Shown: one piece after another, positions 1 to 64,000 of the stretch
How the letters are laid out: every line of letters begins with the position of its first letter
Numbering within the stretch: the first letter of the stretch is position 1
Origin: Candidatus Planktophila limnetica
GTDB taxonomy: Bacteria > Actinomycetota > Actinomycetes > Nanopelagicales > Nanopelagicaceae
Length of the DNA: 64,000 bases
Reading direction: 5' to 3'
NCBI RefSeq assembly: GCF_002288365.1
Contig: NZ_CP016782.1
Span: forward strand, 62,001-126,000
Translations under genes and position numbers: made by a program
The notes under the pieces: generated by a model
The model's input: the letters and a program-made list of their open reading frames with translations, nothing else
Databases searched by the model: none
Told to the model about the DNA's origin: nothing

Positions 1-429
1 GTAATCGAGCATCAAAGCAACGCCAGCAATTTGTGCGACTACTGGTCCGAAGTTTTCCCTGGAGACAATGTAGGCACCACCAGTTTTCGTATAGACATCG
101 ATGACGTTGCGATAGGAAAGAGTGATGATCAAAAGAATTACTAGAACTATTGCCGTCATTGGCATCAAGATTGCAAAGGCTGCAATTCCAAAGGCTGGCA
201 AGAGCGCAATTAAAATCTGCTCGCTACCGTAGGCAGAGGATGAAATACAGTCTGAAGATAAAATACCAAGTGCGTACTTTTTATCTAATCTCTGGTGGCT
301 CAAGGTGTGACGATTAAGAGCGCCACCTAGTAAACGCCGCTTTATTTTGTAGGAAAGCGGATCTTTTAGGTGTGCATGTTCTTGCAAGGCGACCGGCTCC
401 GGCGCCCCATCTGTCCACGACTTCGGCAT
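1..429 (-). CDS. APC-family amino acid permease, N-terminal part
   Basis: The reverse strand reads as an open frame of 143 codons that runs off the window edge, so only the N-terminal part of the protein is visible. A hydrophilic stretch of about 50 residues precedes a motif rich in Ser and Gly (LSSDCISSSAYGSEQ). Two hydrophobic helices and a glycine-rich segment ending in ARG-GLU-ASN follow. This arrangement is typical of APC superfamily permeases in actinobacteria, and the LSSD.ISS.AYG pattern is characteristic of them. The substrate cannot be told from this fragment. The gene is divergent from the aldehyde dehydrogenase, with only 14 bp between the two starts. A TAAGAT box lies 9 bases upstream of the ATG, so its leader would be absent or a few bases long. 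Confidence 0.75.
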   Translation of the reverse strand, partial: MPKSWTDGAPEPVALQEHAHLKDPLSYKIKRRLLGGALNRHTLSHQRLDKKYALGILSSDCISSSAYGSEQILIALLPAFGIAAFAILMPMTAIVLVILLIITLSYRNVIDVYTKTGGAYIVSRENFGPVVAQIAGVALMLDY

Positions 430-431
430 AG

Positions 432-437
432 TAGACT
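432..437 (+). promoter_or_regulatory. -10 box of a probable leaderless promoter (gabD-like)
   Basis: TAGACT ends exactly 6 bases before the ATG at 444, so transcription should begin at the A of the start codon. No Shine-Dalgarno sequence is present. Confidence 0.6.
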
Positions 438-443
438 CATCTT

Positions 444-1862
444 ATGCGTACACAGATGTATATCGATGGTCAATGGGTTGATGGCATAACAACAATGCCT
501 GTCACCGATCCAAGTGACGGTTCCGTCATTGCAGAAGTAGCCGTTGCCGGCCCCGAACAATGCGAAGCAGCCGTTGCAGCCGCTGACCGCGCCGCAGCCG
601 ATTGGGCAAAGACCGCACCACGTGTTCGCTCTGAAATCTTGCGCAAAGCATTTGAAATCATGGTTGCCGAAGCAGATGCAATTGCAACGATTGTCTCTAA
701 AGAAAATGGCAAAGTTCTAACGGATGCCAAGGGTGAAGTTTTGTACGCCGCAGAATTCTTTCGTTGGTTTGCCGAAGAAGCAGTACGCGTCCCCGGAGAT
801 TTCCGTAAATCACCAAGTGGTGACAAGCGCATCCTTGTTACACACCAACCAATTGGTGTCTCACTTCTAATCACACCCTGGAACTTTCCTGCTGCAATGG
901 CCACACGCAAGATTGGTCCAGCAATTGCAGCGGGCTGCACAATGATTTTAAAACCAGCATCTGAAACTCCACTCACAGCACTCGCCATCGTTGACATCAT
1001 GGAACGCGCTGGAGTTCCTAAGGGAGTCATCAACGTCATCCTTCCTCAAAAAGTTGGCGAATCAATTTCAAAGATTTTGCATGATCCACGAGTAAAGAAT
1101 TTATCCTTCACAGGTTCCACAGAAGTTGGTCGCGTTCTTATTCGTGAGGCCGCTGACCGTGTCATCCGTTGCTCCATGGAACTCGGTGGCAACGCACCAT
1201 TTGTTGTCTTCGAAGATGCAGACATCCCTGCCGCAGTTGCAGGGCTAATGCTTGCCAAGATGCGAAACGGTGGCGCTGCCTGCACCGCGGCCAATCGTGT
1301 TTATGTGCAAAAGAGTGTGGCTGATCAATTTACAAAAGAGTTCTCACAAGCAATGTCACAACTGAAAATGGGTAAAGGCACAGATGCTGGAATACAACTC
1401 GGCGCAAGTGTCTCGATTAAAGAACGCAACAAGATTGCAGAACTAGTTGATGCTGCAGTAAAAGCTGGCGGAAAACTCCACACTGGTGGCAGCACACCGG
1501 AAGGCGCCGGCGCTTTCTATCCCGCCACAGTTATCTCTGTTGATAAATCAAATGACATTTTAAATCACGAAGTATTTGGTCCTGTTGCACCGATTGTTAC
1601 CTTTGATACGGATCAAGAAGCAATTCAACTTGCTAACTCCACAGACTTTGGATTAATTAGTTATGTATTTACAAAAGATCTTGCCCGCGCAATTCGCACA
1701 GCAGAAGCGATCGAATCAGGAATGGTTGCCATTAATAAAGGCGTCATCTCGGACCCTGCCGCACCATTTGGTGGCGTGAAGCAGAGCGGCCTAGGACGCG
1801 AAGGTGGATTCGATGGAATCCACGAGTTCCTCGAAACCAAATACATTGGAGTCGAGATTTAA
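444..1862 (+). CDS. gabD: NAD(P)-dependent succinate-semialdehyde dehydrogenase family protein
   Basis: This 472-residue aldehyde dehydrogenase probably oxidises succinate semialdehyde to succinate in the cytoplasm. The visible motifs are the coenzyme-binding TPWNFP segment, the FTGSTEVGR loop, the catalytic base Glu246 in MELGGN, and the catalytic Cys280 in GGAACTAANR. The length is normal for the family. The ALDH superfamily is broad, so the exact aldehyde is inferred from overall resemblance to GabD proteins and is less certain than the fold. The start at 444 is supported by a -10 box 6 bases upstream. The gene converges on a secreted-protein gene, and the two stop codons are only one base apart, leaving no room for a terminator. 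Confidence 0.85.
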   Translation: MRTQMYIDGQWVDGITTMPVTDPSDGSVIAEVAVAGPEQCEAAVAAADRAAADWAKTAPRVRSEILRKAFEIMVAEADAIATIVSKENGKVLTDAKGEVLYAAEFFRWFAEEAVRVPGDFRKSPSGDKRILVTHQPIGVSLLITPWNFPAAMATRKIGPAIAAGCTMILKPASETPLTALAIVDIMERAGVPKGVINVILPQKVGESISKILHDPRVKNLSFTGSTEVGRVLIREAADRVIRCSMELGGNAPFVVFEDADIPAAVAGLMLAKMRNGGAACTAANRVYVQKSVADQFTKEFSQAMSQLKMGKGTDAGIQLGASVSIKERNKIAELVDAAVKAGGKLHTGGSTPEGAGAFYPATVISVDKSNDILNHEVFGPVAPIVTFDTDQEAIQLANSTDFGLISYVFTKDLARAIRTAEAIESGMVAINKGVISDPAAPFGGVKQSGLGREGGFDGIHEFLETKYIGVEI

Positions 1863-1863
1863 A

Positions 1864-3069
1864 CTATTTTTTTAGCTTGTAACCCGCCGGACACTTAGGG
1901 CTAATTGCAGTTTTCTTAACTGTCTTTGTGCCCTTTACGCAGGTGATGGTTTTCTTTACTACTGGTGTAGCGGTTGGGGTTGCGGTTGGAGTTGGAACAA
2001 CAACTGTTTCGCCTTCCTTTAAAACATCAAAAGATTGAGTGTAAACATCAGACGCTAGTAATTCTGTCGTTGCTGGAACTTGGTAAGTCAAAGAACATTT
2101 TCCAGATGACATCATTTTTACGGAGAAACCAGAAGTAAAGCAGACTATTGGTGTAATTGAAGTAGGCAAAATCCATGCTTGTGATCCCGAATAAACCTGA
2201 GGTAATGCAAAGTATGCAGGAAACTCTTTTACGGTTTGATTTTCAACCTTAGAAATCGAGAGAGACTGCTTGACCTTGGCAGGCAAAATACTTACGGACT
2301 CTTCATATTTCTTTTCTAAGTAGTCCTTTGTTTTTGGAGTGCTAACCTTAAAACCACAGTAGCCTTCCTTTAAAAATTTGAGCTGAGCTGCTTCAGCCAC
2401 GCACACCAACGGAGTTACAGAAGTAATTGATAAATTTAGCCCAGCGACTTGTTGTTCAAAATAGTCACTTACTTTATAGGTCTCACCTGCTCGCCAAACA
2501 GGTACTACGCTCGAATTATATTTTGAAACATTTGTAAATTGGCTTTCGATTAAGGAATTGTAAGTTGGACCTTCGAAAGTTGAGTAGTTCAAATCCAAAT
2601 TACCATCATTTCGGACAAGTAATCCATTTTCTGCTCCAACGAGGGCTCTAAAGTTCTTAGGCTTAGTAATTCCAGTTTCATATTGATAATTAGTAGATTT
2701 ATTGTTCCGTGCCGAACTTAAACTGGGAACGTATACCCCTTGTGTAATATTTCTAGGGAGTTTTATCGAACCTTTAAATGTCACTTTTTGAAGTGTGGGA
2801 TTTATAGGACTATCAGTCCGGTTTAGATAAATTAAAAAATTAGAATTTTGGCTGTTTGAAAGTGTTACAACAAGAGAAGTGTTTTCAATACCTAGTGGAT
2901 GAGAGACCACAGCTTCAAAATTGACAGTTGTTTCATTCGAGAACAGTTCAATTTCATTGGGAGTGAAACTGAAAGATTCCACGACCGGATTCTCTGTTGC
3001 TGCGTTTGCTGCCGGAGCAATAACTCCAGCCAAAAGCAAAACCGCTACAAATAATGATTTGATCTTCAT
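1864..3069 (-). CDS. Secreted hypothetical protein with C-terminal Cys module
   Basis: I do not recognise a family for this 401-residue protein. It starts with a clear Sec signal peptide (lysine-containing n-region, hydrophobic core, alanine-rich cleavage region near residue 23). The body is predicted to be beta-rich with paired cysteines. A Pro/Thr linker (TPTATPTATP) follows, then a short C-terminal module with two cysteines (ITCVKG...PKCPAGYKLKK). That ending is of a type I associate with acI actinobacterial exported proteins. The start is supported by a Shine-Dalgarno sequence (GGGAG) about 7 bases upstream, and a TAGGGT box lies farther upstream. The base composition is more AT-rich than that of its housekeeping neighbours. 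It is likely a cell-surface or extracellular protein of unknown role. Confidence 0.7.
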   Translation of the reverse strand: MKIKSLFVAVLLLAGVIAPAANAATENPVVESFSFTPNEIELFSNETTVNFEAVVSHPLGIENTSLVVTLSNSQNSNFLIYLNRTDSPINPTLQKVTFKGSIKLPRNITQGVYVPSLSSARNNKSTNYQYETGITKPKNFRALVGAENGLLVRNDGNLDLNYSTFEGPTYNSLIESQFTNVSKYNSSVVPVWRAGETYKVSDYFEQQVAGLNLSITSVTPLVCVAEAAQLKFLKEGYCGFKVSTPKTKDYLEKKYEESVSILPAKVKQSLSISKVENQTVKEFPAYFALPQVYSGSQAWILPTSITPIVCFTSGFSVKMMSSGKCSLTYQVPATTELLASDVYTQSFDVLKEGETVVVPTPTATPTATPVVKKTITCVKGTKTVKKTAISPKCPAGYKLKK

Positions 3070-3136
3070 TGTTTTCTCCCTATTGGTATTGCCAAACCCT
3101 ATTACTGCAATTGCATGAAAGTACTGTTTTGTGCGG

Positions 3137-3221
3137 CGGAGGATAGGGGATTTGAACCCCTGAAAGGTTGCCCTTTACACGCTTTCCAAGCGTGCGCACT
3201 CGGCCGCTATGCGAATCCTCC
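3137..3221 (-). tRNA. tRNA-Ser (GGA)
   Basis: The reverse strand folds as a class II tRNA. It has a GGAGGAT acceptor pairing with ATCCTCC, anticodon loop CTTGGAAAG (anticodon GGA), a long variable arm (AAAGGGCAACCTTT) and T-loop GTTCAAATC. The discriminator is G and CCA is not encoded. A TATAGA/TAGAGT box about 12 bases upstream is a likely -10. Confidence 0.95.
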
Positions 3222-3251
3222 CGAGGGGAAGAACTCTATAGGTGCGCTAAC

Positions 3252-3257
3252 TATGCT
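3252..3257 (+). promoter_or_regulatory. -10 box of the SRP RNA promoter
   Basis: TATGCT ends 6 bases before A3264, which is the first base of the long terminal stem of the SRP RNA. This independently places the RNA 5' end. Confidence 0.5.
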
Positions 3258-3263
3258 TAGACC

Positions 3264-3356
3264 AGATCCCTCGTGCGGCGTTACCGCACTGAACTCCCCC
3301 AGGGTAGGAATACAGCAAGGGTAGGTGCGCTCTAGCGGGTGCACGAGGGATCCCTT
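3264..3356 (+). ncRNA. ffs: Signal recognition particle RNA (4.5S, small type)
   Basis: The terminal arms GATCCCTCGTGC (3265-3276) and GCACGAGGGATC (3341-3352) are perfectly complementary over 12 bp. Between them lies the conserved SRP domain IV signature: AGGGTAGGAA followed by a CAGCAAGGGTA-type arm. This is the Ffh-binding region that targets membrane and secreted proteins. The length of about 92 bases matches the small bacterial SRP RNA. A T-rich tail (TTAAGTTTTATT) follows the terminal stem and may end transcription. An SRP RNA placed just before dnaX is a known bacterial arrangement. Confidence 0.88.
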
Positions 3357-3400
3357 AAGTTTTATTGTTTAAGAATTATTTGAGTCGAGAAGGGGATGTG

Positions 3401-5089
3401 ATGTCACTAGCGTTGTATCGCAAGTATCGCCCTTCTGTATTTGCAGATGTTATTGGTCAAGAACATGTGACTGTTCCTTTAAGTAATGCATTGTCATCAG
3501 ATAAAACACATCATGCTTATTTATTCAGCGGTCCACGTGGTTGCGGTAAAACATCTAGCGCACGCATCATGGCTCGTTCACTCAATTGCGAAAAGGGGCC
3601 AACACCAACTCCATGCGGGCAGTGCCAATCATGCAAAGACTTAGTTGCAAATGGTCCAGGATCAATTGATGTTATTGAATTAGATGCAGCGACTCATGGT
3701 TTAGTCGATGATGCAAGAGATTTAAGAGATAAAGCTTTCTTTGCACCCGTTAATAGCAAGTACAAGATTTATATTATTGACGAAGCACACCAACTTGGGC
3801 CGGGTGCTGCAAATGCGTTGCTCAAAGTGGTTGAAGAGCCACCTCCTCACGTTATTTTTATCTTTGCCACAACAGAGCCAGAAAAACTGATTTCAACTAT
3901 CCGCTCACGTACACACCATTACCCATTCCGTTTAGTACCACCTGGAGTACTGACTGCGCATTTAGAAAAGATCTGTGCTGCAGAAGGTGTTGAAGTAGCT
4001 AAAGGTGTGCTGCCATTGGTGGTGCGCGCTAGTGGTGGTTCTGTGCGTGATGCGTTATCTGTGTTGGGTCAATTGCTTGCAGGCGCTGGCAAAGACGGCG
4101 TCAGTTATGACATCGCAGTGCAGCTACTTGGATTCACTGACGGTGCGTTGTTGGATGATGCAATCGATGCGCTGGCAGCACACGATGCAGCAACATTGTT
4201 TGCAACAATCGATCGCGTGATCGAAAGCGGTCATGATCCAAAGAGATTCACCGCAGACTTGCTAGAACGTCTACGCGATTTAATGATCGTGGATGCACTC
4301 GGTGAAACAAGTGCGAATTCAATCTTGCGCGATATGCCAGATGACCAACTAGAACGCATGCGCAATCAAGCACAGCGCATCGGTACTGCTTCACTTTCGC
4401 GCGCAGCAGACATCGCAGCAGATGGATTAACAGAAATGCGCGGTGCTACCGCACCACGATTGATTCTCGAACTCATTTGCGGCCGCATCTTGTTACCAAT
4501 AAGTGATGCAACAGAGACCGGATTACTTGCTCGAATCGAACGTTTAGAACGCGTTGAAAACATCGCGCCAATGCCTACTCTTTCCAAGAGTGCTCCTTCG
4601 GTGGAAGCTGTTAAACCTTCAAAGGTTTTACCTAGAGAAGAGACTAAAGAAGCACTTCCCGTGGCTTCGGAACAACCGATTGCGAAGAAGGCAACAGTTA
4701 GCACAATGGACATTGCTGGTCTTCGACGCATATGGCCTGACGTAATAGAAAATGTTAAGAAGCGTCGTAGATTGACGTGGTCACTGTTGTCCGCGAGCGC
4801 ACAAATCCTTGGTGTTGATGACACAAACATAACGATCGGAATCGTCAACGCCGGTGCACGTGATTCATTTGTGCGATCAGAAAGTGATGAGATTCTGCGC
4901 CAAGCATTTATTGAAGTTGTGGGACTTGATCGCAAGATTGAATGTGTTGTGGATCCATCAGTGAATCCAAGTACACCTGCAACGCGTGCGGTACGCGTCG
5001 ATGAATCACCGAGTGATGTTGAACAGCTCAGCGGTGCAGCGTTGTTAGCACGCGAACTAGGCGCACAAGTTATTACGGATAAGAAGTAA
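3401..5089 (+). CDS. dnaX: DNA polymerase III subunit gamma/tau
   Basis: This 562-residue protein is the clamp-loader ATPase of the replicative polymerase. The N-terminal AAA+ module has Walker A GPRGCGKT (Lys50), a four-cysteine zinc site ([16 protein letters not shown]), Walker B IIDEAH, and a sensor region. The C-terminal third is a variable tau-type linker plus a small domain. The ATG at 3401 is chosen because it gives the family start [11 protein letters not shown] and has a strong ribosome site (GAGAAGGGG) upstream; the in-frame TTG at 3365 would add an unrelated extension. No slippery frameshift site for a shorter gamma form was obvious. recR follows after 2 bases. The ybaB/ebfC gene that often sits between dnaX and recR is absent here. 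Confidence 0.95.
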
Positions 5090-5091
5090 TA

Positions 5092-5700
5092 ATGAGTGGA
5101 ATGTATGAAGGTGCGATACAAGATTTAATTGATGCCTTGGGTCGCTTGCCTGGTGTGGGTCCAAAGAGCGCGCAGCGAATTGCTTTTCATATTCTGCAAT
5201 CAGATGCCGACATTGCTGCAGCATTGGTTGATGCAATTCGTACGGTGAAAGAACGCGTGAAGTTTTGCACGCAGTGCGGAAATGTTTCTGAAGAAACAGA
5301 GTGCCGTATTTGTCGCGACCCACGTCGTGATAACTCACAGATTTGTGTTGTTGAAGAGAGTAAAGATGTGATTGCGGTGGAGCGCACGCGAGAATTCCGT
5401 GGCAAGTACCACGTGCTCGGTGGAGCAATTAGTCCTATTGATGGAATCGGACCTGATCAATTAAGAATTAAAGAGCTGATGAGTCGTTTATCTGACTCAG
5501 CGATTACTGAAGTTATTTTGGCAACGGATCCAAACCTCGAAGGTGAGGCAACGGCCACCTATTTAGCTCGATTGATTAAGCCGCTAGATATAAAGGTCTC
5601 TCGTTTGGCCAGTGGTCTGCCAGTGGGCGGAGACCTTGAATACGCCGATGAAGTTACCCTTGGGCGAGCATTTGAAGGCAGAAGGAACGTCGAAAACTAA
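5092..5700 (+). CDS. recR: Recombination mediator RecR
   Basis: RecR acts with RecF/RecO to load RecA at gaps. The 202-residue protein has the expected order of parts: a helix-hairpin-helix near the N-terminus ([11 protein letters not shown]), a C4 zinc finger (CTQCGN...CRIC), then a Toprim domain ([10 protein letters not shown]) with the [11 protein letters not shown] segment. The length is normal for the family. It is translationally coupled to dnaX, starting 2 bases after the dnaX stop. Confidence 0.95.
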
Positions 5701-5703
5701 GTA

Positions 5704-5742
5704 TCTCGTTATTTGAGATGCTCGAAGTCTCATAATTTGAGA
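5704..5742. promoter_or_regulatory. Two-copy palindromic element upstream of lysC
   Basis: TCTCGTTATTTGAGA (5704-5718) and TCTCATAATTTGAGA (5728-5742) are near-identical, each with inverted TCTC/GAGA ends, and their starts are 24 bases apart. A candidate -10, GATAAT, follows at 5748-5753, so the second copy would sit over the -35 to -18 region. This geometry suggests an operator; the binding protein is unknown. Confidence 0.4.
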
Positions 5743-5794
5743 AATCCGATAATACGGGTACAAAATCGCTTCTGAGCCTGTCATGCTTGGCCGT

Positions 5795-7066
5795 ATGGGA
5801 TTAATCGTTCAAAAGTACGGTGGGTCATCGGTGGCCGATGCCGAGGGCATGAAGCGGGTGGCTGCTCGCATCGTGGCCTCCAAACGCGATGGCAATCAAG
5901 TTGTTGTTGTGGTTTCGGCGATGGGAGACACAACCGATGAACTAATTGATCTAGCAAATCAGATCACTCCTATTCCGACCGGTCGCGAATTAGATATGTT
6001 GCTGACAGCGGGTGAACGAATTTCAATGGCATTACTTGCAATGGCAATTTCTAATTTAGGTCACGAAGCTCGTTCATTTACAGGCAGCCAAGCAGGCGTG
6101 ATTACAGATAGCGCACATGGTCGCGCTCGCATTATTGATGTGACACCAGGACGTATTCAAGAAGCGTTAGAAGAAGGCGCAATTGCAATCGTTGCTGGTT
6201 TTCAAGGAATTTCGCAAGATACAAAAGATGTAACAACACTTGGTCGAGGCGGATCAGATACAACTGCGGTTGCATTGGCTGCAGCGCTGGATGCAGATGT
6301 CTGCGAGATTTATACAGATGTTGATGGCGTCTTTAGTGCAGACCCACGAGTTGTGCCTGCGGCCCGCAAACTAAAGACAGTTACGTATGACGAGATGCTC
6401 GAACTAGCAGCATCTGGTGCAAAAGTTTTACATCTGCGTTGCGTTGAGTACGCACGCAGATATGACTTACCAATTCACGTCCGTTCATCTTTTACAACCA
6501 ACGAAGGAACATGGGTAGTTAAAAACCACCCTGAAGGAGGAAACATGGAGCAAGCAATCATCTCGGGTATCGCACACGATAAGACCGAAGCAAAGATCAC
6601 CATAGTTGGTGTACCAGATCGCACTGGTGTTGCTGCTCGCATCTTCCAAGCAATTGCCGATGCTGACATCAACATCGACATGATTGTTCAAAACGTTTCT
6701 GCAGCAGCTACTGGCCTAACAGATATTTCATTTACTCTGCCAAAGGCAGAAGGTGCTAATGCATCCAAGATTCTTAAGGCAATACAAGGTGAAGTTGGAT
6801 TTGCATCAATTCAATACGATGATCAAATCGGCAAGCTCTCACTCGTTGGTGCTGGCATGCGTTCACACCCAGGCGTAACAGCAACATTCTTTGCTGCGAT
6901 GTCAGAGGCTGGCGTAAACATCGAAATGATTTCAACATCAGAAATTCGTATCTCAATTATCTGCCGTGAATCAGACCTTGATGGCGCTGTAAAAGCAGCC
7001 CACACAGCCTTCGAACTAGATGCTGATCAAGTAGAAGCAGTTGTATATGGCGGCACGGGACGATGA
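5795..7066 (+). CDS. lysC: Aspartate kinase (alpha subunit; encodes beta subunit internally)
   Basis: LysC phosphorylates aspartate, the first step towards lysine, threonine, methionine and diaminopimelate. The kinase domain starts with [11 protein letters not shown] and contains [12 protein letters not shown] and [13 protein letters not shown]. Two ACT domains at the C-terminus bind the feedback amino acids. The start at ATG 5795 (423 residues) gives the usual N-terminus [13 protein letters not shown] 5783 would add MLGR. An internal in-frame ATG with a strong ribosome site lies at 6545 and is listed separately. The lysC stop overlaps the asd start (ATGA), so the two are one translational unit. 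The paired palindromes upstream may regulate it. Confidence 0.94.
6534..6547 (+). promoter_or_regulatory. Internal ribosome binding site and start inside lysC
   Basis: AAGGAGG at 6534-6540 lies 4 bases before the in-frame ATG at 6545. It is one of the best Shine-Dalgarno matches in the window, yet it sits in the middle of a coding region. Translation from it would give a 173-residue beta subunit consisting of the ACT domains, as known for Bacillus and Corynebacterium aspartokinase II. Confidence 0.75.
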
Positions 7067-8115
7067 GTAACAAACCTTCACTTGCAGTTGTTGGTGCCAC
7101 TGGAGCCGTTGGCACAGTAATGCTCAGTATTTTGTCTGAGCGTGCTGATGTGTGGGGCGAGATTCGTTTGATCGCGTCCGCTCGAAGTGCGGGAAAGAAA
7201 CTTAAATGCCGCGGTGAAGAACTCACAGTTGTTGCCTTATCGCCAGAGGCGTTCGACGGCATTGATGTTGCGATGTTTGATGTGCCAGATGAAGTTTCTG
7301 CTGAGTGGGCACCAATTGCGGCATCTCGTGGCGCAGTTGTTGTTGATAACTCGGGAGCATTTCGTATGGACGCCGATGTTCCGCTAGTTGTCCCAGAAGT
7401 AAATCCAGAGATGGTTAAGCAACGTCCGCGTGGAATTATCTCTAATCCAAATTGCACAACTCTTTCGATGATTGTTGCAATGGGTGCGCTACATAAAACT
7501 TACGGACTTAAAGAGTTAGTTGTCTCTTCTTATCAAGCAGCATCTGGTGCTGGTCAATCAGGTATTGATGCGCTTCGCGCGCAAATGAAACAAGTTGCTG
7601 GAACGGACGCGGGAGATGCAACTGGAGATCTTCGTAAACATGTGACAGACCTTGGTCCTTTTCCAGCGCCCCTTGCACTCAACGTTGTGCCATGGGCTGG
7701 TTCTTTAAAGGCAGATGGTTATTCATCTGAAGAATTAAAGGTTCGCAATGAATCACGAAAGATTCTTGGACTCGCAAACCTAAAGGTTTCTGCAACATGT
7801 GTTCGCGTGCCAGTTATTACAACGCACTCACTAACTGTGCATGCTGTCTTTGAGAAAGAACCATCACGTAAAGCAGCGCAAGATATTCTTGCTAACGCGG
7901 CTGGCGTTAAGTTGGTGGATGACCCTGAAAACTATAAGTTCCCAACACCGGCAGATGTAGTTGGCACAGATCCAACGTGGGTTGGTCGTGTTCGAAAGAG
8001 CATTGATGATCCAATGGCTTTAGACCTATTTGTGTGTGGTGACAATCTGCGCAAGGGTGCTGCGCTTAATACAGCACAGATTGCCGAACTACTTGCAGTT
8101 GAATTTACTAAGTAA
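7063..8115 (+). CDS. asd: Aspartate-semialdehyde dehydrogenase
   Basis: Asd reduces aspartyl phosphate with NADPH to aspartate semialdehyde, the branch point for lysine/DAP and threonine/methionine. The 350-residue protein has the Rossmann start VVGATGAVG, the catalytic Cys131 in SNPNCTT, and the [13 protein letters not shown] segment. Its ATG overlaps the lysC stop by 4 bases, consistent with channeling the LysC product in one operon. Confidence 0.95.
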
Positions 8116-8124
8116 GGTATACCT

Positions 8125-8577
8125 ATGGGCATTAAAGAAACTTTGCAAGCAAACCTGACCGAAGCAATTCGCAGCCGAGATGAAATCGTTTCGGGCACGA
8201 TTCGTATGGTGTTGACTGCGATTACCAATGAAGAAGTATCAGGTAAAGAAGCACGCGTGCTGACAGATGCCGAAATTATTACTGTGCTTTCACGTGAGGC
8301 AAAGAAGCGCCGCGAAGCAGCAGAGGCGTTTGCTGATGCAGGTCGCGCGGATAAAGCAGCTCTTGAAAAAGCAGAGGGTGAAGTTATTGCTAAGTATTTG
8401 CCTGAGCAGATGAGCGAAGATGAGATTAAGAAACTTATTGCCGCGGCCATTGCACAAACTGGTGCAAGTGGACCTGGCGATATGGGCAAAGTAATGGGTG
8501 TTATTAAAGGACAAACTGCAGGAAAAGCAGATGGTGGAACAGTCTCTGGTCTAGTGAAAGAAGCGTTAAACAAATGA
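8125..8577 (+). CDS. GatB/YqeY domain protein
   Basis: This 150-residue helical protein matches the free-standing YqeY family, which resembles the tRNA-binding tail of the GatB amidotransferase subunit. The pattern is an N-terminal helix (KETLQANLTEAIRSRDEI), an Arg-rich middle, KYLPEQMSEDEI, and a glycine-rich end with GKVMGVIK. A direct role is not established; tRNA binding is inferred from the GatB tail. It follows asd by 9 bases and overlaps the next small gene by 4 bases. Confidence 0.85.
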   Translation: MGIKETLQANLTEAIRSRDEIVSGTIRMVLTAITNEEVSGKEARVLTDAEIITVLSREAKKRREAAEAFADAGRADKAALEKAEGEVIAKYLPEQMSEDEIKKLIAAAIAQTGASGPGDMGKVMGVIKGQTAGKADGGTVSGLVKEALNK

Positions 8578-8729
8578 AATATGAATACGCAACAGTTCCA
8601 TTGTTATCTCATGCAACAAAGCAGATCCTTGATACATGGGGTTCTGATGGCTGGGAACTCGTACAAGTAATTCCTGCACCCGGCACTGGCGAACAACTAG
8701 TTGCTTACATGAAGCGAGAAGTTAAGTGA
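8574..8729 (+). CDS. Small conserved protein, DUF4177-like (51 aa)
   Basis: A 51-codon frame begins at an ATG overlapping the upstream stop (ATGA) and ends in a TGA that overlaps the GTG of the RidA gene. The sequence MKYEYATVPL...DGWELVQVIP matches the short DUF4177-type pattern (YEY.T...DGWELV). Overlaps with coding genes on both sides and strong family resemblance make it a real gene despite its length. It probably folds as a small beta-sheet protein; its function is unknown. The same neighbour (RidA) is common in actinobacteria. Confidence 0.8.
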   Translation: MKYEYATVPLLSHATKQILDTWGSDGWELVQVIPAPGTGEQLVAYMKREVK

Positions 8730-9190
8730 GCACCGATGTTCGCGCAAAGCTTGCAGAACTTGGTCTAGAACTTCCTGTTGCTGCAAAGCCACTTGCCGCA
8801 TACGTTCCAGCGGTTCGCACAGGAAACATAGTTTTTACTGCAGGTCAATTGCCATTAGTAAATGGCGAGATGGCAGGCACTGGAAAAGTTGGTGACAGCG
8901 TCACACCTGAGCGCGCTAAGGAGCTTGCACAGGTTTGCGCACTTAATGCTTTAGCAGCTGTTGCACTGGTGGCAGACGTAAACAAAATTTCTAAAGTTAT
9001 CCGCGTAGTTGGTTATGTAAATGGCGCATCTGGATATATCGCGCACCCTGCAGTTGTAAACGGCGCATCAGAACTCTTTGTACACATTTGGGGTGAAGCA
9101 GGAAAGCATGCACGTTCTGCTATTGGTGTTGCTGAATTACCTTTGGATTCTCCCGTTGAAATTGAGTTAACGGTAGAAATCGCGGATTAG
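8726..9190 (+). CDS. RidA/YjgF family protein
   Basis: RidA-type proteins hydrolyse reactive enamine/imine intermediates made by PLP enzymes. This 154-residue version belongs to the longer actinobacterial subgroup. The features are the TGNIVFTAGQLP segment, LNALAAV helix and a final GVAELPLDSPVEIELT strand. The strictly conserved arginine of canonical RidA (CESR motif) is not clearly present, so deaminase activity is uncertain. It starts at a GTG overlapping the stop of the DUF4177-like gene. Its TAG stop doubles as the start of the next promoter's -10 box. Confidence 0.85.
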   Translation: MSTDVRAKLAELGLELPVAAKPLAAYVPAVRTGNIVFTAGQLPLVNGEMAGTGKVGDSVTPERAKELAQVCALNALAAVALVADVNKISKVIRVVGYVNGASGYIAHPAVVNGASELFVHIWGEAGKHARSAIGVAELPLDSPVEIELTVEIAD

Positions 9191-9193
9191 TTT
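9188..9193 (+). promoter_or_regulatory. -10 box overlapping the upstream stop codon
   Basis: TAGTTT uses the TAG stop of the RidA gene and ends 6 bases before ATG 9200. It supports that start and predicts a leaderless mRNA. Confidence 0.5.
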
Positions 9194-9199
9194 TTGCCC

Positions 9200-10594
9200 A
9201 TGACAAGAAAGTCCATCGCACTTGTCACGGGATTAGTTCTGATTTTTTCGCTGCCAACTTTTTCTGCCAATTCTGCGTCCATAAAAGCAGGTTTTGCATG
9301 TAAGAAATCTGGTCAGAGTATTGAATTCGACGGCAAGAAATATACCTGCGTTAAATCTGGCACAAAACTAAAGTGGAATAACGGAGTAATCATTCCGATT
9401 TCAATCCCTATTTCTGCAAGTGATTTAAGTGTGTGTAAAATTTCAGATCAACGCCCCTTGAACATGCGACACCGCGCGATTGCTTTTCCAGCGGAACCCG
9501 AACCTGGTTTCGTAAATACAGGTAGAGAGAAAATTGTTGTCGTTGGAATAGATTTTTCGGATTCTCCGGGGGACGGAACTCCAAAGGCTGCAATCGATGA
9601 AATTGTTAAGAACTCCACAGAGTGGCTCAATTGGTATTCACGAAAAAAGTTAACATGGGATTTTGTTACCTATGACAAGTGGATAAGAGCACCCAAAGAG
9701 TCACAAGCTTTAGATGTTGCTGAAGTTGGAGCAGACGCTCAGATCACCAGAGAGATTAAAGAAGAGTACGTATCTGAGATTCAAAAAGTTGTTAATGTCG
9801 AAAAAGCAGCCGCATTCTGGGTTATATATCCCGAAGGTATCCAGAAAATTGTTGCTGTCGGACAAAATAGACAGTGGTATCCGATTCAAACAAAAGATGG
9901 AGTAATAGCACCAGCAATGTTTGCCATCGGAAAAGAAACTTATGAATCAAAGCGAACTCCTTGGCTTTACTTGGCGCATGAAACTATGCACGCGCAAGGA
10001 TTAGCTGGACACTCACCATTTATGCCACCAGTTATGGGTGGAATTATGAATTTTGATGACAGCCCCACACATTATTTAAACGCCTGGGAAGCTCTAACTT
10101 TAGATTGGGCTGAACCAAGTGATACTTATTGTGTCGATCTGAAAAAATTAAAGAAAACGCTCATAACTCTTGTTCCAATTGAACGAGAACAAAAAGGCAT
10201 CAGTTCAGTGATGATCAAACTAGATCCGCATCGAGTATTGGTTGTGGAGTCTCACCGTATTGATAAATGGTCTCCACTGCTTAACAAAGAAGCACAAGGT
10301 GTGATGACGTACATTGTTGATACCGCAGTTAATAATCGCAATAAGTTATTTGAATCACCTGCCACGTATGTAAAACTGAACGGGGTGAACCACGGCCTAG
10401 TTTCTCTTCAAGGAAAGCCTGTGCCGGGATATGAGAATTTCGGAATTCATTTAGTAAATGGAGTTGGAATTGTCCAGAGCCGCTGGGACCTTAATTACGT
10501 GATGTACCAAGGGGAGTCTTTGAGTGCATACGGTGTGAAGATTTCACTAGTCAAATCAGGATCTAATGACACAATTCAAATTGAGAGAAAGTAA
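9200..10594 (+). CDS. Secreted zinc metallopeptidase-like protein
   Basis: The 464-residue protein has an N-terminal signal peptide followed by a short two-cysteine module (IKAGFACKKSG...GKKYTCVKSG). The catalytic-like region contains HETMHAQGLAGH, an HExxH zincin motif followed by the glycine turn and a third histidine, as in M6 (immune inhibitor A-like) peptidases. It likely acts outside the cell on proteins or peptides. The family call rests on this motif and the general arrangement, and the substrate is unknown. Start ATG 9200 is preferred over the upstream TTG because it has a lysine/arginine n-region directly before the hydrophobic core and a -10 box at the right distance. It converges on the crp-like gene with 2 bases between stops. 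Confidence 0.7.
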   Translation: MTRKSIALVTGLVLIFSLPTFSANSASIKAGFACKKSGQSIEFDGKKYTCVKSGTKLKWNNGVIIPISIPISASDLSVCKISDQRPLNMRHRAIAFPAEPEPGFVNTGREKIVVVGIDFSDSPGDGTPKAAIDEIVKNSTEWLNWYSRKKLTWDFVTYDKWIRAPKESQALDVAEVGADAQITREIKEEYVSEIQKVVNVEKAAAFWVIYPEGIQKIVAVGQNRQWYPIQTKDGVIAPAMFAIGKETYESKRTPWLYLAHETMHAQGLAGHSPFMPPVMGGIMNFDDSPTHYLNAWEALTLDWAEPSDTYCVDLKKLKKTLITLVPIEREQKGISSVMIKLDPHRVLVVESHRIDKWSPLLNKEAQGVMTYIVDTAVNNRNKLFESPATYVKLNGVNHGLVSLQGKPVPGYENFGIHLVNGVGIVQSRWDLNYVMYQGESLSAYGVKISLVKSGSNDTIQIERK

Positions 10595-10596
10595 CC

Positions 10597-11280
10597 TTAC
10601 TTACCGCGCTTTGTTAGACGCTCTAGATCTGTAATCAAAACAGAGCGCCCATCTAGTTTGAGCCAGTTGCGACCAGCAAAATCTGCCAGTGCCTTATTAA
10701 CTGTTTCGCGAGATGCGCCAACTAGTTGTGCAAGCTCTTCTTGGGTTAGGTCGTGATTAACAACTAGACCTTCATCAGTGGTTTTACCAAAACGTTCACC
10801 AAGATCAATCAGTGCTTTTGCAACACGACCAGGAACATCAGAGAAAACCAAATCACCAACTGCTTCATTGGTGCGACGCAGGCGTTGTGAAAGTCGAGCA
10901 AGTAAGTGAAGAGCAACATCTGGATTTTGACGTAACCAAGGAATTAACTTGTCATGGCCGAGTGACAAAAGTTTCGCATCTGTAACAGCTGTTGCTGTTG
11001 ATGTGCGTGGGCCGGGATCAAAGAGGGAGAGTTCGCCAAACATTTCGCCTGGTCCAAGAATTGAAAGTAAGTTTTCGCGACCATCGCTGCTAGAAGTTCC
11101 GAGCTTTAACTTACCCTCAAGGATTACGTAGAGGTGATCGCCTTCATCGCCTTCGGCGAAGAGAATGTTTCCCTTAGTAATCTTGACGCTATCCATTGAT
11201 GTGCGAAGTGATACGGCAGAGGCTTCATCTAGCGCAGTAAAAAGTGGTGCGCGACGAACAACATCTTCTTCTGGGGTCAC
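10597..11280 (-). CDS. Crp/Fnr-family transcriptional regulator (GlxR-like)
   Basis: The protein has an N-terminal cyclic-nucleotide-binding barrel (GDEGDHLYVILEGKLKLG, PGEMFGELSLFDPGPRTSTATA) and a C-terminal winged helix-turn-helix (LTQEELAQLVGASRETVNKAL). The FGELSLFD and RTSTATA residues that contact cAMP are present, so it is probably a cAMP-responsive global regulator like GlxR. The GTG at 11280 (227 residues) is chosen because a TAAAGT box ends 7 bases upstream, and the frame upstream would overlap the divergent nth gene. No Shine-Dalgarno is present. Confidence 0.88.
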   Translation of the reverse strand: MTPEEDVVRRAPLFTALDEASAVSLRTSMDSVKITKGNILFAEGDEGDHLYVILEGKLKLGTSSSDGRENLLSILGPGEMFGELSLFDPGPRTSTATAVTDAKLLSLGHDKLIPWLRQNPDVALHLLARLSQRLRRTNEAVGDLVFSDVPGRVAKALIDLGERFGKTTDEGLVVNHDLTQEELAQLVGASRETVNKALADFAGRNWLKLDGRSVLITDLERLTKRGK

Positions 11281-11286
11281 GAAGGG

Positions 11287-11293
11287 TACTTTA
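11287..11293. promoter_or_regulatory. Overlapping divergent -10 boxes (crp / nth)
   Basis: The 7-bp sequence TACTTTA contains TACTTT on the plus strand (6 bases before ATG 11299) and TAAAGT on the minus strand (7 bases before GTG 11280). One near-symmetric element can therefore serve two leaderless, divergent promoters inside an 18-bp gap. Confidence 0.6.
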
Positions 11294-11298
11294 CTCGC

Positions 11299-11997
11299 AT
11301 GAGCGCCGATAGGGAAACTCGCAGCCAAGCCAAGGCTGTCTATCGCATTTTATGTAAGACATATCCAAATATCAGGTGTGAATTAGATTTTACAAACCCA
11401 CTACAACTATTGGTGGCAACTGTTTTATCTGCGCAGTGCACAGACAAAAGAGTCAATCAAGTAACGCCACCGCTTTTTAAAAAGTATAAAACCGCTAAAG
11501 ATTATTCGCGCGCCAAGATAGAAGACATAGAAGAATTGATTTTTTCAACAGGTTTTTATCATGCAAAAGCCCGCAACATAAAAGGTTTGGCAGTAAAACT
11601 ACAGAGTGACTTTGGCGGAAAAGTTCCGTCCACCTTAGAAGAGCTAATTACGCTGCCAGGTGTTGGCCGCAAGACAGCTAACGTTGTGCTGGGTCATGCC
11701 TTTGATATTCCAGGAATAACAGTTGATACGCACTTCGGTCGTTTATCTCGCAGATTTGAATGGACGGATTCAAAAGATCCAGTGAAAGTAGAAATTGATG
11801 TGCAAGAGTTAATTCCAGAGAAAGAGTGGACCAACTTGTCACAACGAATGATTTGGCATGGACGCAGAATTTGCCACTCACGCAAACCCGCGTGTGGTGC
11901 GTGCCCTGTGGCAAAGATTTGTCCTTCAGTTGGAATTGGCGAGATGGATAAAGAAAAAGCAAAGGCACTTGTGAAAACCGATAAGGATTTCAGATGA
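11299..11997 (+). CDS. nth: Endonuclease III
   Basis: Nth is a base-excision repair glycosylase/AP lyase for oxidised pyrimidines. The 232-residue protein has the helix-hairpin-helix with the catalytic lysine (LPGVGRKTANVV), the catalytic aspartate in VDTH, and the [4Fe-4S] ligands in Cx6Cx2Cx5C form (CHSRKPACGACPVAKIC). The ATG at 11299 has a -10 box 6 bases upstream. The stop overlaps the next start by 4 bases, so it is co-translated with the TlpA-like lipoprotein gene. Confidence 0.95.
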   Translation: MSADRETRSQAKAVYRILCKTYPNIRCELDFTNPLQLLVATVLSAQCTDKRVNQVTPPLFKKYKTAKDYSRAKIEDIEELIFSTGFYHAKARNIKGLAVKLQSDFGGKVPSTLEELITLPGVGRKTANVVLGHAFDIPGITVDTHFGRLSRRFEWTDSKDPVKVEIDVQELIPEKEWTNLSQRMIWHGRRICHSRKPACGACPVAKICPSVGIGEMDKEKAKALVKTDKDFR

Positions 11998-12524
11998 AAC
12001 GTCTATCGGTTCTCTTAGTTGCGCTCTTATTTGTTAGTGGTTGCACGACGACGCCTTCCGCAATTTCAAAAGGCGAATTAGTTGATTGTGCATCACCATC
12101 TGTTGATTCAAATGTGAGTGGCACAGAACTTGAATGTTTAGATGGAAGCGCTGGGATAACCCTGGAAGCGCTGCGCGGCCCAGCAGTCGTTAATGTCTGG
12201 GGATCATGGTGCGGACCATGCAAAGATGAAATCCCTTATTTCGTTGATTTTTATGGCAAAGCAAAAGGCAAACTAGTTCTACTCGGTATCGATGTGGAAG
12301 AAGCACAGATTGGCGATGGTCGTCACTTTGTAGAAACTCGCGGCATCACATGGCCCAATCTTTATGATCCAGACGGCCGCACAGCATCAGCTTTAGGTAT
12401 GGGTGTACCAATTACTTATTTCGTTGATGCAAAGGGCGTAACTGTCTACAAAAGAATTGGCGTAATTACATCAACTCAAGAACTTGAAGAGCTTACAGAG
12501 AAATACCTAGGGATCAGTATTTAG
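11994..12524 (+). CDS. TlpA-like thioredoxin-fold lipoprotein
   Basis: The 176-residue protein has a lipobox (FVSGC, Cys17) after a short signal peptide, so it is probably anchored on the outer face of the membrane. A thioredoxin fold follows with the redox motif WCGPC and the cis-proline region (GVPITYFVD). TlpA/ResA-type proteins reduce or oxidise cysteines outside the cytoplasm, often for cytochrome c maturation; the partner is not visible here. An nth-TlpA pair is common in actinobacteria. The end overlaps the convergent acs gene by 4 bases. Confidence 0.88.
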
Positions 12525-14485
12525 TCTTCATCCTTTGCGGTGCTTAATCCTTGTGAAATAAGCGCCATCACATTTGGATCTGCAAGAGTTGTTGAATCAC
12601 CGACTGCGCGGTTTTCTGCTACATCTTTAAGCAATCTGCGCATGATTTTGCCACTTCGAGTCTTTGGTAATTCTTGAACCACAACAATCTGTCGTGGCTT
12701 TGCAATTGCGCCAATTTCTTTTGCAACGTGGGCACGCAATTCTTTAATCAACTCTTCTCCGCAAACATTTGGAATTCCACCACGCAAAATAACGAAGGCA
12801 ACAATTCCTTGTCCTGTCATTTCATCGGCCGCACCAACCACCGCAGCCTCTGCAACAGCTGCATGTGAAACAAGTGCTGATTCAACTTCTGTTGTTGAAA
12901 TACGGTGACCTGAAACATTCATAACGTCATCGACTCGACCCAGTAACCAGATTGCTGCATCAGTATCGATTTTTGCGCCATCGCCTGCGAAATAAACTCC
13001 ATCAAAGCGCGACCAATACGTTTCTTTATATCTTTCTTCTTCGCCCCAAATTCCGCGCAACATTGATGGCCATGGTTTATCTAAAATTAAATATCCACCG
13101 TGACCAAGACCAACTTCTTTACCGTTGTCATCAACAACTTTTCCGCTGATACCTGGGAGTGGACGCATTGCAGATCCAGGTTTTGTATGTGTAACACCAG
13201 GCAGCGGTGAAATCATGATTGCACCAGTTTCTGTCTGCCACCACGTATCAACGATTGGACAACGGTCACCACCGATAACTTCGCGGTACCACATCCATGC
13301 TTCTGGATTAATTGGTTCGCCAACAGAGCCAAGTAAACGAAGTGATTTCAAGTTGTGTGCGTTAGGAAATTCATCGCCCCACTTCATCCATGTGCGAATA
13401 AGTGTGGGCGCTGTATAAAGAATAGAAACCTTGTATTTCGCAATGAGTTCAAAGATGCGGCCTTTATGTGGCGTATCTGGGGTTCCTTCATACATCACTT
13501 GTGTAGCACCATTAATAAGCGGTCCATAAACAACGTATGAGTGACCGGTAACCCAGCCAACATCTGCTGTGCACCAATAGACATCTGTCTCAGGTTTAAT
13601 ATCAAAGACCATCTTGTGCGTGTAAGCGACCTGGGTTAGATAACCGCCAGTTGTATGTGAAATTCCCTTTGGTTTAGCAGTTGTGCCGGATGTATACAAA
13701 ATAAATAGCGGGTGCTCGCTATCAAATGATTGTGCAACATGTTCGGTGCTCTGGCGATCAACAATGTCGTGCCACCAGACATCTTTGTTGCTATCCCAAT
13801 GTGTTTCTTGTCCCGTGCGCTTAACAACTAAAACGTTCTTTACATTTGTCTTTCCTTTAAGCGCATCATCGACTGCTGGCTTGAGCGCAAAAGGTGCACC
13901 TTTGCGATAACCACCATCGGCTGTGATCACAAGTTTTGCATCAGCATCTTGGATGCGAGATAAAAGTGCATCTGCAGAGAAACCACCGAAGACAACAGAG
14001 TGCGGTGCGCCAATTCGAGCACATGCGAGCATTGCAATTGCGGCCTCTGGAATCATCGGCATATAAATAGCAACGCGATCGCCATCTTTGATTCCAAGTT
14101 CAGTTAAAGCATTCGCTGTCTTTTTAACTTCAGTTAATAACTGAGCGTAAGTAATTGTGCGGGTATCACCAGGTTCGCCTTCGAAGAAGAAAGCAACACG
14201 ATCTCCGCGACCTTGTGCAACGTGGCGATCTAGTGCGTTAACGCTTGCATTTATCTTTCCGCCAACAAACCACTTAGCAAATGGAACTTTCCAATCCAAC
14301 ACAGTTGTCCACGGTGCATCCCACTGTAATTCGTGTGCTTGTTTTTCCCAGAAAGCTAAGCGATCTTTTTCTGCTTCGTCATACATAGATGCTTGTGCAT
14401 TAGCTTGTGCAATAAATTCCGCACTTGGTGGAAATAGGCGATTTTCATGGCCTAGTTTGGCGAGGGATTCTTGATTCTCGGACAT
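12521..14485 (-). CDS. acs: Acetyl-CoA synthetase
   Basis: Acs activates acetate to acetyl-CoA through acetyl-AMP. The 654-residue length is typical. Visible motifs are the AMP-loop ([11 protein letters not shown]), the WWQTETGA segment, and the C-terminal catalytic lysine region [10 protein letters not shown], whose lysine is the usual acetylation control site. A TAACCT box ends 7 bases before the ATG, predicting a leaderless mRNA. The gene is divergent from fba and convergent with the TlpA-like gene. Confidence 0.95.
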
Positions 14486-14492
14486 ATAGTCA

Positions 14493-14498
14493 AGGTTA
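14493..14498 (-). promoter_or_regulatory. -10 box, leaderless promoter of acs
   Basis: TAACCT on the minus strand ends 7 bases before the acs ATG at 14485. Confidence 0.5.
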
Positions 14499-14622
14499 GT
14501 CCGAGCGCCGATTTTTCAGAAGAGGCTAAAGGTGGTTGGATTAGCCGTAAGCCTCGAGACGGCCCAATGAAGAGCTCGCTCAAGAGAATTACACCGGAGT
14601 CAGAAATTCATTGGAGTTATAA

Positions 14623-15657
14623 ATGCCAATTGCAACCCCTGAAATTTATTCAGAGATGTTGGACCGCGCTAAAAAAGGCGCCTTCGCATATCCAGCAATC
14701 AACGTTTCATCTTCACAGACTCTGATCGCAGCACTTCGTGGTTTCGCCGAAGCAGAATCAGATGGAATCATTCAATTCTCTTGGGGCGGTGCGGAATACG
14801 CATCTGGTTCAACGGTTAAGAACATGGTCGATGGCGCCGTGGCGCTGGCAGAGTTCGCCCACGTTGTTGCAAAGAATTACAAAGTAAATATTGCACTTCA
14901 TACAGATCACTGCCCAGTTGAAAAATTAGATGGCTTCATGCGTCCGCTTCTTGCATTTGGCGCCGATCGAATTAAGTCAGGCAAAGGACCACTCTTCAGC
15001 TCACATATGTGGGATGGATCTGCAGTAGATATGCCAGAGAATATGAAGATTGCAGATGAACTTATTGAAAAATCACTTGCCGCACGAACACTTCTTGAAA
15101 TCGAAATCGGTGTTGTTGGTGGAGAAGAAGATGGTGTTGAAGCAAAGCACGATGCCAAGTTGTACTCAACTCCTGAAGATGCGCTCATGACTGTTAAAAC
15201 TTTGGGCATGGGAGAACGCGGTCGCTATATGGTCGCTGCAACATTTGGAAACGTACACGGTGTTTACAAGCCAGGAAACGTTGTACTGCAACCAAAGATA
15301 TTGCAGACTCTTCAAGCTGCTGTTGCAAAAGAAAAAGGGTTACCAGCCGGAAGCAAGCCAATGGATCTTGTTTTCCACGGTGGTTCTGGTTCACTGCTTA
15401 CAGAAATTCGTGAATCACTTGATTACGGCGTGATAAAGATGAATATTGATACAGATACGCAATACGCATTTACTCGGCCAGTTGTTGATCACATACTCAA
15501 AAATTATGACGGTGTATTAAAAATTGATGGCGAAGTTGGAAATAAGAAGACGTACGATCCACGCGCATGGGGCAAAGCAGCAGAAGCTGGAATGGCTGCT
15601 CGCGTTACACATGCATGCGAAGATCTTCGTTCAACCGGAACTTCGTTACTTAAGTAA
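14623..15657 (+). CDS. fba: Class II fructose-bisphosphate aldolase
   Basis: Fba interconverts fructose-1,6-bisphosphate with two triose phosphates. The 344-residue class II (zinc) enzyme shows LHTDHCPVEK with metal-binding residues, the EIGVVGGEEDGVE segment, the FGNVHGVY histidine and the HGGSGS phosphate loop. The start has a Shine-Dalgarno (GGAG) 8 bases upstream. About 137 bases separate it from acs. It is directly followed by purA with no gap, so glycolysis/gluconeogenesis and the purine genes share an operon start. Confidence 0.95.
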   Translation: MPIATPEIYSEMLDRAKKGAFAYPAINVSSSQTLIAALRGFAEAESDGIIQFSWGGAEYASGSTVKNMVDGAVALAEFAHVVAKNYKVNIALHTDHCPVEKLDGFMRPLLAFGADRIKSGKGPLFSSHMWDGSAVDMPENMKIADELIEKSLAARTLLEIEIGVVGGEEDGVEAKHDAKLYSTPEDALMTVKTLGMGERGRYMVAATFGNVHGVYKPGNVVLQPKILQTLQAAVAKEKGLPAGSKPMDLVFHGGSGSLLTEIRESLDYGVIKMNIDTDTQYAFTRPVVDHILKNYDGVLKIDGEVGNKKTYDPRAWGKAAEAGMAARVTHACEDLRSTGTSLLK

Positions 15658-16941
<1,284 letters not shown>

Positions 16942-16943
16942 AT

Positions 16944-18188
16944 ATGAAAATCCTCCTAGTCGGAAGCGGCGGTCGCGAACACGCACTCGCACTAGGGTTA
17001 AAGGCAGATCCAAGTACAACTGAACTTCATTGCGCACCCGGTAATCCAGGTATTGCAGATCTTGCGTTATTACATCCACTCGATATAAAAAATAATGCAG
17101 CGATTGTTGCTCTTGCTAAAGAATTGTTGATTGACCTTGTTGTTATTGGTCCAGAAGTTCCGCTAGTAAATGGTGCATCAGATGCTCTGCGATCAGCAGG
17201 ATTCGCTGTCTTTGGTCCATCAAAAGCTGCGGCGCAATTAGAAGGTTCGAAAGATTTTGCAAAAGGCGTAATGCGAGATGCTGGTGTGCCAACCGCGCAT
17301 AGTTACACCTGCACAACTAAGGAAGAAATAGAAAAAGCACTCGACGAATTCGGTGCACCATATGTTGTTAAAGATGATGGACTTGCTGCAGGCAAAGGTG
17401 TTGTAGTCACAATAGATCGCGAAGTTGCACTTGCACATGCGTTGTCCTGCACACGAGTGCTCATTGAAGAGTACTTAAATGGTCCAGAAATATCACTGTT
17501 CGGTATTTCAGATGGCCGAAATATTATTGCGATGCAACCAGCACAAGATTTTAAACGCGCACTAGATGGCGACTTAGGTCCAAATACTGGTGGCATGGGT
17601 GCCTACTCTCCCTTGCCATGGGCACCAGATGACATCATCGAAGATACATACACACAAGTGCTTGCTCCAGTGATTGCCGAAATGGCAGCGCGTGGAACAC
17701 CATTTATTGGTTTGTTATACGCAGGTCTTGCTCTCACTGATCACGGAATTCGCGTCATCGAATTTAATGCGCGCTTTGGTGATCCAGAAACACAAGTGTT
17801 AATTCCACTACTTAAAACACCACTTGCAACACTTTTGTATAAAGCTGCAACAAACGCACTCGATGATGTTGCGCTGCAATGGCGAGAAGAATCTGCTGTC
17901 ACTGTTGTACTCGCTGCAGGCGGTTATCCAGAATCACCACAAACCGGTTCTGTAATTCTTAATATTCCAAATGTAAAAGAGACGCTTACTTTTCACGCCG
18001 GAACAACTAGATCAACTGCAGGACTAGTTTCAAGTGGTGGACGCGTGTTAAGTGTGACCGGAGTTGGTGAAGATCTGACAGAAGCACGAGACCGCGCATA
18101 TAGGGCAATCTCGCAGATCACATTGCCTGGCTCTTTTTATCGCACTGATATCGCACTCAATGCGTCGGTCGCTGAGAAGGGCAACTAA
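16944..18188 (+). CDS. purD: Phosphoribosylamine-glycine ligase
   Basis: PurD is the ATP-grasp enzyme for step 2 of purine synthesis. The 414-residue protein starts with the family hallmark LLVGSGGREHA and includes KDDGLAAGKGVV and the metal site EFNARFGDPETQ. It sits 2 bases after purA and ends directly before purB. The length is normal. Confidence 0.97.
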   Translation: MKILLVGSGGREHALALGLKADPSTTELHCAPGNPGIADLALLHPLDIKNNAAIVALAKELLIDLVVIGPEVPLVNGASDALRSAGFAVFGPSKAAAQLEGSKDFAKGVMRDAGVPTAHSYTCTTKEEIEKALDEFGAPYVVKDDGLAAGKGVVVTIDREVALAHALSCTRVLIEEYLNGPEISLFGISDGRNIIAMQPAQDFKRALDGDLGPNTGGMGAYSPLPWAPDDIIEDTYTQVLAPVIAEMAARGTPFIGLLYAGLALTDHGIRVIEFNARFGDPETQVLIPLLKTPLATLLYKAATNALDDVALQWREESAVTVVLAAGGYPESPQTGSVILNIPNVKETLTFHAGTTRSTAGLVSSGGRVLSVTGVGEDLTEARDRAYRAISQITLPGSFYRTDIALNASVAEKGN

Positions 18189-19610
18189 ATGAGAGAGAAT
18201 GCACCAGTGAGCGTTTTAGCAGATAGATATGCATCCACCGCGATGCGCGAAATCTTCGCGCCAGAATCAAAAATTATTGCAGAGCGCAAACTTTGGATCG
18301 CTGTTGCTCGTGCGCAATCACAATTAGGTCATGCAATCCCTGAATCAGTAATTAAAGATTACGAAAAAGTAATTAGCAAAGTAGATCTAGCCTCCATTGA
18401 TGCTCGCGAGAAAAAGAGCCGCCACGATGTAAAAGCACGCATCGAAGAGTTCAACGCGCTCGCTGGCCACGAAGCTATCCATGCAGGGATGACTAGCCGA
18501 GATCTGACTGAAAATATCGAAGCGCTACAGATTCGAAACGGTTTACAGATTGTTAATGACAAAGTAATTGCCCTGCTTGCTCGTCTTGGACAAAAAGCAG
18601 CACAGTACGCAGATCAACCAATTGCTGGTCGTTCACACAATGTGCCGGCACAAATCACAACTCTAGGAAAACGTTTTGCATCGAGCGCCGAAGAACTTCT
18701 CTTTGCATACGAAAGATTGTCATCGCTACTTGATCGATATCCAATGCGTGGAATTAAGGGTCCAGTTGGTACATCACAAGATTCGATTGACTTGCTCGGT
18801 TCAAGTGATGCGCATCAAAAATTAGAAAAAGCCATTGCAACCGAACTTGGATTTACCAATGTACTAGATTCAACTGGCCAGATTTATCCACGATCATTTG
18901 ATTATGACGTCGTCACAACACTTGTGCAGATAGCTTCGGCTCCATCATCTCTTGCTACATCAATTCGTTTAATGGCTGGCGCCGAACTTGTCACCGAAGG
19001 ATTTAAAGCTGGACAAGTTGGATCATCTGCAATGCCACACAAGATGAATACACGATCATGTGAACGAGTAAACGGTCTATCAGTTGTTTTGCGCGGTTAT
19101 GCATCAATGGTTTCTGAACTCGCTGGTGATCAATGGAACGAAGGTGATGTTTCTTGCAGTGTTGTTCGTCGTGTTGCGCTGCCAGAGGCTTTCTATGCAA
19201 TTGATGGCTTGCTAGAAACAATGCTTACTGTGCTGGATGAATTCGGCGCATTCCCTGCAGTTATTGCTGCGGAACTTGAAAAGTATTTACCATTCTTGGC
19301 TACAACAAAGATTTTGATGGCTGCTGTTAAAGCTGGCGTTGGCCGCGAAGTTGCACATGAAGTAATTAAAGAACATGCAACTAAAGCAGCGTTAGAAATG
19401 CGTGAAGGTAAAGCAAATAACTTGCTAGCAGCAATCGGTGCAGACTCTCGCATTCCATTAGATGCCGCTGCCCTTGCTGCTTTAATTAAGGATCCAATCG
19501 AATTTACTGGCGATGCTCGCCAACAAATTGCACGAGTTGTTAATCGCATTGACGCGATTACTTCCGCGCACTCTGCCGCAGCGCAGTACAAACCCGGCTC
19601 TATCAGGTGA
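18189..19610 (+). CDS. purB: Adenylosuccinate lyase
   Basis: PurB splits fumarate from SAICAR and from adenylosuccinate. The 473-residue protein has the fumarase/aspartase-superfamily signature SSAMPHKMN, with the catalytic serine in that loop, and the substrate-binding TSRD and AGRSHNVPAQ segments. The ATG directly follows the purD stop. The stop overlaps the purC GTG by 4 bases. Confidence 0.96.
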   Translation: MRENAPVSVLADRYASTAMREIFAPESKIIAERKLWIAVARAQSQLGHAIPESVIKDYEKVISKVDLASIDAREKKSRHDVKARIEEFNALAGHEAIHAGMTSRDLTENIEALQIRNGLQIVNDKVIALLARLGQKAAQYADQPIAGRSHNVPAQITTLGKRFASSAEELLFAYERLSSLLDRYPMRGIKGPVGTSQDSIDLLGSSDAHQKLEKAIATELGFTNVLDSTGQIYPRSFDYDVVTTLVQIASAPSSLATSIRLMAGAELVTEGFKAGQVGSSAMPHKMNTRSCERVNGLSVVLRGYASMVSELAGDQWNEGDVSCSVVRRVALPEAFYAIDGLLETMLTVLDEFGAFPAVIAAELEKYLPFLATTKILMAAVKAGVGREVAHEVIKEHATKAALEMREGKANNLLAAIGADSRIPLDAAALAALIKDPIEFTGDARQQIARVVNRIDAITSAHSAAAQYKPGSIR

Positions 19611-20494
19611 GCGGCTTTGGCCTAGCTGGCCCACCGCCAGCGCCTTTAATAACTGGGTGGAAGCATCTGCGCACCGGAAAAGTTCGCGACCTTTATACAA
19701 ATGAAGATAATGAAATTCTTTTAGTCGCATCAGATCGCATTTCCGCTTTTGATTGGGTTTTACCAACACCAATTCCGAATAAAGGCGCAGTACTAACACA
19801 ACTCTCACTCTTCTGGTTTGAACTACTCGCAGACATTGTTCCTAACCATGTGATTAGCGATGATGTTCCGGGATCGGTTATTGATCGCGCAGTAATCGTG
19901 GCGCCCCTTGAAATGTTTGATGTCGAATGCGTTGCACGTGGGTATCTCACCGGCAGTGGATGGAGTGAATACCAGAGCAACTCATCTGTCTGTGGAAATA
20001 CTCTGCCAGCAGGTTTGCTCGATGGATCTCAATTACCACAATCAATTTTCACGCCAGCAACAAAAGCTGAAATTGGTGATCATGATGAAAACATTGATTT
20101 CGCACAATGTGAAAAAATTGTTGGTGGAGATACTGCAACCGAACTTCGAGGGCTAACACTCAAGTTATATGAAACAGCATCTGAGTTTGCGCAATCTCGC
20201 GGAATCATTCTGGCTGATACTAAATTTGAATTTGGCACTGATGAAGATGGTGAAATCACACTCGGTGATGAAGCGCTGACTCCTGATTCATCTCGCTTCT
20301 GGGAAGCTTCCACATGGAAGCCAGGGGGCGCACAACCATCATTTGATAAGCAATTTGTCCGTGATTATTTGATTTCTAGTGGCTGGGATAAAAAGTCTCC
20401 GCCGCCGGAATTACCTAATGAAATAGTGGAAAAAACAGCAGCACGTTATGAAGAAGCATATTTCCGTATTACCGGCAGCCGGTTTAACGGATAA
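19607..20494 (+). CDS. purC: SAICAR synthetase
   Basis: PurC condenses CAIR with aspartate. The 295-residue protein shows GKVRDLY, ASDRISAFDWV, the Arg-rich CVARGYLTGSG and the late DEALTPDSSRFW motif. This is the longer, stand-alone class found in actinobacteria and fungi. It uses a GTG start overlapping the purB stop. Confidence 0.96.
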   Translation: MSGFGLAGPPPAPLITGWKHLRTGKVRDLYTNEDNEILLVASDRISAFDWVLPTPIPNKGAVLTQLSLFWFELLADIVPNHVISDDVPGSVIDRAVIVAPLEMFDVECVARGYLTGSGWSEYQSNSSVCGNTLPAGLLDGSQLPQSIFTPATKAEIGDHDENIDFAQCEKIVGGDTATELRGLTLKLYETASEFAQSRGIILADTKFEFGTDEDGEITLGDEALTPDSSRFWEASTWKPGGAQPSFDKQFVRDYLISSGWDKKSPPPELPNEIVEKTAARYEEAYFRITGSRFNG

Positions 20495-20521
20495 ATTTAA
20501 CTCCTAACGAAAGGCGCACTA

Positions 20522-20767
20522 ATGGCAAAGATCGTGGTCGATGTGATGTTAAAGCCTGAAATCCTTGACCCACAAGGAACTGCTGTTGGTGCTGCGCTGC
20601 CACGTCTTGGTTTTACTTTTGCAAAGAGTGTTCGCCAAGGAAAAAGATTTGAAATTGAAATCGATGGCGATGCAACACCAGAACAATTAGCACAAGTAGA
20701 AAAAGCAGCCGAAACGCTTCTTGCTAATCCTGTTATTGAAACCTTCACTGTGAGAGTTGAAAAATAA
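20522..20767 (+). CDS. purS: FGAM synthase subunit PurS
   Basis: PurS is the small bridge between PurQ and PurL in the three-part phosphoribosylformylglycinamidine synthase. The 81-residue protein has the standard pattern VMLKPEILDPQG and GKRFEIEI. A Shine-Dalgarno (GAAAGG) precedes its ATG. The purC-purS gap of 27 bases is the largest inside this operon. purQ follows directly. Confidence 0.95.
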   Translation: MAKIVVDVMLKPEILDPQGTAVGAALPRLGFTFAKSVRQGKRFEIEIDGDATPEQLAQVEKAAETLLANPVIETFTVRVEK

Positions 20768-21439
20768 GTGAAAGTTGGCGTCGTAACTTTTCCGGGAACA
20801 CTCGATGACAGAGATGCCGCGCGCGCAGTGCGCTTTGCAGGCGCTCAAGCGATTTCACTCTGGCACGGAGACGCGGATCTTCACGGAGTGGATGCGGTAA
20901 TTCTTCCTGGCGGATTTTCCTACGGTGATTACTTACGTTGTGGTGCAATCTCTCGCTTTGCATCAGTGATGCAATCAATTATCAAACGCGCAAATGACGG
21001 CATGCCACTTCTTGGAATCTGCAATGGTTTTCAGGTTTTATGCGAAGCGCACTTATTGCCTGGGGCTCTAACACGCAATCATGAACTTCACTTCTTGTGT
21101 CGTGATCAAAAGATTTCAATTGAAAATACTACGAGTGCATGGACTACTTCTTATTCACAAGGACAAGAGATTGTTATTCCACTAAAAAATGGTGAAGGTT
21201 CTTTTCAATGCGATGATCAAACACTTGCCGCGTTAGAAAACGAAGGCCGCATCATTGCTCGCTATGTTGGTGAAAACCCAAATGGATCGCGCAACCTGAT
21301 CGCAGGAATTACAAATGAACGCGGCAACGTCGTTGGTTTAATGCCACACCCAGAACACGCAATCGATACATTAACTGGACCAACCCCTGAGGGGCTTGGT
21401 TTTTTTACATCGCTTCTGCACTCAATGGCTGGCAAATAA
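20768..21439 (+). CDS. purQ: FGAM synthase glutaminase subunit PurQ
   Basis: PurQ releases ammonia from glutamine for PurL. The 223-residue class I amidotransferase has the nucleophile in LLGICNGFQ and the HPEHA catalytic histidine and glutamate. The GTG start directly follows the purS stop. It ends directly before purL. Confidence 0.96.
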
Positions 21440-23671
21440 ATGGCGCTAGATACCGTTGCATCAGCCACGACATCTCCGGATACGAAACAACCATTTCTTG
21501 AACTTGGATTAAAAGAGGATGAGTACGCACGTATTCGCGAAATTCTTGGGCGTAGACCAACATCTTCTGAGTTAGCAATGTATTCAGTGATGTGGTCAGA
21601 GCACTGTTCATATAAATCTTCAAAGGTTCACTTAAAACAATTTGGTGACAAGGCTGTTAAAACAGATGCACTACTTGTTGGTATCGGTGAAAACGCTGGC
21701 GTTGTTGATGTCGGACAGGGTTATGCAGTTACTTTTAAAATCGAATCACATAACCACCCATCATTTATCGAGCCGTATCAAGGAGCAGCAACCGGCGTGG
21801 GCGGAATCGTTCGTGACATTTTGACTATGGGTGCCAGGCCAATTGCAGTCATGGATCCACTTCGCTTTGGTCCAGCAGAAGCTGCAGATACTCGTCGCGT
21901 ATTACCAGGTGTCATTGCAGGAGTTGGTGGTTACGGAAATTGTTTAGGACTTCCAAATATTGGTGGCGAAGTTACATTTGATGAAACATATGCTGGCAAT
22001 CCACTTGTTAACGCACTCTGCATCGGAGTGATGAAACATAGCGATATTAAATTAGCGAAAGCTGCCGGTGCTGGAAATCTTGTTGTTTTATACGGCGCGA
22101 AAACTGGTGGCGATGGAATCGGCGGCGTATCTGTTCTTGCATCAGAAACATTTGGCGCATCAGGTCCTGCAAAGCGACCAAGTGTTCAGGTGGGCGATCC
22201 ATTCGTTGAAAAAGTTTTGATCGAGTGCTCACTAGAAATATTTGCGGAAGATTTAGTCGTTGGTATTCAAGATTTGGGTGGCGCGGGCCTTTCATGTGCC
22301 ACATCAGAGCTGGCATCAGGTGGCACAGGCGGAATGGCTGTAGAACTTGATCGAGTGCCACTTCGCGACCCATCACTGTCACCTGAAGAAATTTTGATGT
22401 CAGAATCACAAGAGCGCATGTGTGCAATCGTTGAACCAAAGCACATTGATCGTTTTCTAGAAATCTGTAAGAAATGGGATGTAACAGCGACAGTTATTGG
22501 TGAAGTAACAACTGGTGATCGTCTAGAAATTACGTGGCACGGTGAGTTAATTGTTGATGTTCCACCACGCACAGTCGCTCACGAAGGCCCTGTCTACCAA
22601 CGACCATTTGCAGAACCTGCTTACATCAAGCAAGTAAATAGTGAAAAAGTAAATGTCCCACTTCCAACTAACGCGGCAGAAATTAAAGCTGCGGTATTAA
22701 AACTTGCTGGCACGCCAAACTTGGCAGATAAATCCTGGGTTACTTCTCAATACGATAAGTATGTACAAGGCAACACTATTCAAGCCCAACCAGATGATTC
22801 TGGAATGGTGCGAGTTGATGAATCAACACACTTAGGTGTCGCAGTTTCAACCGATGCCAACGCAAATTGGTCGTACTTAAATCCATACGAAGGTGTGAAA
22901 CTGGCATTGGCCGAAGCTGCTCGCAATATTGCAACAGCGGGTGCGGCCCCACTTGCAGTTAGTAATTGTCTTAACTTTGGTTCTCCTGAAGATCCAGGCG
23001 TGATGTGGCAATTTGCCGAAACTGTTCGCGGTCTTGCAGATGGTTGTTTAGAGATGGGTTTACCTGTTACGGGCGGAAACGTTTCGTTCTATAACCAGAC
23101 TGGCAGCACTGCAATTTTGCCAACACCAGTTATTGCAGTTCTGGGTGTCATCGAGGATGTTCGTACTCGCACACCAATGAGTTTTGATCGTGCAGGACTT
23201 CATCTCTATTTACTTGGTGACACTGGCGAAGATTTTGCCGGGAGTGAATGGGCATTTATTCACGGCATCCGCGGGGGTCAATCACCACAATCAGATTTAC
23301 AAGCTGCAATGCGCCTAAATACATTACTTGTCGCAGGGCGCACAGAAAAGATTTTCACTGCAGCACATGACTTAAGCCAAGGTGGTTTATCTGCAGCGCT
23401 TACTGAAATGGTTTTACGTCACGGAATTGGTGCAACAGTGACACTGGAAAACGCTGCTGTTGATCTATTAAGTGAAACCCCAGGACGCGTGATTGTTGCA
23501 ATTGATCCAAGTAAAAAGCATGTACTGCACGCACAAGTAACTAAGGCAAAGATTTCCTGCACGCACATCGGCACAACTGGTGGAGAGTCACTGACAATCA
23601 ATGATTCAGTAATTCAACTGACTGAATTACGTAAAGCTCATACCGAAACATTTCCAAGGTTGTTCGGATGA
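21440..23671 (+). CDS. purL: FGAM synthase large subunit PurL
   Basis: PurL is the ATP-using subunit that amidates FGAR. The 743-residue length is that of the small PurL class, which requires PurS and PurQ, both encoded just upstream. Motifs include [12 protein letters not shown] near the N-terminus, the SHNHPS segment, [15 protein letters not shown] and a second-half TGGNVSFYN. The stop overlaps the next gene by 4 bases. Confidence 0.96.
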
Positions 23672-23967
23672 GTAGAGACCCGCAAATCATGATCGAAGTA
23701 AAAGCAACACTTGCGCTGCTCGAATCAAAAGCACCTGGGCGCGCCATAGAAGTTCGAATTCCGCCTTATGCAGCAATTCAATGTGGCGAAGGTCCAACGC
23801 ACACACGCGGCACACCACCAAATGTCATTGAGATGAAAGCTGATACATGGCTATCACTTGCTCAAGGCGTCACAACCTGGGCAGATGAAATTGCTGACGG
23901 AAAAATAATCGCTTCAGGTGCGCGCGCCGATTTGTCGCAGTACTTGCCCTTAACGGATAAGAATTAG
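23668..23967 (+). CDS. Sterol-carrier-like (SCP2) small protein
   Basis: A 99-residue protein lies between purL and purF. It resembles the actinobacterial SCP2-like family that occupies the same place in mycobacteria (Rv0807-type): [24 protein letters not shown] and DTWLSLAQG. It overlaps the purL stop by 4 bases. Its function is unknown. The conserved position in the purine operon hints at a supporting role in that pathway, but that is inference. Confidence 0.8.
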
Positions 23968-23975
23968 GATTAGAC

Positions 23976-25454
23976 ATGGCCCGCCGTCCCGATGGATTAC
24001 TCAATCACAATCTCTTTGATGCAGATCGTGGGCCACAAGATGCGTGCGGTGTATTCGGTGTCTGGGCGCCAGGAGAAGAAGTAGCAAAACTTTCTTTTTA
24101 CGGTTTATATGCACTTCAACATCGCGGTCAAGAATCTGCAGGAATTGCAACAAGTGATGGCGAACGCATCACGGTCTATAAAGATATGGGATTGGTTTCA
24201 CAAGTATTTACTGAAAGTGATTTAGTTACTCTAAAAGGCGATCTTGCTATTGGTCACTGTCGGTATTCCACAACTGGATCTAGTACGTGGGTAAATGCGC
24301 AACCAACACTGCGCCCAACTAAGTACGGAACACTGGCTTTAGCCCATAACGGCAACCTAACAAATACGGGCGATCTCGCAGAGTTGGCACACAAACTCGA
24401 TAAAGATCACAATAAAGATGAACGTGGCGCAACTACAGATACAGAAATTATGACCGCGCTCATTGGTTTGCAAGATGAAAAGAATGTTGAAGCAAGCGCT
24501 CTTGCAGTATTGCCAAAACTAGAAGGCGCATTCTCACTCGTCTTTATGGACGAACACACTTTGTACGCAGCTCGCGACCGCCACGGTGTACGCCCACTAG
24601 TTATTGGAAAATTAGAAAATGGCTGGGTCGTCGCATCCGAAACAGCAGCACTCGACATCGTTGGCGCAGCATTTGTTCGTGAAGTAGAACCTGGAGAATT
24701 CTTAGCAATTGACTCTGATGGTCTGCGTTCGCAGATGTGGTCAACTCCCGAACCAAAGGGCTGCATATTTGAATACGTTTATCTTGCGCGTCCCGATACA
24801 ACAATTGCTGGTCGCGGTATCCATGCAACTCGCGTTGCAATTGGAAAACGATTGGCCGCAGAACATCCAGTTGAAGCTGATTTAGTAATTCCTGTTCCAG
24901 AATCTGGCACACCATCTGCGATTGGCTATGCAGCAGGATCTGGAATTCCTTACGGTATGGGATTAGTTAAGAACTCATACGTTGGTCGCACATTTATTCA
25001 ACCCAGCCAAACAATTAGGCAGCTTGGCATTCGCTTAAAACTTAATCCTTTGAAAGAGATTATTGAAGGCAAACGCATCATTGTCGTTGATGACTCAATC
25101 GTTCGCGGCAACACACAACGCGCGATTGTTCGAATGCTTCGCGAGGCAGGGGCGCGAGAAATTCACGTCCGTATTTCTAGCCCACCTGTTAAGTGGCCAT
25201 GTTTTTATGGAATTGATTTTGCAACACGCGCCGAACTCATTGCAAGCGGATTAGACGTTGAAGAAATTCGCAGATCAATTGGCGCGGACTCACTTGGTTA
25301 TGTATCCCTCGAAGGATTAATCGAAGCCACAGAAATAGCTGAAAAGAACTTATGTAGCGCTTGTTTTACAGGCAAATATCCAATTGCAATTCCTGCTGAT
25401 TTGTCTGAGGGCAAAGCGCGCCTTGAAATTACAGAAGTACATGGGCATAACTAA
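23976..25454 (+). CDS. purF: Amidophosphoribosyltransferase
   Basis: PurF makes phosphoribosylamine from PRPP and glutamine, the committed purine step. The 492-residue protein carries a 23-residue propeptide before the N-terminal nucleophile Cys24 (DACGVFG), implying self-cleavage. The PRPP loop is VVDDSIVRGNT. Four cysteines match the [4Fe-4S] ligands of the Bacillus-type enzyme: one in KGCIFEY, one in WPCFYG and two in LCSACF. Confidence 0.96.
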   Translation: MARRPDGLLNHNLFDADRGPQDACGVFGVWAPGEEVAKLSFYGLYALQHRGQESAGIATSDGERITVYKDMGLVSQVFTESDLVTLKGDLAIGHCRYSTTGSSTWVNAQPTLRPTKYGTLALAHNGNLTNTGDLAELAHKLDKDHNKDERGATTDTEIMTALIGLQDEKNVEASALAVLPKLEGAFSLVFMDEHTLYAARDRHGVRPLVIGKLENGWVVASETAALDIVGAAFVREVEPGEFLAIDSDGLRSQMWSTPEPKGCIFEYVYLARPDTTIAGRGIHATRVAIGKRLAAEHPVEADLVIPVPESGTPSAIGYAAGSGIPYGMGLVKNSYVGRTFIQPSQTIRQLGIRLKLNPLKEIIEGKRIIVVDDSIVRGNTQRAIVRMLREAGAREIHVRISSPPVKWPCFYGIDFATRAELIASGLDVEEIRRSIGADSLGYVSLEGLIEATEIAEKNLCSACFTGKYPIAIPADLSEGKARLEITEVHGHN

Positions 25455-26506
25455 TGTCGACGTATAAAAGTTCTGGCGTTGATATTGATGCAGGAGATCG
25501 CGCTGTTGAATTAATGAAGGCATCAATTGCAAAAGCCACGCGTCCAGAAGTACAAGGTGGCATTGGTGGATTTGCTGGACTCTTTGATGCAAGCGCACTC
25601 AAAAAATTTAATAAACCACTTCTTGCGACATCTACAGATGGCGTTGGCACAAAAACAGAGATTGCTCGCGCAATGGGAATCTATGACACTATCGGTGAAG
25701 ATTTAGTTGCGATGGTTGTTGATGACTTAGTTGTCTGTGGGGCAGAACCACTCTTTATGACCGATTACATTGCAGTTGGAAAAGTAATCCCAGAGCGCAT
25801 CGCAGATATTGTTGCTGGCATTGCGCGCGGATGCGTAAAAGCAAATACTGCACTGATCGGCGGCGAAACCGCTGAGCACCCAGGATTACTTGCAGAAGAT
25901 GAATTCGATATTGCAGGCGCCGCAACTGGCGCAGTTGATGCTGACAAACAACTCTCGAAAGAGAAAGTAAAAGCAGGAGATGTGCTGATTGCAATGCCTG
26001 CATCTGGTTTTCATGCAAATGGTTATTCACTTATTCGCCATATTCTGAAAGAAGAGAAGTTAGATCTTGGCAAGCAATATGGTGACCTCGACAAAACACT
26101 CGGTGAAATTCTTTTAACTCCCACAGAGATTTACACTCTTGATTGTTTGGCACTCATCAAATTACTCGGCGAAAACTTGCGAACATTTAGTCACGTCACC
26201 GGTGGTGGCTTGGCAGATAACACTGCACGTGTTGTTCCAGATGGCTTAGTAGCGAAGTTCGATCGCAGTACATGGTCACTTCCACAAGAATTAATTTTCA
26301 TGGCGCACGAAGGTGGCGTTCCACAAAACGACTACGAACGCACCTGGAACTGCGGAGTTGGCATGGTCGCCATCATCGATGCCGCATCGGCAGACCTGGC
26401 GATCAAGGCCCTTGCCGCGCGGGGAATGCAGGCGTGGGCCGCTGGCTCAGTTGGCGCCACAACGCCTGGGGCTGCCCGTGCTGCTTTGGAAGGCGACTAC
26501 CGATAG
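25454..26506 (+). CDS. purM: AIR synthetase
   Basis: PurM closes the imidazole ring of aminoimidazole ribonucleotide. The 350-residue protein shows STDGVGTKTEIA, the GGETAEHPG segment and HVTGGGLADN. Its ATG shares a base with the purF stop (TAATG). It is the last purine gene of the cluster; purN, purE/K and purH are not in this window. Confidence 0.96.
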   Translation: MSTYKSSGVDIDAGDRAVELMKASIAKATRPEVQGGIGGFAGLFDASALKKFNKPLLATSTDGVGTKTEIARAMGIYDTIGEDLVAMVVDDLVVCGAEPLFMTDYIAVGKVIPERIADIVAGIARGCVKANTALIGGETAEHPGLLAEDEFDIAGAATGAVDADKQLSKEKVKAGDVLIAMPASGFHANGYSLIRHILKEEKLDLGKQYGDLDKTLGEILLTPTEIYTLDCLALIKLLGENLRTFSHVTGGGLADNTARVVPDGLVAKFDRSTWSLPQELIFMAHEGGVPQNDYERTWNCGVGMVAIIDAASADLAIKALAARGMQAWAAGSVGATTPGAARAALEGDYR

Positions 26507-26544
26507 CGATAACCTACGGCTCTGGTAGATACACACCGTTGAGG

Positions 26545-26553
26545 TAAGGAGGT
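26545..26553 (+). promoter_or_regulatory. Very strong ribosome binding site of the DUF3073 gene
   Basis: TAAGGAGGT is a 9-base perfect match to the anti-Shine-Dalgarno end of 16S rRNA, 6 bases before the ATG at 26560. Such full matches are rare in this window and suggest high expression of the small protein. Confidence 0.7.
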
Positions 26554-26559
26554 CACGCT

Positions 26560-26736
26560 ATGGGGCGCGGCCGAGCAAAAGCGAAACAGACAAAAGTAGC
26601 TCGCGATCTTAAGTACAACTCACAAGAGATGGATCTTGATCGTTTAGCAAAAGAGTTACATAACGAAGGACAACCAGCGCAGGATCAAGAATCAGATGAT
26701 CCATACGCTGATGGCAATTATATTCCTCGTGCGTAG
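26560..26736 (+). CDS. DUF3073 small protein (58 aa)
   Basis: This 58-codon gene encodes a conserved actinobacterial protein that begins MGRGRAKAKQTKVARDLKY and ends in an acidic tail (DPYADGNY). The position after purM is conserved in actinobacteria (the mycobacterial counterpart is Rv0810c). It is basic at the start and acidic at the end; its function is unknown. The exceptional ribosome site supports the start. Confidence 0.9.
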   Translation: MGRGRAKAKQTKVARDLKYNSQEMDLDRLAKELHNEGQPAQDQESDDPYADGNYIPRA

Positions 26737-26743
26737 ATAAAAA

Positions 26744-27559
26744 ATGCGCCCGACTCCGTACGTCGCATCACTTCGAATCTATGAACCACTTTCGGCATTT
26801 GATCCTGTTGATCGTTTGCGCTGGACATCTATTGATCCAGAAAAAGATTCGCGCACCGAAGAACAATCGTTAGCACTTCGCAGAATTATTTTTCCAGAGC
26901 CACCAGCCGGACGACCAGATGGTGCGCATATTTTAGATATCGACGGCGTTCGCTACGTTTCGCCTTGGTCAACTGCTAATCGTTGTTGGGCCGCCCTTGA
27001 TGATTTTAAGGATTCGATGCCAAGTTCAGTTACAAAGTTTTTTGTTCCAGAATCTCTTGAAGATGTCATCACTGCAGGAGTTGAACAACTCGAAGATAAA
27101 GTTCCACATATTTTGACACAAACCTGGGTTATTCCACCACGATGGTTTTCACTCTTTGCACCAGAAGAACGAGTCCGCGGAATCGATAACGATGGTCACT
27201 ACACATTAATGCGCGCTCGCATCGCCGATGCCAAAGCACGTTGCCAAGTTGCGCACGAAACTGTGCAACGCGCATTTGGTCCTGGACCAGTTGAAGGTGA
27301 AATTGAAGAGTTAGAAGATTGGCTAGATTTATTTCATCCGCAATCACTCGTTGAATTAGATTACGGTGGGCTCGCTAATTATTTAGATAAAGCCCTCCGA
27401 GATTCTGGCGAAAGTGGATTAGATGCTGATACATCCGTTGAAGATGTCTTGTCATCATTAGCTGGCCTTGCAGCAGGGGATGGATCACTTGCAGGACAGG
27501 GATATGAGCGTTTGGTTTCGCGTTGGCGCAAAGTTGGCGCGTACGAATCGGCTATGTAG
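26744..27559 (+). CDS. Conserved actinobacterial hypothetical protein
   Basis: A 271-residue cytoplasmic protein with no signal peptide or membrane segment. It starts MRPTPYVASLRIYEPL and contains a tryptophan-rich middle (TWVIPPRWFSLF) and an acidic C-terminal half. I know similar proteins only as uncharacterised actinobacterial ones near DUF3073 and bldC. No catalytic motif is evident. It starts 7 bases after the DUF3073 stop, so the two are probably co-transcribed. Confidence 0.75.
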   Translation: MRPTPYVASLRIYEPLSAFDPVDRLRWTSIDPEKDSRTEEQSLALRRIIFPEPPAGRPDGAHILDIDGVRYVSPWSTANRCWAALDDFKDSMPSSVTKFFVPESLEDVITAGVEQLEDKVPHILTQTWVIPPRWFSLFAPEERVRGIDNDGHYTLMRARIADAKARCQVAHETVQRAFGPGPVEGEIEELEDWLDLFHPQSLVELDYGGLANYLDKALRDSGESGLDADTSVEDVLSSLAGLAAGDGSLAGQGYERLVSRWRKVGAYESAM

Positions 27560-27669
27560 TACCTAAAAATTCACTAAAACTGTATTGCTTTTGACCTATC
27601 CAAACCTAGATACTTCACTCCATAAGGTGCAATACGGACAACCGAATTGCGAGAACCTTCGAGCGTTAA

Positions 27670-27870
27670 ATGGTGGATATGAATCGATTAACTGATGCAG
27701 AAGTTTTGCTCACTCCCGCCGAAGTAGCCGCTCTATTTCGAGTAGATCCAAAGACTGTTACACGTTGGGCACAAGCAGGAAAACTCACATCAATTAGAAC
27801 CCTCGGTGGTCACCGCCGTTACCGCGAATCAGAAGTTCGCGAATTACTAAAATCAACTCAGAGCAACTAA
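27670..27870 (+). CDS. bldC: MerR-type DNA-binding protein BldC
   Basis: The 66-residue protein is a minimal winged helix-turn-helix of the MerR fold without an effector domain. The core LLTPAEVAALFRVDPKTVTRWAQ plus the wing SIRTLGGHRRYRESEVRELL is nearly identical to BldC of Streptomyces, which binds direct repeats cooperatively to control development. In a non-sporulating streamlined organism its targets must differ. ATG 27679 is an alternative start, nine bases downstream. A gap of 110 bases upstream leaves room for a separate promoter. Confidence 0.93.
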   Translation: MVDMNRLTDAEVLLTPAEVAALFRVDPKTVTRWAQAGKLTSIRTLGGHRRYRESEVRELLKSTQSN

Positions 27871-27886
27871 TTTCTTCTTTTTCTTT

Positions 27887-28921
27887 ATGAATTACTCAAT
27901 TACGCAGTACCTGTTGTTGGGTGCTGTTGCGCTGGTCTATGTCGGTGTGATTACTGGTCCAATGCGCAAGATTGCGATTCGCTATAACGTAGTTGATTCA
28001 CCAGATATGGCGCGTAAGATTCAAAAAGAGCCGGTGCCTTATCTAGGCGGTGTTGCAATCGCTGTTGGCGTTGTTGTTACTTCATACATCGCACTAGTTG
28101 CAAAAGATTTCAACCTTAAATCTCTAGGACTTGCCAGCTCCGTTCTAGTACCAGCAATTCTTATCTCTGCAATGGGACTTTGGGATGACTTACGCGGCCT
28201 ACAACCATGGCCGCGTTTAATTGCCCAAACATCTGCTGGCACAGCGATGGCGCTGATTTTGATTGCCACAGACACAATGGGATTTGCACTCGGCAACACT
28301 TTTCTAAACGCCGCAGTCTCTATTTTTTGGATTGTCGGAATTACAAACTCCATTAACTTCTTTGACAACCTGGATGGCGGCGCCGCTGGCACAGTTGCGA
28401 TTGCCTCGTTCTTTCTATTTCTTATTGCAAATACTGAAGGCCAGATACTCGTTAGCGCACTCGCCATTGTTGTTTGTGGCTCCACAGCAGGATTTTTGCT
28501 CTGGAATAAATCTCCTGCAAAGATCTATATGGGCGATGCCGGGGCTTTGTTTTTAGGCATTGTTATGGGCGTTCTTACTATTCGCCTTGATCCAGGAGTT
28601 AAACCACAAGTGCTTTCACTAGTTATCCCGATTGCTCTGCTTGCAATTCCGATTCTTGATACAACAGTTGCAGTCACATCACGTCTATATCGCGGGATCT
28701 CACCATTTACTGGCGGTCGCGATCACTTGTCGCATCGTTTAATGCGCATTGGCATTCATCGTAAATACGCAGCGATCACTCTGTGGGCGGCATCAGGTGT
28801 CTATGGGCTGTTGGCATATGCCATCTATCAAACTGAGAATTCGATCTTTGCCTATGTTGCTGGCGCTGGATGGATCGGACTGCTCGTGTTTTTCTTGCGT
28901 ATCTCTAGCGAAGATAAGTAG
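27887..28921 (+). CDS. Undecaprenyl-phosphate sugar-1-phosphate transferase (WecA/TagO type)
   Basis: A 344-residue polytopic membrane protein of the MraY/WecA family, which links a sugar-phosphate to undecaprenyl phosphate at the start of polysaccharide synthesis. The conserved parts are the early DxxDxARK-like segment (DSPDMARKIQK), the NFFDNLDG active-site loop, MGDAGALFLG, and the basic loop GGRDHLSHR. About ten hydrophobic helices are visible. The HxxH/GRDH loop and lack of MraY-specific features favour the WecA side. It could prime the surface polysaccharides encoded at 41-48 kb. Confidence 0.88.
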   Translation: MNYSITQYLLLGAVALVYVGVITGPMRKIAIRYNVVDSPDMARKIQKEPVPYLGGVAIAVGVVVTSYIALVAKDFNLKSLGLASSVLVPAILISAMGLWDDLRGLQPWPRLIAQTSAGTAMALILIATDTMGFALGNTFLNAAVSIFWIVGITNSINFFDNLDGGAAGTVAIASFFLFLIANTEGQILVSALAIVVCGSTAGFLLWNKSPAKIYMGDAGALFLGIVMGVLTIRLDPGVKPQVLSLVIPIALLAIPILDTTVAVTSRLYRGISPFTGGRDHLSHRLMRIGIHRKYAAITLWAASGVYGLLAYAIYQTENSIFAYVAGAGWIGLLVFFLRISSEDK

Positions 28922-28927
28922 TAAACT
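28922..28927 (+). promoter_or_regulatory. -10 box, leaderless promoter
   Basis: TAAACT directly follows the TAG stop of the transferase gene and ends 6 bases before ATG 28934. Confidence 0.5.
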
Positions 28928-28933
28928 TCTTCC

Positions 28934-29131
28934 ATGGCCGATAACAAGAAACCCGCAGATGATGCTCGCGCAAAGTTTTTAGAAGCTCTTGAGAAGAAAA
29001 AGAGTAAGAACGCACCTGCTCCAAAAGAAGGACGCTCTTCTGGTTCTAAAGTGAGCGGTGGTCAAGCAACTGGCGGTGCACCAGGTCGATTCCAACGTAA
29101 GTCTGGATCTTCTGGTTCTGCAGCTGGTTAA
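28934..29131 (+). CDS. Small basic protein, DUF5302-like
   Basis: The 65-residue protein has a charged helix (ARAKFLEALEKKKSK) and then a Gly/Ser-rich disordered tail ending QRKSGSSGSAAG. This is the pattern of short DUF5302-type actinobacterial proteins. No function is known. A promoter box at the exact leaderless distance supports the start. The gene ends close to the convergent sulfotransferase-like gene. Confidence 0.7.
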   Translation: MADNKKPADDARAKFLEALEKKKSKNAPAPKEGRSSGSKVSGGQATGGAPGRFQRKSGSSGSAAG

Positions 29132-29139
29132 TTCCCAAC

Positions 29140-30021
29140 TTAACCTTTTGATTGGCCAGAGAGATAACTTTTTAATCCTCTATAAATACCAAAGATACGC
29201 CAAGTTTTGGAATGAGTTATCTTTTGCCGCTCCGAAATAGCGATATCCCGCTCCGAAATAGCGATATCCCGCTCCGAAATAGCGATATCCCGCTCCGAAA
29301 TAGCGATATCCCGCTCCGAAATTGCCTCGAGAAGATTACCCTCTTTTTTATGAGTTTCTTTCTGTAAAATAGAGATGACATTTTCCAACTCTTGAATTTT
29401 TATTGACTCGGAATCATTGGATTTTGAAGATATCTTGTCAAGATCGACCACTTGTTCAAAATTTTTTTTGGCCTCTTGTTTTGAAATTTTTCTCTCAACC
29501 AGGAATCCCAAAGAGCTCCAAAAGTATTCAAAATCACTTGCAAACTTGGGAAAGTGAATAAACTTGTAGGGAAGTCTTAGCCGTTCACAAGCCTCAATCA
29601 AGTCCCACAATCCGGCACTTAGAGTTCGATTTACGGAATCGGAATCTATTCCAAAAACAGCCCCTCCTGGAACATCGGCCCACGTGCTCCAAGTCCATTC
29701 TGTAGATTGATGTTGAAGTGCTCGCGATGCTCGTTCCTGAGAGACCCGACTAACAACCGCATCTCGTCTATTTCTAATTGGAATTAGTATCAACTCATAC
29801 TTATTTAAATTTGCAAGTGAAACAGAATTTACATATTCGAAAAACCAAGGATCTTTATCAATTTCGAATTCCGAAGTTCCATCAATCCTTGATTCGTATC
29901 CAGCCTGAGCCTGTTCAGAGAAACCGCCATTTTCGGTCGGGGCTTTAAAACCAAACTCAGAAAATATTCGCACTAAAAGTGTGGTTCCAGATCTACCTGG
30001 ACCAGCAATTCCAATTTTCAT
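29140..30021 (-). CDS. Sulfotransferase-like protein with a heptad-repeat tail
   Basis: The 293-residue protein starts with a P-loop-like PAPS-binding segment (GIAGPGRSGTT). It has a second site compatible with 3'-phosphate binding (RNRRDAVVSR), so it resembles sulfotransferases acting on glycans or other acceptors. From about residue 234 the sequence is a run of the heptad AISERDI, repeated four times perfectly and followed by a degenerate copy. This should form a coiled coil. The DNA is AT-rich relative to its neighbours and sits between a conserved cluster and a tRNA cluster, which suggests acquisition. A TAGACT box 6 bases before the ATG supports the start. Confidence 0.7.
   Translation of the reverse strand: MKIGIAGPGRSGTTLLVRIFSEFGFKAPTENGGFSEQAQAGYESRIDGTSEFEIDKDPWFFEYVNSVSLANLNKYELILIPIRNRRDAVVSRVSQERASRALQHQSTEWTWSTWADVPGGAVFGIDSDSVNRTLSAGLWDLIEACERLRLPYKFIHFPKFASDFEYFWSSLGFLVERKISKQEAKKNFEQVVDLDKISSKSNDSESIKIQELENVISILQKETHKKEGNLLEAISERDIAISERDIAISERDIAISERDIAISERQKITHSKTWRIFGIYRGLKSYLSGQSKG
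29228..29322. repeat. 21-bp perfect tandem repeat (4 copies plus partial)
   Basis: Units of 21 bp (CGCTCCGAAATAGCGATATCC and so on, 29228-29248, 29249-29269, 29270-29290, 29291-29311) are identical at the DNA level, followed by an 11-base partial copy. Each unit codes for one heptad of the coiled coil. Perfect DNA identity, including third positions, implies recent slippage expansion. Confidence 0.95.
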
Positions 30022-30027
30022 GGCTGT

Positions 30028-30033
30028 AGTCTA
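30028..30033 (-). promoter_or_regulatory. -10 box, leaderless promoter
   Basis: TAGACT on the minus strand ends 6 bases before the ATG at 30021 of the sulfotransferase-like gene. Confidence 0.5.
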
Positions 30034-30219
30034 ACCCAAACCATCCATATTCGATTCGGAATCAAATTATATTTGCTATTCAAAGTCACTTGAAAAAAAG
30101 TTACCTTGTCTGAGCCTACAAAAGTGTTAACACGATTCAAGACTTCAACAATATATAGAGCCACATAACCAGTAAAAATTGCTCTAGACGCGCTAAATAA
30201 ATTAACGTAGTTGCGAAAG
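30034..30219. other. AT-rich gap without a recognised gene
   Basis: About 190 bases between the sulfotransferase-like gene and tRNA-Phe contain no convincing frame or stem-loop. It may hold the upstream promoter part of the divergent gene and the 3' trailer of the tRNA transcript. Confidence 0.4.
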
Positions 30220-30293
30220 TGGCTTGGGCCGGGATCGAACCGGCGACCTAACGATTTTCAGTCGTTCGCTCGTACCAACTGAGCTACCAAGCC
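30220..30293 (-). tRNA. tRNA-Phe (GAA)
   Basis: Reverse strand GGCTTGG acceptor, D-arm AGCTCAGTTGGT, anticodon loop CTGAAAA (GAA), T-loop GTTCGATC and closing CCAAGCC. Discriminator A, CCA not encoded. Confidence 0.97.
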
Positions 30294-30345
30294 TTACCAA
30301 AAATTCAGCGCCGGCCACACGAATGTGTACAGCGCCAAACTTTTG

Positions 30346-30419
30346 CGACCCGGACGGGACTTGAACCCGCGACCTCCGCCGTGACAGGGCGGCGCGCTAA
30401 CCAACTGCGCTACCGGGCC
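30346..30419 (-). tRNA. tRNA-Asp (GTC)
   Basis: Reverse strand GGCCCGG acceptor, D-arm AGCGCAGTTGGTTAGCGC, anticodon loop CTGTCAC (GTC), T-loop GTTCAAGTC, discriminator G. Confidence 0.96.
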
Positions 30420-30470
30420 TTGAAATAAATTTGTAAGAATTAATTTCAAAACCTTTACTGCTGTACTGCG

Positions 30471-30543
30471 TGCCCCCAACGGGATTCGAACCCGTGTTAC
30501 CGCCGTGAAAGGGCGATGTCCTAGGCCCCTAGACGATGGGGAC
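30471..30543 (-). tRNA. tRNA-Glu (TTC)
   Basis: Reverse strand GTCCCCA acceptor, anticodon loop CTTTCAC (TTC), T-loop GTTCGAATC, closing TGGGGGC with discriminator A. It leads a Glu-Asp-Phe cluster read on the minus strand. Confidence 0.96.
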
Positions 30544-30605
30544 GTTTGAGGCTCGCAAATCGTACCTTGTGTAAAGCGTGCGACCAAACTGCCTTTATTT
30601 ATACG

Positions 30606-31322
30606 CTAATTAATAGCCCATTTAACTGAGATTGCCACAGTTACATCTTGTTGGCCAAGATCAATCACAGTTTCACCAGCTGCATCTTTAGCCATCGCCA
30701 TTATTGGATATGCAGATGGTCCGCTGCTTTCAGACAAAGTAATTACACGTCCAAGTTTTACACCTAACAACTTCGCATATGACAACGCTTTAGCACGCGC
30801 ATTCTTAACAGCAACGGTGCGTGCAGAAAGTGATGCTTTGCTTGAATCAAGTACGAATGGTGAAACACCATTGACCTGCAAGTTATCCCCACCTGCTGCA
30901 ACAACAGCATCAACTACTGCTCCAGCATTTGCTGCGTTCTTAATTGTTACAACAAATGATTGTGACGCACGGTAGCCAATAAGTTTTGATCCACCATCTG
31001 GGGTGTAGCTGTATTCAGGATAAGAAGAGATTGATTGTGTTGCGATCTCTGTCTTTGCCACACCATTTGCAAGAAGTGCCGCTCTCACAGCTGCTGCGGC
31101 CTTTGCTGTCTCAGCTAATGCTTCTTTATTGCTTGCTGCCACAACAGTTGCAGTTGCGCTCATGCGCACCGCATCAGGTGTCACCTTGACTGTTCCTTCA
31201 GCATTTACTGAGATAGAACGGTTAGGTGATGCCGCCATTGATGCAGGGGCAAGTGCCACGCCACCGATCAAGGAAAGAGCAATGGCTAGGACTGCGAATC
31301 TCTTCATGTGTGTGGTTTTCAT
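30606..31322 (-). CDS. Secreted SIMPL (DUF541) domain protein
   Basis: The 238-residue protein has a signal peptide (MKRFAVLAIALSLIGGVALAP, then an alanine-rich cleavage site) and one SIMPL/DUF541 domain. Its landmarks are SISVNAEGTVKVTPD, TQSISSYPEY, GYRASQSFVV and VKNARAKALSYAKLLG. SIMPL proteins such as YggE form periplasmic or surface oligomers linked to stress tolerance; the role here is not known. The start at ATG 31322 is set by a TACACT box 7 bases upstream; a second Met five codons later could also serve. The gene is divergent from sua5. Confidence 0.85.
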   Translation of the reverse strand: MKTTHMKRFAVLAIALSLIGGVALAPASMAASPNRSISVNAEGTVKVTPDAVRMSATATVVAASNKEALAETAKAAAAVRAALLANGVAKTEIATQSISSYPEYSYTPDGGSKLIGYRASQSFVVTIKNAANAGAVVDAVVAAGGDNLQVNGVSPFVLDSSKASLSARTVAVKNARAKALSYAKLLGVKLGRVITLSESSGPSAYPIMAMAKDAAGETVIDLGQQDVTVAISVKWAIN

Positions 31323-31329
31323 AGGCTCA

Positions 31330-31335
31330 AGTGTA
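31330..31335 (-). promoter_or_regulatory. -10 box, leaderless promoter
   Basis: TACACT on the minus strand ends 7 bases before the ATG at 31322. Confidence 0.5.
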
Positions 31336-31373
31336 CTTCTTTGTCTCTGTGAAAATAATGAGAGAATACGCAG

Positions 31374-32306
31374 ATGAGCCAAGGAGAAAATGCACAAGCA
31401 CTCAAAAACGGTGCTCTGATTGCCTTTCCAACAGAAACTGTTTACGGACTTGGCGCCGATGCAAGTAATGAAAAAGCAGTTGCGCGTATTTATGAAGTAA
31501 AGGGTCGCCCGCAAGATCACCCTCTAATTCTGCATATTGCTTCGATGAATGACATTACTTATTGGGCGACAGATGTCAGCGATTACGCAATGGCGCTCGC
31601 GCGTTCTTTCTGGCCAGGACCGATGACGCTGATATTTAAACGCAGTGATGCCGCAAAGGATTTCGTTACCGGAGGACAAGACACAGTTGGTCTTCGGGTT
31701 CCAGATCATGCGTTGGCGTTAGAACTTTTGCAAGAGTGCAAGAAGATTGGTGTGCACGCAATTGCTGCGCCTTCGGCCAATAAATTCGGTCATGTTTCGC
31801 CCACAACGGCTGCTGCCGTGCAAGAAGAAATTGGTACTTATTTATCTGCGGAAGATTTGATTCTTGATGGCGGGGCAGCTCAGGTGGGGCTGGAATCGAC
31901 AATCATTGATTGCACGGGGGATGCACCGAAGATTCTGCGCCCGGGTGCAATCACGCAAGAGATGATTGAAAAAGCAACAGGGATGCAAGTAAGTGGCGAT
32001 ATAGATGCAAATATTCGCGTCAGTGGATCTCTTGAAAAACACTACGCACCAAATGCTCAAATACTTCTTGATGTTCAAGCAAGTGCTGGACAGGGATTTA
32101 TTGCACCTGCAGAAGTTGCAACACCATCTGGGGCAATTCGATTGGTATCTCCTGCAAACACAGATGAGTTTGCGCGCACTCTTTATTCGGCACTTCGAGA
32201 TGGAGATGCACAAGGCCTAAAAACGATTGCAGTTATCCAACCCAGCGGTGATGGGCTTGCAATTGCCATCCGTGACCGCTTAATGCGTGCGTCAAAGGGG
32301 AGATAA
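31374..32306 (+). CDS. Threonylcarbamoyl-AMP synthase (Sua5 type)
   Basis: This enzyme makes the threonylcarbamoyl-adenylate used to modify A37 of ANN-decoding tRNAs. The 310-residue protein has the YrdC-like domain (AFPTETVYGLGADA, KGRPQDHPL, SANKFGHVSPT) and a C-terminal Sua5 domain (residues about 215-310) with the linker SGSLEKHYAP. The longer Sua5 form is distinct from the short YrdC form. A weaker GAGAAT box ends 6 bases before the ATG. tRNA-Lys, a substrate of this modification, lies just downstream, probably by coincidence. Confidence 0.92.
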   Translation: MSQGENAQALKNGALIAFPTETVYGLGADASNEKAVARIYEVKGRPQDHPLILHIASMNDITYWATDVSDYAMALARSFWPGPMTLIFKRSDAAKDFVTGGQDTVGLRVPDHALALELLQECKKIGVHAIAAPSANKFGHVSPTTAAAVQEEIGTYLSAEDLILDGGAAQVGLESTIIDCTGDAPKILRPGAITQEMIEKATGMQVSGDIDANIRVSGSLEKHYAPNAQILLDVQASAGQGFIAPAEVATPSGAIRLVSPANTDEFARTLYSALRDGDAQGLKTIAVIQPSGDGLAIAIRDRLMRASKGR

Positions 32307-32348
32307 TTTTCGGCTAGGATTCCGCAAGTACACAGCAGAAAACATTTG

Positions 32349-32421
32349 GGGCCTATAGCTCAGTCGGTAGAGCAACGGACTTTTAATCCGTGGGTCGACG
32401 GTTCGAGCCCGTCTGGGCCCA
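32349..32421 (+). tRNA. tRNA-Lys (TTT)
   Basis: GGGCCTA acceptor, D-arm AGCTCAGTCGGTAGAGC, anticodon loop CTTTTAA (TTT), T-loop GTTCGAGCC, closing TGGGCCC with discriminator A. Confidence 0.97.
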
Positions 32422-32484
32422 CGTTCTTGATTTAAAACTCATTCACTGTTAATTTTCACTCGCTTACCAATTAGGAAACTAAAA

Positions 32485-32620
32485 ACGTAAGTGGCGTTGT
32501 GTCTAGCGAAGTCCGGTTAAATTCCGGCGCTGTCCCGCAACTGTAAATGATCGAAAGATCTAAGCCAGGTCGCCTGGCAGAACGCCGAAGTATCCGACCT
32601 CGGAGGAAGGTCGGGCCTCT
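32485..32620 (+). promoter_or_regulatory. Cobalamin riboswitch aptamer
   Basis: The leader contains the B12-box core AAGCCAGGTCGCCTGGC, the upstream GAAGTCCGGTTAAATTCCGG, and CTGTCCCGCAACTGTA. A closing helix pairs GGCGTT (32493-32498) with AACGCC (32581-32586). A hairpin CCGACC/GGTCGG (32594-32614) with a nine-base loop follows and could make the kissing loop. It precedes a B12 uptake and assembly operon and should switch that operon off when cobalamin is present. Confidence 0.92.
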
Positions 32621-32649
32621 AAGCGTTATTGCTTTTTCGCCCAATTTTC

Positions 32650-32677
32650 CTCCCTCAAATTATTGAGGGAGTTTTTT
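32650..32677 (+). terminator. Riboswitch intrinsic terminator that also contains the btuF ribosome site
   Basis: CTCCCTCAA (32650-32658) pairs with TTGAGGGAG (32663-32671) around a 4-base loop, and six T residues (32672-32677) run directly into the ATG at 32678. The 3' arm contains GAGGGAG, the only Shine-Dalgarno-like sequence for btuF. Upstream GGAGGAAGG (32602-32610) can pair with 32645-32653 (two wobble pairs) as an antiterminator. Confidence 0.75.
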
Positions 32678-33595
32678 ATGTTTAAGGCACGTCTTCGTGC
32701 GCCTGCAATTGCAATCGTTGCAATTGTTTTCGCATCAGTTCTGGCAAGTCCCGCGTATGCGGCAGCAACACAGTATCCGCTTACTATTAAGTTCGGTGGT
32801 TACACCACAAAGATTGCTAAAAAACCAACAAAAATTATTTCGTTATCTCCTAGCGCAACTGAGATTTTTTATGCAGTAGGTGCTGGTTCACAAATTCTTG
32901 CAGTGGATAATCTTTCAAATTACCCAGAAGGTGCGCCGATTAGCGAGATAAGTGCATTCGAGCCAAACGTAGAAGCAATCTTGGCCAAAAAACCTGATCT
33001 TGTTTTGCTTTCTATTGACTCAACAAAGGCACCGCAGATTAGAAATGCGTTAGTGAAGTTGGGCATTCCTGTCTTAATGGAGAAAGCACCGGCAACACTT
33101 AAGGATGTCTATGCAGAGAACTCACTTCTGGCAAAGGTGACGGATCGACAGGATGGGGCCGTCAAGCTCAACGCTGCGATGGCTAAGTCAATTAAAGATG
33201 TTTTGGCTAAAGCTAAGAAGAGTTCAAAGATTCGTATATTCCACGAATTAGATGACACGTATTACTCGGTCACATCTAATACCTTTATTGGCAAGGTCTA
33301 TAAGGACTTTGGTGCTGTAAACATTGCTGATGCTGCATCAGGTGCCGATAACTCTGGTTACCCACAGTTATCTGCCGAGTATCTACTTAAGAGTGATCCA
33401 CAAGTAATTTTCTTAGCTGATGCTCAGTACGGCGTTACTGCTGATTCTGTTTCTAAGCGCGCTGGGTGGTCACAGATCAGCGCAGTGAAGAATAAAAAGA
33501 TTGTGGAGCTACCAGCAGATGTTCCATCTCGCTGGGGACCACGTCTTGTTGATTTCTATAAGTTAATCGGTGCTTCATTGGCAAAAGTTTCCTAA
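32678..33595 (+). CDS. btuF: Cobalamin ABC transporter substrate-binding protein
   Basis: The 305-residue protein is a type III periplasmic-binding-fold protein (KIISLSPSATEIFYAVGAG, VEAILAKKPDLVL, SAEYLLKSDPQVIFL). It is the first gene after the B12 riboswitch and precedes its permease and ATPase, so it most likely captures cobalamin or cobinamide outside the cell. The signal peptide ends at an ASPAYA-A type site and lacks a lipobox cysteine, which is unusual for a binding protein in a monoderm. The start at ATG 32678 abuts the terminator T-tract. It is joined to btuC by TAAATG. Confidence 0.88.
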   Translation: MFKARLRAPAIAIVAIVFASVLASPAYAAATQYPLTIKFGGYTTKIAKKPTKIISLSPSATEIFYAVGAGSQILAVDNLSNYPEGAPISEISAFEPNVEAILAKKPDLVLLSIDSTKAPQIRNALVKLGIPVLMEKAPATLKDVYAENSLLAKVTDRQDGAVKLNAAMAKSIKDVLAKAKKSSKIRIFHELDDTYYSVTSNTFIGKVYKDFGAVNIADAASGADNSGYPQLSAEYLLKSDPQVIFLADAQYGVTADSVSKRAGWSQISAVKNKKIVELPADVPSRWGPRLVDFYKLIGASLAKVS

Positions 33596-34609
33596 ATGAA
33601 AAATCAAGAGATCGACCGAATCTGGCACTGGCGCACAACTCTATTTGTGGGCATCTTGCTCGCATTTGTGTTGTTGCTCGGTGTCTCTTTCGGTCCGATC
33701 TCTTTGGACTTCATGAAAATTTTGCGCACACTCTTTGGTTTAAGCGGTGGATTGCAAGATGAAGAAAAGATTCTCTTCTTGCAACTCCGCCTGCCAAGAG
33801 TTTTACTAGCAGCACTCGTTGGTGCGGCGCTTGCAACTAGTGGTGCGGTCTATCAAACGGTTTTCCGCAATCCACTTGCTGATCCATATCTGTTGGGTGC
33901 AGCAGCAGGTGCTGGTCTCGGAGCAACACTTGCACTAACTGGCGGCACACAAAGTTTTTATGCAGCACTTCCACTATTCGCTTTTCTTGGGGGCGTTTTG
34001 GCTGTTGCTGCAACATTCATGATTTCAGGAAGAGCATTTGCAGATCCTGCAACGCTTTTATTATCAGGAATCGCTATTGGCTCTTTTGCAACTGCTGTGC
34101 AGACGTATTTGCAACAACGCAACAGTGAAGTCCTGCGCCCCGTCTATTCATGGATCTTGGGGCAGCTGACGGTCGCTGATTGGCAAGTTGTTAAGTGGGC
34201 CAGTATCTATATCTTGCTGGCGCTAGTGATTTTGATTCGTATGTCGCGTTTATTGGATGGCTTGCTACTCAGTGACGAAGAAGCTTTCTCGCTCGGTATT
34301 TCTCCAAATAAAATACGAATCATCGCAATAGGCGCTGCAACCCTTGCAACTGCAACAGCCGTATCTGCTAGTGGTCTGATCGGCTTCGTCGGAATCGTTG
34401 TTCCGCACTTAGTTCGTGGGCTTACAAAGCGAGCAACCAACAGAGTTTTATTTACGGTGGCACTCTCGGGTGCCGCGTTCTTAGTTCTTGCAGATCTTGG
34501 TGCACGCACCTTGTTATCTCCTGCGGAATTACCTATCGGTGTCATCACTGCCTTTGTTGGCGCACCATTTCTTTTATTCGTACTACGAGCAAAGAGAGTC
34601 CTTAAATGA
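33596..34609 (+). CDS. btuC: Cobalamin ABC transporter permease (FecCD family)
   Basis: A 337-residue polytopic permease with about ten hydrophobic helices. Family landmarks are LRLPRVLLAALVGAALATSGAVYQ, NPLADPYLLGAAAGAG and the cytoplasmic coupling region near LGISPNKIR, then GFVGIVVPHLVR. The FecCD family carries Fe-siderophores or B12; the riboswitch and downstream cob genes point to B12. The start follows the btuF stop directly and the end overlaps the ATPase gene by 4 bases. Confidence 0.9.
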   Translation: MKNQEIDRIWHWRTTLFVGILLAFVLLLGVSFGPISLDFMKILRTLFGLSGGLQDEEKILFLQLRLPRVLLAALVGAALATSGAVYQTVFRNPLADPYLLGAAAGAGLGATLALTGGTQSFYAALPLFAFLGGVLAVAATFMISGRAFADPATLLLSGIAIGSFATAVQTYLQQRNSEVLRPVYSWILGQLTVADWQVVKWASIYILLALVILIRMSRLLDGLLLSDEEAFSLGISPNKIRIIAIGAATLATATAVSASGLIGFVGIVVPHLVRGLTKRATNRVLFTVALSGAAFLVLADLGARTLLSPAELPIGVITAFVGAPFLLFVLRAKRVLK

Positions 34610-35364
34610 TCGAAATCAAAAACCTATCCGTGCGCTATGGCGATTTTTATGCACTGGACCACATCACATTAGATATCCCCCGTGGTTCGTGGACATGTCT
34701 TGTTGGTCCTAATGGTGCGGGTAAAACAACTTTCTTAAGAACGCTGCTTGGCAATAAGGCATACGACGGATCAATCACTATCGATGGCCTTGAGGTCTAC
34801 AAGAATTTACGTAACGTCGCATTTGTTCCGCAACGTCCAGAGATTCCAGCAGGTATGGACGTTGCAGAGTATGTGATGCTCGGACGTGCACGCCTGGATG
34901 GATGGGGACGAGAATCTCGTACAAGTCGACGTTTAGTGCAACAAATACTTGAGCAGATGCAACTGTCTGGACTGCGCCACCAATTAGTTACGCAATTATC
35001 TGGCGGCGAAATGCAACGGGTACTGATTGCTCGCGCGCTTGTGCAAGAACCAGAGTTAATGATTTTGGATGAACCAACTTCAGCACTTGATTTGCACCAC
35101 CAGATTTCAACACTGAATCACATTGAAGGAATGCAAAACAATGGCGTCACCATCGTTTCAACGATGCATGACATCACACTGGGTGCGATGTATGCAGAAC
35201 GAATTGTCATTATGCAAAACGGCAAGGTGTTACTAGACGGACCTTCAAATACGGTGATTCATTCACCAGAACTCAAGCACGCATTTGATGACGGAATCAC
35301 AATTCACACTCTGGACAATGGTCGTCCAGTAATTGTTGCTACAAAGAATTCACTACAGATATGA
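34606..35364 (+). CDS. btuD: Cobalamin ABC transporter ATPase
   Basis: The 252-residue ATPase has Walker A GPNGAGKTT, the Q-loop FVPQRPE, the signature LSGGEMQR, Walker B MILDEPTSALD and the switch histidine in STMHD. It powers the BtuC permease. It overlaps btuC by 4 bases and cobU by 4 bases, indicating strict co-translation. Confidence 0.92.
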   Translation: MIEIKNLSVRYGDFYALDHITLDIPRGSWTCLVGPNGAGKTTFLRTLLGNKAYDGSITIDGLEVYKNLRNVAFVPQRPEIPAGMDVAEYVMLGRARLDGWGRESRTSRRLVQQILEQMQLSGLRHQLVTQLSGGEMQRVLIARALVQEPELMILDEPTSALDLHHQISTLNHIEGMQNNGVTIVSTMHDITLGAMYAERIVIMQNGKVLLDGPSNTVIHSPELKHAFDDGITIHTLDNGRPVIVATKNSLQI

Positions 35365-35864
35365 GCATCTATTTTGTTGCAGGCGGCGCCCGAAGCGGCA
35401 AGAGCCGTAAAGGTGAAGAACTAGCGCTGACATTATCTGGGGCAAGCAAGCCGATCTTTATTGCAACTGCTGAAGCAGTAGATGATGAGATGACTAAGCG
35501 AATTCAAAAACACCAGAATGATCGAGGTGATGCGTTTTCTTTAGTAGAAGAACCAAAGAATTTAAGCAAAGCACTGAAAGAAATAGATACCCATGCAACG
35601 GTTTTAGTGGACTGCCTGACATTATGGTTATCAAATAACATGATGGGCGAAGGCAGTGATTCAAATGAATCTGTGATTGCCGCGGCCCGCGCACGCAAAG
35701 GTGCAACTATTTTTATTAGCAATGAAGTAGGCGAAGGCATTGTTCCGATGCACCCGGTTTCGCGAGAATTTCGCGATCTCTCAGGAATCATGAATCAACA
35801 ATTTGCTCAAGCGGCGGAGAAGGTTTATTTCATGAAATTCGGTATTGCCCAGGAATTAAAATGA
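35361..35864 (+). CDS. cobU: Adenosylcobinamide kinase/guanylyltransferase
   Basis: CobU phosphorylates adenosylcobinamide and transfers GMP to give AdoCbi-GDP. The 167-residue protein has the P-loop AGGARSGKS near the N-terminus, the KRIQKHQNDRG segment containing the guanylylated histidine, and the NEVGEGIVPMHPVSREFRD motif. It overlaps btuD and cobS by 4 bases on each side. Confidence 0.92.
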   Translation: MSIYFVAGGARSGKSRKGEELALTLSGASKPIFIATAEAVDDEMTKRIQKHQNDRGDAFSLVEEPKNLSKALKEIDTHATVLVDCLTLWLSNNMMGEGSDSNESVIAAARARKGATIFISNEVGEGIVPMHPVSREFRDLSGIMNQQFAQAAEKVYFMKFGIAQELK

Positions 35865-36619
35865 TTAATGACATCAAAGTAGCTTTTGCTTTTCTTACCC
35901 GAATTCCAATTGGGCACAAGCCAGATATTTCAATTCAGCGCAGCGCTGTCTGGTTTCCCTTTGTTGGTTGGGTAATCGGTGGCGTTACAGGAATTCTTTT
36001 TTACTTTTTATCTCAAGGCATACCAACTTTACCAGCTGCTGCGATAACGATTCTATTTTCAACACTTGTGACAGGTGGATTTCATCAAGATGGGTTAGCC
36101 GATACTTTTGATGGACTTGTTGGTGGATGGACACCGGAAGATCGCTTGCGAATTCTTAAGGATTCACGGCATGGCACATACGGAGTACTTTCAATTGTTT
36201 TACAGTTGATTATTCAAATTTCCTTACTTTCAACTTTGTCTCCAAAAGTTGGCTTACTTGCAATTATCACTGCGCACTCGCTGGGTCGGTTGGTTCCGAT
36301 TTATTTCATGATGGCTCCTGCTGTTCCGTCACACGAAGGAATGGGTGCCACATACTCTCGTGCGGTGCGCGGGCGAGACGTACTTGCATCCACCGTGCTG
36401 ACGATTGTTTTGCTCTTTGGGTTAATTGGCAGTCATCTATTTATTGCAGCCGCAATTGTCGCGGTCGTTGGTTTTGTTTTCTTGAGCTACGTTAAGAAGA
36501 AAATTGGTGGCGTTCTTGGTGATGTGTTGGGGGCATCCGAACAAATTGCCGAAAGCTTCATACTTCTTTACTTTGTTGTGATTCTGACTCATTCCATTTG
36601 GTTGTCATGGCTGATTTAG
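35861..36619 (+). CDS. cobS: Adenosylcobinamide-GDP ribazoletransferase
   Basis: CobS joins AdoCbi-GDP to alpha-ribazole (or its 5'-phosphate) at the membrane. The 252-residue protein has multiple hydrophobic helices and the conserved motifs FLTRIPIG, GGFHQDGLADTFDG and KDSRHGTYG. The end overlaps the start of the HAD-CobT gene by 13 bases. Confidence 0.92.
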   Translation: MINDIKVAFAFLTRIPIGHKPDISIQRSAVWFPFVGWVIGGVTGILFYFLSQGIPTLPAAAITILFSTLVTGGFHQDGLADTFDGLVGGWTPEDRLRILKDSRHGTYGVLSIVLQLIIQISLLSTLSPKVGLLAIITAHSLGRLVPIYFMMAPAVPSHEGMGATYSRAVRGRDVLASTVLTIVLLFGLIGSHLFIAAAIVAVVGFVFLSYVKKKIGGVLGDVLGASEQIAESFILLYFVVILTHSIWLSWLI

Positions 36620-38100
36620 TTAAGGCCAGATTTGATGCTGTCTTATTTGATCTAGGTAATACTTTAATTAAACAAGAAAATCCTGGAGTGCCTTACGAAT
36701 CACTGGCGGTTGAGTTACTTCCGGGCGTTGAGCAACTGCTTAAAGAGTTGTACGGGCAAGTAAAGATTGGCATAGTTTCAAATACGCAGACGATTACTGC
36801 AGGCGATATTAAAAAGAAGCTAGCGATTGTTGGAATTGATCATTACTTTGATGTTGTTATTGCTACCGGTGAATTAGGCATTCACAAGCCAGATCCAGCT
36901 CCGATTGTTGCGGCAATCAAGGCATTGGATATAAAAGCAGAGCGCACAATTTATGTAGGCGATATAGAAACAGATTTACAGGCAGCGAACTCTTCTGGTA
37001 CTGCCTTTGCATACACAGGGCCTGATATTTATCAGTCAATGCATCAATACTTATTACACAGTGATTCTGCACTCGATCGTGCACTGCACACGCAACCAAC
37101 GTACTCACAAGCACATGTAGATGCCGTACAAAAAGAATTCGATGGTTTGGCAAAGCCAGTTGGATCACTTGGCAAATTAGAAAAAGTTGCAGCACAGATT
37201 GCAGGAATTACACATTCGCACACACCAACTATTGACCCCGCTGCAATTGCCGTCTTTGGTGGCGATCACGGAATTGCAGCTGATGACTCTGTTACTCCGT
37301 GGCCACAAGCGATTACAGGAATGATGCTGGAAGTTATGGGAGATAAGAAAGCTGCTGTCTCTGTTTTGGCGGATGTTGCTGACGTGTACTGCCAATACAT
37401 AAATGTTGGCGCGGTTAGTGACTCTAAGTCACGTGCTGTTCGCAACGAGAGAGTGAAAAGCGGGACGCAAGATGTTCGCACGGATGCTGCAATGACGCGA
37501 GAAGAAGTTATCGCTGCAATGAACGTTGGCGCACAAACTGCTGAAAGATTAATCGCCGGTGGTTCAAGGTCACTCTGTACTGGCGAAGTGGGAATTGGAA
37601 ACACAACGCCGTCAGCAGCGTTGATTGCCCACTTCGCAAATGCAAATGCGCAGGAAGTTACCGGACGCGGCTCAGGAATTGATGATGCGACTTATGTACG
37701 GAAAGTAGAAATCGTCGAGCAATTGATTAATAAAACAAAATCAACAACAGATCCAATTGATGTTCTTGCTCAAATCGGCGGTTTAGAAATAGCTGCACTC
37801 ACTGGCTACATACTGCGCACAACATCTCTACAAATACCGGTTCTATTAGATGGTGTAATCACACTCGCGGCAGCAACAGTGGCAGAAGCAATGAAACCAA
37901 ACACAACAAGCTTTCTTATTGCTGCACATTGTTCTTCCGAACCAGGATCAAAAATTGCACTAAAGCACCTCGGACTAAACCCGCTTCTAGATTTAGATTT
38001 ACGACTTGGCGAAGGCACCGGTGCTTTGTTATCAATACCTATTATTAGATCGGCATGTCAGGCACTTTCTCGCATGGCTCGGATCTCTGATCTGCTTTAG
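36607..38100 (+). CDS. cobT: HAD-domain / CobT fusion (DMB phosphoribosyltransferase)
   Basis: A 497-residue two-domain protein. Residues 1 to about 150 are a HAD-superfamily domain: motif I FDLGNT (Asp15), motif II in GIVSNT, motif III and IV as HKPDPAP and YVGDIETD. From about residue 165 the sequence is CobT, which makes alpha-ribazole-5'-phosphate from DMB. The evidence is KPVGSLGKLE, FGGDHGIAADD, GEVGIGNTTPSAA and the catalytic glutamate region RLGEGTGALL. The CobT part is of normal length. The operon has no cobC phosphatase, so the HAD part could supply that step. Against this, HAD motif I lacks the usual second aspartate (DLGNT, not DxDxT). ATG 36607 is chosen over the TTG three codons earlier. 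Confidence 0.88.
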   Translation: MADLVKARFDAVLFDLGNTLIKQENPGVPYESLAVELLPGVEQLLKELYGQVKIGIVSNTQTITAGDIKKKLAIVGIDHYFDVVIATGELGIHKPDPAPIVAAIKALDIKAERTIYVGDIETDLQAANSSGTAFAYTGPDIYQSMHQYLLHSDSALDRALHTQPTYSQAHVDAVQKEFDGLAKPVGSLGKLEKVAAQIAGITHSHTPTIDPAAIAVFGGDHGIAADDSVTPWPQAITGMMLEVMGDKKAAVSVLADVADVYCQYINVGAVSDSKSRAVRNERVKSGTQDVRTDAAMTREEVIAAMNVGAQTAERLIAGGSRSLCTGEVGIGNTTPSAALIAHFANANAQEVTGRGSGIDDATYVRKVEIVEQLINKTKSTTDPIDVLAQIGGLEIAALTGYILRTTSLQIPVLLDGVITLAAATVAEAMKPNTTSFLIAAHCSSEPGSKIALKHLGLNPLLDLDLRLGEGTGALLSIPIIRSACQALSRMARISDLL

Positions 38101-38199
38101 AACCATTTATTCACAGAGGATTACCAACCAATTCACCCTTGTGCCCCTTTTAAATCAAGGGTTTCTTGCTATTCTTTTGCCATTCCTATGGAGGTATCT

Positions 38200-38586
38200 A
38201 TGCTTCGCAAGATTGTTATCGCTTCAGTTCTAGGCCTATTTTTAGCCACTTCAGTTGTCACACCAGCATCGGCTGCGACAATCAAGACTGGTACTTCCTG
38301 CGCAAAGGAAGGTTCAGTGAAGAAGGTTGGCAAAAAGGTCTACCTCTGTGGCAAGAACCCATTCGTCACACCAACAAAGAACACTTGGGCCCTAAAGACC
38401 TGTCTTGAGGGTTACGACAGTTACATCTCCATCAAAGATGATCTAATCCCACAGGCTATGGACATGCTTGGCCTTTTGGGTGGAGCAGACAAAATCACTC
38501 AACAGGCTGAGATCGACACGATGACATCGGATAACGTCCTTGTGCTCAACGCCCTGAAGACAAAATGGTGTAAAAAAGGCGCCTAA
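38200..38586 (+). CDS. Small secreted protein with a Cys module
   Basis: The 128-residue protein begins with a signal peptide (MLRKIVIASVLGLFLATS, cleavage near ASA-A). Immediately after it is a short module, TIKTGTSCAKEGSVKKVGKKVYLC, similar to the one after the signal peptide of the zincin at 9.2 kb. The rest is helical with two further cysteines. The function is unknown. The ATG at 38200 has a GGAGG ribosome site 5 bases upstream. It lies between the B12 operon and the sigma-factor gene and has its own 99-base upstream gap. Confidence 0.72.
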   Translation: MLRKIVIASVLGLFLATSVVTPASAATIKTGTSCAKEGSVKKVGKKVYLCGKNPFVTPTKNTWALKTCLEGYDSYISIKDDLIPQAMDMLGLLGGADKITQQAEIDTMTSDNVLVLNALKTKWCKKGA

Positions 38587-38821
38587 ATCCCATATAAGTA
38601 GTATCAAAGGGCGGTTTTCTATATCGGAAGGCCGCCTTTTGGCTTGCCTGCGCAGGATTTGCGCTTAAGCAAGGTAAAATTAAGGTCTGGAGTAACCCCG
38701 CTCCCTCGATGAAATGTCCGTTTTGTCTATCCTCCGCTACATTCAGGCTGCGGATGCGTAGTAGTTGGTAGAGGCGGCGACGGTCGGCTCTGTAATACAA
38801 AACCGGTTAAGGAAAATCCAA
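38587..38821 (+). promoter_or_regulatory. Long leader region before the sigma-factor gene
   Basis: This 235-base gap has no gene. It contains an inverted GGCGG/CCGCC pair followed by four T residues (38609-38640 region), possibly a weak terminator for the small secreted gene. A TAAAAT box lies at 38675-38680. If that is the -10, the sigma gene has an untranslated leader of about 135 bases with several short inverted repeats. Confidence 0.4.
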
Positions 38822-39778
38822 GTGGCTATTAAGAAGAAGGCTCTAGCGCAAGGACCACGTGTGTGGACCGTTGCTGAGCTCGGTGCTTTCTACACAGAGC
38901 ACCGTTCAGAGCTTCTTGCCCACGCTAATCGCGTACTAAAGGATTCCGCAAAGGCTGAAGAAATCACACAAGATGCCCTGATCAAGTTCATGTTGGCTGC
39001 TCCAGAACTAGAGTCAACAGATCACGGCCTTTCTTATCTACACCGCACAATTGAAAATCTTTGCATTGATCTATTCCGTCTAGAGGGACGTCGTCCAAAC
39101 CTTGTGGTTCTAGATGACGCCACTGCTGAAGTTGAGGCTGCTTGGCAAGTAGATGGCGATCACTCATCTGTCATTTCAGCTGCAGAGGATGCAGCAATTA
39201 TTCGTCAAGCACTTGCAATGTTATCTCCTGCTGAGCGCGCAGCGCTTGTGATGTGGGAGATGGAAGGTCGATCAACTTCTGAGATCGCATCCGAGCTCGG
39301 CATTAAAGAATCTGCAGTTCGTCACACAGTCTCTCGTGCTCGCGCATCTCTTCGTCGCGTTCTCAGCGAACTCGTCATCGATGAAGAGCGTGGTCTTACT
39401 GCCCTTGACATGCTTTCCACCTCTTATAAGAAGGCAGCAGTCCTTGCACAGAAATCCTCCAAGGTTGCACTCTCCCTTCTTCTCGTTGTCACAGCATTTC
39501 TCGGCTTTAACTCATTGACCGGCAATGAAGGAAATGTTCAGGTCAACGATCTTGCAATCTCAGCTCCAACAACTGTGACGGAAGAAGCAGTTACACCTGC
39601 TGCCCCAGTTGTTGTTACAGAGCCAGCAAAGAAAGTTTCAGTAAAGAAATCATCTGGCATTTCCGTTGAAGAGTTCAACGACCAGATGGATATCTCCAAA
39701 GCTCAACTGGAATCAGTTGCAGTCATGGCAGAGACGCTAGCCATGATCATGGTCGCTGAAGGAGATACAACCCAATAA
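38822..39778 (+). CDS. ECF-like sigma factor with a C-terminal membrane anchor
   Basis: The 318-residue protein has a sigma-2 region (residues about 20-90, AEEITQDALIKFMLAAPE and the RTIENLCIDLFR segment) and a sigma-4 helix-turn-helix (about 130-185, LSPAERAALVMWEMEGRSTSEIASELG and so on). After a short linker there is one hydrophobic helix (about 214-232, VALSLLLVVTAFLGF). A Pro/Val/Thr-rich extracytoplasmic tail of about 85 residues follows. There is no zinc-binding anti-sigma motif and no anti-sigma gene next to it, so the tail may itself hold the factor at the membrane. The GTG at 38822 is chosen because AAGGA lies at the right distance; the frame upstream is non-conserved in style. It sits directly before the surface-protein gene. 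Confidence 0.8.
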   Translation: MAIKKKALAQGPRVWTVAELGAFYTEHRSELLAHANRVLKDSAKAEEITQDALIKFMLAAPELESTDHGLSYLHRTIENLCIDLFRLEGRRPNLVVLDDATAEVEAAWQVDGDHSSVISAAEDAAIIRQALAMLSPAERAALVMWEMEGRSTSEIASELGIKESAVRHTVSRARASLRRVLSELVIDEERGLTALDMLSTSYKKAAVLAQKSSKVALSLLLVVTAFLGFNSLTGNEGNVQVNDLAISAPTTVTEEAVTPAAPVVVTEPAKKVSVKKSSGISVEEFNDQMDISKAQLESVAVMAETLAMIMVAEGDTTQ

Positions 39779-39832
39779 CTTTCCGCATCGGTTATGGCGC
39801 TACACGTGTTCGTCATAAAAGAAGCGGAATTA

Positions 39833-39879
39833 GAAGATCGAAAGATCTTCGAGCCAGATCCAGGAAATTCCTGAATCTG
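39833..39879 (+). promoter_or_regulatory. Stem-loops in the 5' leader of the surface-protein gene
   Basis: GAAGATC (39833-39839) and GATCTTC (39844-39850) form a 7-bp stem with a GAAA tetraloop. A second hairpin has outer arms CAGAT/ATCTG (39855-39879) and inner CAGGA/TCCTG. A good ribosome site (GAAAGGA) follows before ATG 39898. Such 5' stem-loops commonly stabilise messages of abundant surface proteins. Confidence 0.55.
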
Positions 39880-39897
39880 ACTAACGAAAGGAAAAAC

Positions 39898-41595
39898 ATG
39901 TCTACAAAGACAAACTTCAAGCGCGTAGCGCTTGTAGCAGTAGCAGCGTTGGGACTTGGTGTACTTACATCAATCGCTCCAGCAAATGCAGCTGATTTTG
40001 CAGCTGATGATCTCGACATCAATGCAGCATCAACTTCAGTAAACACAGGAGCATGTTCTATCGCAACTGGTGGACAAGGTGGCGTATTCGTCAACGGTTC
40101 ACTTGTTTCTATGGACTCAGCTACTGCTGATGATTACTACATCAAAATCTCAGGTCCAGCTGTTGTTGTTTCAACAGAAGGTGCATCATCAACACCAACA
40201 ACGATTACTGATACCGATGGAACTGCATCTGATACACACGAAATTCGTCTAAATGGCCTAGGAACAGTAACTGTTACTGCCTCTGTATCATCATCAACTG
40301 CAGCTGTTGACACATTCGACATCACTGTTGTTGCATCATGTGAGACAAGCACGCTATCGCTTGCGAATAGCAATTTCACAATGACTTCACTTGCTCAAAC
40401 AGATACAGACGATGCAGCAGGAACTGCTTGGGAAACTGCATTTAACGGCGTAGATACAACAGATGCGAACACTGTTGCTGTATCTGGCGTAGGTTATATG
40501 CGTGCTCAGTTGTTCAACGTTTACGATGCAGCACTTTCATCAAAGCCAATCGTTGCGACTGCAACAGGTACTGGCACAGGTTGCTGGGTGGCAGTTGAAG
40601 CATCTGACGCAACCGCAGGTGCTGCAACAGATCCAGCTGCATCAACTGCAGTTATGACAGGAACAGGTGCGGACCTTACTTTGGAAGTAAAGGCTGCTAC
40701 ATCAGGCGAAGCAGTTAACTGCTCAGTTACTTTGACATGGAACGGCATCACAGTCGGTACAAAGTCATTTAAACTTCAGGGAGTTGCAGCCAAGGTTGTT
40801 GTCTCTGGTGTGACTGTTGGTGTTAAGAGTGGATCTGGTTACTACCGCGCAGCTGTTACAGATGCACTTGGTAACGTACTTCCAAGCATCACAATCTCAA
40901 ACTCAACAACTGAGGCTAACAACGTTGCATCAGTACTTGTGGTTTCTGACGCAGCCTCAGTAGCTGCAACAACTGGAACAGCAACTGATGCTTCAACTGG
41001 TGCTATTTTGGGTACAACTCCTGCGGTCACTGCTGCAAACCTTGCAGCAGGAACAGTTGCTTCATACGCATGTACTTCAAAGGGTGGAGCTGCGAAGATC
41101 ACAGTTCGTGCTCTTGCATCTGGTGTTACATATGTAACTTCAGCACCATTTGATGTCTATTGCGGCGGAGCTTCAATTGACACATGGTCAATCTCATTGG
41201 ATAAGGCTTCTTATTCACCAGGTGAGATTGCAACACTTACTGTCTCTTCAAAGGATGCTGACGGAAACTTCGCTCAGTCACTCCTAGCACTTGGTGAATC
41301 AACATCTGCATTCGGTGGAATGACATTTGTTACAGCTCCAACTGATGTAGACAAGTTCAACTCAGGTGCTGGTACAAAGACTTACCAGCTATCAGTTGGA
41401 ACAACAGAAGGTTCATTCGTTGGAACTTTCAAGTTAACTGGAACAACTGATACATCTGCTAAGACTGTGTCTTACAAGATCGCATCAACTTCAACTGCTG
41501 TAAGCAATGCCGATGTTCTCAAGGCAATCGTTTCCTTGATCGCATCAATCAACAAGCAGATTGCAGCCCTTCAGAAGGCTCTTCTAAAGAAGTAA
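39898..41595 (+). CDS. Major secreted surface protein (S-layer-like)
   Basis: The 565-residue protein has a signal peptide cleaved near NANA-ADFA. The body is very rich in Ala, Thr, Ser, Val and Gly, as in beta-sandwich surface proteins, with a few cysteine pairs. The C-terminus is an amphipathic helix (LIASINKQIAALQKALLKK) likely to associate with the wall or with itself. Codon use is strongly skewed to a few codons (GCA, ACA, TCA), and it has a structured leader and a very strong terminator. All of these suggest very high expression. I infer an S-layer-like or major envelope protein; no anchoring motif of a known class is seen. The polysaccharide locus downstream raises the possibility of glycosylation. 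Confidence 0.72.
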   Translation: MSTKTNFKRVALVAVAALGLGVLTSIAPANAADFAADDLDINAASTSVNTGACSIATGGQGGVFVNGSLVSMDSATADDYYIKISGPAVVVSTEGASSTPTTITDTDGTASDTHEIRLNGLGTVTVTASVSSSTAAVDTFDITVVASCETSTLSLANSNFTMTSLAQTDTDDAAGTAWETAFNGVDTTDANTVAVSGVGYMRAQLFNVYDAALSSKPIVATATGTGTGCWVAVEASDATAGAATDPAASTAVMTGTGADLTLEVKAATSGEAVNCSVTLTWNGITVGTKSFKLQGVAAKVVVSGVTVGVKSGSGYYRAAVTDALGNVLPSITISNSTTEANNVASVLVVSDAASVAATTGTATDASTGAILGTTPAVTAANLAAGTVASYACTSKGGAAKITVRALASGVTYVTSAPFDVYCGGASIDTWSISLDKASYSPGEIATLTVSSKDADGNFAQSLLALGESTSAFGGMTFVTAPTDVDKFNSGAGTKTYQLSVGTTEGSFVGTFKLTGTTDTSAKTVSYKIASTSTAVSNADVLKAIVSLIASINKQIAALQKALLKK

Positions 41596-41610
41596 TAACT
41601 TCGATAGACA

Positions 41611-41649
41611 CTAAAGGCGGCCCCTTCGGGGGCCGCCTTTAGGCTTTTC
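41611..41649 (+). terminator. Strong intrinsic terminator with UUCG loop
   Basis: CTAAAGGCGGCCCC pairs perfectly (14 bp) with GGGGCCGCCTTTAG across a TTCG tetraloop and is followed by GCTTTTCT. It is by far the strongest terminator in the window and insulates the surface-protein gene from the ligase gene. Confidence 0.92.
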
Positions 41650-41664
41650 TAAGGTGCGCAGCGG

Positions 41665-41670
41665 TATATT
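41665..41670 (+). promoter_or_regulatory. -10 box, leaderless promoter
   Basis: TATATT ends 7 bases before ATG 41678, defining the start of the O-antigen ligase-like gene. Confidence 0.55.
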
Positions 41671-41677
41671 TCATTTC

Positions 41678-43423
41678 ATGTTCCTAGCATTAATTCCATT
41701 GGTTTTAGTTTCGGTTGGTTGGTTCGCACACGATCCAGTTTCTATATTTGCCAGTTCGGTTTTGCTTGCGGGGGTACTGATAGCGGTTTTGGTTAGAAGC
41801 CGGGGTTCGTGGAAGAAGTCTTGGTTCTTATTGACCCCCATTGGACTTGTATTGGGGTATTTAGTTTCAGCAGTCGTGAATGGGCAAGGCTTGGCTCCGA
41901 TTTATTTAGGTGGATATCAAAGAAATTTTGGCATAGCTACCTGGTTGGCACTGACATTGGTGGTTTTGGTTTGCGCACAGGGCGAAGTTAAAATTCGTGG
42001 ATTTTTGGATTGGATCCTTCCAAGTGTATTGATTGCTGGTCTGGCATATGGGTGTGTTCAATTCTTGGATCAAGACCCATTGCCGTGGACTAACCCGTAC
42101 AAGGCTGTTTCGTTAACTTTAGGAAATCCAAACTTTGCTGGAGCATTCTTTGGAATTCTAAGCGTTGTAGCGGTCTCAAGAATTTTTGTTGGGAAAACTA
42201 GTGCGCTTAAAGTTTTTGGTGTATTGCTTTTCGCAGCAACCGTATTTATCAGCCTTAAAACAAAGTCATTACAATCGCCACTGCTAATCATTGGTGGCAT
42301 CTTAATCTTTGCGTTGCTTTCAAATCTTGCGGCAAAGGGCAGAATTGGACGAATTACCAAGCTTGCATCAGGTGGAGTACTTGGTGCAGCCGTAATTGGA
42401 ATAGGTGTGCTCTTTATAGGTGGTGGAAGTTTTCTGGCTACTGTGCGAGAGAAATTATTCTTTCAAGGAAGCGTTGCACAGCGTCTAGATTATTGGCGCA
42501 CAGGATTTGAGATATGGAAAGATCATCCAATCTTTGGTGTGGGAGCAGATCAGTTCCAGAGATATGCAGCGTTATACAGAACACCAGAGCAATTAAAACG
42601 TGACGGCGTATTTGTTATTCCAGACAAATCTCACAATGTGTTGATTGATCACTTTGCAAATGGCGGTTTGGTCGTTGGTGTGATTTGGATTGCCTTCGTT
42701 GTGTCAGTTTTTTACATGTTGCTTAAATCTCTAAAAAATAATGACAAAATTCAGGTTCGAAGAGATCTTGCTTTACTGGGCACAATGTGGAGCACATATG
42801 TTCTGCAGGCTTTGATCAGTCCAGATCAGATTGTGCTTTCTTTGATTGGTTATTCGAGTGCTGGATTAATCGCAGGTATTTATCTCAAAGATGCACCAAC
42901 AGTGAAAATTGACCCATTTATTGTGCGTTCAGTGACAGCATTTGTATTGGTTTTGGCTGTCGTTATTTCAGGCAAGGCACTTATGGCCGATGCTAATGTA
43001 AAAAAGGTTGTTAATGGGCAAATAACAGGGGTGGAACCAATCTTGAAAGTTATTGATGCATGGCCAAATGCAAAGACAACAGAGTTGATTGGTATTCAAG
43101 AAATTAATAAACCAAATAATTGCGAATTTGCTAATCAGATATCTGACAAACTGTTGAAATATGACGATCGAAGCGCTCAAGGTTGGTATATGAAAGCCAT
43201 CTGCGATAACAGTATTCGAAACTATGACAAAGCAATTGAAGATATTAATAACTCTGTTAAATTCGACCCGATCAATCCAAGCTACTTGGTTGGTAAAGCT
43301 AAGCTAGAAATCGCAGCCTCACGCATCGTTGATGCAAAGGTAACGATTGCAAAGATTACAGAAGTAGACCCAAGTAATGCTGAGTTGGCTGCGCTTAATT
43401 CATCTGTTTCAGCCATTAAGTAA
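41678..43423 (+). CDS. O-antigen ligase/polymerase-like membrane protein with TPR tail
   Basis: The 581-residue protein has about 11-12 hydrophobic helices. A large extracytoplasmic loop contains FFQGSVAQRLDYW, GVGADQFQRYAALYRTPEQ and SHNVLIDHFANGG, which are landmarks of the Wzy/WaaL ligase-polymerase family. The last 120 residues form tetratricopeptide-like repeats (GWYMKAICDNSIRNYDKAIEDINNSVKFDP). It probably transfers or polymerises lipid-linked glycans on the outer face, possibly onto the surface protein encoded just upstream. ATG 41678 is chosen because of the promoter box; an in-frame GTG at 41654 would extend it by 8 residues. Confidence 0.85.
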   Translation: MFLALIPLVLVSVGWFAHDPVSIFASSVLLAGVLIAVLVRSRGSWKKSWFLLTPIGLVLGYLVSAVVNGQGLAPIYLGGYQRNFGIATWLALTLVVLVCAQGEVKIRGFLDWILPSVLIAGLAYGCVQFLDQDPLPWTNPYKAVSLTLGNPNFAGAFFGILSVVAVSRIFVGKTSALKVFGVLLFAATVFISLKTKSLQSPLLIIGGILIFALLSNLAAKGRIGRITKLASGGVLGAAVIGIGVLFIGGGSFLATVREKLFFQGSVAQRLDYWRTGFEIWKDHPIFGVGADQFQRYAALYRTPEQLKRDGVFVIPDKSHNVLIDHFANGGLVVGVIWIAFVVSVFYMLLKSLKNNDKIQVRRDLALLGTMWSTYVLQALISPDQIVLSLIGYSSAGLIAGIYLKDAPTVKIDPFIVRSVTAFVLVLAVVISGKALMADANVKKVVNGQITGVEPILKVIDAWPNAKTTELIGIQEINKPNNCEFANQISDKLLKYDDRSAQGWYMKAICDNSIRNYDKAIEDINNSVKFDPINPSYLVGKAKLEIAASRIVDAKVTIAKITEVDPSNAELAALNSSVSAIK

Positions 43424-43428
43424 GGCAG

Positions 43429-43434
43429 TATCCT
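43429..43434 (+). promoter_or_regulatory. -10 box, leaderless promoter
   Basis: TATCCT ends 7 bases before ATG 43442. Confidence 0.5.
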
Positions 43435-43441
43435 TCTGCCT

Positions 43442-44587
43442 ATGAAAATAGCAATCATCGGCCTGGGTTACGTGGGTCGATCTATCGCCCAAGCTGCGGT
43501 GGGTGCTGGCCATTCTGTTGTTGGTTTCGATATTAATTCTGATGTTATTTCTTCGTTAAAGATCAGCAAAAATTTCAAAGCAACGACCGATGCTGCATTG
43601 ATCGGTGATGCAGAAGTAATTGTGATTGCGGTGCCTACGCCATTGGATAGCGCACGAAAGCCTGATTTATCAGCGGTTCACGCAGCTTGCAAAACAATTA
43701 TTGACCATGTTAAGAGTCCAGTGTTAGTGATTAACGAATCAACTTCTTACCCGGGCACGTTGCGAAACGAGATAGCTGCGGTAATCGAGAAAGCTTCTGG
43801 ACTTGGACATTTGTACGCGTCTTCTCCCGAAAGAGTGGATCCGGGCAACGAGAAATGGACACAGAAAAATACGCCACGGTTACTTGCTGGCTTAACACCT
43901 GAAGCAACAAAATTGGCTCGTAAGTTCTACTCATCCTTCTGTGATGAAATCATTGAAGTCTCAACCCCTGAAGTGGCAGAAGCTGCAAAACTATTTGAAA
44001 ATACTTTTAGACAAGTAAACATTGCATTGGTCAACGAATTTGCCCAGATTAGCGATGCTTTGGATATACCAACTCGAGAAGTACTGGACGCGGCAGCGAC
44101 GAAACCATTTGGATTTATGAGTTTCCAACCAGGTCCTGGTGTTGGTGGGCATTGCATTCCGGTGGATCCAAGTTACTTGGCCCACGTTGCGGAAAATGTT
44201 GGAGTACCAGCAGAATTTATTAAGCGCGCTAATCAAGTGAATTTAGGAATGCCGTCATATGTCGTTTCACGGGTTGCAAAAGATGTTGGCTCGTTGAAGG
44301 GCAAGAAAGTTGTTGTCATTGGAGTTTCCTATAAAGCAAATGTTTCTGATACCCGTGATGCACCAGCAGCTTTAGTGATCGATGAACTTAAGAAACTCGG
44401 CGCAGAGGTATCTTGGCACGATTCAGTTGTTGATACGTGGAACGGGCAATCCAGCAGTGATCTAAAAGGATTCGATGTCGCAATAGTTGTGACAAAGCAT
44501 GATGCTGTAAGCGAAGCAGAGATTAAAGCGAGTGCGAGTTATGTATTTGATTGCACTGGCAGCATCAAAGGCGTTGCTGGGCTTTAA
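43442..44587 (+). CDS. Nucleotide-sugar dehydrogenase (UDP-Glc/UDP-ManNAc DH family)
   Basis: The 381-residue enzyme oxidises a nucleotide sugar to its uronic acid with NAD. The parts are the Rossmann motif IIGLGYVGRSIAQ, the conserved NESTSYPGT, the central ENTFRQVNIALVNEFAQ, and the catalytic cysteine loop GPGVGGHCIPVDP. A C-terminal domain follows (GVSYKANVSDTRDAPA). The GGHCIPVDP form occurs in both UDP-glucose and UDP-ManNAc/GlcNAc dehydrogenases, so the substrate is open. It ends with a 4-base overlap with the convergent epimerase gene. Confidence 0.9.
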   Translation: MKIAIIGLGYVGRSIAQAAVGAGHSVVGFDINSDVISSLKISKNFKATTDAALIGDAEVIVIAVPTPLDSARKPDLSAVHAACKTIIDHVKSPVLVINESTSYPGTLRNEIAAVIEKASGLGHLYASSPERVDPGNEKWTQKNTPRLLAGLTPEATKLARKFYSSFCDEIIEVSTPEVAEAAKLFENTFRQVNIALVNEFAQISDALDIPTREVLDAAATKPFGFMSFQPGPGVGGHCIPVDPSYLAHVAENVGVPAEFIKRANQVNLGMPSYVVSRVAKDVGSLKGKKVVVIGVSYKANVSDTRDAPAALVIDELKKLGAEVSWHDSVVDTWNGQSSSDLKGFDVAIVVTKHDAVSEAEIKASASYVFDCTGSIKGVAGL

Positions 44588-45540
44588 GAATTATTGATGT
44601 GCTGAGCTACATCAGCGATGATTTGTGAAAGATTCTTCTTTGGTGCCCAATTGAGTTCCTTCTTAATCTTGGAAATATCCGGTACTCGGCGCTGCATATC
44701 TTCAAATCCAGGAGCATAAGCCTTTTCGTAAGAAATAAATTCAATCGAAGATTGTGAGTTTGTTTCTTTGATTACTTGATCTGCCAATTCTTTAATACTT
44801 ATTTCCCCTGTACCGCCAACGTTGTAAACCTCATTGATTGTTTTATCTGTACCAACGAGAGCAAGCAGCGCCTCGATGGCATCGTGTACATGGCAAAAAA
44901 CGCGAGATTGGGTACCATCTCCGTAAATACCAATTGGTTCGTTCTTGAGAGCAGAGCGAACAAAGCGAGGAACAACCATTCCGTAGTGTGCTGATTGGCG
45001 GGAACCGACAGTGTTGAAGAGTCTGGCTGTTGTGACTTTTAAACCTTTTTCTTGGTTGAGGGAAAACGCCATTGCTTCTTCAATTGCCTTGGCATCTGAA
45101 TAAGACCAACGAATCTTTTGCGGTGAACCAACAACACGGTCATCTGTTTCATTCAATGGTTGCTTCGGGTTCTTTCCATAAATCTCAGAAGTGCTTGCAA
45201 TCAGAATTCGCTTCTTGTGATTTGCCGCGGCATTTAGAACAACTTCGCTGCCTGCAATATTTGTAGAGATTGATTCAAGTGGAGACTCGAGAATGGTGTT
45301 TACGCCAAGGGCTGCTGCCATATGGAATACAAGATCAACATCTTTAATAGTGTCATTAATCAGATCGGCATTTCTGATGTCACCATCGATGATTTCGAAA
45401 TTCTTAGTAATGTGTTTGATATTGGCAGTTGATCCAGTAGAAAAATTATCGAGTGCAACTACTTGATCTCCGCGCACGATCAAAGCATCGGCTAAGTGAG
45501 AACCGATGAATCCGGCTCCGCCGGTGACGAGTACGCGCAT
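44584..45540 (-). CDS. NAD-dependent nucleotide-sugar epimerase/dehydratase
   Basis: An SDR-extended enzyme of 318 residues: GGAGFIGSHLADAL coenzyme loop, DNFSTGS, the YSDAK form of the catalytic Tyr/Lys pair and IYGDGTQSRVFCHVHD. It resembles UDP-glucuronate decarboxylases and 4-epimerases. With the dehydrogenase next door, a UDP-uronate or UDP-xylose route is plausible but unproven. A TAGGAT box overlapping the upstream gene's stop suggests its own promoter in addition to read-through from the glycosyltransferase. Confidence 0.88.
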   Translation of the reverse strand: MRVLVTGGAGFIGSHLADALIVRGDQVVALDNFSTGSTANIKHITKNFEIIDGDIRNADLINDTIKDVDLVFHMAAALGVNTILESPLESISTNIAGSEVVLNAAANHKKRILIASTSEIYGKNPKQPLNETDDRVVGSPQKIRWSYSDAKAIEEAMAFSLNQEKGLKVTTARLFNTVGSRQSAHYGMVVPRFVRSALKNEPIGIYGDGTQSRVFCHVHDAIEALLALVGTDKTINEVYNVGGTGEISIKELADQVIKETNSQSSIEFISYEKAYAPGFEDMQRRVPDISKIKKELNWAPKKNLSQIIADVAQHINNS

Positions 45541-45547
45541 AGGTATA

Positions 45548-45553
45548 ATCCTA
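45548..45553 (-). promoter_or_regulatory. -10 box overlapping the upstream stop codon
   Basis: TAGGAT on the minus strand includes the TAG stop of the glycosyltransferase gene and ends 7 bases before ATG 45540. Confidence 0.45.
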
Positions 45554-46636
45554 TTTTGCTAACTTCTTATATAGCGATACATGGGCGCTGATCATCTTCT
45601 CAACAGAAAATGCCTTTGTAGCGTGCGCTTTTGCAGCCTTGCCCTGTGCAGTGCGGAGAGCTTTGGAATTGATGAGTTTTTCAAGTGCCCTAGCTAATTC
45701 TTCTGTGTTCTTGGGGGTAACAAACCCAGTCTTGTTATTGATAACCACTTCTGCGACCCCACCAACATTTGTAGCCACAACTGGCTTGGAAGCAAGTTGA
45801 GCTTCGATTAAAGCAATCGGCATCCCTTCATTTTCGCTAGTGGAAAGAATGATGTCGGATGCAGCAAACAACTTTGGTGCATCTGTCCACCCAAGAACTT
45901 TTGTATTTTTTGGTGCTTGTGCTTTTACTTCGTCCAACATGTCACCACCGCCTGCAATAAGAAATTGTGCATCTGGAAATAGCTTTGCTATTTCCAGCGC
46001 ACGTAAAGGATTTTTTACACCCGTCACACGGGCTATCCATCCAATAGTGATTTTTTTACGTTGCTTTGCTTTAGGAATTTTAAGCGGTTCAACACCTGGT
46101 GGAATATTTGTGAATTGTTCTGGCTGACCTATTTCTCGTTCAAGCAACTCTTTTGCAACCTGAGCACCGACCGTGACAATCGCATCGGTGCGCATCGCAA
46201 AGCGACGTTCGAATGAAGTAATGATTAATGACTTAAGACCAGAAAACTCTGGGTCATCAAATAAGTGACCATGAAAAGTATGGACAAACTTAACTCGCTT
46301 GCCTGCAGCTTTGTTAATCTCTTTTGTTTTGATACGACCGATAAAGCCAGCCTTAAAAGTATGGGTGTGCAAAATATCTGGCTTCACTTCTTTAACTACT
46401 TCGAGGAGTTGCTTGAGTGCAAAATGATCTTTGAAGGGATTGATTTGGCGCCCTAGGGAAGGAATGCGAATTACTTTAAGTGTTTTAGCTGAAGGATCTT
46501 CTTGTTCAAATCCTTGTACAAAACCTGCGGCAACATAAGTTTCTATTTTATGTTTTGGCAGCTCTTCGGCTAATCGCGTAATGTAACGAGCGGTGCCGCC
46601 AACATTAAGTCGTGCAATTACATGCAGAACGCGCAT
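45551..46636 (-). CDS. GT4-family glycosyltransferase
   Basis: The 361-residue protein has the two Rossmann-like domains of GT-B enzymes. The N-terminus VLHVIARLNVGGTARYI, the middle IGWIARVTGVKNPLRAL and the donor-site motif SENEGMPIALIEAQLASKPVVATNVGG (EGMPIALIEA core) are classic GT4. It probably adds a hexose to a lipid-linked glycan for surface polysaccharide. Its ATG is 3 bases after the ABC ATPase stop, so the two are co-transcribed. Confidence 0.9.
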   Translation of the reverse strand: MRVLHVIARLNVGGTARYITRLAEELPKHKIETYVAAGFVQGFEQEDPSAKTLKVIRIPSLGRQINPFKDHFALKQLLEVVKEVKPDILHTHTFKAGFIGRIKTKEINKAAGKRVKFVHTFHGHLFDDPEFSGLKSLIITSFERRFAMRTDAIVTVGAQVAKELLEREIGQPEQFTNIPPGVEPLKIPKAKQRKKITIGWIARVTGVKNPLRALEIAKLFPDAQFLIAGGGDMLDEVKAQAPKNTKVLGWTDAPKLFAASDIILSTSENEGMPIALIEAQLASKPVVATNVGGVAEVVINNKTGFVTPKNTEELARALEKLINSKALRTAQGKAAKAHATKAFSVEKMISAHVSLYKKLAK

Positions 46637-46639
46637 GGT

Positions 46640-47365
46640 TTATTGCTTTTCGTAAGCAGCAACGACTTTTTTGGCGGGTCCTGACATCTTTACAACACCG
46701 TTTTCGAGCCAAATAGCCTTGCTTGCGAGTTTGCGCACTGCGTTCATATCGTGTGAAACAAGAACAACAGCAGCACCCTTCTTTATCAATTCTGACATTC
46801 GCGCACTTGATTTAAGTTGAAAATCAGCATCTCCGACGCTGAGAACCTCATCAATGAGCAGCACATCAGCAGTTTCATCTGTAGCCGTTGCAAAAGCAAG
46901 ACGTGCAACCATGCCGGAAGAGAATGTGCGGAGCGGGAAATCCATATGGTCTGTGACGCCGGCCCATTCACCAATTGCTGCGGTACGAGCTTTTGTTTTA
47001 TTCATGTCGCGGCCCATAAGAGTTGAATAAAAGAGCACGTTTTCAGCACCAGTCATTTCTGGATGAAAACCTGCACCGAGTTCAATCATCGGCGCAATTG
47101 ATCCTGTGACTTTTGCTTTGCCTTTTGTTGGTGGCAGAACTTGGGCAAGAATTTTTAGTAACGTGGATTTGCCAGCACCGTTCTTGCCGATGATTGCAAT
47201 TACTTCGCCAGAATTAACGGTGAATGAAACGTCTTTAAGAGCAACATAATTTTGAACTCGAACTTTTCGGTGCAGTAGATCTCTAAAGAGTTCTTTCAAT
47301 GATCCTGTTTTGTTCTTTAAAACGCGGTATGTCAGGCTGACATTCTTAATCTCAATGGTTGCCAT
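46640..47365 (-). CDS. Polysaccharide ABC exporter, ATPase subunit (Wzt/TagH type)
   Basis: This 241-residue ATPase has Walker A GKNGAGKST, the SSGMVARLAFA variant of the signature found in polysaccharide and teichoic acid exporters, Walker B LLIDEVLSVGD, and VSHDM. The C-terminus is short, without the carbohydrate-binding domain of large Wzt proteins. ATG 47365 overlaps the permease stop by one base and gives MATIEIKNVSL, the usual start for the family. Confidence 0.9.
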   Translation of the reverse strand: MATIEIKNVSLTYRVLKNKTGSLKELFRDLLHRKVRVQNYVALKDVSFTVNSGEVIAIIGKNGAGKSTLLKILAQVLPPTKGKAKVTGSIAPMIELGAGFHPEMTGAENVLFYSTLMGRDMNKTKARTAAIGEWAGVTDHMDFPLRTFSSGMVARLAFATATDETADVLLIDEVLSVGDADFQLKSSARMSELIKKGAAVVLVSHDMNAVRKLASKAIWLENGVVKMSGPAKKVVAAYEKQ

Positions 47366-48126
47366 CAGAGCATCGCCACCGTTCGTGGCCAGAACTTCTT
47401 GAACATGTATGTCCCGAAGAGAATTGCGAGGATTCCAGTGGCGCCCATGTAGAGCCAATCATTGAGTGTTGCTGTTGAGTTATTAGAAAAAGCCCAACGG
47501 AAGCAGTCAAGATAACTTGTCAGCGGATTGAGCTTAACGATGTTTTGCATACGTTCGGAGAGTATTGAGATTGGGTAAAAAACAGGGGTTAAGTAGGTGA
47601 GAATCAAAAGAGTTACGCCGACAATGTTCTTGGTGTCATCGAAGCGAATAAAGAGAAGCGAGAGGGATAAGCCAAGACCAGCGACGAGTAGCGCTAAAAA
47701 GAATCCGACAATGATGACGAGCGGGAAAGTAAGCGCTAGAGATTGGCCGGCGATGTAGACAACTATGGCAAGAGGAATAAGACCGATAAAGAAGTTAACG
47801 AGTCCGGCAAGGGCTACGGAGATTGGAAAGATTTGTGGTGGTACATAGATCTTTGTAAGGACGCCTGCATTTGATGCGATTGATTCTGCCGAAATCATTA
47901 TGCCTTGATTAAAAAATGAGTTAAGGACGATTCCGGCCATTAAATAAGGCGCGTATTGCTGACCATCAGGCAGTTGTCCTGCAAAGACAAAAGAGAAGAC
48001 AACCCATAAGACGAAGCTGGTGAGCATTGGGTTGAGAAGCGTCCAACCAATGCCGATGACGCTGCGCTTGTATCGCAGAGTTAATTCACGACCAACTAGA
48101 AGTCGGATTAATTGCAGGTGCTTCAT
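47365..48126 (-). CDS. Polysaccharide ABC exporter, permease subunit (Wzm/TagG type)
   Basis: A 253-residue ABC-2-type permease with six hydrophobic helices. It shows the N-terminal amphipathic segment LLVGRELTLRYKRSVIGIGWTLLNP, the marker of Wzm/TagG/RfbA exporters. It partners with the ATPase encoded next and probably flips lipid-linked polysaccharide across the membrane. A TACACT box sits 9 bases before the ATG, so the leader would be absent or very short. Confidence 0.9.
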   Translation of the reverse strand: MKHLQLIRLLVGRELTLRYKRSVIGIGWTLLNPMLTSFVLWVVFSFVFAGQLPDGQQYAPYLMAGIVLNSFFNQGIMISAESIASNAGVLTKIYVPPQIFPISVALAGLVNFFIGLIPLAIVVYIAGQSLALTFPLVIIVGFFLALLVAGLGLSLSLLFIRFDDTKNIVGVTLLILTYLTPVFYPISILSERMQNIVKLNPLTSYLDCFRWAFSNNSTATLNDWLYMGATGILAILFGTYMFKKFWPRTVAML

Positions 48127-48209
48127 AAGGGCTTAAGTGTATTGCCAGACACAGGTATGGCTTTGCTCGCTCATGTGTAACTCACAGAAAATAGGAGTTC
48201 AATAGGGGT

Positions 48210-49568
48210 ATGAGCAACGCGTCCACGATTAAGTACTCATCGGGTGCTGGGGTTGATTGGGCGGCGCTGATTGCAGGAGTTGGGTTAGGGCTCACCGTTG
48301 CCATGCAGGTCACGACGATGTCGTATTCAGATATTTCTTCTCCCTATGCGGTGATTACTTCGTTCTCACGGTTGTGTGCTCTGGTTGGCACTTATTTTGC
48401 AGTGCTAGGTATTTTTCTTATTGCAAGAATTCCTTTTGTTGAGCGTGGTGTGGGACATGACAGATTGGTGAGCTGGCATCGCAAGTTGGCGCCGTATTCA
48501 CTCTTTCTTATTGGCTTTCACGTCATTTTCATTGTTCTGGGTTTTGCCGGACAAGATCAGATTCCTTTGTATAAAGAAACGTGGAACATGCTCACAAAGT
48601 TTTATTGGATGTGGGCAGCCCTTGGCGGATTTGTATTGATGATCTTGGCAGGTGTGACCTCTTATAAAAAGGCAAGAGCCAAGATGTCTTATGAGACGTG
48701 GTGGATTATTCATATCTATACATACGCAGCCATTGCGCTCTCCTTTATGCACCAAGTGCTCAACGGTTCTATGTTTGTGGGACATCCGCTTAATCGATTC
48801 TTCTGGACTGCTTTGTATGTCGTGATGGGTGCTTCAGTTTTGTATTGGCGTATTGGTTTGCCATTGGTGCGCTCACTGCGTCACAACATTAAAGTTGATC
48901 GTGTTGTGATTGAAGGACCTGGTGTTGTCTCCGTCATTATGCGCGGGCGCAAGCTGCACAATCTTTCGGCGCAAGGTGGACAGTTCTTCTCGTGGCGCTT
49001 TTTAGAAAAAGGGCATTTACTTGTTGCACATCCTTATTCTCTGTCGGCTGCGCCGACTGAGCATTATGTTCGCATTACTGTGAAAGATTTAGGCGATCAC
49101 TCTCGTTCGCTTGCGCTGTTGCGTCCGGGCACACGTGTCTTTGTGGAAGGTCCGTATGGTGCTTTCACAGCAGGACGTTCATCTAGTCCACACGTTCTTC
49201 TAGTTGGCGGTGGTGTGGGCATTACACCTATCCGTGCAATCATCGAAGAGTTTAAAAACGGTGTGCAGATGGATGTGATCTTTAGAGCATCTAAGGAAGA
49301 AGATTTAGTTTTGCGTGAAGAACTAGATTACTTAGAGGCGCATTCTGATGGCACGATACGCGTGCATTACTTGGTTGGACCGCGTAAGAATCATCCAATG
49401 AATGCTAGATCTCTCACAAAGCTAGTGCCTAGCTTTGCCGATGCTGATATCTATATATGTGGGCCTACGCCGCTGGTGGACTCTGTGCGCAAAGCAGCCC
49501 AAGATGTTGGTGTTCCAAAAGATAAGTTTCATGACGAAGCATTCGGATATCACACGGAGATCAAATGA
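48210..49568 (+). CDS. Ferric-reductase-like flavocytochrome (FAD/NAD(P) oxidoreductase)
   Basis: The 452-residue protein has an N-terminal six-helix ferric-reductase-like membrane part with histidines suited to heme (for example in SWHRKLAPYSLFLIGFHVIF and IIHIYTYAAIALSFMHQV). A cytoplasmic ferredoxin-reductase part follows with the FAD motif HPYSLSAAP, the GDHSRSL phosphate site and the NAD(P) motif VGGGVGITPIRA. It would move electrons from NAD(P)H through FAD and heme across the membrane, probably to the flavin protein encoded next. It overlaps that gene by 4 bases. Confidence 0.88.
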   Translation: MSNASTIKYSSGAGVDWAALIAGVGLGLTVAMQVTTMSYSDISSPYAVITSFSRLCALVGTYFAVLGIFLIARIPFVERGVGHDRLVSWHRKLAPYSLFLIGFHVIFIVLGFAGQDQIPLYKETWNMLTKFYWMWAALGGFVLMILAGVTSYKKARAKMSYETWWIIHIYTYAAIALSFMHQVLNGSMFVGHPLNRFFWTALYVVMGASVLYWRIGLPLVRSLRHNIKVDRVVIEGPGVVSVIMRGRKLHNLSAQGGQFFSWRFLEKGHLLVAHPYSLSAAPTEHYVRITVKDLGDHSRSLALLRPGTRVFVEGPYGAFTAGRSSSPHVLLVGGGVGITPIRAIIEEFKNGVQMDVIFRASKEEDLVLREELDYLEAHSDGTIRVHYLVGPRKNHPMNARSLTKLVPSFADADIYICGPTPLVDSVRKAAQDVGVPKDKFHDEAFGYHTEIK

Positions 49569-50017
49569 AGAGAGCGCTCTTAATCGCTGGTGGCACAGTC
49601 GGTGGGTTGGGTGCTGTCTTAATGATTACTCCACCAAATCTTTCAAAGACAACGTTGATTGCAATTGATACTGCCGCACCTGCACCGAGTGCGAAACCCA
49701 CTGCTGCAGCGCCAACAGTTGCACCTGCCAAGCCTGTTGGTGGTGTGACTGGTTCATTTACTGGTGATCCAGTCACTATGCGTTATGGAATTGTGCAAGT
49801 AAAGATTACGGTTGAGAACGGCAAAATTACTGATGCGCAAGCGGTGCAGGCACCATCTGGTAGTAATGATCGTTACACACAAAAGGCTGTGCCTGTATTA
49901 CGCCAGCAGACAATTGCTATTCAATCTGCAAATGTGCAAGGGGTATCAGGTGCTTCCTTTACGTCATACGGCTGGTATGAATCACTTGCATCCGCCATTG
50001 CAAAAGCTGGTCTATAA
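49565..50017 (+). CDS. Exported FMN-binding domain protein (flavinylation target)
   Basis: The 150-residue protein has an N-terminal membrane anchor or signal (LLIAGGTVGGLGAVLMI), a Pro/Ala linker, and one FMN-binding domain of the NqrC/RnfG type. The ApbE recognition segment reads SGASFTS around residues 128-134. In known targets the FMN is attached to the threonine of SGAT; here that position is Ser131, with Thr133 two residues later. It lies between the reductase and ApbE genes and should accept electrons outside the membrane. Confidence 0.88.
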   Translation: MKRALLIAGGTVGGLGAVLMITPPNLSKTTLIAIDTAAPAPSAKPTAAAPTVAPAKPVGGVTGSFTGDPVTMRYGIVQVKITVENGKITDAQAVQAPSGSNDRYTQKAVPVLRQQTIAIQSANVQGVSGASFTSYGWYESLASAIAKAGL

Positions 50018-50025
50018 AACTTCTC

Positions 50026-50775
50026 ATGCGCCAGCGCCACACAATCGATGCTTGGGGCACAAAGCTTTACTTTGATTGCGATGGAGAATCCTTTGATTCA
50101 GATGCAGCCTTTGCTGAGATAGCTGCTTTTGTTTCTTTGATTGATGATTTGTTTTCAACATATAAGCCTGACTCTGTTGTGTCGCAATTACGTGATGGAC
50201 GGATGCAAATAGGCGATGCGCCAGCTGATGTGATTGAAGTTGCTAATTTGTGCGCAGTTGCTAAAGATTTAACGGAAGGTGCATTTGATCCGTGGGCGGT
50301 GCCGGGTGGTTTTGATCCCAGCGGGTATGTAAAAGGATGGGCAGCAGATAAGTGCGCAGATATTGCACAAGAACATGGAGCGCAGCGCGTGCAGATAAAC
50401 TTTGCAGGAGATTTAGCGCTGCGTGGTGGTTTCAATGATGCAGGCGTCATAAAGCCTTGGTCTATAGGTATTTCTAATCCAGATAACACACAAGAAGTTG
50501 TGAAGGTTGTGGAGATATTCGATGGTGCCATTGCAACCAGTGGTGATTACGAACGAGGCGCGCATATTCATGATCCCTATACGGGCATGATTGCAATCGG
50601 TGCGCGCTCTGCCAGTGTTATTGGCCCTGATGCAGGGCTGTGTGACGCTCTGGCGACCGCGTTGATGGTTGCGGGCAAAGATGGTGGCAAATGGTTTGGA
50701 TTGCCTGAGTTAGCTAGTTATTCGGCGTGGGTGGTAAATCGCAATGAGAACACTGCGTGGAGCGTTAACGACTAG
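50026..50775 (+). CDS. apbE: FAD:protein FMN transferase
   Basis: ApbE uses FAD to attach FMN covalently to the upstream FMN-binding protein. The 249-residue protein shows FDPSGYVKGWAAD, the INFAGDLALRGG segment and ATSGDYERGAHIHDPYTG, the typical ApbE motifs. No signal peptide or lipobox is visible, so it may act in the cytoplasm before export, as proposed for some actinobacterial forms. The last 11 bases overlap the convergent aldo/keto reductase gene. Confidence 0.9.
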   Translation: MRQRHTIDAWGTKLYFDCDGESFDSDAAFAEIAAFVSLIDDLFSTYKPDSVVSQLRDGRMQIGDAPADVIEVANLCAVAKDLTEGAFDPWAVPGGFDPSGYVKGWAADKCADIAQEHGAQRVQINFAGDLALRGGFNDAGVIKPWSIGISNPDNTQEVVKVVEIFDGAIATSGDYERGAHIHDPYTGMIAIGARSASVIGPDAGLCDALATALMVAGKDGGKWFGLPELASYSAWVVNRNENTAWSVND

Positions 50776-51691
50776 CGGTGTTGAGTTGTTCTACTTCTTC
50801 CTTGCTCAATTTAATTATTTGAATAATTTCTAATAATTGCTCGACTGTGCGGGCACTTGCAATAGGTGCGCTGACTGCGGGGTTTGATCGAAGCCATGCA
50901 AGGGCTACAGCAGACATTGAAGCGCCGTGATTTTTAGCAATGGCGTCTAGTGCATCAATAGTTGCCCAACCAGTTGGTGTCATGTATTCCTTGACTGCTT
51001 CTGCGCGTACTGATTCAACTGTGATGCCGGGGCGGTATTTGCCAGAGAGGAAACCTTTTGCAAGACCATAGAAGGGAAGTGCAGACAAACCGTTTTTGGT
51101 GACAACTGCTGCTTGTTCTGCTTCAAAGGGATTGCGAGTAATTAAGTTGTAGTGATCTTGTAATGCGATGTATGAAGCAAGGTTGTTAGCCTTTGCTGTG
51201 TCTAGTGCATGTTGCAGGCGAGCACCTGAGTGTTGTGATGCGGCGATGTAGCGGATTTTGCCCTCGCTTATGTGTTTTGTGTATGTGGCGAGGGTTTCTT
51301 CGGTGGGAACTTTTAAATCATCTTCGTGTGAGTAATAAATATCAACATAATCTGTTTGTAGGCGGCGTAATGAGTCATCGAGTGCTGATGTGATGTTTTG
51401 TGGTGATAAACCGCGGCGCGTGGAAAGTTTGGCAACCTTTGTTGCAAGAACAATGTTGCCTCTGTTGTTGCGTGCTTTCATCCAATTACCGAGGATGACT
51501 TCTGATTCTCCGCCTGAATTTCCCTCTTTCCATTCGGAGTACACATCGGCGGTGTCGATGAAGTTTCCACCGGCTGCGACGTAGGCATCTAGGACTGCAA
51601 AGGATTGGGGTTCATCTGCGCTCCAACCAAAGACATTTGCACCCAGGCATAGGGGATGAACTATGAGATCTGTCTTTGGCAGTGTGAACAT
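50765..51691 (-). CDS. Aldo/keto reductase
   Basis: A 308-residue TIM-barrel oxidoreductase. It has the family signatures: the catalytic Asp/Tyr segment FIDTADVYSEW, the lysine-containing LATKVAK, YVDIYYSHEDD and the C-terminal NADPH-binding SARTVEQLLE. The physiological substrate is unknown. A TAGGTT box 6 bases upstream of the ATG supports the start. It is divergent from the UPF0303 gene with 27 bases between starts. Confidence 0.9.
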   Translation of the reverse strand: MFTLPKTDLIVHPLCLGANVFGWSADEPQSFAVLDAYVAAGGNFIDTADVYSEWKEGNSGGESEVILGNWMKARNNRGNIVLATKVAKLSTRRGLSPQNITSALDDSLRRLQTDYVDIYYSHEDDLKVPTEETLATYTKHISEGKIRYIAASQHSGARLQHALDTAKANNLASYIALQDHYNLITRNPFEAEQAAVVTKNGLSALPFYGLAKGFLSGKYRPGITVESVRAEAVKEYMTPTGWATIDALDAIAKNHGASMSAVALAWLRSNPAVSAPIASARTVEQLLEIIQIIKLSKEEVEQLNTASR

Positions 51692-51697
51692 GGATAC

Positions 51698-51703
51698 AAC
51701 CTA
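51698..51703 (-). promoter_or_regulatory. -10 box, leaderless promoter
   Basis: TAGGTT on the minus strand ends 6 bases before the ATG at 51691. Confidence 0.5.
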
Positions 51704-51718
51704 AGGCAAGATGCTCTC

Positions 51719-52219
51719 ATGGTCGAGACCACCGGTGGCTTTACTAGCGCGCAGCTAGCCCTTGAAGCACAGACACTTATGTTGCCATCGCTATCACACG
51801 CCGAAGCAATTGAAATTGGTGAGATCGCTATTGGACTTGGACGCGATAGAGCGTTGCCAATTGCTGTTGAAGTTCGATTAGGGCAGTGGAGTGTTTTTCA
51901 TATTTCATTGCCGGGTTCAACAGATGTTAATGATTGGTGGATTGCGCGCAAAGCGCGCGTTGTGATGGCAAAGGGCACATCAACAATGTTTGAAAGAGTT
52001 GCAGCTGAAGAAGCTGGCGTTAATTGGTATGAGCACAATGGATTATCTGAAGAGCTACACGCTGTCCACGGTGGTGGATTTCCGTTAAACGTTACAGGTG
52101 CTGGGATGGTTGGAATTTTACTAATTAGTGGATTGCCACAGGTGCAAGATCATTTGCTCGGTGTTGAAGTCATTGCCGAATATCTAGCGCGTAAAGGTGA
52201 ACAAAGTGCAATTCATTGA
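51719..52219 (+). CDS. UPF0303 (heme-degrading/HbpS-like fold) protein
   Basis: The 166-residue protein matches the UPF0303/DUF336 family: LEIGEIAI-like helix (AIEIGEIAIGLG), the central WWIARKARVV and the glycine-rich HGGGFPLNVTGAGMVGILLISGLPQ. The fold is shared with HbpS-type proteins, but the biochemical function of UPF0303 members is not established. ATG 51719 is preferred because upstream codons overlap the divergent promoter. A CAAGAT box lies 6 bases upstream. Confidence 0.85.
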   Translation: MVETTGGFTSAQLALEAQTLMLPSLSHAEAIEIGEIAIGLGRDRALPIAVEVRLGQWSVFHISLPGSTDVNDWWIARKARVVMAKGTSTMFERVAAEEAGVNWYEHNGLSEELHAVHGGGFPLNVTGAGMVGILLISGLPQVQDHLLGVEVIAEYLARKGEQSAIH

Positions 52220-52970
52220 TGACGCCGAATTTCAGATAAATATTGATTTAGATCAAGGTGCGCGTATTTCATCCTTGATCTGGCGAGATATGCAATTTGC
52301 TGTTCCGTTTCGTGGATCTCCTCTTACTTATGGTTGGTATGCAATGGCGCCATGGGCTGGGCGTGTGCGAGATGGAATTATTAAATCTCCGAGCGGGCAA
52401 GAGTTTCAGTTACCAACGAATGCGCATCCACCGCATGCCATTCATGGTTTTGGTTATGAATCATCGTGGCAAGAAATTGGTCCAGGGCGTTCTATGTTGT
52501 ATTTACCAAAACCATATGGCGGCGCGACGGTGGAACAATCAATTGAAGTATTAGATGATGCCATTCGGTGGTCACTTGAATACGATCCTGGCGATTGCGA
52601 CCTGCCTGCATGGATGGGATTTCACCCATGGTTTGTGCGAGATCTAGATCGTGGAGGAAGCGCCGAAGTGGAATTTAGCGCGGCCAAGATGTTATCCCGC
52701 GACTCAGATGGAATGCCTGATGGACAAATAGTTTCACCGAGTGCGCAGCCGTGGGATGACGCATTCACAGAGGTGCGCGGAACCCCCAGTGTTGTGTGGG
52801 AAGACGTTGCGCGCATCAGTATCGAATCAGATGCGCCGTGGTGGGTTGTTTATACCGAAGATCCTGATGGCATCTGTATTGAGCCACAGACCGCACCCCC
52901 TGATGCGCAGAACTTAGGTATTACCGGCGAGCACTACATCGAAGCGCTATTTGTCTTTGAAGAAGAATAA
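52206..52970 (+). CDS. Aldose 1-epimerase family protein
   Basis: A 254-residue beta-sandwich mutarotase. The motifs are GARISSLIW, the GWYAMAPWAGRVRDG binding segment, the catalytic histidine in AIHGFGYESSW and MGFHPWF, and the glutamate in CIEPQTAPPDA. Sugar specificity cannot be told. The GTG at 52206 has an AAAGG ribosome site at a good distance; GTG 52197 is an alternative. Either way the start overlaps the UPF0303 gene. Confidence 0.85.
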   Translation: MQFIDDAEFQINIDLDQGARISSLIWRDMQFAVPFRGSPLTYGWYAMAPWAGRVRDGIIKSPSGQEFQLPTNAHPPHAIHGFGYESSWQEIGPGRSMLYLPKPYGGATVEQSIEVLDDAIRWSLEYDPGDCDLPAWMGFHPWFVRDLDRGGSAEVEFSAAKMLSRDSDGMPDGQIVSPSAQPWDDAFTEVRGTPSVVWEDVARISIESDAPWWVVYTEDPDGICIEPQTAPPDAQNLGITGEHYIEALFVFEEE

Positions 52971-52971
52971 G

Positions 52972-52977
52972 TAGGAT
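52972..52977 (+). promoter_or_regulatory. -10 box, leaderless promoter
   Basis: TAGGAT ends 6 bases before ATG 52984, just after the epimerase stop. Confidence 0.55.
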
Positions 52978-52983
52978 TTGCAG

Positions 52984-54336
52984 ATGATTAATCGCGACCA
53001 CCTAGCAAAGCTGATGAAGATCGAAGAGAAGCGTTTTCTTGCGCGCACTAAAAAAAGTGGCGCACTCTTTAAGCAAGCGAAGAAGACGATGCCTGGTGGC
53101 GTTCCAATGTCATGGATGACTAAGTGGCCGGGTGCATATCCACTCTTTGTGAAAAGCGCTAAAGGTGCACACTTTAAAGATGTCGATGGCAATACATACA
53201 TTGATTTTTGTTTAGGGGATACCGGCTCTATGACAGGACACTCACCTGCTGCAACTGTTGCTGCGATTAAGAAGCAACTGAACTCTGGTTTAACTGCGAT
53301 GTTGCCAACTGAGGATGCACTCGCCGTTGGTCGGGACTTAACAGAACGTTTTGGTCTGCCGATGTGGCAATTTACTGTCTCCGCCACCGATGCCAATCGA
53401 CATTCAATTAGATATTGCAGACTTGTAACGGGCAAACAAAAGATCATTGTGATCGATAAGTGCTATCACGGCTCTGTTGATGAAACTTTTGCAACGCTAG
53501 ATGCTGCTGGCAACACAGTGAAGCGCGAAGGAAACATCGGAGCACCTGTTGATTTGTCTGAGACAACTCGAGTGGTGGAGTTCAATAACTTAGCTGCGAT
53601 GGAGGCAGCCCTTGCTCATGGCGATGTTGCAGCGATTTTGATGGAGCCTGCGATGACAAACATTGGAATTGTTCTGCCTGAAAAGGGTTATTTAGAAGCA
53701 GTTGGAAAACTTGCTAAAAAATATGGCGCTGTGTGGATTATTGATGAGACGCACACTATTTCTGTGGGACCTGGTGGAATGACAAAATTGCACAAATTAA
53801 AGCCAGATATGTTGACCATTGGCAAGGCTATTGCAGGTGGCTTGCCTACTGGAACATTTGGAATGACAAAAGATATTGCAGATCAGATTGCCGCAAAGGT
53901 AAAGCGCGAAATTGTTGATACTGGCGGCATTGGTTCCACATTAGCTGGCAATGCTTTATCTGCAGCTGCCATGCGCGTGACGCTTAAAAAAGTTTTAAAT
54001 GAGAAGAATTTTAAGAAGATGATTGCCCTGGGCACACGCTGGTCAGATGGTGTCGATGCTGCGATTAAAGAGTTCGGCTTGCCGTGGCACTGCAATCGTT
54101 TAGGCGCACGTGGTGAGTACATATTTGCATCAAAGGCGCCGCGCACAGGCAAAGAAGCGGCCGATGGTGGAGATTTTGAATTAGAGCAATACATCCACTT
54201 GCGTCTGCTCAATGATGGCTTCTTGTTAACGCCATTTCACAATATGGCGCTGATGTCACCTGATACAACAAAGCAAGATGTTGATGCGCATACCAAGGCA
54301 TTTCGCAAGATGTGCGCTGAATTAATTAAAGCCTAA
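52984..54336 (+). CDS. Class III PLP-dependent aminotransferase (GSA-aminomutase-like)
   Basis: The 450-residue protein belongs to the class III aminotransferases close to glutamate-1-semialdehyde aminomutase. Its landmarks are the GVPMSWMTKWPG start, FCLGDTGSMTGHSP, KCYHGSVDETFAT, the PLP aspartate in IIDETHT, and the Schiff-base lysine in TIGKAIAGGLPTGTFG. The DETHTISVGPGG segment differs from the usual DEVMTGFR of HemL, so it may be a paralogue with another substrate. ATG 52984 is supported by the promoter box at leaderless distance. The last 15 bases overlap the convergent mshD-like gene. Confidence 0.87.
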   Translation: MINRDHLAKLMKIEEKRFLARTKKSGALFKQAKKTMPGGVPMSWMTKWPGAYPLFVKSAKGAHFKDVDGNTYIDFCLGDTGSMTGHSPAATVAAIKKQLNSGLTAMLPTEDALAVGRDLTERFGLPMWQFTVSATDANRHSIRYCRLVTGKQKIIVIDKCYHGSVDETFATLDAAGNTVKREGNIGAPVDLSETTRVVEFNNLAAMEAALAHGDVAAILMEPAMTNIGIVLPEKGYLEAVGKLAKKYGAVWIIDETHTISVGPGGMTKLHKLKPDMLTIGKAIAGGLPTGTFGMTKDIADQIAAKVKREIVDTGGIGSTLAGNALSAAAMRVTLKKVLNEKNFKKMIALGTRWSDGVDAAIKEFGLPWHCNRLGARGEYIFASKAPRTGKEAADGGDFELEQYIHLRLLNDGFLLTPFHNMALMSPDTTKQDVDAHTKAFRKMCAELIKA

Positions 54337-54795
54337 GGATTTATAGAGGCCTAATCCTTTTTCATTATCAGCATCCACATATAACATCGATCGCTTCAAG
54401 CCTTTGCCAACTAAGTAATTCATTGCTGCAATCGAGACCGCACGTCCTATTCCTTTGTGGGCGTGCTCTGGGTGCACACCAACGACATATAACTCACCAA
54501 TGGGATCTTGATTAACGAATTCGTCGTGAATCTTTGTCCAGCAAAATCCAATGATTGTTTCGGCTTCAACAACTAGGAAAAATCCATTGGAATCAAACCA
54601 GTGCTCTGCCATGCGGTTTTCAAGATCTGCCATTGCCCAATTTCCTTGATCAGGGTGGCGGGCAAAGATTGTGTTGTTTAACTCAAGCCATTGTGTTTTA
54701 TCGGTTGAAGGGTTGAATGTGCGAATTGAGTATGAGTGTGCGATTTCGGGAATTGGATCGCCTAAGGAGCGGTGGATCTTAAGAATATGGCGCAT
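54322..54795 (-). CDS. mshD: Single-domain mycothiol synthase-like acetyltransferase
   Basis: The 157-residue GNAT protein matches the C-terminal, catalytic domain of MshD, which acetylates Cys-GlcN-Ins to finish mycothiol. The matching segments are IRTFNPSTDKTQWLELNN, FARHPDQGNWAMADLENRM, WFDSNGFFL, the acetyl-CoA loop VHPEHAHKGIGRAVS and MLYVDADNEKGLGLYKSLGF. MshD is normally about 300 residues with two GNAT domains; here the N-terminal half is missing. Residues 1-20 still resemble the interdomain linker. It follows glnR by 5 bases, and the glnR-mshD pairing is also found in mycobacteria (Rv0818-Rv0819). Another GNAT function is possible. Confidence 0.78.
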   Translation of the reverse strand: MRHILKIHRSLGDPIPEIAHSYSIRTFNPSTDKTQWLELNNTIFARHPDQGNWAMADLENRMAEHWFDSNGFFLVVEAETIIGFCWTKIHDEFVNQDPIGELYVVGVHPEHAHKGIGRAVSIAAMNYLVGKGLKRSMLYVDADNEKGLGLYKSLGFN

Positions 54796-54800
54796 ATGAA

Positions 54801-55514
54801 TTAAACGCGCTCAGAAATATTGGAATCTTTTCCATTGTGAGGCAATGTAAATCTGTATCCCACGTTTCGAACGGTGCCGATGATTGCTTCAAACTCTGGA
54901 CCAAGCTTTGAACGCAAGCGACGGATGTGGACATCAACTGTGCGAGTACCACCGAAATAGTCATAGCCCCAGATTTCTTGCAGTAATTGCGAACGAGTAA
55001 ATACTCGACCTGGGTGCTGTGCTAAATATTTGAGCAATTCAAACTCTTTAAATGTTAAATCAAGTGCTCGACCTTTGATGCGGGCGCTATATGAGTTTTC
55101 ATCGATGACAACATCTCCTGTGCGAATTTCTCCAGAGGTTGGATCTGAAGCGTTAATCAATGATTGATAGGTGCCGATTGCAAGGCGAATGCGTGCATCT
55201 ACTTCTGCGGGACCTGCTGTATCGAGCATGACATCGTCGATGCCCCATTCAGCGCTAATTGCAGATAAGCCACCTTCAGTTGTAATTGCAATGACAGGAG
55301 CGCCAACACCAGTGGTTGTGAGCAACTTTGTTAAAGATTTAGCAGCAGGTAGATCGCGACGAGCATCGATGAGAAGTACTTGCATATCTGGAACATCGAC
55401 TAGAACGCTGGCTTCTGCTGGAAGAATTTTAACGCTGTGTTGTAGCAAACCCAGTGCTGGTAAAACTTCAGCGCTGACACCTTGTGTGTTTGTCAGTAAT
55501 AACACGGTGGCCAT
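54801..55514 (-). CDS. glnR: GlnR-like OmpR-family response regulator
   Basis: The 237-residue regulator starts [24 protein letters not shown], very like actinobacterial GlnR, the nitrogen-metabolism regulator. The receiver domain is atypical, without a cognate kinase nearby. Its key region [14 protein letters not shown] has the usual aspartate, followed by [32 protein letters not shown]. The C-terminal winged helix is intact ([41 protein letters not shown] core). ATG 55514 gives the conserved N-terminus. It is divergent from the thioredoxin gene by 24 bases. Confidence 0.9.
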
Positions 55515-55538
55515 CGTCGGGTTTCCTATTCCTTGTAA

Positions 55539-55967
55539 GTGCGCAACAATACTCTTGTGAAATCCTTGCTTCCACTCGTTATCGTGCTTGCGCTGGCTAC
55601 TGCCTACGGCTTCTGGCACAAATTACGCGAGGGACATTTCAAAGTGCGCAGAAGCAAGGCTGCAGCGCTAGATGCGGCGATGCTGGGCTCACCTCTTGGA
55701 TCTCGAGTGACGTTGGTGCAATTCTCATCAGCATTTTGCACACCTTGTCGCACGACCCGTGCACTTTTGTCTCAGATGACAGCTGACATGCACGATGTGG
55801 TCCATCTTCATATCGATGCCGAGGCAAACCTGGATCTGGTCAATCGCCTCAATATTTTGTCCACCCCAACGACGCTAATTCTTAATAAGTCAGGCACCGA
55901 AGTCGGCCGCGCTGTTGGTGCGCCTAAACGCGATGAAGTTCTCGCGGCAATTGCCTCAGTTAAGTAA
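55539..55967 (+). CDS. Membrane-anchored thioredoxin-like protein
   Basis: The 142-residue protein has an N-terminal hydrophobic helix ([17 protein letters not shown]) and a thioredoxin domain with active site FCTPCR and cis-proline segment STPTTLI. It corresponds in position to the mycobacterial ThiX gene (Rv0816c) beside a GlnR-like regulator and sulfurtransferase. It may keep the sulfurtransferase or DUF4395 cysteines reduced; this is inferred from the neighbourhood. The start is uncertain: the GTG at 55539 is taken, but the GTG six codons later is possible. Confidence 0.82.
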
Positions 55968-56008
55968 GTGCAAGTTCTTCGCAATTAGTCTTTCGCTTTT
56001 AACTTCTT

Positions 56009-56014
56009 TATCCT
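56009..56014 (+). promoter_or_regulatory. -10 box, leaderless promoter
   Basis: TATCCT ends 7 bases before ATG 56022. Confidence 0.5.
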
Positions 56015-56021
56015 TTCCTTC

Positions 56022-56462
56022 ATGTCACAACAATTAAAAACACCAACCCTTATTGATGTTCGTGGTCCACGTTTCGGTGCTGCAATTACATTAGTTGTTT
56101 TAGCAATTGCACTTGCAACACAAAATGCGTGGTTTCTAACTCTTCAAGGAGTTGTCTTTGCAATTGGGGCAATCCGCGGTCCTCAATTCACTCCGTATTC
56201 ATTTATTTTTAAGCGCGTAGTTAAGCCGCGACTTCGTGGGGAAGTTGTGACTGAAGATTCACGTCCACCACAGTTTTCAATGGGTGTTGGTCTGGTCTTT
56301 GCACTCGTTGGCTTACTTGGTTCGGCAATCGGATCTGCAGCGCTATTTAATGTCGCAGTCGGGTTTGCACTCGCCGCATCATTTTTAAACTCTGTCTTTA
56401 ATTATTGTCTTGGTTGTCAGATGTATCTGCTCGTCTTAAGAGTTCGTAAGCGCTCAATTTAA
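56022..56462 (+). CDS. DUF4395 integral membrane protein
   Basis: A 146-residue membrane protein with four hydrophobic helices. It contains DVRGPRFGAAIT, the RGPQFTPYSFIFKR loop and a late CxxC (NYCLGCQMY) in a membrane-adjacent position. These are hallmarks of DUF4395. The CxxC and the flanking thioredoxin and sulfurtransferase genes suggest a membrane thiol-redox or sulfur role, but no activity is known. Confidence 0.85.
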   Translation: MSQQLKTPTLIDVRGPRFGAAITLVVLAIALATQNAWFLTLQGVVFAIGAIRGPQFTPYSFIFKRVVKPRLRGEVVTEDSRPPQFSMGVGLVFALVGLLGSAIGSAALFNVAVGFALAASFLNSVFNYCLGCQMYLLVLRVRKRSI

Positions 56463-56486
56463 ATAACTAACAAATAGGAGAAATAA

Positions 56487-57320
56487 ATGTCAAGAGAAAG
56501 CGCCCTTGTAACAACTGACTGGGTGTCAGAAAACCTTACAAATCCAAAGGTTGTATTTGTTGAAGTAGATGAAGACACAACACTCTATGAACAAGGCCAC
56601 ATCCAAGGCGCAATCACTTTCCACTGGCGAGATGACTTGCAAGATGGTCTTGTGCGTGACCTTGTTTCAAAGGAGAAGTTCGAAGCACTGCTTTCAAAAA
56701 ATGGTATTGCAAATGACACAACAGTTGTTCTCTATGGAGGCAATAACAACTGGTTTGCAACATATGCATATTGGTATTTCAAGATTTACGGACACCAAGA
56801 TGTTCGCTTGATCGATGGTGGACGCAAGCTCTGGGAGCTAAAGGCGTTGCCATTGGTTAAGGAAGTTCCAGCACGCGCTGCTACTCGCTATGTTGCAAAG
56901 GAGCGCGATAACACAATTCGTGCATTCCGCGATGAAGTAATTGCTGCAATCGGAACACTTAACATTGTTGATGTTCGCTCTCCTGCAGAGTTCTCAGGTG
57001 AACTTGCAGCCCCTGCTCACCTTCCACAAGAAGGCGGACAAATTAAGGGACATATTCCAACTGCTAAGAACATTCCATGGTCAAAGGCGGCGAATGAAGA
57101 TGGAACATTTAAGGCAGAGGCAGAACTTAAATCAATCTATGAAAGCGCTGGCGTTGATCTTGCAAAAGACACAATCGCTTATTGCCGCATCGGCGAGCGT
57201 TCTGCATTCTCATGGTTTGTATTACATGAGTTACTAGGCGTTAACAATGTTAAGAATTACGACGGTTCATGGACTGAATACGGTTCATTAGTCGGCGTGC
57301 CCGTAGCTGTTGGTGCATAG
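56487..57320 (+). CDS. sseA: Thiosulfate sulfurtransferase (rhodanese)
   Basis: The 277-residue tandem-rhodanese enzyme transfers sulfane sulfur to thiophilic acceptors. The N-terminal domain is inactive (VFVEVDEDTTLYEQGHIQGA) and the C-terminal domain carries the active Cys loop YCRIGERSAF. The start has an AGGAG ribosome site. It matches mycobacterial CysA2/SseA. The stop is directly followed by the DUF1416 gene, as in other actinobacteria. Confidence 0.92.
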   Translation: MSRESALVTTDWVSENLTNPKVVFVEVDEDTTLYEQGHIQGAITFHWRDDLQDGLVRDLVSKEKFEALLSKNGIANDTTVVLYGGNNNWFATYAYWYFKIYGHQDVRLIDGGRKLWELKALPLVKEVPARAATRYVAKERDNTIRAFRDEVIAAIGTLNIVDVRSPAEFSGELAAPAHLPQEGGQIKGHIPTAKNIPWSKAANEDGTFKAEAELKSIYESAGVDLAKDTIAYCRIGERSAFSWFVLHELLGVNNVKNYDGSWTEYGSLVGVPVAVGA

Positions 57321-57644
57321 TTGAGAACATGCGGTGCAACACCTGGTGGTCCTTCCCTTGATGGAATCGATCTAACTAAACAGAGCGTTATCCAAGGCGT
57401 CATACTCAGGGACGGCGATGCTGATGGTGTGCCAAATGGTGCACCTGTGGCTAATGCTCATATTCGTTTATTAGATAGCCACGGTGAATTCACCGCAGAA
57501 GTACCAACAAATACCGATGGACAATTTCGTTTCTTCGCAGCCCCAGGTGCATGGACTCTCGTAGTTCTAGCACCGGGGGTGCGTAAGGAGTTAAGCGTGA
57601 GCGCAGCAACGGGTATTCCCGCAGATTTAATTATTCAAATCTAG
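57321..57644 (+). CDS. DUF1416 protein (SseC-like)
   Basis: The 107-residue protein matches SseC/DUF1416, which always follows the sulfurtransferase in actinobacteria: CGATPGGP near the N-terminus, then VRDGD-type ILRDGDADG, RLLDSHGEFTAEVPT, FRFFAAPGAWTL. Homologues begin Met-Cys-Gly; here the codon before that Cys is ACA. Translation must therefore start at the TTG directly after the sseA stop (Met-Arg-Thr-Cys), a non-standard start relying on reinitiation. The protein is predicted to be beta-rich; its function is unknown. Confidence 0.87.
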   Translation: MRTCGATPGGPSLDGIDLTKQSVIQGVILRDGDADGVPNGAPVANAHIRLLDSHGEFTAEVPTNTDGQFRFFAAPGAWTLVVLAPGVRKELSVSAATGIPADLIIQI

Positions 57645-57646
57645 AT

Positions 57647-57652
57647 TAGACT
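57647..57652 (+). promoter_or_regulatory. -10 box, leaderless promoter of fur
   Basis: TAGACT ends 6 bases before ATG 57659, only a few bases after the DUF1416 stop. Confidence 0.55.
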
Positions 57653-57658
57653 TGCCTT

Positions 57659-58075
57659 ATGGCCGACAAGCACGAATTACGCGATAAGGGATTACGCCTT
57701 ACACCGCAGCGCGAATTAGTTTTATCTGCTGTGCGCGAATTAGGCCATGCAACCCCTGAAGATGTTGCAGAAAAAGTGCGCCTAACGCATCCCGGAATTA
57801 ATTTATCTACTGTTTATCGCAACTTAGAAACTCTTGAAAACGTTGGCCTTGTTCAGCACACACACTTAGGCCATGGCGGTGCGACTTATCACGCAGCAGA
57901 AGAGTTAACCCACTTACACCTTGTCTGCGGAACTTGCGAAGCAGTAGGCGATGCACCGATCACAATTGCTGGTCAATTCGTAAATGCGCTCGCAGATGAT
58001 TATGGGTTTAAGACAGATGTTTCACACTTTGCAATTTATGGCACATGCGCTGCCTGTGTTGCTAAACAGAAGTGA
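57659..58075 (+). CDS. Fur-family metalloregulator
   Basis: The 138-residue protein has the Fur winged helix (RLTPQRELVLSAVRELGHATPEDV) and recognition helix region NLSTVYRNLETLENVGLV. It has the regulatory metal histidines HLHLVC and two CxxC pairs (CGTC, CAAC) of the structural zinc site. Which metal or peroxide it senses (Fur, Zur or PerR) cannot be settled from sequence. The gene overlaps ygfZ by 4 bases. Confidence 0.9.
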   Translation: MADKHELRDKGLRLTPQRELVLSAVRELGHATPEDVAEKVRLTHPGINLSTVYRNLETLENVGLVQHTHLGHGGATYHAAEELTHLHLVCGTCEAVGDAPITIAGQFVNALADDYGFKTDVSHFAIYGTCAACVAKQK

Positions 58076-58992
58076 GCCCAGTCGGCGTGAGCGCAGTGCT
58101 AGTTGAAGATGGCCCAGATAAGGGCGCTATTTGGCATTTCGGTGAGCCAGTAAAAGAACAACGCGCACTTGAAAATGGCAGTGCGTGGGCTGATTTATCT
58201 CATCTAGATATCGTTGCAATCAAAGGTGAAGATCGACTTACCTGGTTACACGCGCTGACAACTCAGCACCACGAACAATTACAACCAGGTGTGTGGCAAG
58301 AAGCTCTGATTCTTGATCCACAGGGTCATGTGCAATACCAATTTTTGTTAGTCGATGATGGCGATTCAGTCTTTTTAGTTCTAGATCCCGGGTACAAAGA
58401 AACGCTCATTGAGTACCTCAACACAATGAAATTTATGTTGCGAGTAGATGTTCGTGATGCAAGTGGTGAATATGCGGTCTTGCGTGCACCGGGTGCACAA
58501 ACAGATCTTGGTGGACCTTTCGCACTTGTGCCACGAGGTGAACTAGATGAGATGCGCAAAGTATTTAGCGAAAACGCAACACAAGCGGGTACGTGGGCAC
58601 TAGATGCCATGCGCGTTGCCGCAGGTCGCATTCGAATTGCTTTTGAAACAGATCACAAATCAATTCCAAATGAATTAGGTGTGCTCAATAAATCCGTACA
58701 CATGGCAAAGGGTTGCTATCGCGGACAAGAAACCGTTGCCAAGATCTATAACCTCGGAAATCCCCCACGTCGCTTGGTTTTATTACACCTAGACGGAAGC
58801 GTTGTGACATCTCCCGCTCAAGGCACAGATGTGATGAATGGTGAAGTAAGAGTTGGTTTTATTGGCACCGTGGCGCGTCACCATGAATTAGGCACAATTG
58901 CTTTGGCAGTTATTAAACGAAATACACCAGTTGAAGCACAGTTAGAAGTTGATGGTATTCCTGCTATTCAGCAGGTAATTGTTCCGGCTTAA
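58072..58992 (+). CDS. Folate-binding YgfZ-like protein
   Basis: A 306-residue GcvT-fold protein with the YgfZ signature KGCYRGQETVAKIYNLGNPPRR. YgfZ helps Fe-S enzyme assembly or repair in a folate-dependent way, which fits a gene co-translated with a Fur-type regulator. The GTG start overlaps the fur stop. The final 4 bases overlap the convergent DsrE-like gene. Confidence 0.9.
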   Translation: MSPVGVSAVLVEDGPDKGAIWHFGEPVKEQRALENGSAWADLSHLDIVAIKGEDRLTWLHALTTQHHEQLQPGVWQEALILDPQGHVQYQFLLVDDGDSVFLVLDPGYKETLIEYLNTMKFMLRVDVRDASGEYAVLRAPGAQTDLGGPFALVPRGELDEMRKVFSENATQAGTWALDAMRVAAGRIRIAFETDHKSIPNELGVLNKSVHMAKGCYRGQETVAKIYNLGNPPRRLVLLHLDGSVVTSPAQGTDVMNGEVRVGFIGTVARHHELGTIALAVIKRNTPVEAQLEVDGIPAIQQVIVPA

Positions 58993-59357
58993 TAAACTAA
59001 CGCTTGCGTGCTCTCGCGCGTTATTTCTTCAACAAATGATGCGGCGCCTTCAATAACAATTCCTTTTATTTGATCGCCATCATTGATGTTACGGCGCACA
59101 GCGCACTGTGAACACAGAACAACTCGCGCACCAGAGACCAGCGCAGCTAATTGATCTGCAAGGGGCGCGGCGTGTGGCAGTTCAAACTCTGCAGCTTTTC
59201 CTGGCACTGCAAAATAGGCAGCATCACCAGTTAGCCAGAGTGAAACGTTGATGCCAGATGCTAAGGCCGCAGATGCAACAGAGAATGCTTGAGATACGCG
59301 CTCTGGTGCTTCAAGGCCGGCTGTTAATTTGATGACGAGATTTGCTGTGCGAGACAT
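58989..59357 (-). CDS. DsrE-family protein
   Basis: The 122-residue protein matches the DsrE/F fold: NLVIKLTAGLEAPERVSQAFSVA, the WLTGDAAYF loop and the conserved cysteine in VVLCSQCAVRR. DsrE proteins can carry sulfur on this cysteine; the sulfurtransferase nearby makes that plausible. A TAGAGT box 6 bases upstream of the ATG supports the start. Confidence 0.85.
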   Translation of the reverse strand: MSRTANLVIKLTAGLEAPERVSQAFSVASAALASGINVSLWLTGDAAYFAVPGKAAEFELPHAAPLADQLAALVSGARVVLCSQCAVRRNINDGDQIKGIVIEGAASFVEEITRESTQALVY

Positions 59358-59363
59358 AGGACA

Positions 59364-59369
59364 ACTCTA
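59364..59369 (-). promoter_or_regulatory. -10 box, leaderless promoter (DsrE gene)
   Basis: TAGAGT on the minus strand ends 6 bases before the ATG at 59357. It lies 3 bp from the plus-strand box at 59373. Confidence 0.55.
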
Positions 59370-59372
59370 AAG

Positions 59373-59378
59373 TACGCT
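59373..59378 (+). promoter_or_regulatory. -10 box, leaderless promoter (45-aa gene)
   Basis: TACGCT ends 7 bases before ATG 59386. With the minus-strand box it forms back-to-back promoters in a 28-bp gap. Confidence 0.5.
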
Positions 59379-59385
59379 TGCGGGT

Positions 59386-59523
59386 ATGGAAATCACAACC
59401 GCTGTGCTTTTAGCCGTTGCAGCCCTTGGGCTCGGCGTGGGCTTCATGATTTATGGTGTTCGTAGAAAAGAACGTCAAGCGCGCGCTCGTATTCGCAGTG
59501 CATATTACAAAGGTCAGCGTTAG
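59386..59523 (+). CDS. Small membrane protein (45 aa)
   Basis: A 45-codon frame has one hydrophobic helix (TTAVLLAVAALGLGVGFMIYG) followed by a strongly basic tail (VRRKERQARARIRSAYYKGQR). The topology would be outside-in with the tail in the cytoplasm. It has a leaderless-type promoter box, and its stop shares a base with the GTG of the nitrobindin gene (TAGTG). That supports a real, co-translated gene. The family is not recognised. Confidence 0.7.
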   Translation: MEITTAVLLAVAALGLGVGFMIYGVRRKERQARARIRSAYYKGQR

Positions 59524-60023
59524 TGGTCTTTACAATTCCAGAAGGTTTACATCCAGATCTTAATCCACTTGCGTGGTTAGTTGGAACATGGCGAGGCAAA
59601 GGTCGCGGTGAATATCCCGGTATTGAGCCATTTGAATACAACCATGAAGTTGTTTTTAATCACGATGGTCGTCCATTTTTAAATTACTACTCACGTTCAT
59701 GGATTATTGATGCAGAAGGTGAAGTAATTAGACCTGCTGGATCTGAAACTGGATTTTGGCGAGTGAAACCAAATAATGTTTTAGAAGTTTTGATTTCACA
59801 TAACACCGGAATCACAGAAGGTTGGGTTGGACAATTCGATGGTCCAAAGATTCAACTCGTTATGGATCAGGGCTATTCAGCGCCGAGTGCAAAGATTGTT
59901 ACAGCAGGTGTTCGTTTATACGGACTAGTTGCTGGCGAGCTCTTCTTTGCCTATGACATGGCTGCCGAAGGAAAAGAACTACAGGCTCATATCTGGTCTT
60001 CCCTTGCTCGTTCAAGTGATTGA
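59523..60023 (+). CDS. Nitrobindin-like heme/fatty-acid-binding fold protein
   Basis: The 166-residue protein has the beta-barrel signature GTWRGKGRGEYP (GxWxGxGxGxYP form) and C-terminal LQAHIWSSL with the heme-ligand histidine. It matches the nitrobindin family (mycobacterial Rv0813c), which isomerises peroxynitrite at heme. The position next to mshA and sulfur genes fits a redox-defence role. Translation starts at GTG overlapping the upstream stop. Confidence 0.88.
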   Translation: MVFTIPEGLHPDLNPLAWLVGTWRGKGRGEYPGIEPFEYNHEVVFNHDGRPFLNYYSRSWIIDAEGEVIRPAGSETGFWRVKPNNVLEVLISHNTGITEGWVGQFDGPKIQLVMDQGYSAPSAKIVTAGVRLYGLVAGELFFAYDMAAEGKELQAHIWSSLARSSD

Positions 60024-60039
60024 GTTTCAAGTACACGGG

Positions 60040-60045
60040 TAGACT
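60040..60045 (+). promoter_or_regulatory. -10 box, leaderless promoter of mshA
   Basis: TAGACT ends 6 bases before ATG 60052. Confidence 0.55.
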
Positions 60046-60051
60046 TGGCAC

Positions 60052-61311
60052 ATGAACGGTCGCATTGCCACATTGATGGTGCACACATCACCACTGGATC
60101 AACCAGGTATTGGTGATGCTGGCGGCATGAATATTTATGTGACTGAAAGCGCCGAACGTATGGCTGCGATGGGCGTTGAAGTAGATATTTTTACGCGCCG
60201 TACAAATAAAGATGTTGCAGATATTGTAGAAATTTCTCCAGGTGTGCGTGTTCGACACCTAAACGTTGGACCAATAGATGGAGTTACAAAAGAGCGTTTA
60301 CCTGAATTAATCGGTGAATTATCACAAGAATTTACTCGCTTGCTGAGTCAGGACTCTTATGACGTAATCCATTCTCATTATTGGATCTCAGGAAAAGTAG
60401 CTATGCCAGCGGCTGAAAAACTAGGAATTCCACTGGTGCACACAATGCACACCATGGCTCGCGTGAAGAACTTAAATTTGGCCGAAGGTGAATCACCAGA
60501 ACCAATGATTCGCGTGCAGGGTGAAACTCAAGTTGTTGCAGCCGCCACAGGATTAATTGCCAATACAGATGCAGAGGCTGCAAGTTTGGTTTCTCTCTAC
60601 AGTGCGTGTCCTGACAATGTTCATGTTGTTAGCCCTGGTGTGGATCTATACACATTTACTGCCGGTGCAGGGCGCGCGGCAGCACGCGAAGAAGTTGGTT
60701 TCGCGCAAGATGCGCTAGTAATTACTTTCGTTGGACGTATTCAGCCACACAAGGGCCCTGAACTATTGATTCGTGCAACATCGGAGATGATTAAGCACTC
60801 ACCACAACTTCGTCCAAAGCTTGTTGTAAACATCATTGGTGGCGCATCCGGTGCCAATACCGCAGAAGTAGAACGCATGAAAGAACTAGTTGCCTGGCTT
60901 GGAATCTCAGATGTTGTGCAATTCGCGCCCCCTGTTCCACGTGCAGATTTGCCACAGTGGTATCGCGCTGCAGATTTAGTGTGTGTGCCAAGTTATTCCG
61001 AAAGTTTTGGTTTAGTTGCACTTGAAGCACAAGCATGTGGAACACCAGTTGTGGCAACCGCAGTTGGTGGACTGCGAACAGCAGTTGCTGACGGTATTTC
61101 TGGAGTATTAGTAGATGGACATGATCCACGTGCGTGGTCGTCTGTTCTTGCACGTTTAATTCAAGAGCCACAACGTCGTGTTCTTTTGTCCCTTGGTGCG
61201 ATCGAGCACGCATCACACTTCGGTTGGGATGCAACTGCGCGCGGAACACTAGATATTTATGATCGCGTGCTTTCAGATGTTCGTGAAGCTCGTAAAACAT
61301 CTGGTGCCTAA
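60052..61311 (+). CDS. mshA: D-inositol-3-phosphate glycosyltransferase
   Basis: MshA starts mycothiol synthesis by adding GlcNAc to inositol-3-phosphate. The 419-residue GT-B enzyme has the family start MVHTSPLDQPGIGDAGGMN, the HSHYWISG loop, the central VGRIQPHKGPELLI and the donor-site SYSESFGLVALEAQACGTPVVA (core ESFGLVALEA). This, with the mshD-like gene, indicates that the organism makes mycothiol. The stop overlaps the YbjN gene by one base. Confidence 0.93.
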   Translation: MNGRIATLMVHTSPLDQPGIGDAGGMNIYVTESAERMAAMGVEVDIFTRRTNKDVADIVEISPGVRVRHLNVGPIDGVTKERLPELIGELSQEFTRLLSQDSYDVIHSHYWISGKVAMPAAEKLGIPLVHTMHTMARVKNLNLAEGESPEPMIRVQGETQVVAAATGLIANTDAEAASLVSLYSACPDNVHVVSPGVDLYTFTAGAGRAAAREEVGFAQDALVITFVGRIQPHKGPELLIRATSEMIKHSPQLRPKLVVNIIGGASGANTAEVERMKELVAWLGISDVVQFAPPVPRADLPQWYRAADLVCVPSYSESFGLVALEAQACGTPVVATAVGGLRTAVADGISGVLVDGHDPRAWSSVLARLIQEPQRRVLLSLGAIEHASHFGWDATARGTLDIYDRVLSDVREARKTSGA

Positions 61312-61790
61312 TGGCTATTGATCCACGCGCTGTTATTGAAGAATTTCTGGATTCTCACGATTTAGATTACGACCGCGGCGATGAGAACACTTTTCTAGTT
61401 ACTTTGCCAGGTGAGACAAAACTACAGACGCATTGCGCGCTTGTTGTGGGCGATCACTCATTAAGCATCAACGCATTTGTTATTCGAAAGCCTGATGAAA
61501 ATGAAGCAGGAGTACATCACTGGTGCATGACCAAGAATGCATCGATGTATGGGGTTGCATATGCCATCAACACTCTTGGCGATATTTATCTAGTCGGTCG
61601 CTTGCCACTTAATGCAGTGACAGATCGCGAAATAGATCGCTTGCTTGGCGCGGTTTTGCAGTATTCAGACTCTTCATTTAATCCATTACTTGAACTCGGT
61701 TTTGCTAATGCAATTCGTCGTGAGTGGGCATGGCGAGTATCTCGTGGTGAATCACTGGCGAATCTAGAGTTTGCCCGTCACTTCATTTAG
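61311..61790 (+). CDS. YbjN-domain protein
   Basis: A 159-residue protein of the YbjN family (type III secretion chaperone-like fold), with FLVTLPGETKLQT, HHWCMTKNASMYGVAYAINTLGDIYLVGRLP. It sits between mshA and gpmA as in mycobacteria (Rv0487). Its function is unknown; the fold suggests protein-protein contacts. Its TAG stop forms part of the gpmA -10 box. Confidence 0.88.
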   Translation: MAIDPRAVIEEFLDSHDLDYDRGDENTFLVTLPGETKLQTHCALVVGDHSLSINAFVIRKPDENEAGVHHWCMTKNASMYGVAYAINTLGDIYLVGRLPLNAVTDREIDRLLGAVLQYSDSSFNPLLELGFANAIRREWAWRVSRGESLANLEFARHFI

Positions 61791-61793
61791 GAT
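61788..61793 (+). promoter_or_regulatory. -10 box overlapping the YbjN stop codon (gpmA)
   Basis: TAGGAT starts with the TAG stop and ends 6 bases before ATG 61800, suggesting an extra promoter for gpmA inside the operon. Confidence 0.5.
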
Positions 61794-61799
61794 GCTCAT

Positions 61800-62546
61800 A
61801 TGACAATCAAACTCATTCTTTTGCGCCACGGTGAATCCGAGTGGAATGCAAAGAATTTATTTACAGGTTGGGTTGATGTCCGCTTATCCGCATCAGGTGA
61901 AACAGAAGCAAAACGTGGCGGCGCGTTATTGGCCGAGTGCGGTTTATTGCCAGATTTAGTTCACACATCTTTGTTACGTCGCGCCATTCACACATCGCAA
62001 TTAGCGCTGGATGCATGTGATCGTCATTGGATTCCGGTTTCGCGTTCATGGAGATTAAATGAACGTCACTACGGCGCGCTACAAGGAAAAGATAAGAAAG
62101 AAACTCTTGCCGCATACGGTGAAGAACAATTCCAATTGTGGCGCCGTTCTTTTGATGTGCCACCACCAGCTATTGAAGATGGTTCAGAATTTAGCCAAGC
62201 TAATGATCCACGCTATGCAGGACTTGGAAGCAATCTTCCAAAGACAGAGTGCTTAAAAGATGTTGTCACACGCATGTTGCCGTACTGGCACGAAAACATT
62301 GCGCCAGATTTATTAAGCGGTAAAACCGTTTTGGTCACAGCCCACGGAAATTCGCTGCGCGCTCTTGTTAAGCATTTAGATGGAATTAGTGATGCCGATA
62401 TCGCTGGATTAAATATTCCAACCGGTATTCCGCTGTATTACGAATTAGGATCTGATTTGAAGCCGGTTAAATCTGGCGGAGAGTATTTAGATCCAGATGC
62501 AGCTCGTGATGCAATTGCTGCGGTTGCCAATCAGGGTAAGAAATAA
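61800..62546 (+). CDS. gpmA: 2,3-bisphosphoglycerate-dependent phosphoglycerate mutase
   Basis: GpmA interconverts 3- and 2-phosphoglycerate. The 248-residue protein has the phospho-histidine motif LRHGESEWN (His10), [10 protein letters not shown], the [12 protein letters not shown] segment and the second histidine in [11 protein letters not shown]. The stop abuts the convergent phoU stop with no gap. Confidence 0.95.
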
Positions 62547-63200
62547 TTAAGCTAAATCTGATGCGTACGTTCCTGTAACAAGGAAGTAGACACGACGAGC
62601 AACTGATACTGCGTGATCTGCATAGCGCTCGTAATAACGGCCAACTAGAGTCATATCGATTGCTGTTTCAATTCCGTGTGACCAATTATCATCGAGTAAA
62701 ATCTCAAATAATTTACGGTGCAACTTATCCATCGCATCATCATCTTTTTCAAGTTCTACAGCGGCTAATGTGTCGCGAGAAGTAATGATTCCAGTTGTTT
62801 TTGTCATGATTCTCTGGGCTACTTCACCCATTTCTTGAATAATGAAAACTAATTCCGGTGGGATCGCGCATGCTGGATAACGCATGCGCGCAAGCTTTGC
62901 GATGTGGTGTGCAAGATCGCCCATTCGCTCGATGTCAGAGCTCATACGAATAGATGTAACGATTGTGCGTAGGTCACCAGCTACTGGTTGTTGACGGGCT
63001 AATAACGTAAGCGTGCGAGCATCTAGATCATGGTGCAAATTATCGATGCGCTCATCTTCAGAGATAACTTCCTCGGCAATGGCTAAATCTGCTTCCAAAA
63101 TTGCTTTGGTGGCACGCACCATCGCGGTGTTAGCAAGTTGACTCATCTCGACAAGAGATACTGAGATGGCGTCTAGGTCATCATGAAAGGCGTCGCGCAT
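62547..63200 (-). CDS. phoU: Phosphate-signalling protein PhoU
   Basis: PhoU couples the phosphate transporter to the SenX3/PhoR-type kinase. The 217-residue protein has two three-helix repeats with acidic metal sites (ERIDNLHHDLD, EKDDDAMDKLHR). It is divergent from the sensor kinase gene, the same arrangement of regulators as in many actinobacteria. A TACGGT box 6 bases before the ATG supports the start. Confidence 0.93.
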   Translation of the reverse strand: MRDAFHDDLDAISVSLVEMSQLANTAMVRATKAILEADLAIAEEVISEDERIDNLHHDLDARTLTLLARQQPVAGDLRTIVTSIRMSSDIERMGDLAHHIAKLARMRYPACAIPPELVFIIQEMGEVAQRIMTKTTGIITSRDTLAAVELEKDDDAMDKLHRKLFEILLDDNWSHGIETAIDMTLVGRYYERYADHAVSVARRVYFLVTGTYASDLA

Positions 63201-63206
63201 TGCATA

Positions 63207-63212
63207 ACCGTA
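63207..63212 (-). promoter_or_regulatory. -10 box, leaderless promoter of phoU
   Basis: TACGGT on the minus strand ends 6 bases before the ATG at 63200. Confidence 0.55.
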
Positions 63213-63329
63213 CCTTGAGCCTGCCTCTTCTTGGCGGAGGCAGGTTAACGGACATTGAATACAAGGCTAAGAAATGGGTTTTTTCATCCCAGGCTCACCC
63301 CCAATGGTGAGAGTTACACAAGCAAACTC

Positions 63330-63335
63330 TACGAT
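63330..63335 (+). promoter_or_regulatory. -10 box, leaderless promoter of the sensor kinase
   Basis: TACGAT ends 6 bases before ATG 63342 and identifies that codon as the start. Confidence 0.55.
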
Positions 63336-63341
63336 GGTGCC

Positions 63342-64000
63342 ATGTTTGGACGCCGATCATCACGCGAAAGTGCAAACGGCTCTGCACAGATTCCTTCAGG
63401 AATTGTTGACCTCCTCGAAGTTGTCGATGCAGAGTACTTATTACTTGCACCAGGTGAAATAGTTCTGCGCGCATCTGAAGCATCATCAACACTAGGTATG
63501 GTGCGCGATGGAAAATTAGTGAGCAATGAAATTTTAAACATTGTTCGTGCATGCAGACGTTCGCAAATCTCCCAAGAAGCCACAATCGAATTACCGCGTG
63601 GACCAATTGGTGAAGGTACACACAACTTATTGGTTCGCGTCTCTCCGATAGGCACACAAGGAGTGATTGCAGTTTTGATTTTCGATGACTCAGAGTTCAG
63701 GCGCCTAGATGCTGTGCGCAGAGATTTCGTTGCAAATATCTCACACGAGTTAAAAACACCGATTGGTGCGCTCTCAATATTGAGTGAAGCCGTGCTTGAG
63801 GCTAGCGATGACCCAGTTGCAATTACTCGCTTTGCAACAAGAATGCAGGCAGAAGCAAAGCGCCTTTCAGATTTAGTTCAAGAAATCATCAATCTTTCTA
63901 GAATTCAAGATGAAGACCCGCTTAAAAATGCAACTCCAATTTTAATCAGTGATCTTATTTTGCAAGCTATCGATGAATCTCGGTTATCTGCAGAATCTCG
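63342..64000 (+). CDS. senX3: SenX3/PhoR-like sensor histidine kinase, N-terminal part
   Basis: The frame from ATG 63342 runs off the window after 219 codons. A PAS-like sensor region (VVDAEYLLLAPGEIVLRASEA... GMVRDGKLVSNEILN, residues about 25-115) leads to the HisKA helix DFVANISHELKTPIGALS with the phospho-accepting histidine. The ATPase domain lies beyond the window. No transmembrane helices precede the PAS part, unlike typical SenX3 with two, so this may be a soluble or shortened sensor. The position after mshA-YbjN-gpmA and beside phoU fits the phosphate two-component system. Confidence 0.88.
   Translation, partial: MFGRRSSRESANGSAQIPSGIVDLLEVVDAEYLLLAPGEIVLRASEASSTLGMVRDGKLVSNEILNIVRACRRSQISQEATIELPRGPIGEGTHNLLVRVSPIGTQGVIAVLIFDDSEFRRLDAVRRDFVANISHELKTPIGALSILSEAVLEASDDPVAITRFATRMQAEAKRLSDLVQEIINLSRIQDEDPLKNATPILISDLILQAIDESRLSAES

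Follow-up and report, generated by a model that had tools for sequence, protein, structure and literature searches.

The last gene of a six-gene B12 operon in Candidatus Planktophila limnetica joins a HAD-superfamily domain to CobT, which raises the question of what the HAD domain contributes to cobamide assembly. The operon lies in a stretch of 64,000 nucleotides analysed as a whole (the window), and an AdoCbl (B12) riboswitch is located upstream of its first gene (32480..32618; Rfam RF01482, 61.7 bits, cut-off 50). The gene order is btuF-btuC-btuD-cobU-cobS-HAD/cobT, with neighbours abutting or overlapping by a few bases; the riboswitch, the genes, and the domains and motifs described below are all on the + strand. 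The genes encode a btuF-like substrate-binding protein (32663..33595; Peripla_BP_2, 1.3e-33), a btuC-like permease (33596..34609; FecCD, 9.2e-86), a btuD-like ATPase (34606..35364; ABC_tran, 2.6e-30), the AdoCbi kinase/guanylyltransferase CobU (35361..35864; NF004469, 166 bits, cut-off 161), the AdoCbi-GDP ribazoletransferase CobS (35861..36619; TIGR00317, 134 bits, cut-off 110) and the HAD-CobT fusion (36607..38100; Pfam, NCBIfam and structure model). No CobC-family phosphatase gene is present among the six. An initial sequence-only reading had recognised the fusion and proposed that its HAD domain supplies the missing CobC activity; the fusion itself is borne out by the open reading frame, the Pfam and NCBIfam matches and its recurrence in other genomes, and the absence of cobC holds for the operon only. 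Directly after the operon is a gene for a small predicted secreted protein (38188-38586; 132 aa) with no Pfam match.

The fusion ORF extends from an ATG at 36607 to 38100 and is open without a stop over 497 codons, with an alternative TTG start at 36598 giving a 500-aa reading (36598-38100). Its CobT domain (residues 167-494; 37105..38088) matches Pfam DBI_PRT/CobT at 2.7e-109 (residues 170-497 of the 500-aa reading) and is identified as CobT by the NCBIfam profile cobT_DBIPRT (TIGR03160; 358 bits, cut-off 319), and its best Foldseek match is the CobT structure 1j33 (TM 0.94 on the target). The DHG and GIGNTT motifs are conserved in the alignment, as is the G-E-G motif containing the catalytic Glu469 (38011..38013), in which G468, E469 and G470 are invariant in 13 fusions; from the motif and known CobT structures we take Glu469 to be the counterpart of E317 of Salmonella CobT. 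The catalytic motifs are thus intact, as had been read from the sequence. AlphaFold, given a 41-row alignment, models the whole chain with confidence as a two-domain protein (pLDDT 95.9, pTM 0.94), and Foldseek on this model returns CobT structures first and then HAD hydrolases, including MtlD and the drimenol synthase AsDMS.

The HAD domain occupies residues 1 to about 140 (36607..37026) and is recognised by Pfam (HAD_2, 2.9e-21), by alignment, in the AlphaFold model and by Foldseek matches to HAD hydrolases. It has the defining features of the superfamily, a Rossmannoid core with an Asp nucleophile (motif I), a Ser/Thr (motif II), a Lys (motif III) and an acid (motif IV), and its fold is like those of HAD-IA cores, but the C1 cap is absent. 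Only 43 residues separate motifs I and II (D15-S58), compared with 101 in YihX (D6-S107), and we do not claim membership of the YihX family for a capless domain when YihX has a cap. Motif I is D15-L-G-N-T19 (36649..36663), with D15 as nucleophile and Gly17 where most HADs have Asp; motif II is S58-N59 (36778..36783), with Ser or Thr at the S58 position in all aligned fusions; motif III is K94 (36886..36888); and motif IV is D119-xxx-D123 (36961..36975), in which D119 is replaced by Asn in two of 13 fusions. The invariant HAD columns of the 13-row alignment, D15, G17, T19, K94 and D123, are the catalytic columns. No match to the CobC histidine phosphatase profiles (PF00300 / TIGR03162) was found in the fusion protein.

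The sequence-only reading had found the HAD motifs recognisable, which the alignment confirms for motifs I-IV, and had cautioned that the missing second aspartate of motif I might signify another activity or a regulatory role. The replacement itself is confirmed: Gly takes the place of the second Asp of the canonical DxD motif in each of the 13 aligned fusions as well as in L219 and L103, motif I reads D-x-G-[GN]-T in all 15 cobamide-linked HADs (14 fused and one stand-alone), and the motifs across the actinobacterial fusions are not degenerate. A D-x-G motif I with intact motifs II-IV is the pattern of the DxG-type HAD phosphatases, among them E. coli YihX (motif I DLGNV), named as a glucose-1-phosphate phosphatase, and the HAD of AsDMS. 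In AsDMS an N-terminal HAD with motif D43-L44-G45 is fused to a terpene cyclase and is a proven Mg-dependent phosphatase (PMC12365925), with a kcat of 0.56 per s on the monophosphate; the D43A, G45A, K171A, D195A and D196A mutants are dead, and in the crystal structure the Gly45 backbone carbonyl is on the metal (PMC12365925). This proof of activity in a synthase-linked DxG HAD weakens the doubt about phosphatase activity, and we do not accept that the domain is dead for want of the second Asp. In the fused HAD the backbone carbonyl of the invariant Gly could serve the metal site in the same way.

HAD-CobT fusions recur across the Actinomycetota, with at least 14 distinct examples including that in the window. 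They are present in genomes G284, G640, G601, G679, G610 and G549, and in six more contigs (L135, L137, L139, L142, L143 and L152) that include Acidiferrimicrobium sp. IK, Aquihabitans sp. G128 and an uncultured Acidimicrobiaceae contig. The same architecture in 13 other genomes, at 37-54% identity, rules out a chance, sequencing or frame artefact. The fusion is nevertheless infrequent within the order, occurring in one of its 151 genomes and in two of 135 in the genus. Genome G717, of the same genus, has a HAD-CobT fusion at 50% identity; it also has a second CobT end, 62% identical to that in the window and cut at a contig end (G717:C23:2-313; L220/L222), which may reflect two copies or a mixture of strains. 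Every close match listed by a GTDB-wide scan (E 2e-18 or better) either has CobT as its fusion partner or lies within a cob cluster, and L152, at 2e-12, is also fused. The stand-alone copy (L103:6732-7262, the same as L136) is in genome G678, inside a cob cluster with SUMT, a CobD-like protein, an aminotransferase, CobU and CobS near the HAD; no CobT match was found in that genome.

In a tree of 60 HADs the 15 cobamide-linked domains form one clade (98/91 support; 98% of bootstrap trees) apart from other HADs, and on this basis the HAD is, by sequence, a dedicated cobamide subfamily; the analysis supports its being a conserved and dedicated companion of CobT whose catalytic motifs are intact. 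The fused and unfused CobT halves interleave in their own tree with 5-7 label changes, and about half of the related CobTs lack the HAD; the pattern fits best with a HAD partner that arose once and was later lost repeatedly (or with some transfer). Since most unfused CobTs of the same clade have neither a HAD nor a cobC within about 8 kb, the HAD is judged from these sequences to be useful but not obligatory, and dispensable. No stand-alone HAD was found beside an unfused CobT of this clade, and a cobC-like gene was seen only once in the stretches read around unfused members of the CobT group, a second match (L109) accompanying a CobT that lies outside the group. By hand count a cobC-like gene is near cobT at none of 13 fused and four of 20 unfused loci of G284's class, a difference that is not significant (one-sided chance about 0.12) and includes some stretches that end at contig ends; an association of cobC with unfused rather than fused cobT is therefore not supported.

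Other members of the same family as the window have different arrangements. Genome G129 (L039) has cobU-cobS-cobT without a HAD, its CobT being on a very long branch. Genome G131 has another solution: its B12 operon (L109/L040, 829-3130) encodes a nitroreductase (BluB-like)-CobT fusion, CobS, BtuC and, as a protein of its own, a histidine phosphatase resembling CobC. Where unfused CobT frames are long, the only Pfam domain found in their N-terminal extensions is the nitroreductase of L046 and L109.

The premise that CobC is missing does not extend to the genome as a whole (G000; one 1.33 Mb contig, 99.8% complete). There are six histidine phosphatase genes (seven matches, the seventh being a second stretch of one gene), and L002 encodes a 361-aa protein in which RNase HI is joined to a phosphatase whose RHG and catalytic His/Glu motifs are intact; it scores 377 bits against NF005567 'bifunctional RNase H/acid phosphatase' (cut-off 326). 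The sequence-only reading had itself named a genuine cobC elsewhere in the genome as a finding that would overturn it, and the explanation that the HAD is present because the genome lacks CobC is rejected as stated. The other gene type that it named, CobZ (PgpA-like, PF04608), has no match in G000; four control genomes do match. Deletion of MSMEG_4305, the M. smegmatis homologue of L002, lowers B12 in acidic and starved cultures and slows, but does not abolish, growth on propionate (PMC7466739). By hand count, about 91 of 101 genomes of the order carry the RNase HI-CobC at near full length; it occurs also in genomes without CobT, which is found in four of 151. Its presence does not track the cobamide pathway, as for a generalist candidate, and so leaves room for a cobamide role of the HAD, with which its activity in G000 probably overlaps in part. 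In three complete genomes of genus g3 (G008, G011 and G019) the RNase HI-CobC has shrunk to RNase H alone (about 134 aa).

We favour, at a probability of roughly 0.58, the reading that the HAD of the fusion is a Mg-dependent phosphatase acting on the CobT product alpha-ribazole-5'-phosphate or on AdoCbl-5'-phosphate; both the hydrolysis and the choice of phosphate are inferred from sequence, the structure model and analogy. The CobT half would convert 5,6-dimethylbenzimidazole (or a similar base) and nicotinate mononucleotide to alpha-ribazole-5'-phosphate, and the HAD half, a capless Mg2+-dependent aspartyl phosphatase, would take off the 5'-phosphate, and so be CobC-like in action without homology to CobC. 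Capless HADs act on large substrates, or have a partner that closes the active site, and the CobT product and the corrinoid AdoCbl-5'-phosphate would each suit. The likeliest substrate would be alpha-ribazole-5'-phosphate, before or during passage to CobS, with AdoCbl-5'-phosphate, after CobS, as the alternative. The operon context and its AdoCbl riboswitch support a phosphatase, and the MtlD and AsDMS matches of the whole model and, by analogy, the CobC-like phosphatase gene in the equivalent operon of G131 point the same way. Further support comes from the single clade of cobamide-linked HADs, the invariant catalytic residues, the proven activity of AsDMS and the similarity to AlnB. Against activity, the first motif IV acid is Asn in two of the 13 fusions, and the equivalent D196 is essential in AsDMS; the intact RNase HI-CobC candidate, the many unfused CobTs that lack the HAD and the HAD-less cobU-cobS-cobT locus of G129 also count against this reading, and an obligate channel for the CobT product is harder to reconcile with the stand-alone HAD, whose cob cluster has no CobT.

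The most serious competitor, which we consider unlikely, is that the HAD has little or no catalytic activity and is a structural or regulatory part of CobT (dimer contact, substrate lid or phosphate sensor), with the RNase HI-CobC performing the dephosphorylation. The effect of the RNase HI-CobC homologue on B12 levels in M. smegmatis (PMC7466739), the repeated loss of the HAD and the confident, fixed two-domain model all speak for this, and there is a precedent in the AstC terpene cyclase, whose HAD-like domain has no phosphatase activity of its own and serves solely to modulate the cyclase (PMC13244436). AstC, however, has lost its nucleophile (Glu for Asp), whereas the nucleophile, the Lys and a motif IV acid are invariant in the 13 fusions. 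The same conservation, across several families and at 37-54% identity, makes it very improbable that the fused HAD is a neutral remnant in the course of loss while the RNase HI-CobC alone is the physiological CobC, since active-site residues would then drift; absence of the HAD from about half of the related CobTs and the wide distribution of full-length RNase HI-CobC in the order speak for such a leftover, but a phosphatase found also in genomes without CobT is not tied to the pathway.

HAD phosphatases are often promiscuous, and with a capless site substrate size is little guide, so the HAD could be an active phosphatase for another substrate tied to base activation, such as nicotinate mononucleotide, a wrong-base alpha-ribotide or a nucleotide competing at CobT, in a clean-up or regulatory capacity. 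We regard this as somewhat less probable than a structural or regulatory HAD: hydrolysis of nicotinate mononucleotide would destroy the substrate of its own partner, and the strict link to cobamide loci among the matches listed favours a pathway intermediate. More broadly, the HAD phosphatase reading admits a tentative extension, held at slightly less than even odds, in which a dedicated capless DxG subfamily joined to CobT is a third, HAD-type non-orthologous CobC replacement in Actinomycetota; one protein would then take base and NaMN to dephosphorylated alpha-ribazole, changing the order of the last B12 steps.

The genome also encodes a PduO-type adenosyltransferase and, at L215:1225-3180 (G000:C1 about 931150-933105), a corrinoid-binding protein followed by a short gene and then an MTHFR gene, likely a B12-dependent methyl-transfer system in a streamlined genome. 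On the strength of these genes the organism probably both remodels and uses B12. A MerR-type regulator with a weak B12-binding domain is encoded at L216:934-1845. Which protein performs the last dephosphorylation in B12 assembly is poorly settled for many actinobacteria, and whether the step precedes or follows CobS has been debated; a dedicated CobT-fused phosphatase, if true, would settle the step order in these organisms and provide a simple sequence marker. AsDMS and MtlD would then be joined by another biosynthetic system in which a HAD phosphatase is attached to the maker of a phosphate ester, making two, AsDMS included, that have a functional motif I lacking the second Asp.

No description of a HAD-CobT fusion was found in the open-access literature searched, although each of its elements has relatives. 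The closest in design are AsDMS and the HAD-terpene cyclases, in which an N-terminal DxG HAD is fused to the maker of a phosphorylated intermediate and dephosphorylation is proven (PMC12365925, PMC9128629); there a YihX-like HAD has a terpene cyclase as its partner, whereas here a capless HAD is joined to CobT. MtlD (mannitol-1-phosphate dehydrogenase/phosphatase) likewise has a HAD phosphatase fused to the maker of a phosphate ester, with another partner in another pathway. AlnB, the alnumycin P phosphatase, is a HAD similar in profile (4ex6, found by profile search) and fold (4ex7, by Foldseek) that cleaves the 5'-phosphate off a ribose carried by an aromatic ring, but it is a separate protein acting on a C-glycoside in a polyketide pathway. 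CobC shares the proposed reaction and pathway place (alpha-ribazole / adenosylcobalamin-5'-phosphate phosphatase) and is of the histidine phosphatase family, unrelated in fold and chemistry to a metal-dependent aspartyl HAD. RNase HI-CobC (Rv2228c / MSMEG_4305; NF005567) is similarly a phosphatase of actinobacteria that is joined to a second enzyme and has been linked to B12 synthesis (PMC7466739), although it is a histidine phosphatase, its partner is an RNase H, and it is near-universal in the order with or without CobT. CobT is also fused to a neighbouring step of its own pathway in BluB-CobT2 of Propionibacterium freudenreichii (PMC4657239) and in the nitroreductase-CobT proteins seen here in G131 and L046, where the N-terminal domain is a nitroreductase (base synthesis), not a HAD. 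Archaeal CobZ is a known non-orthologous replacement of CobC (PMC8123684). CobT fusions, HAD-synthase fusions and non-orthologous CobC replacements are thus all known kinds.
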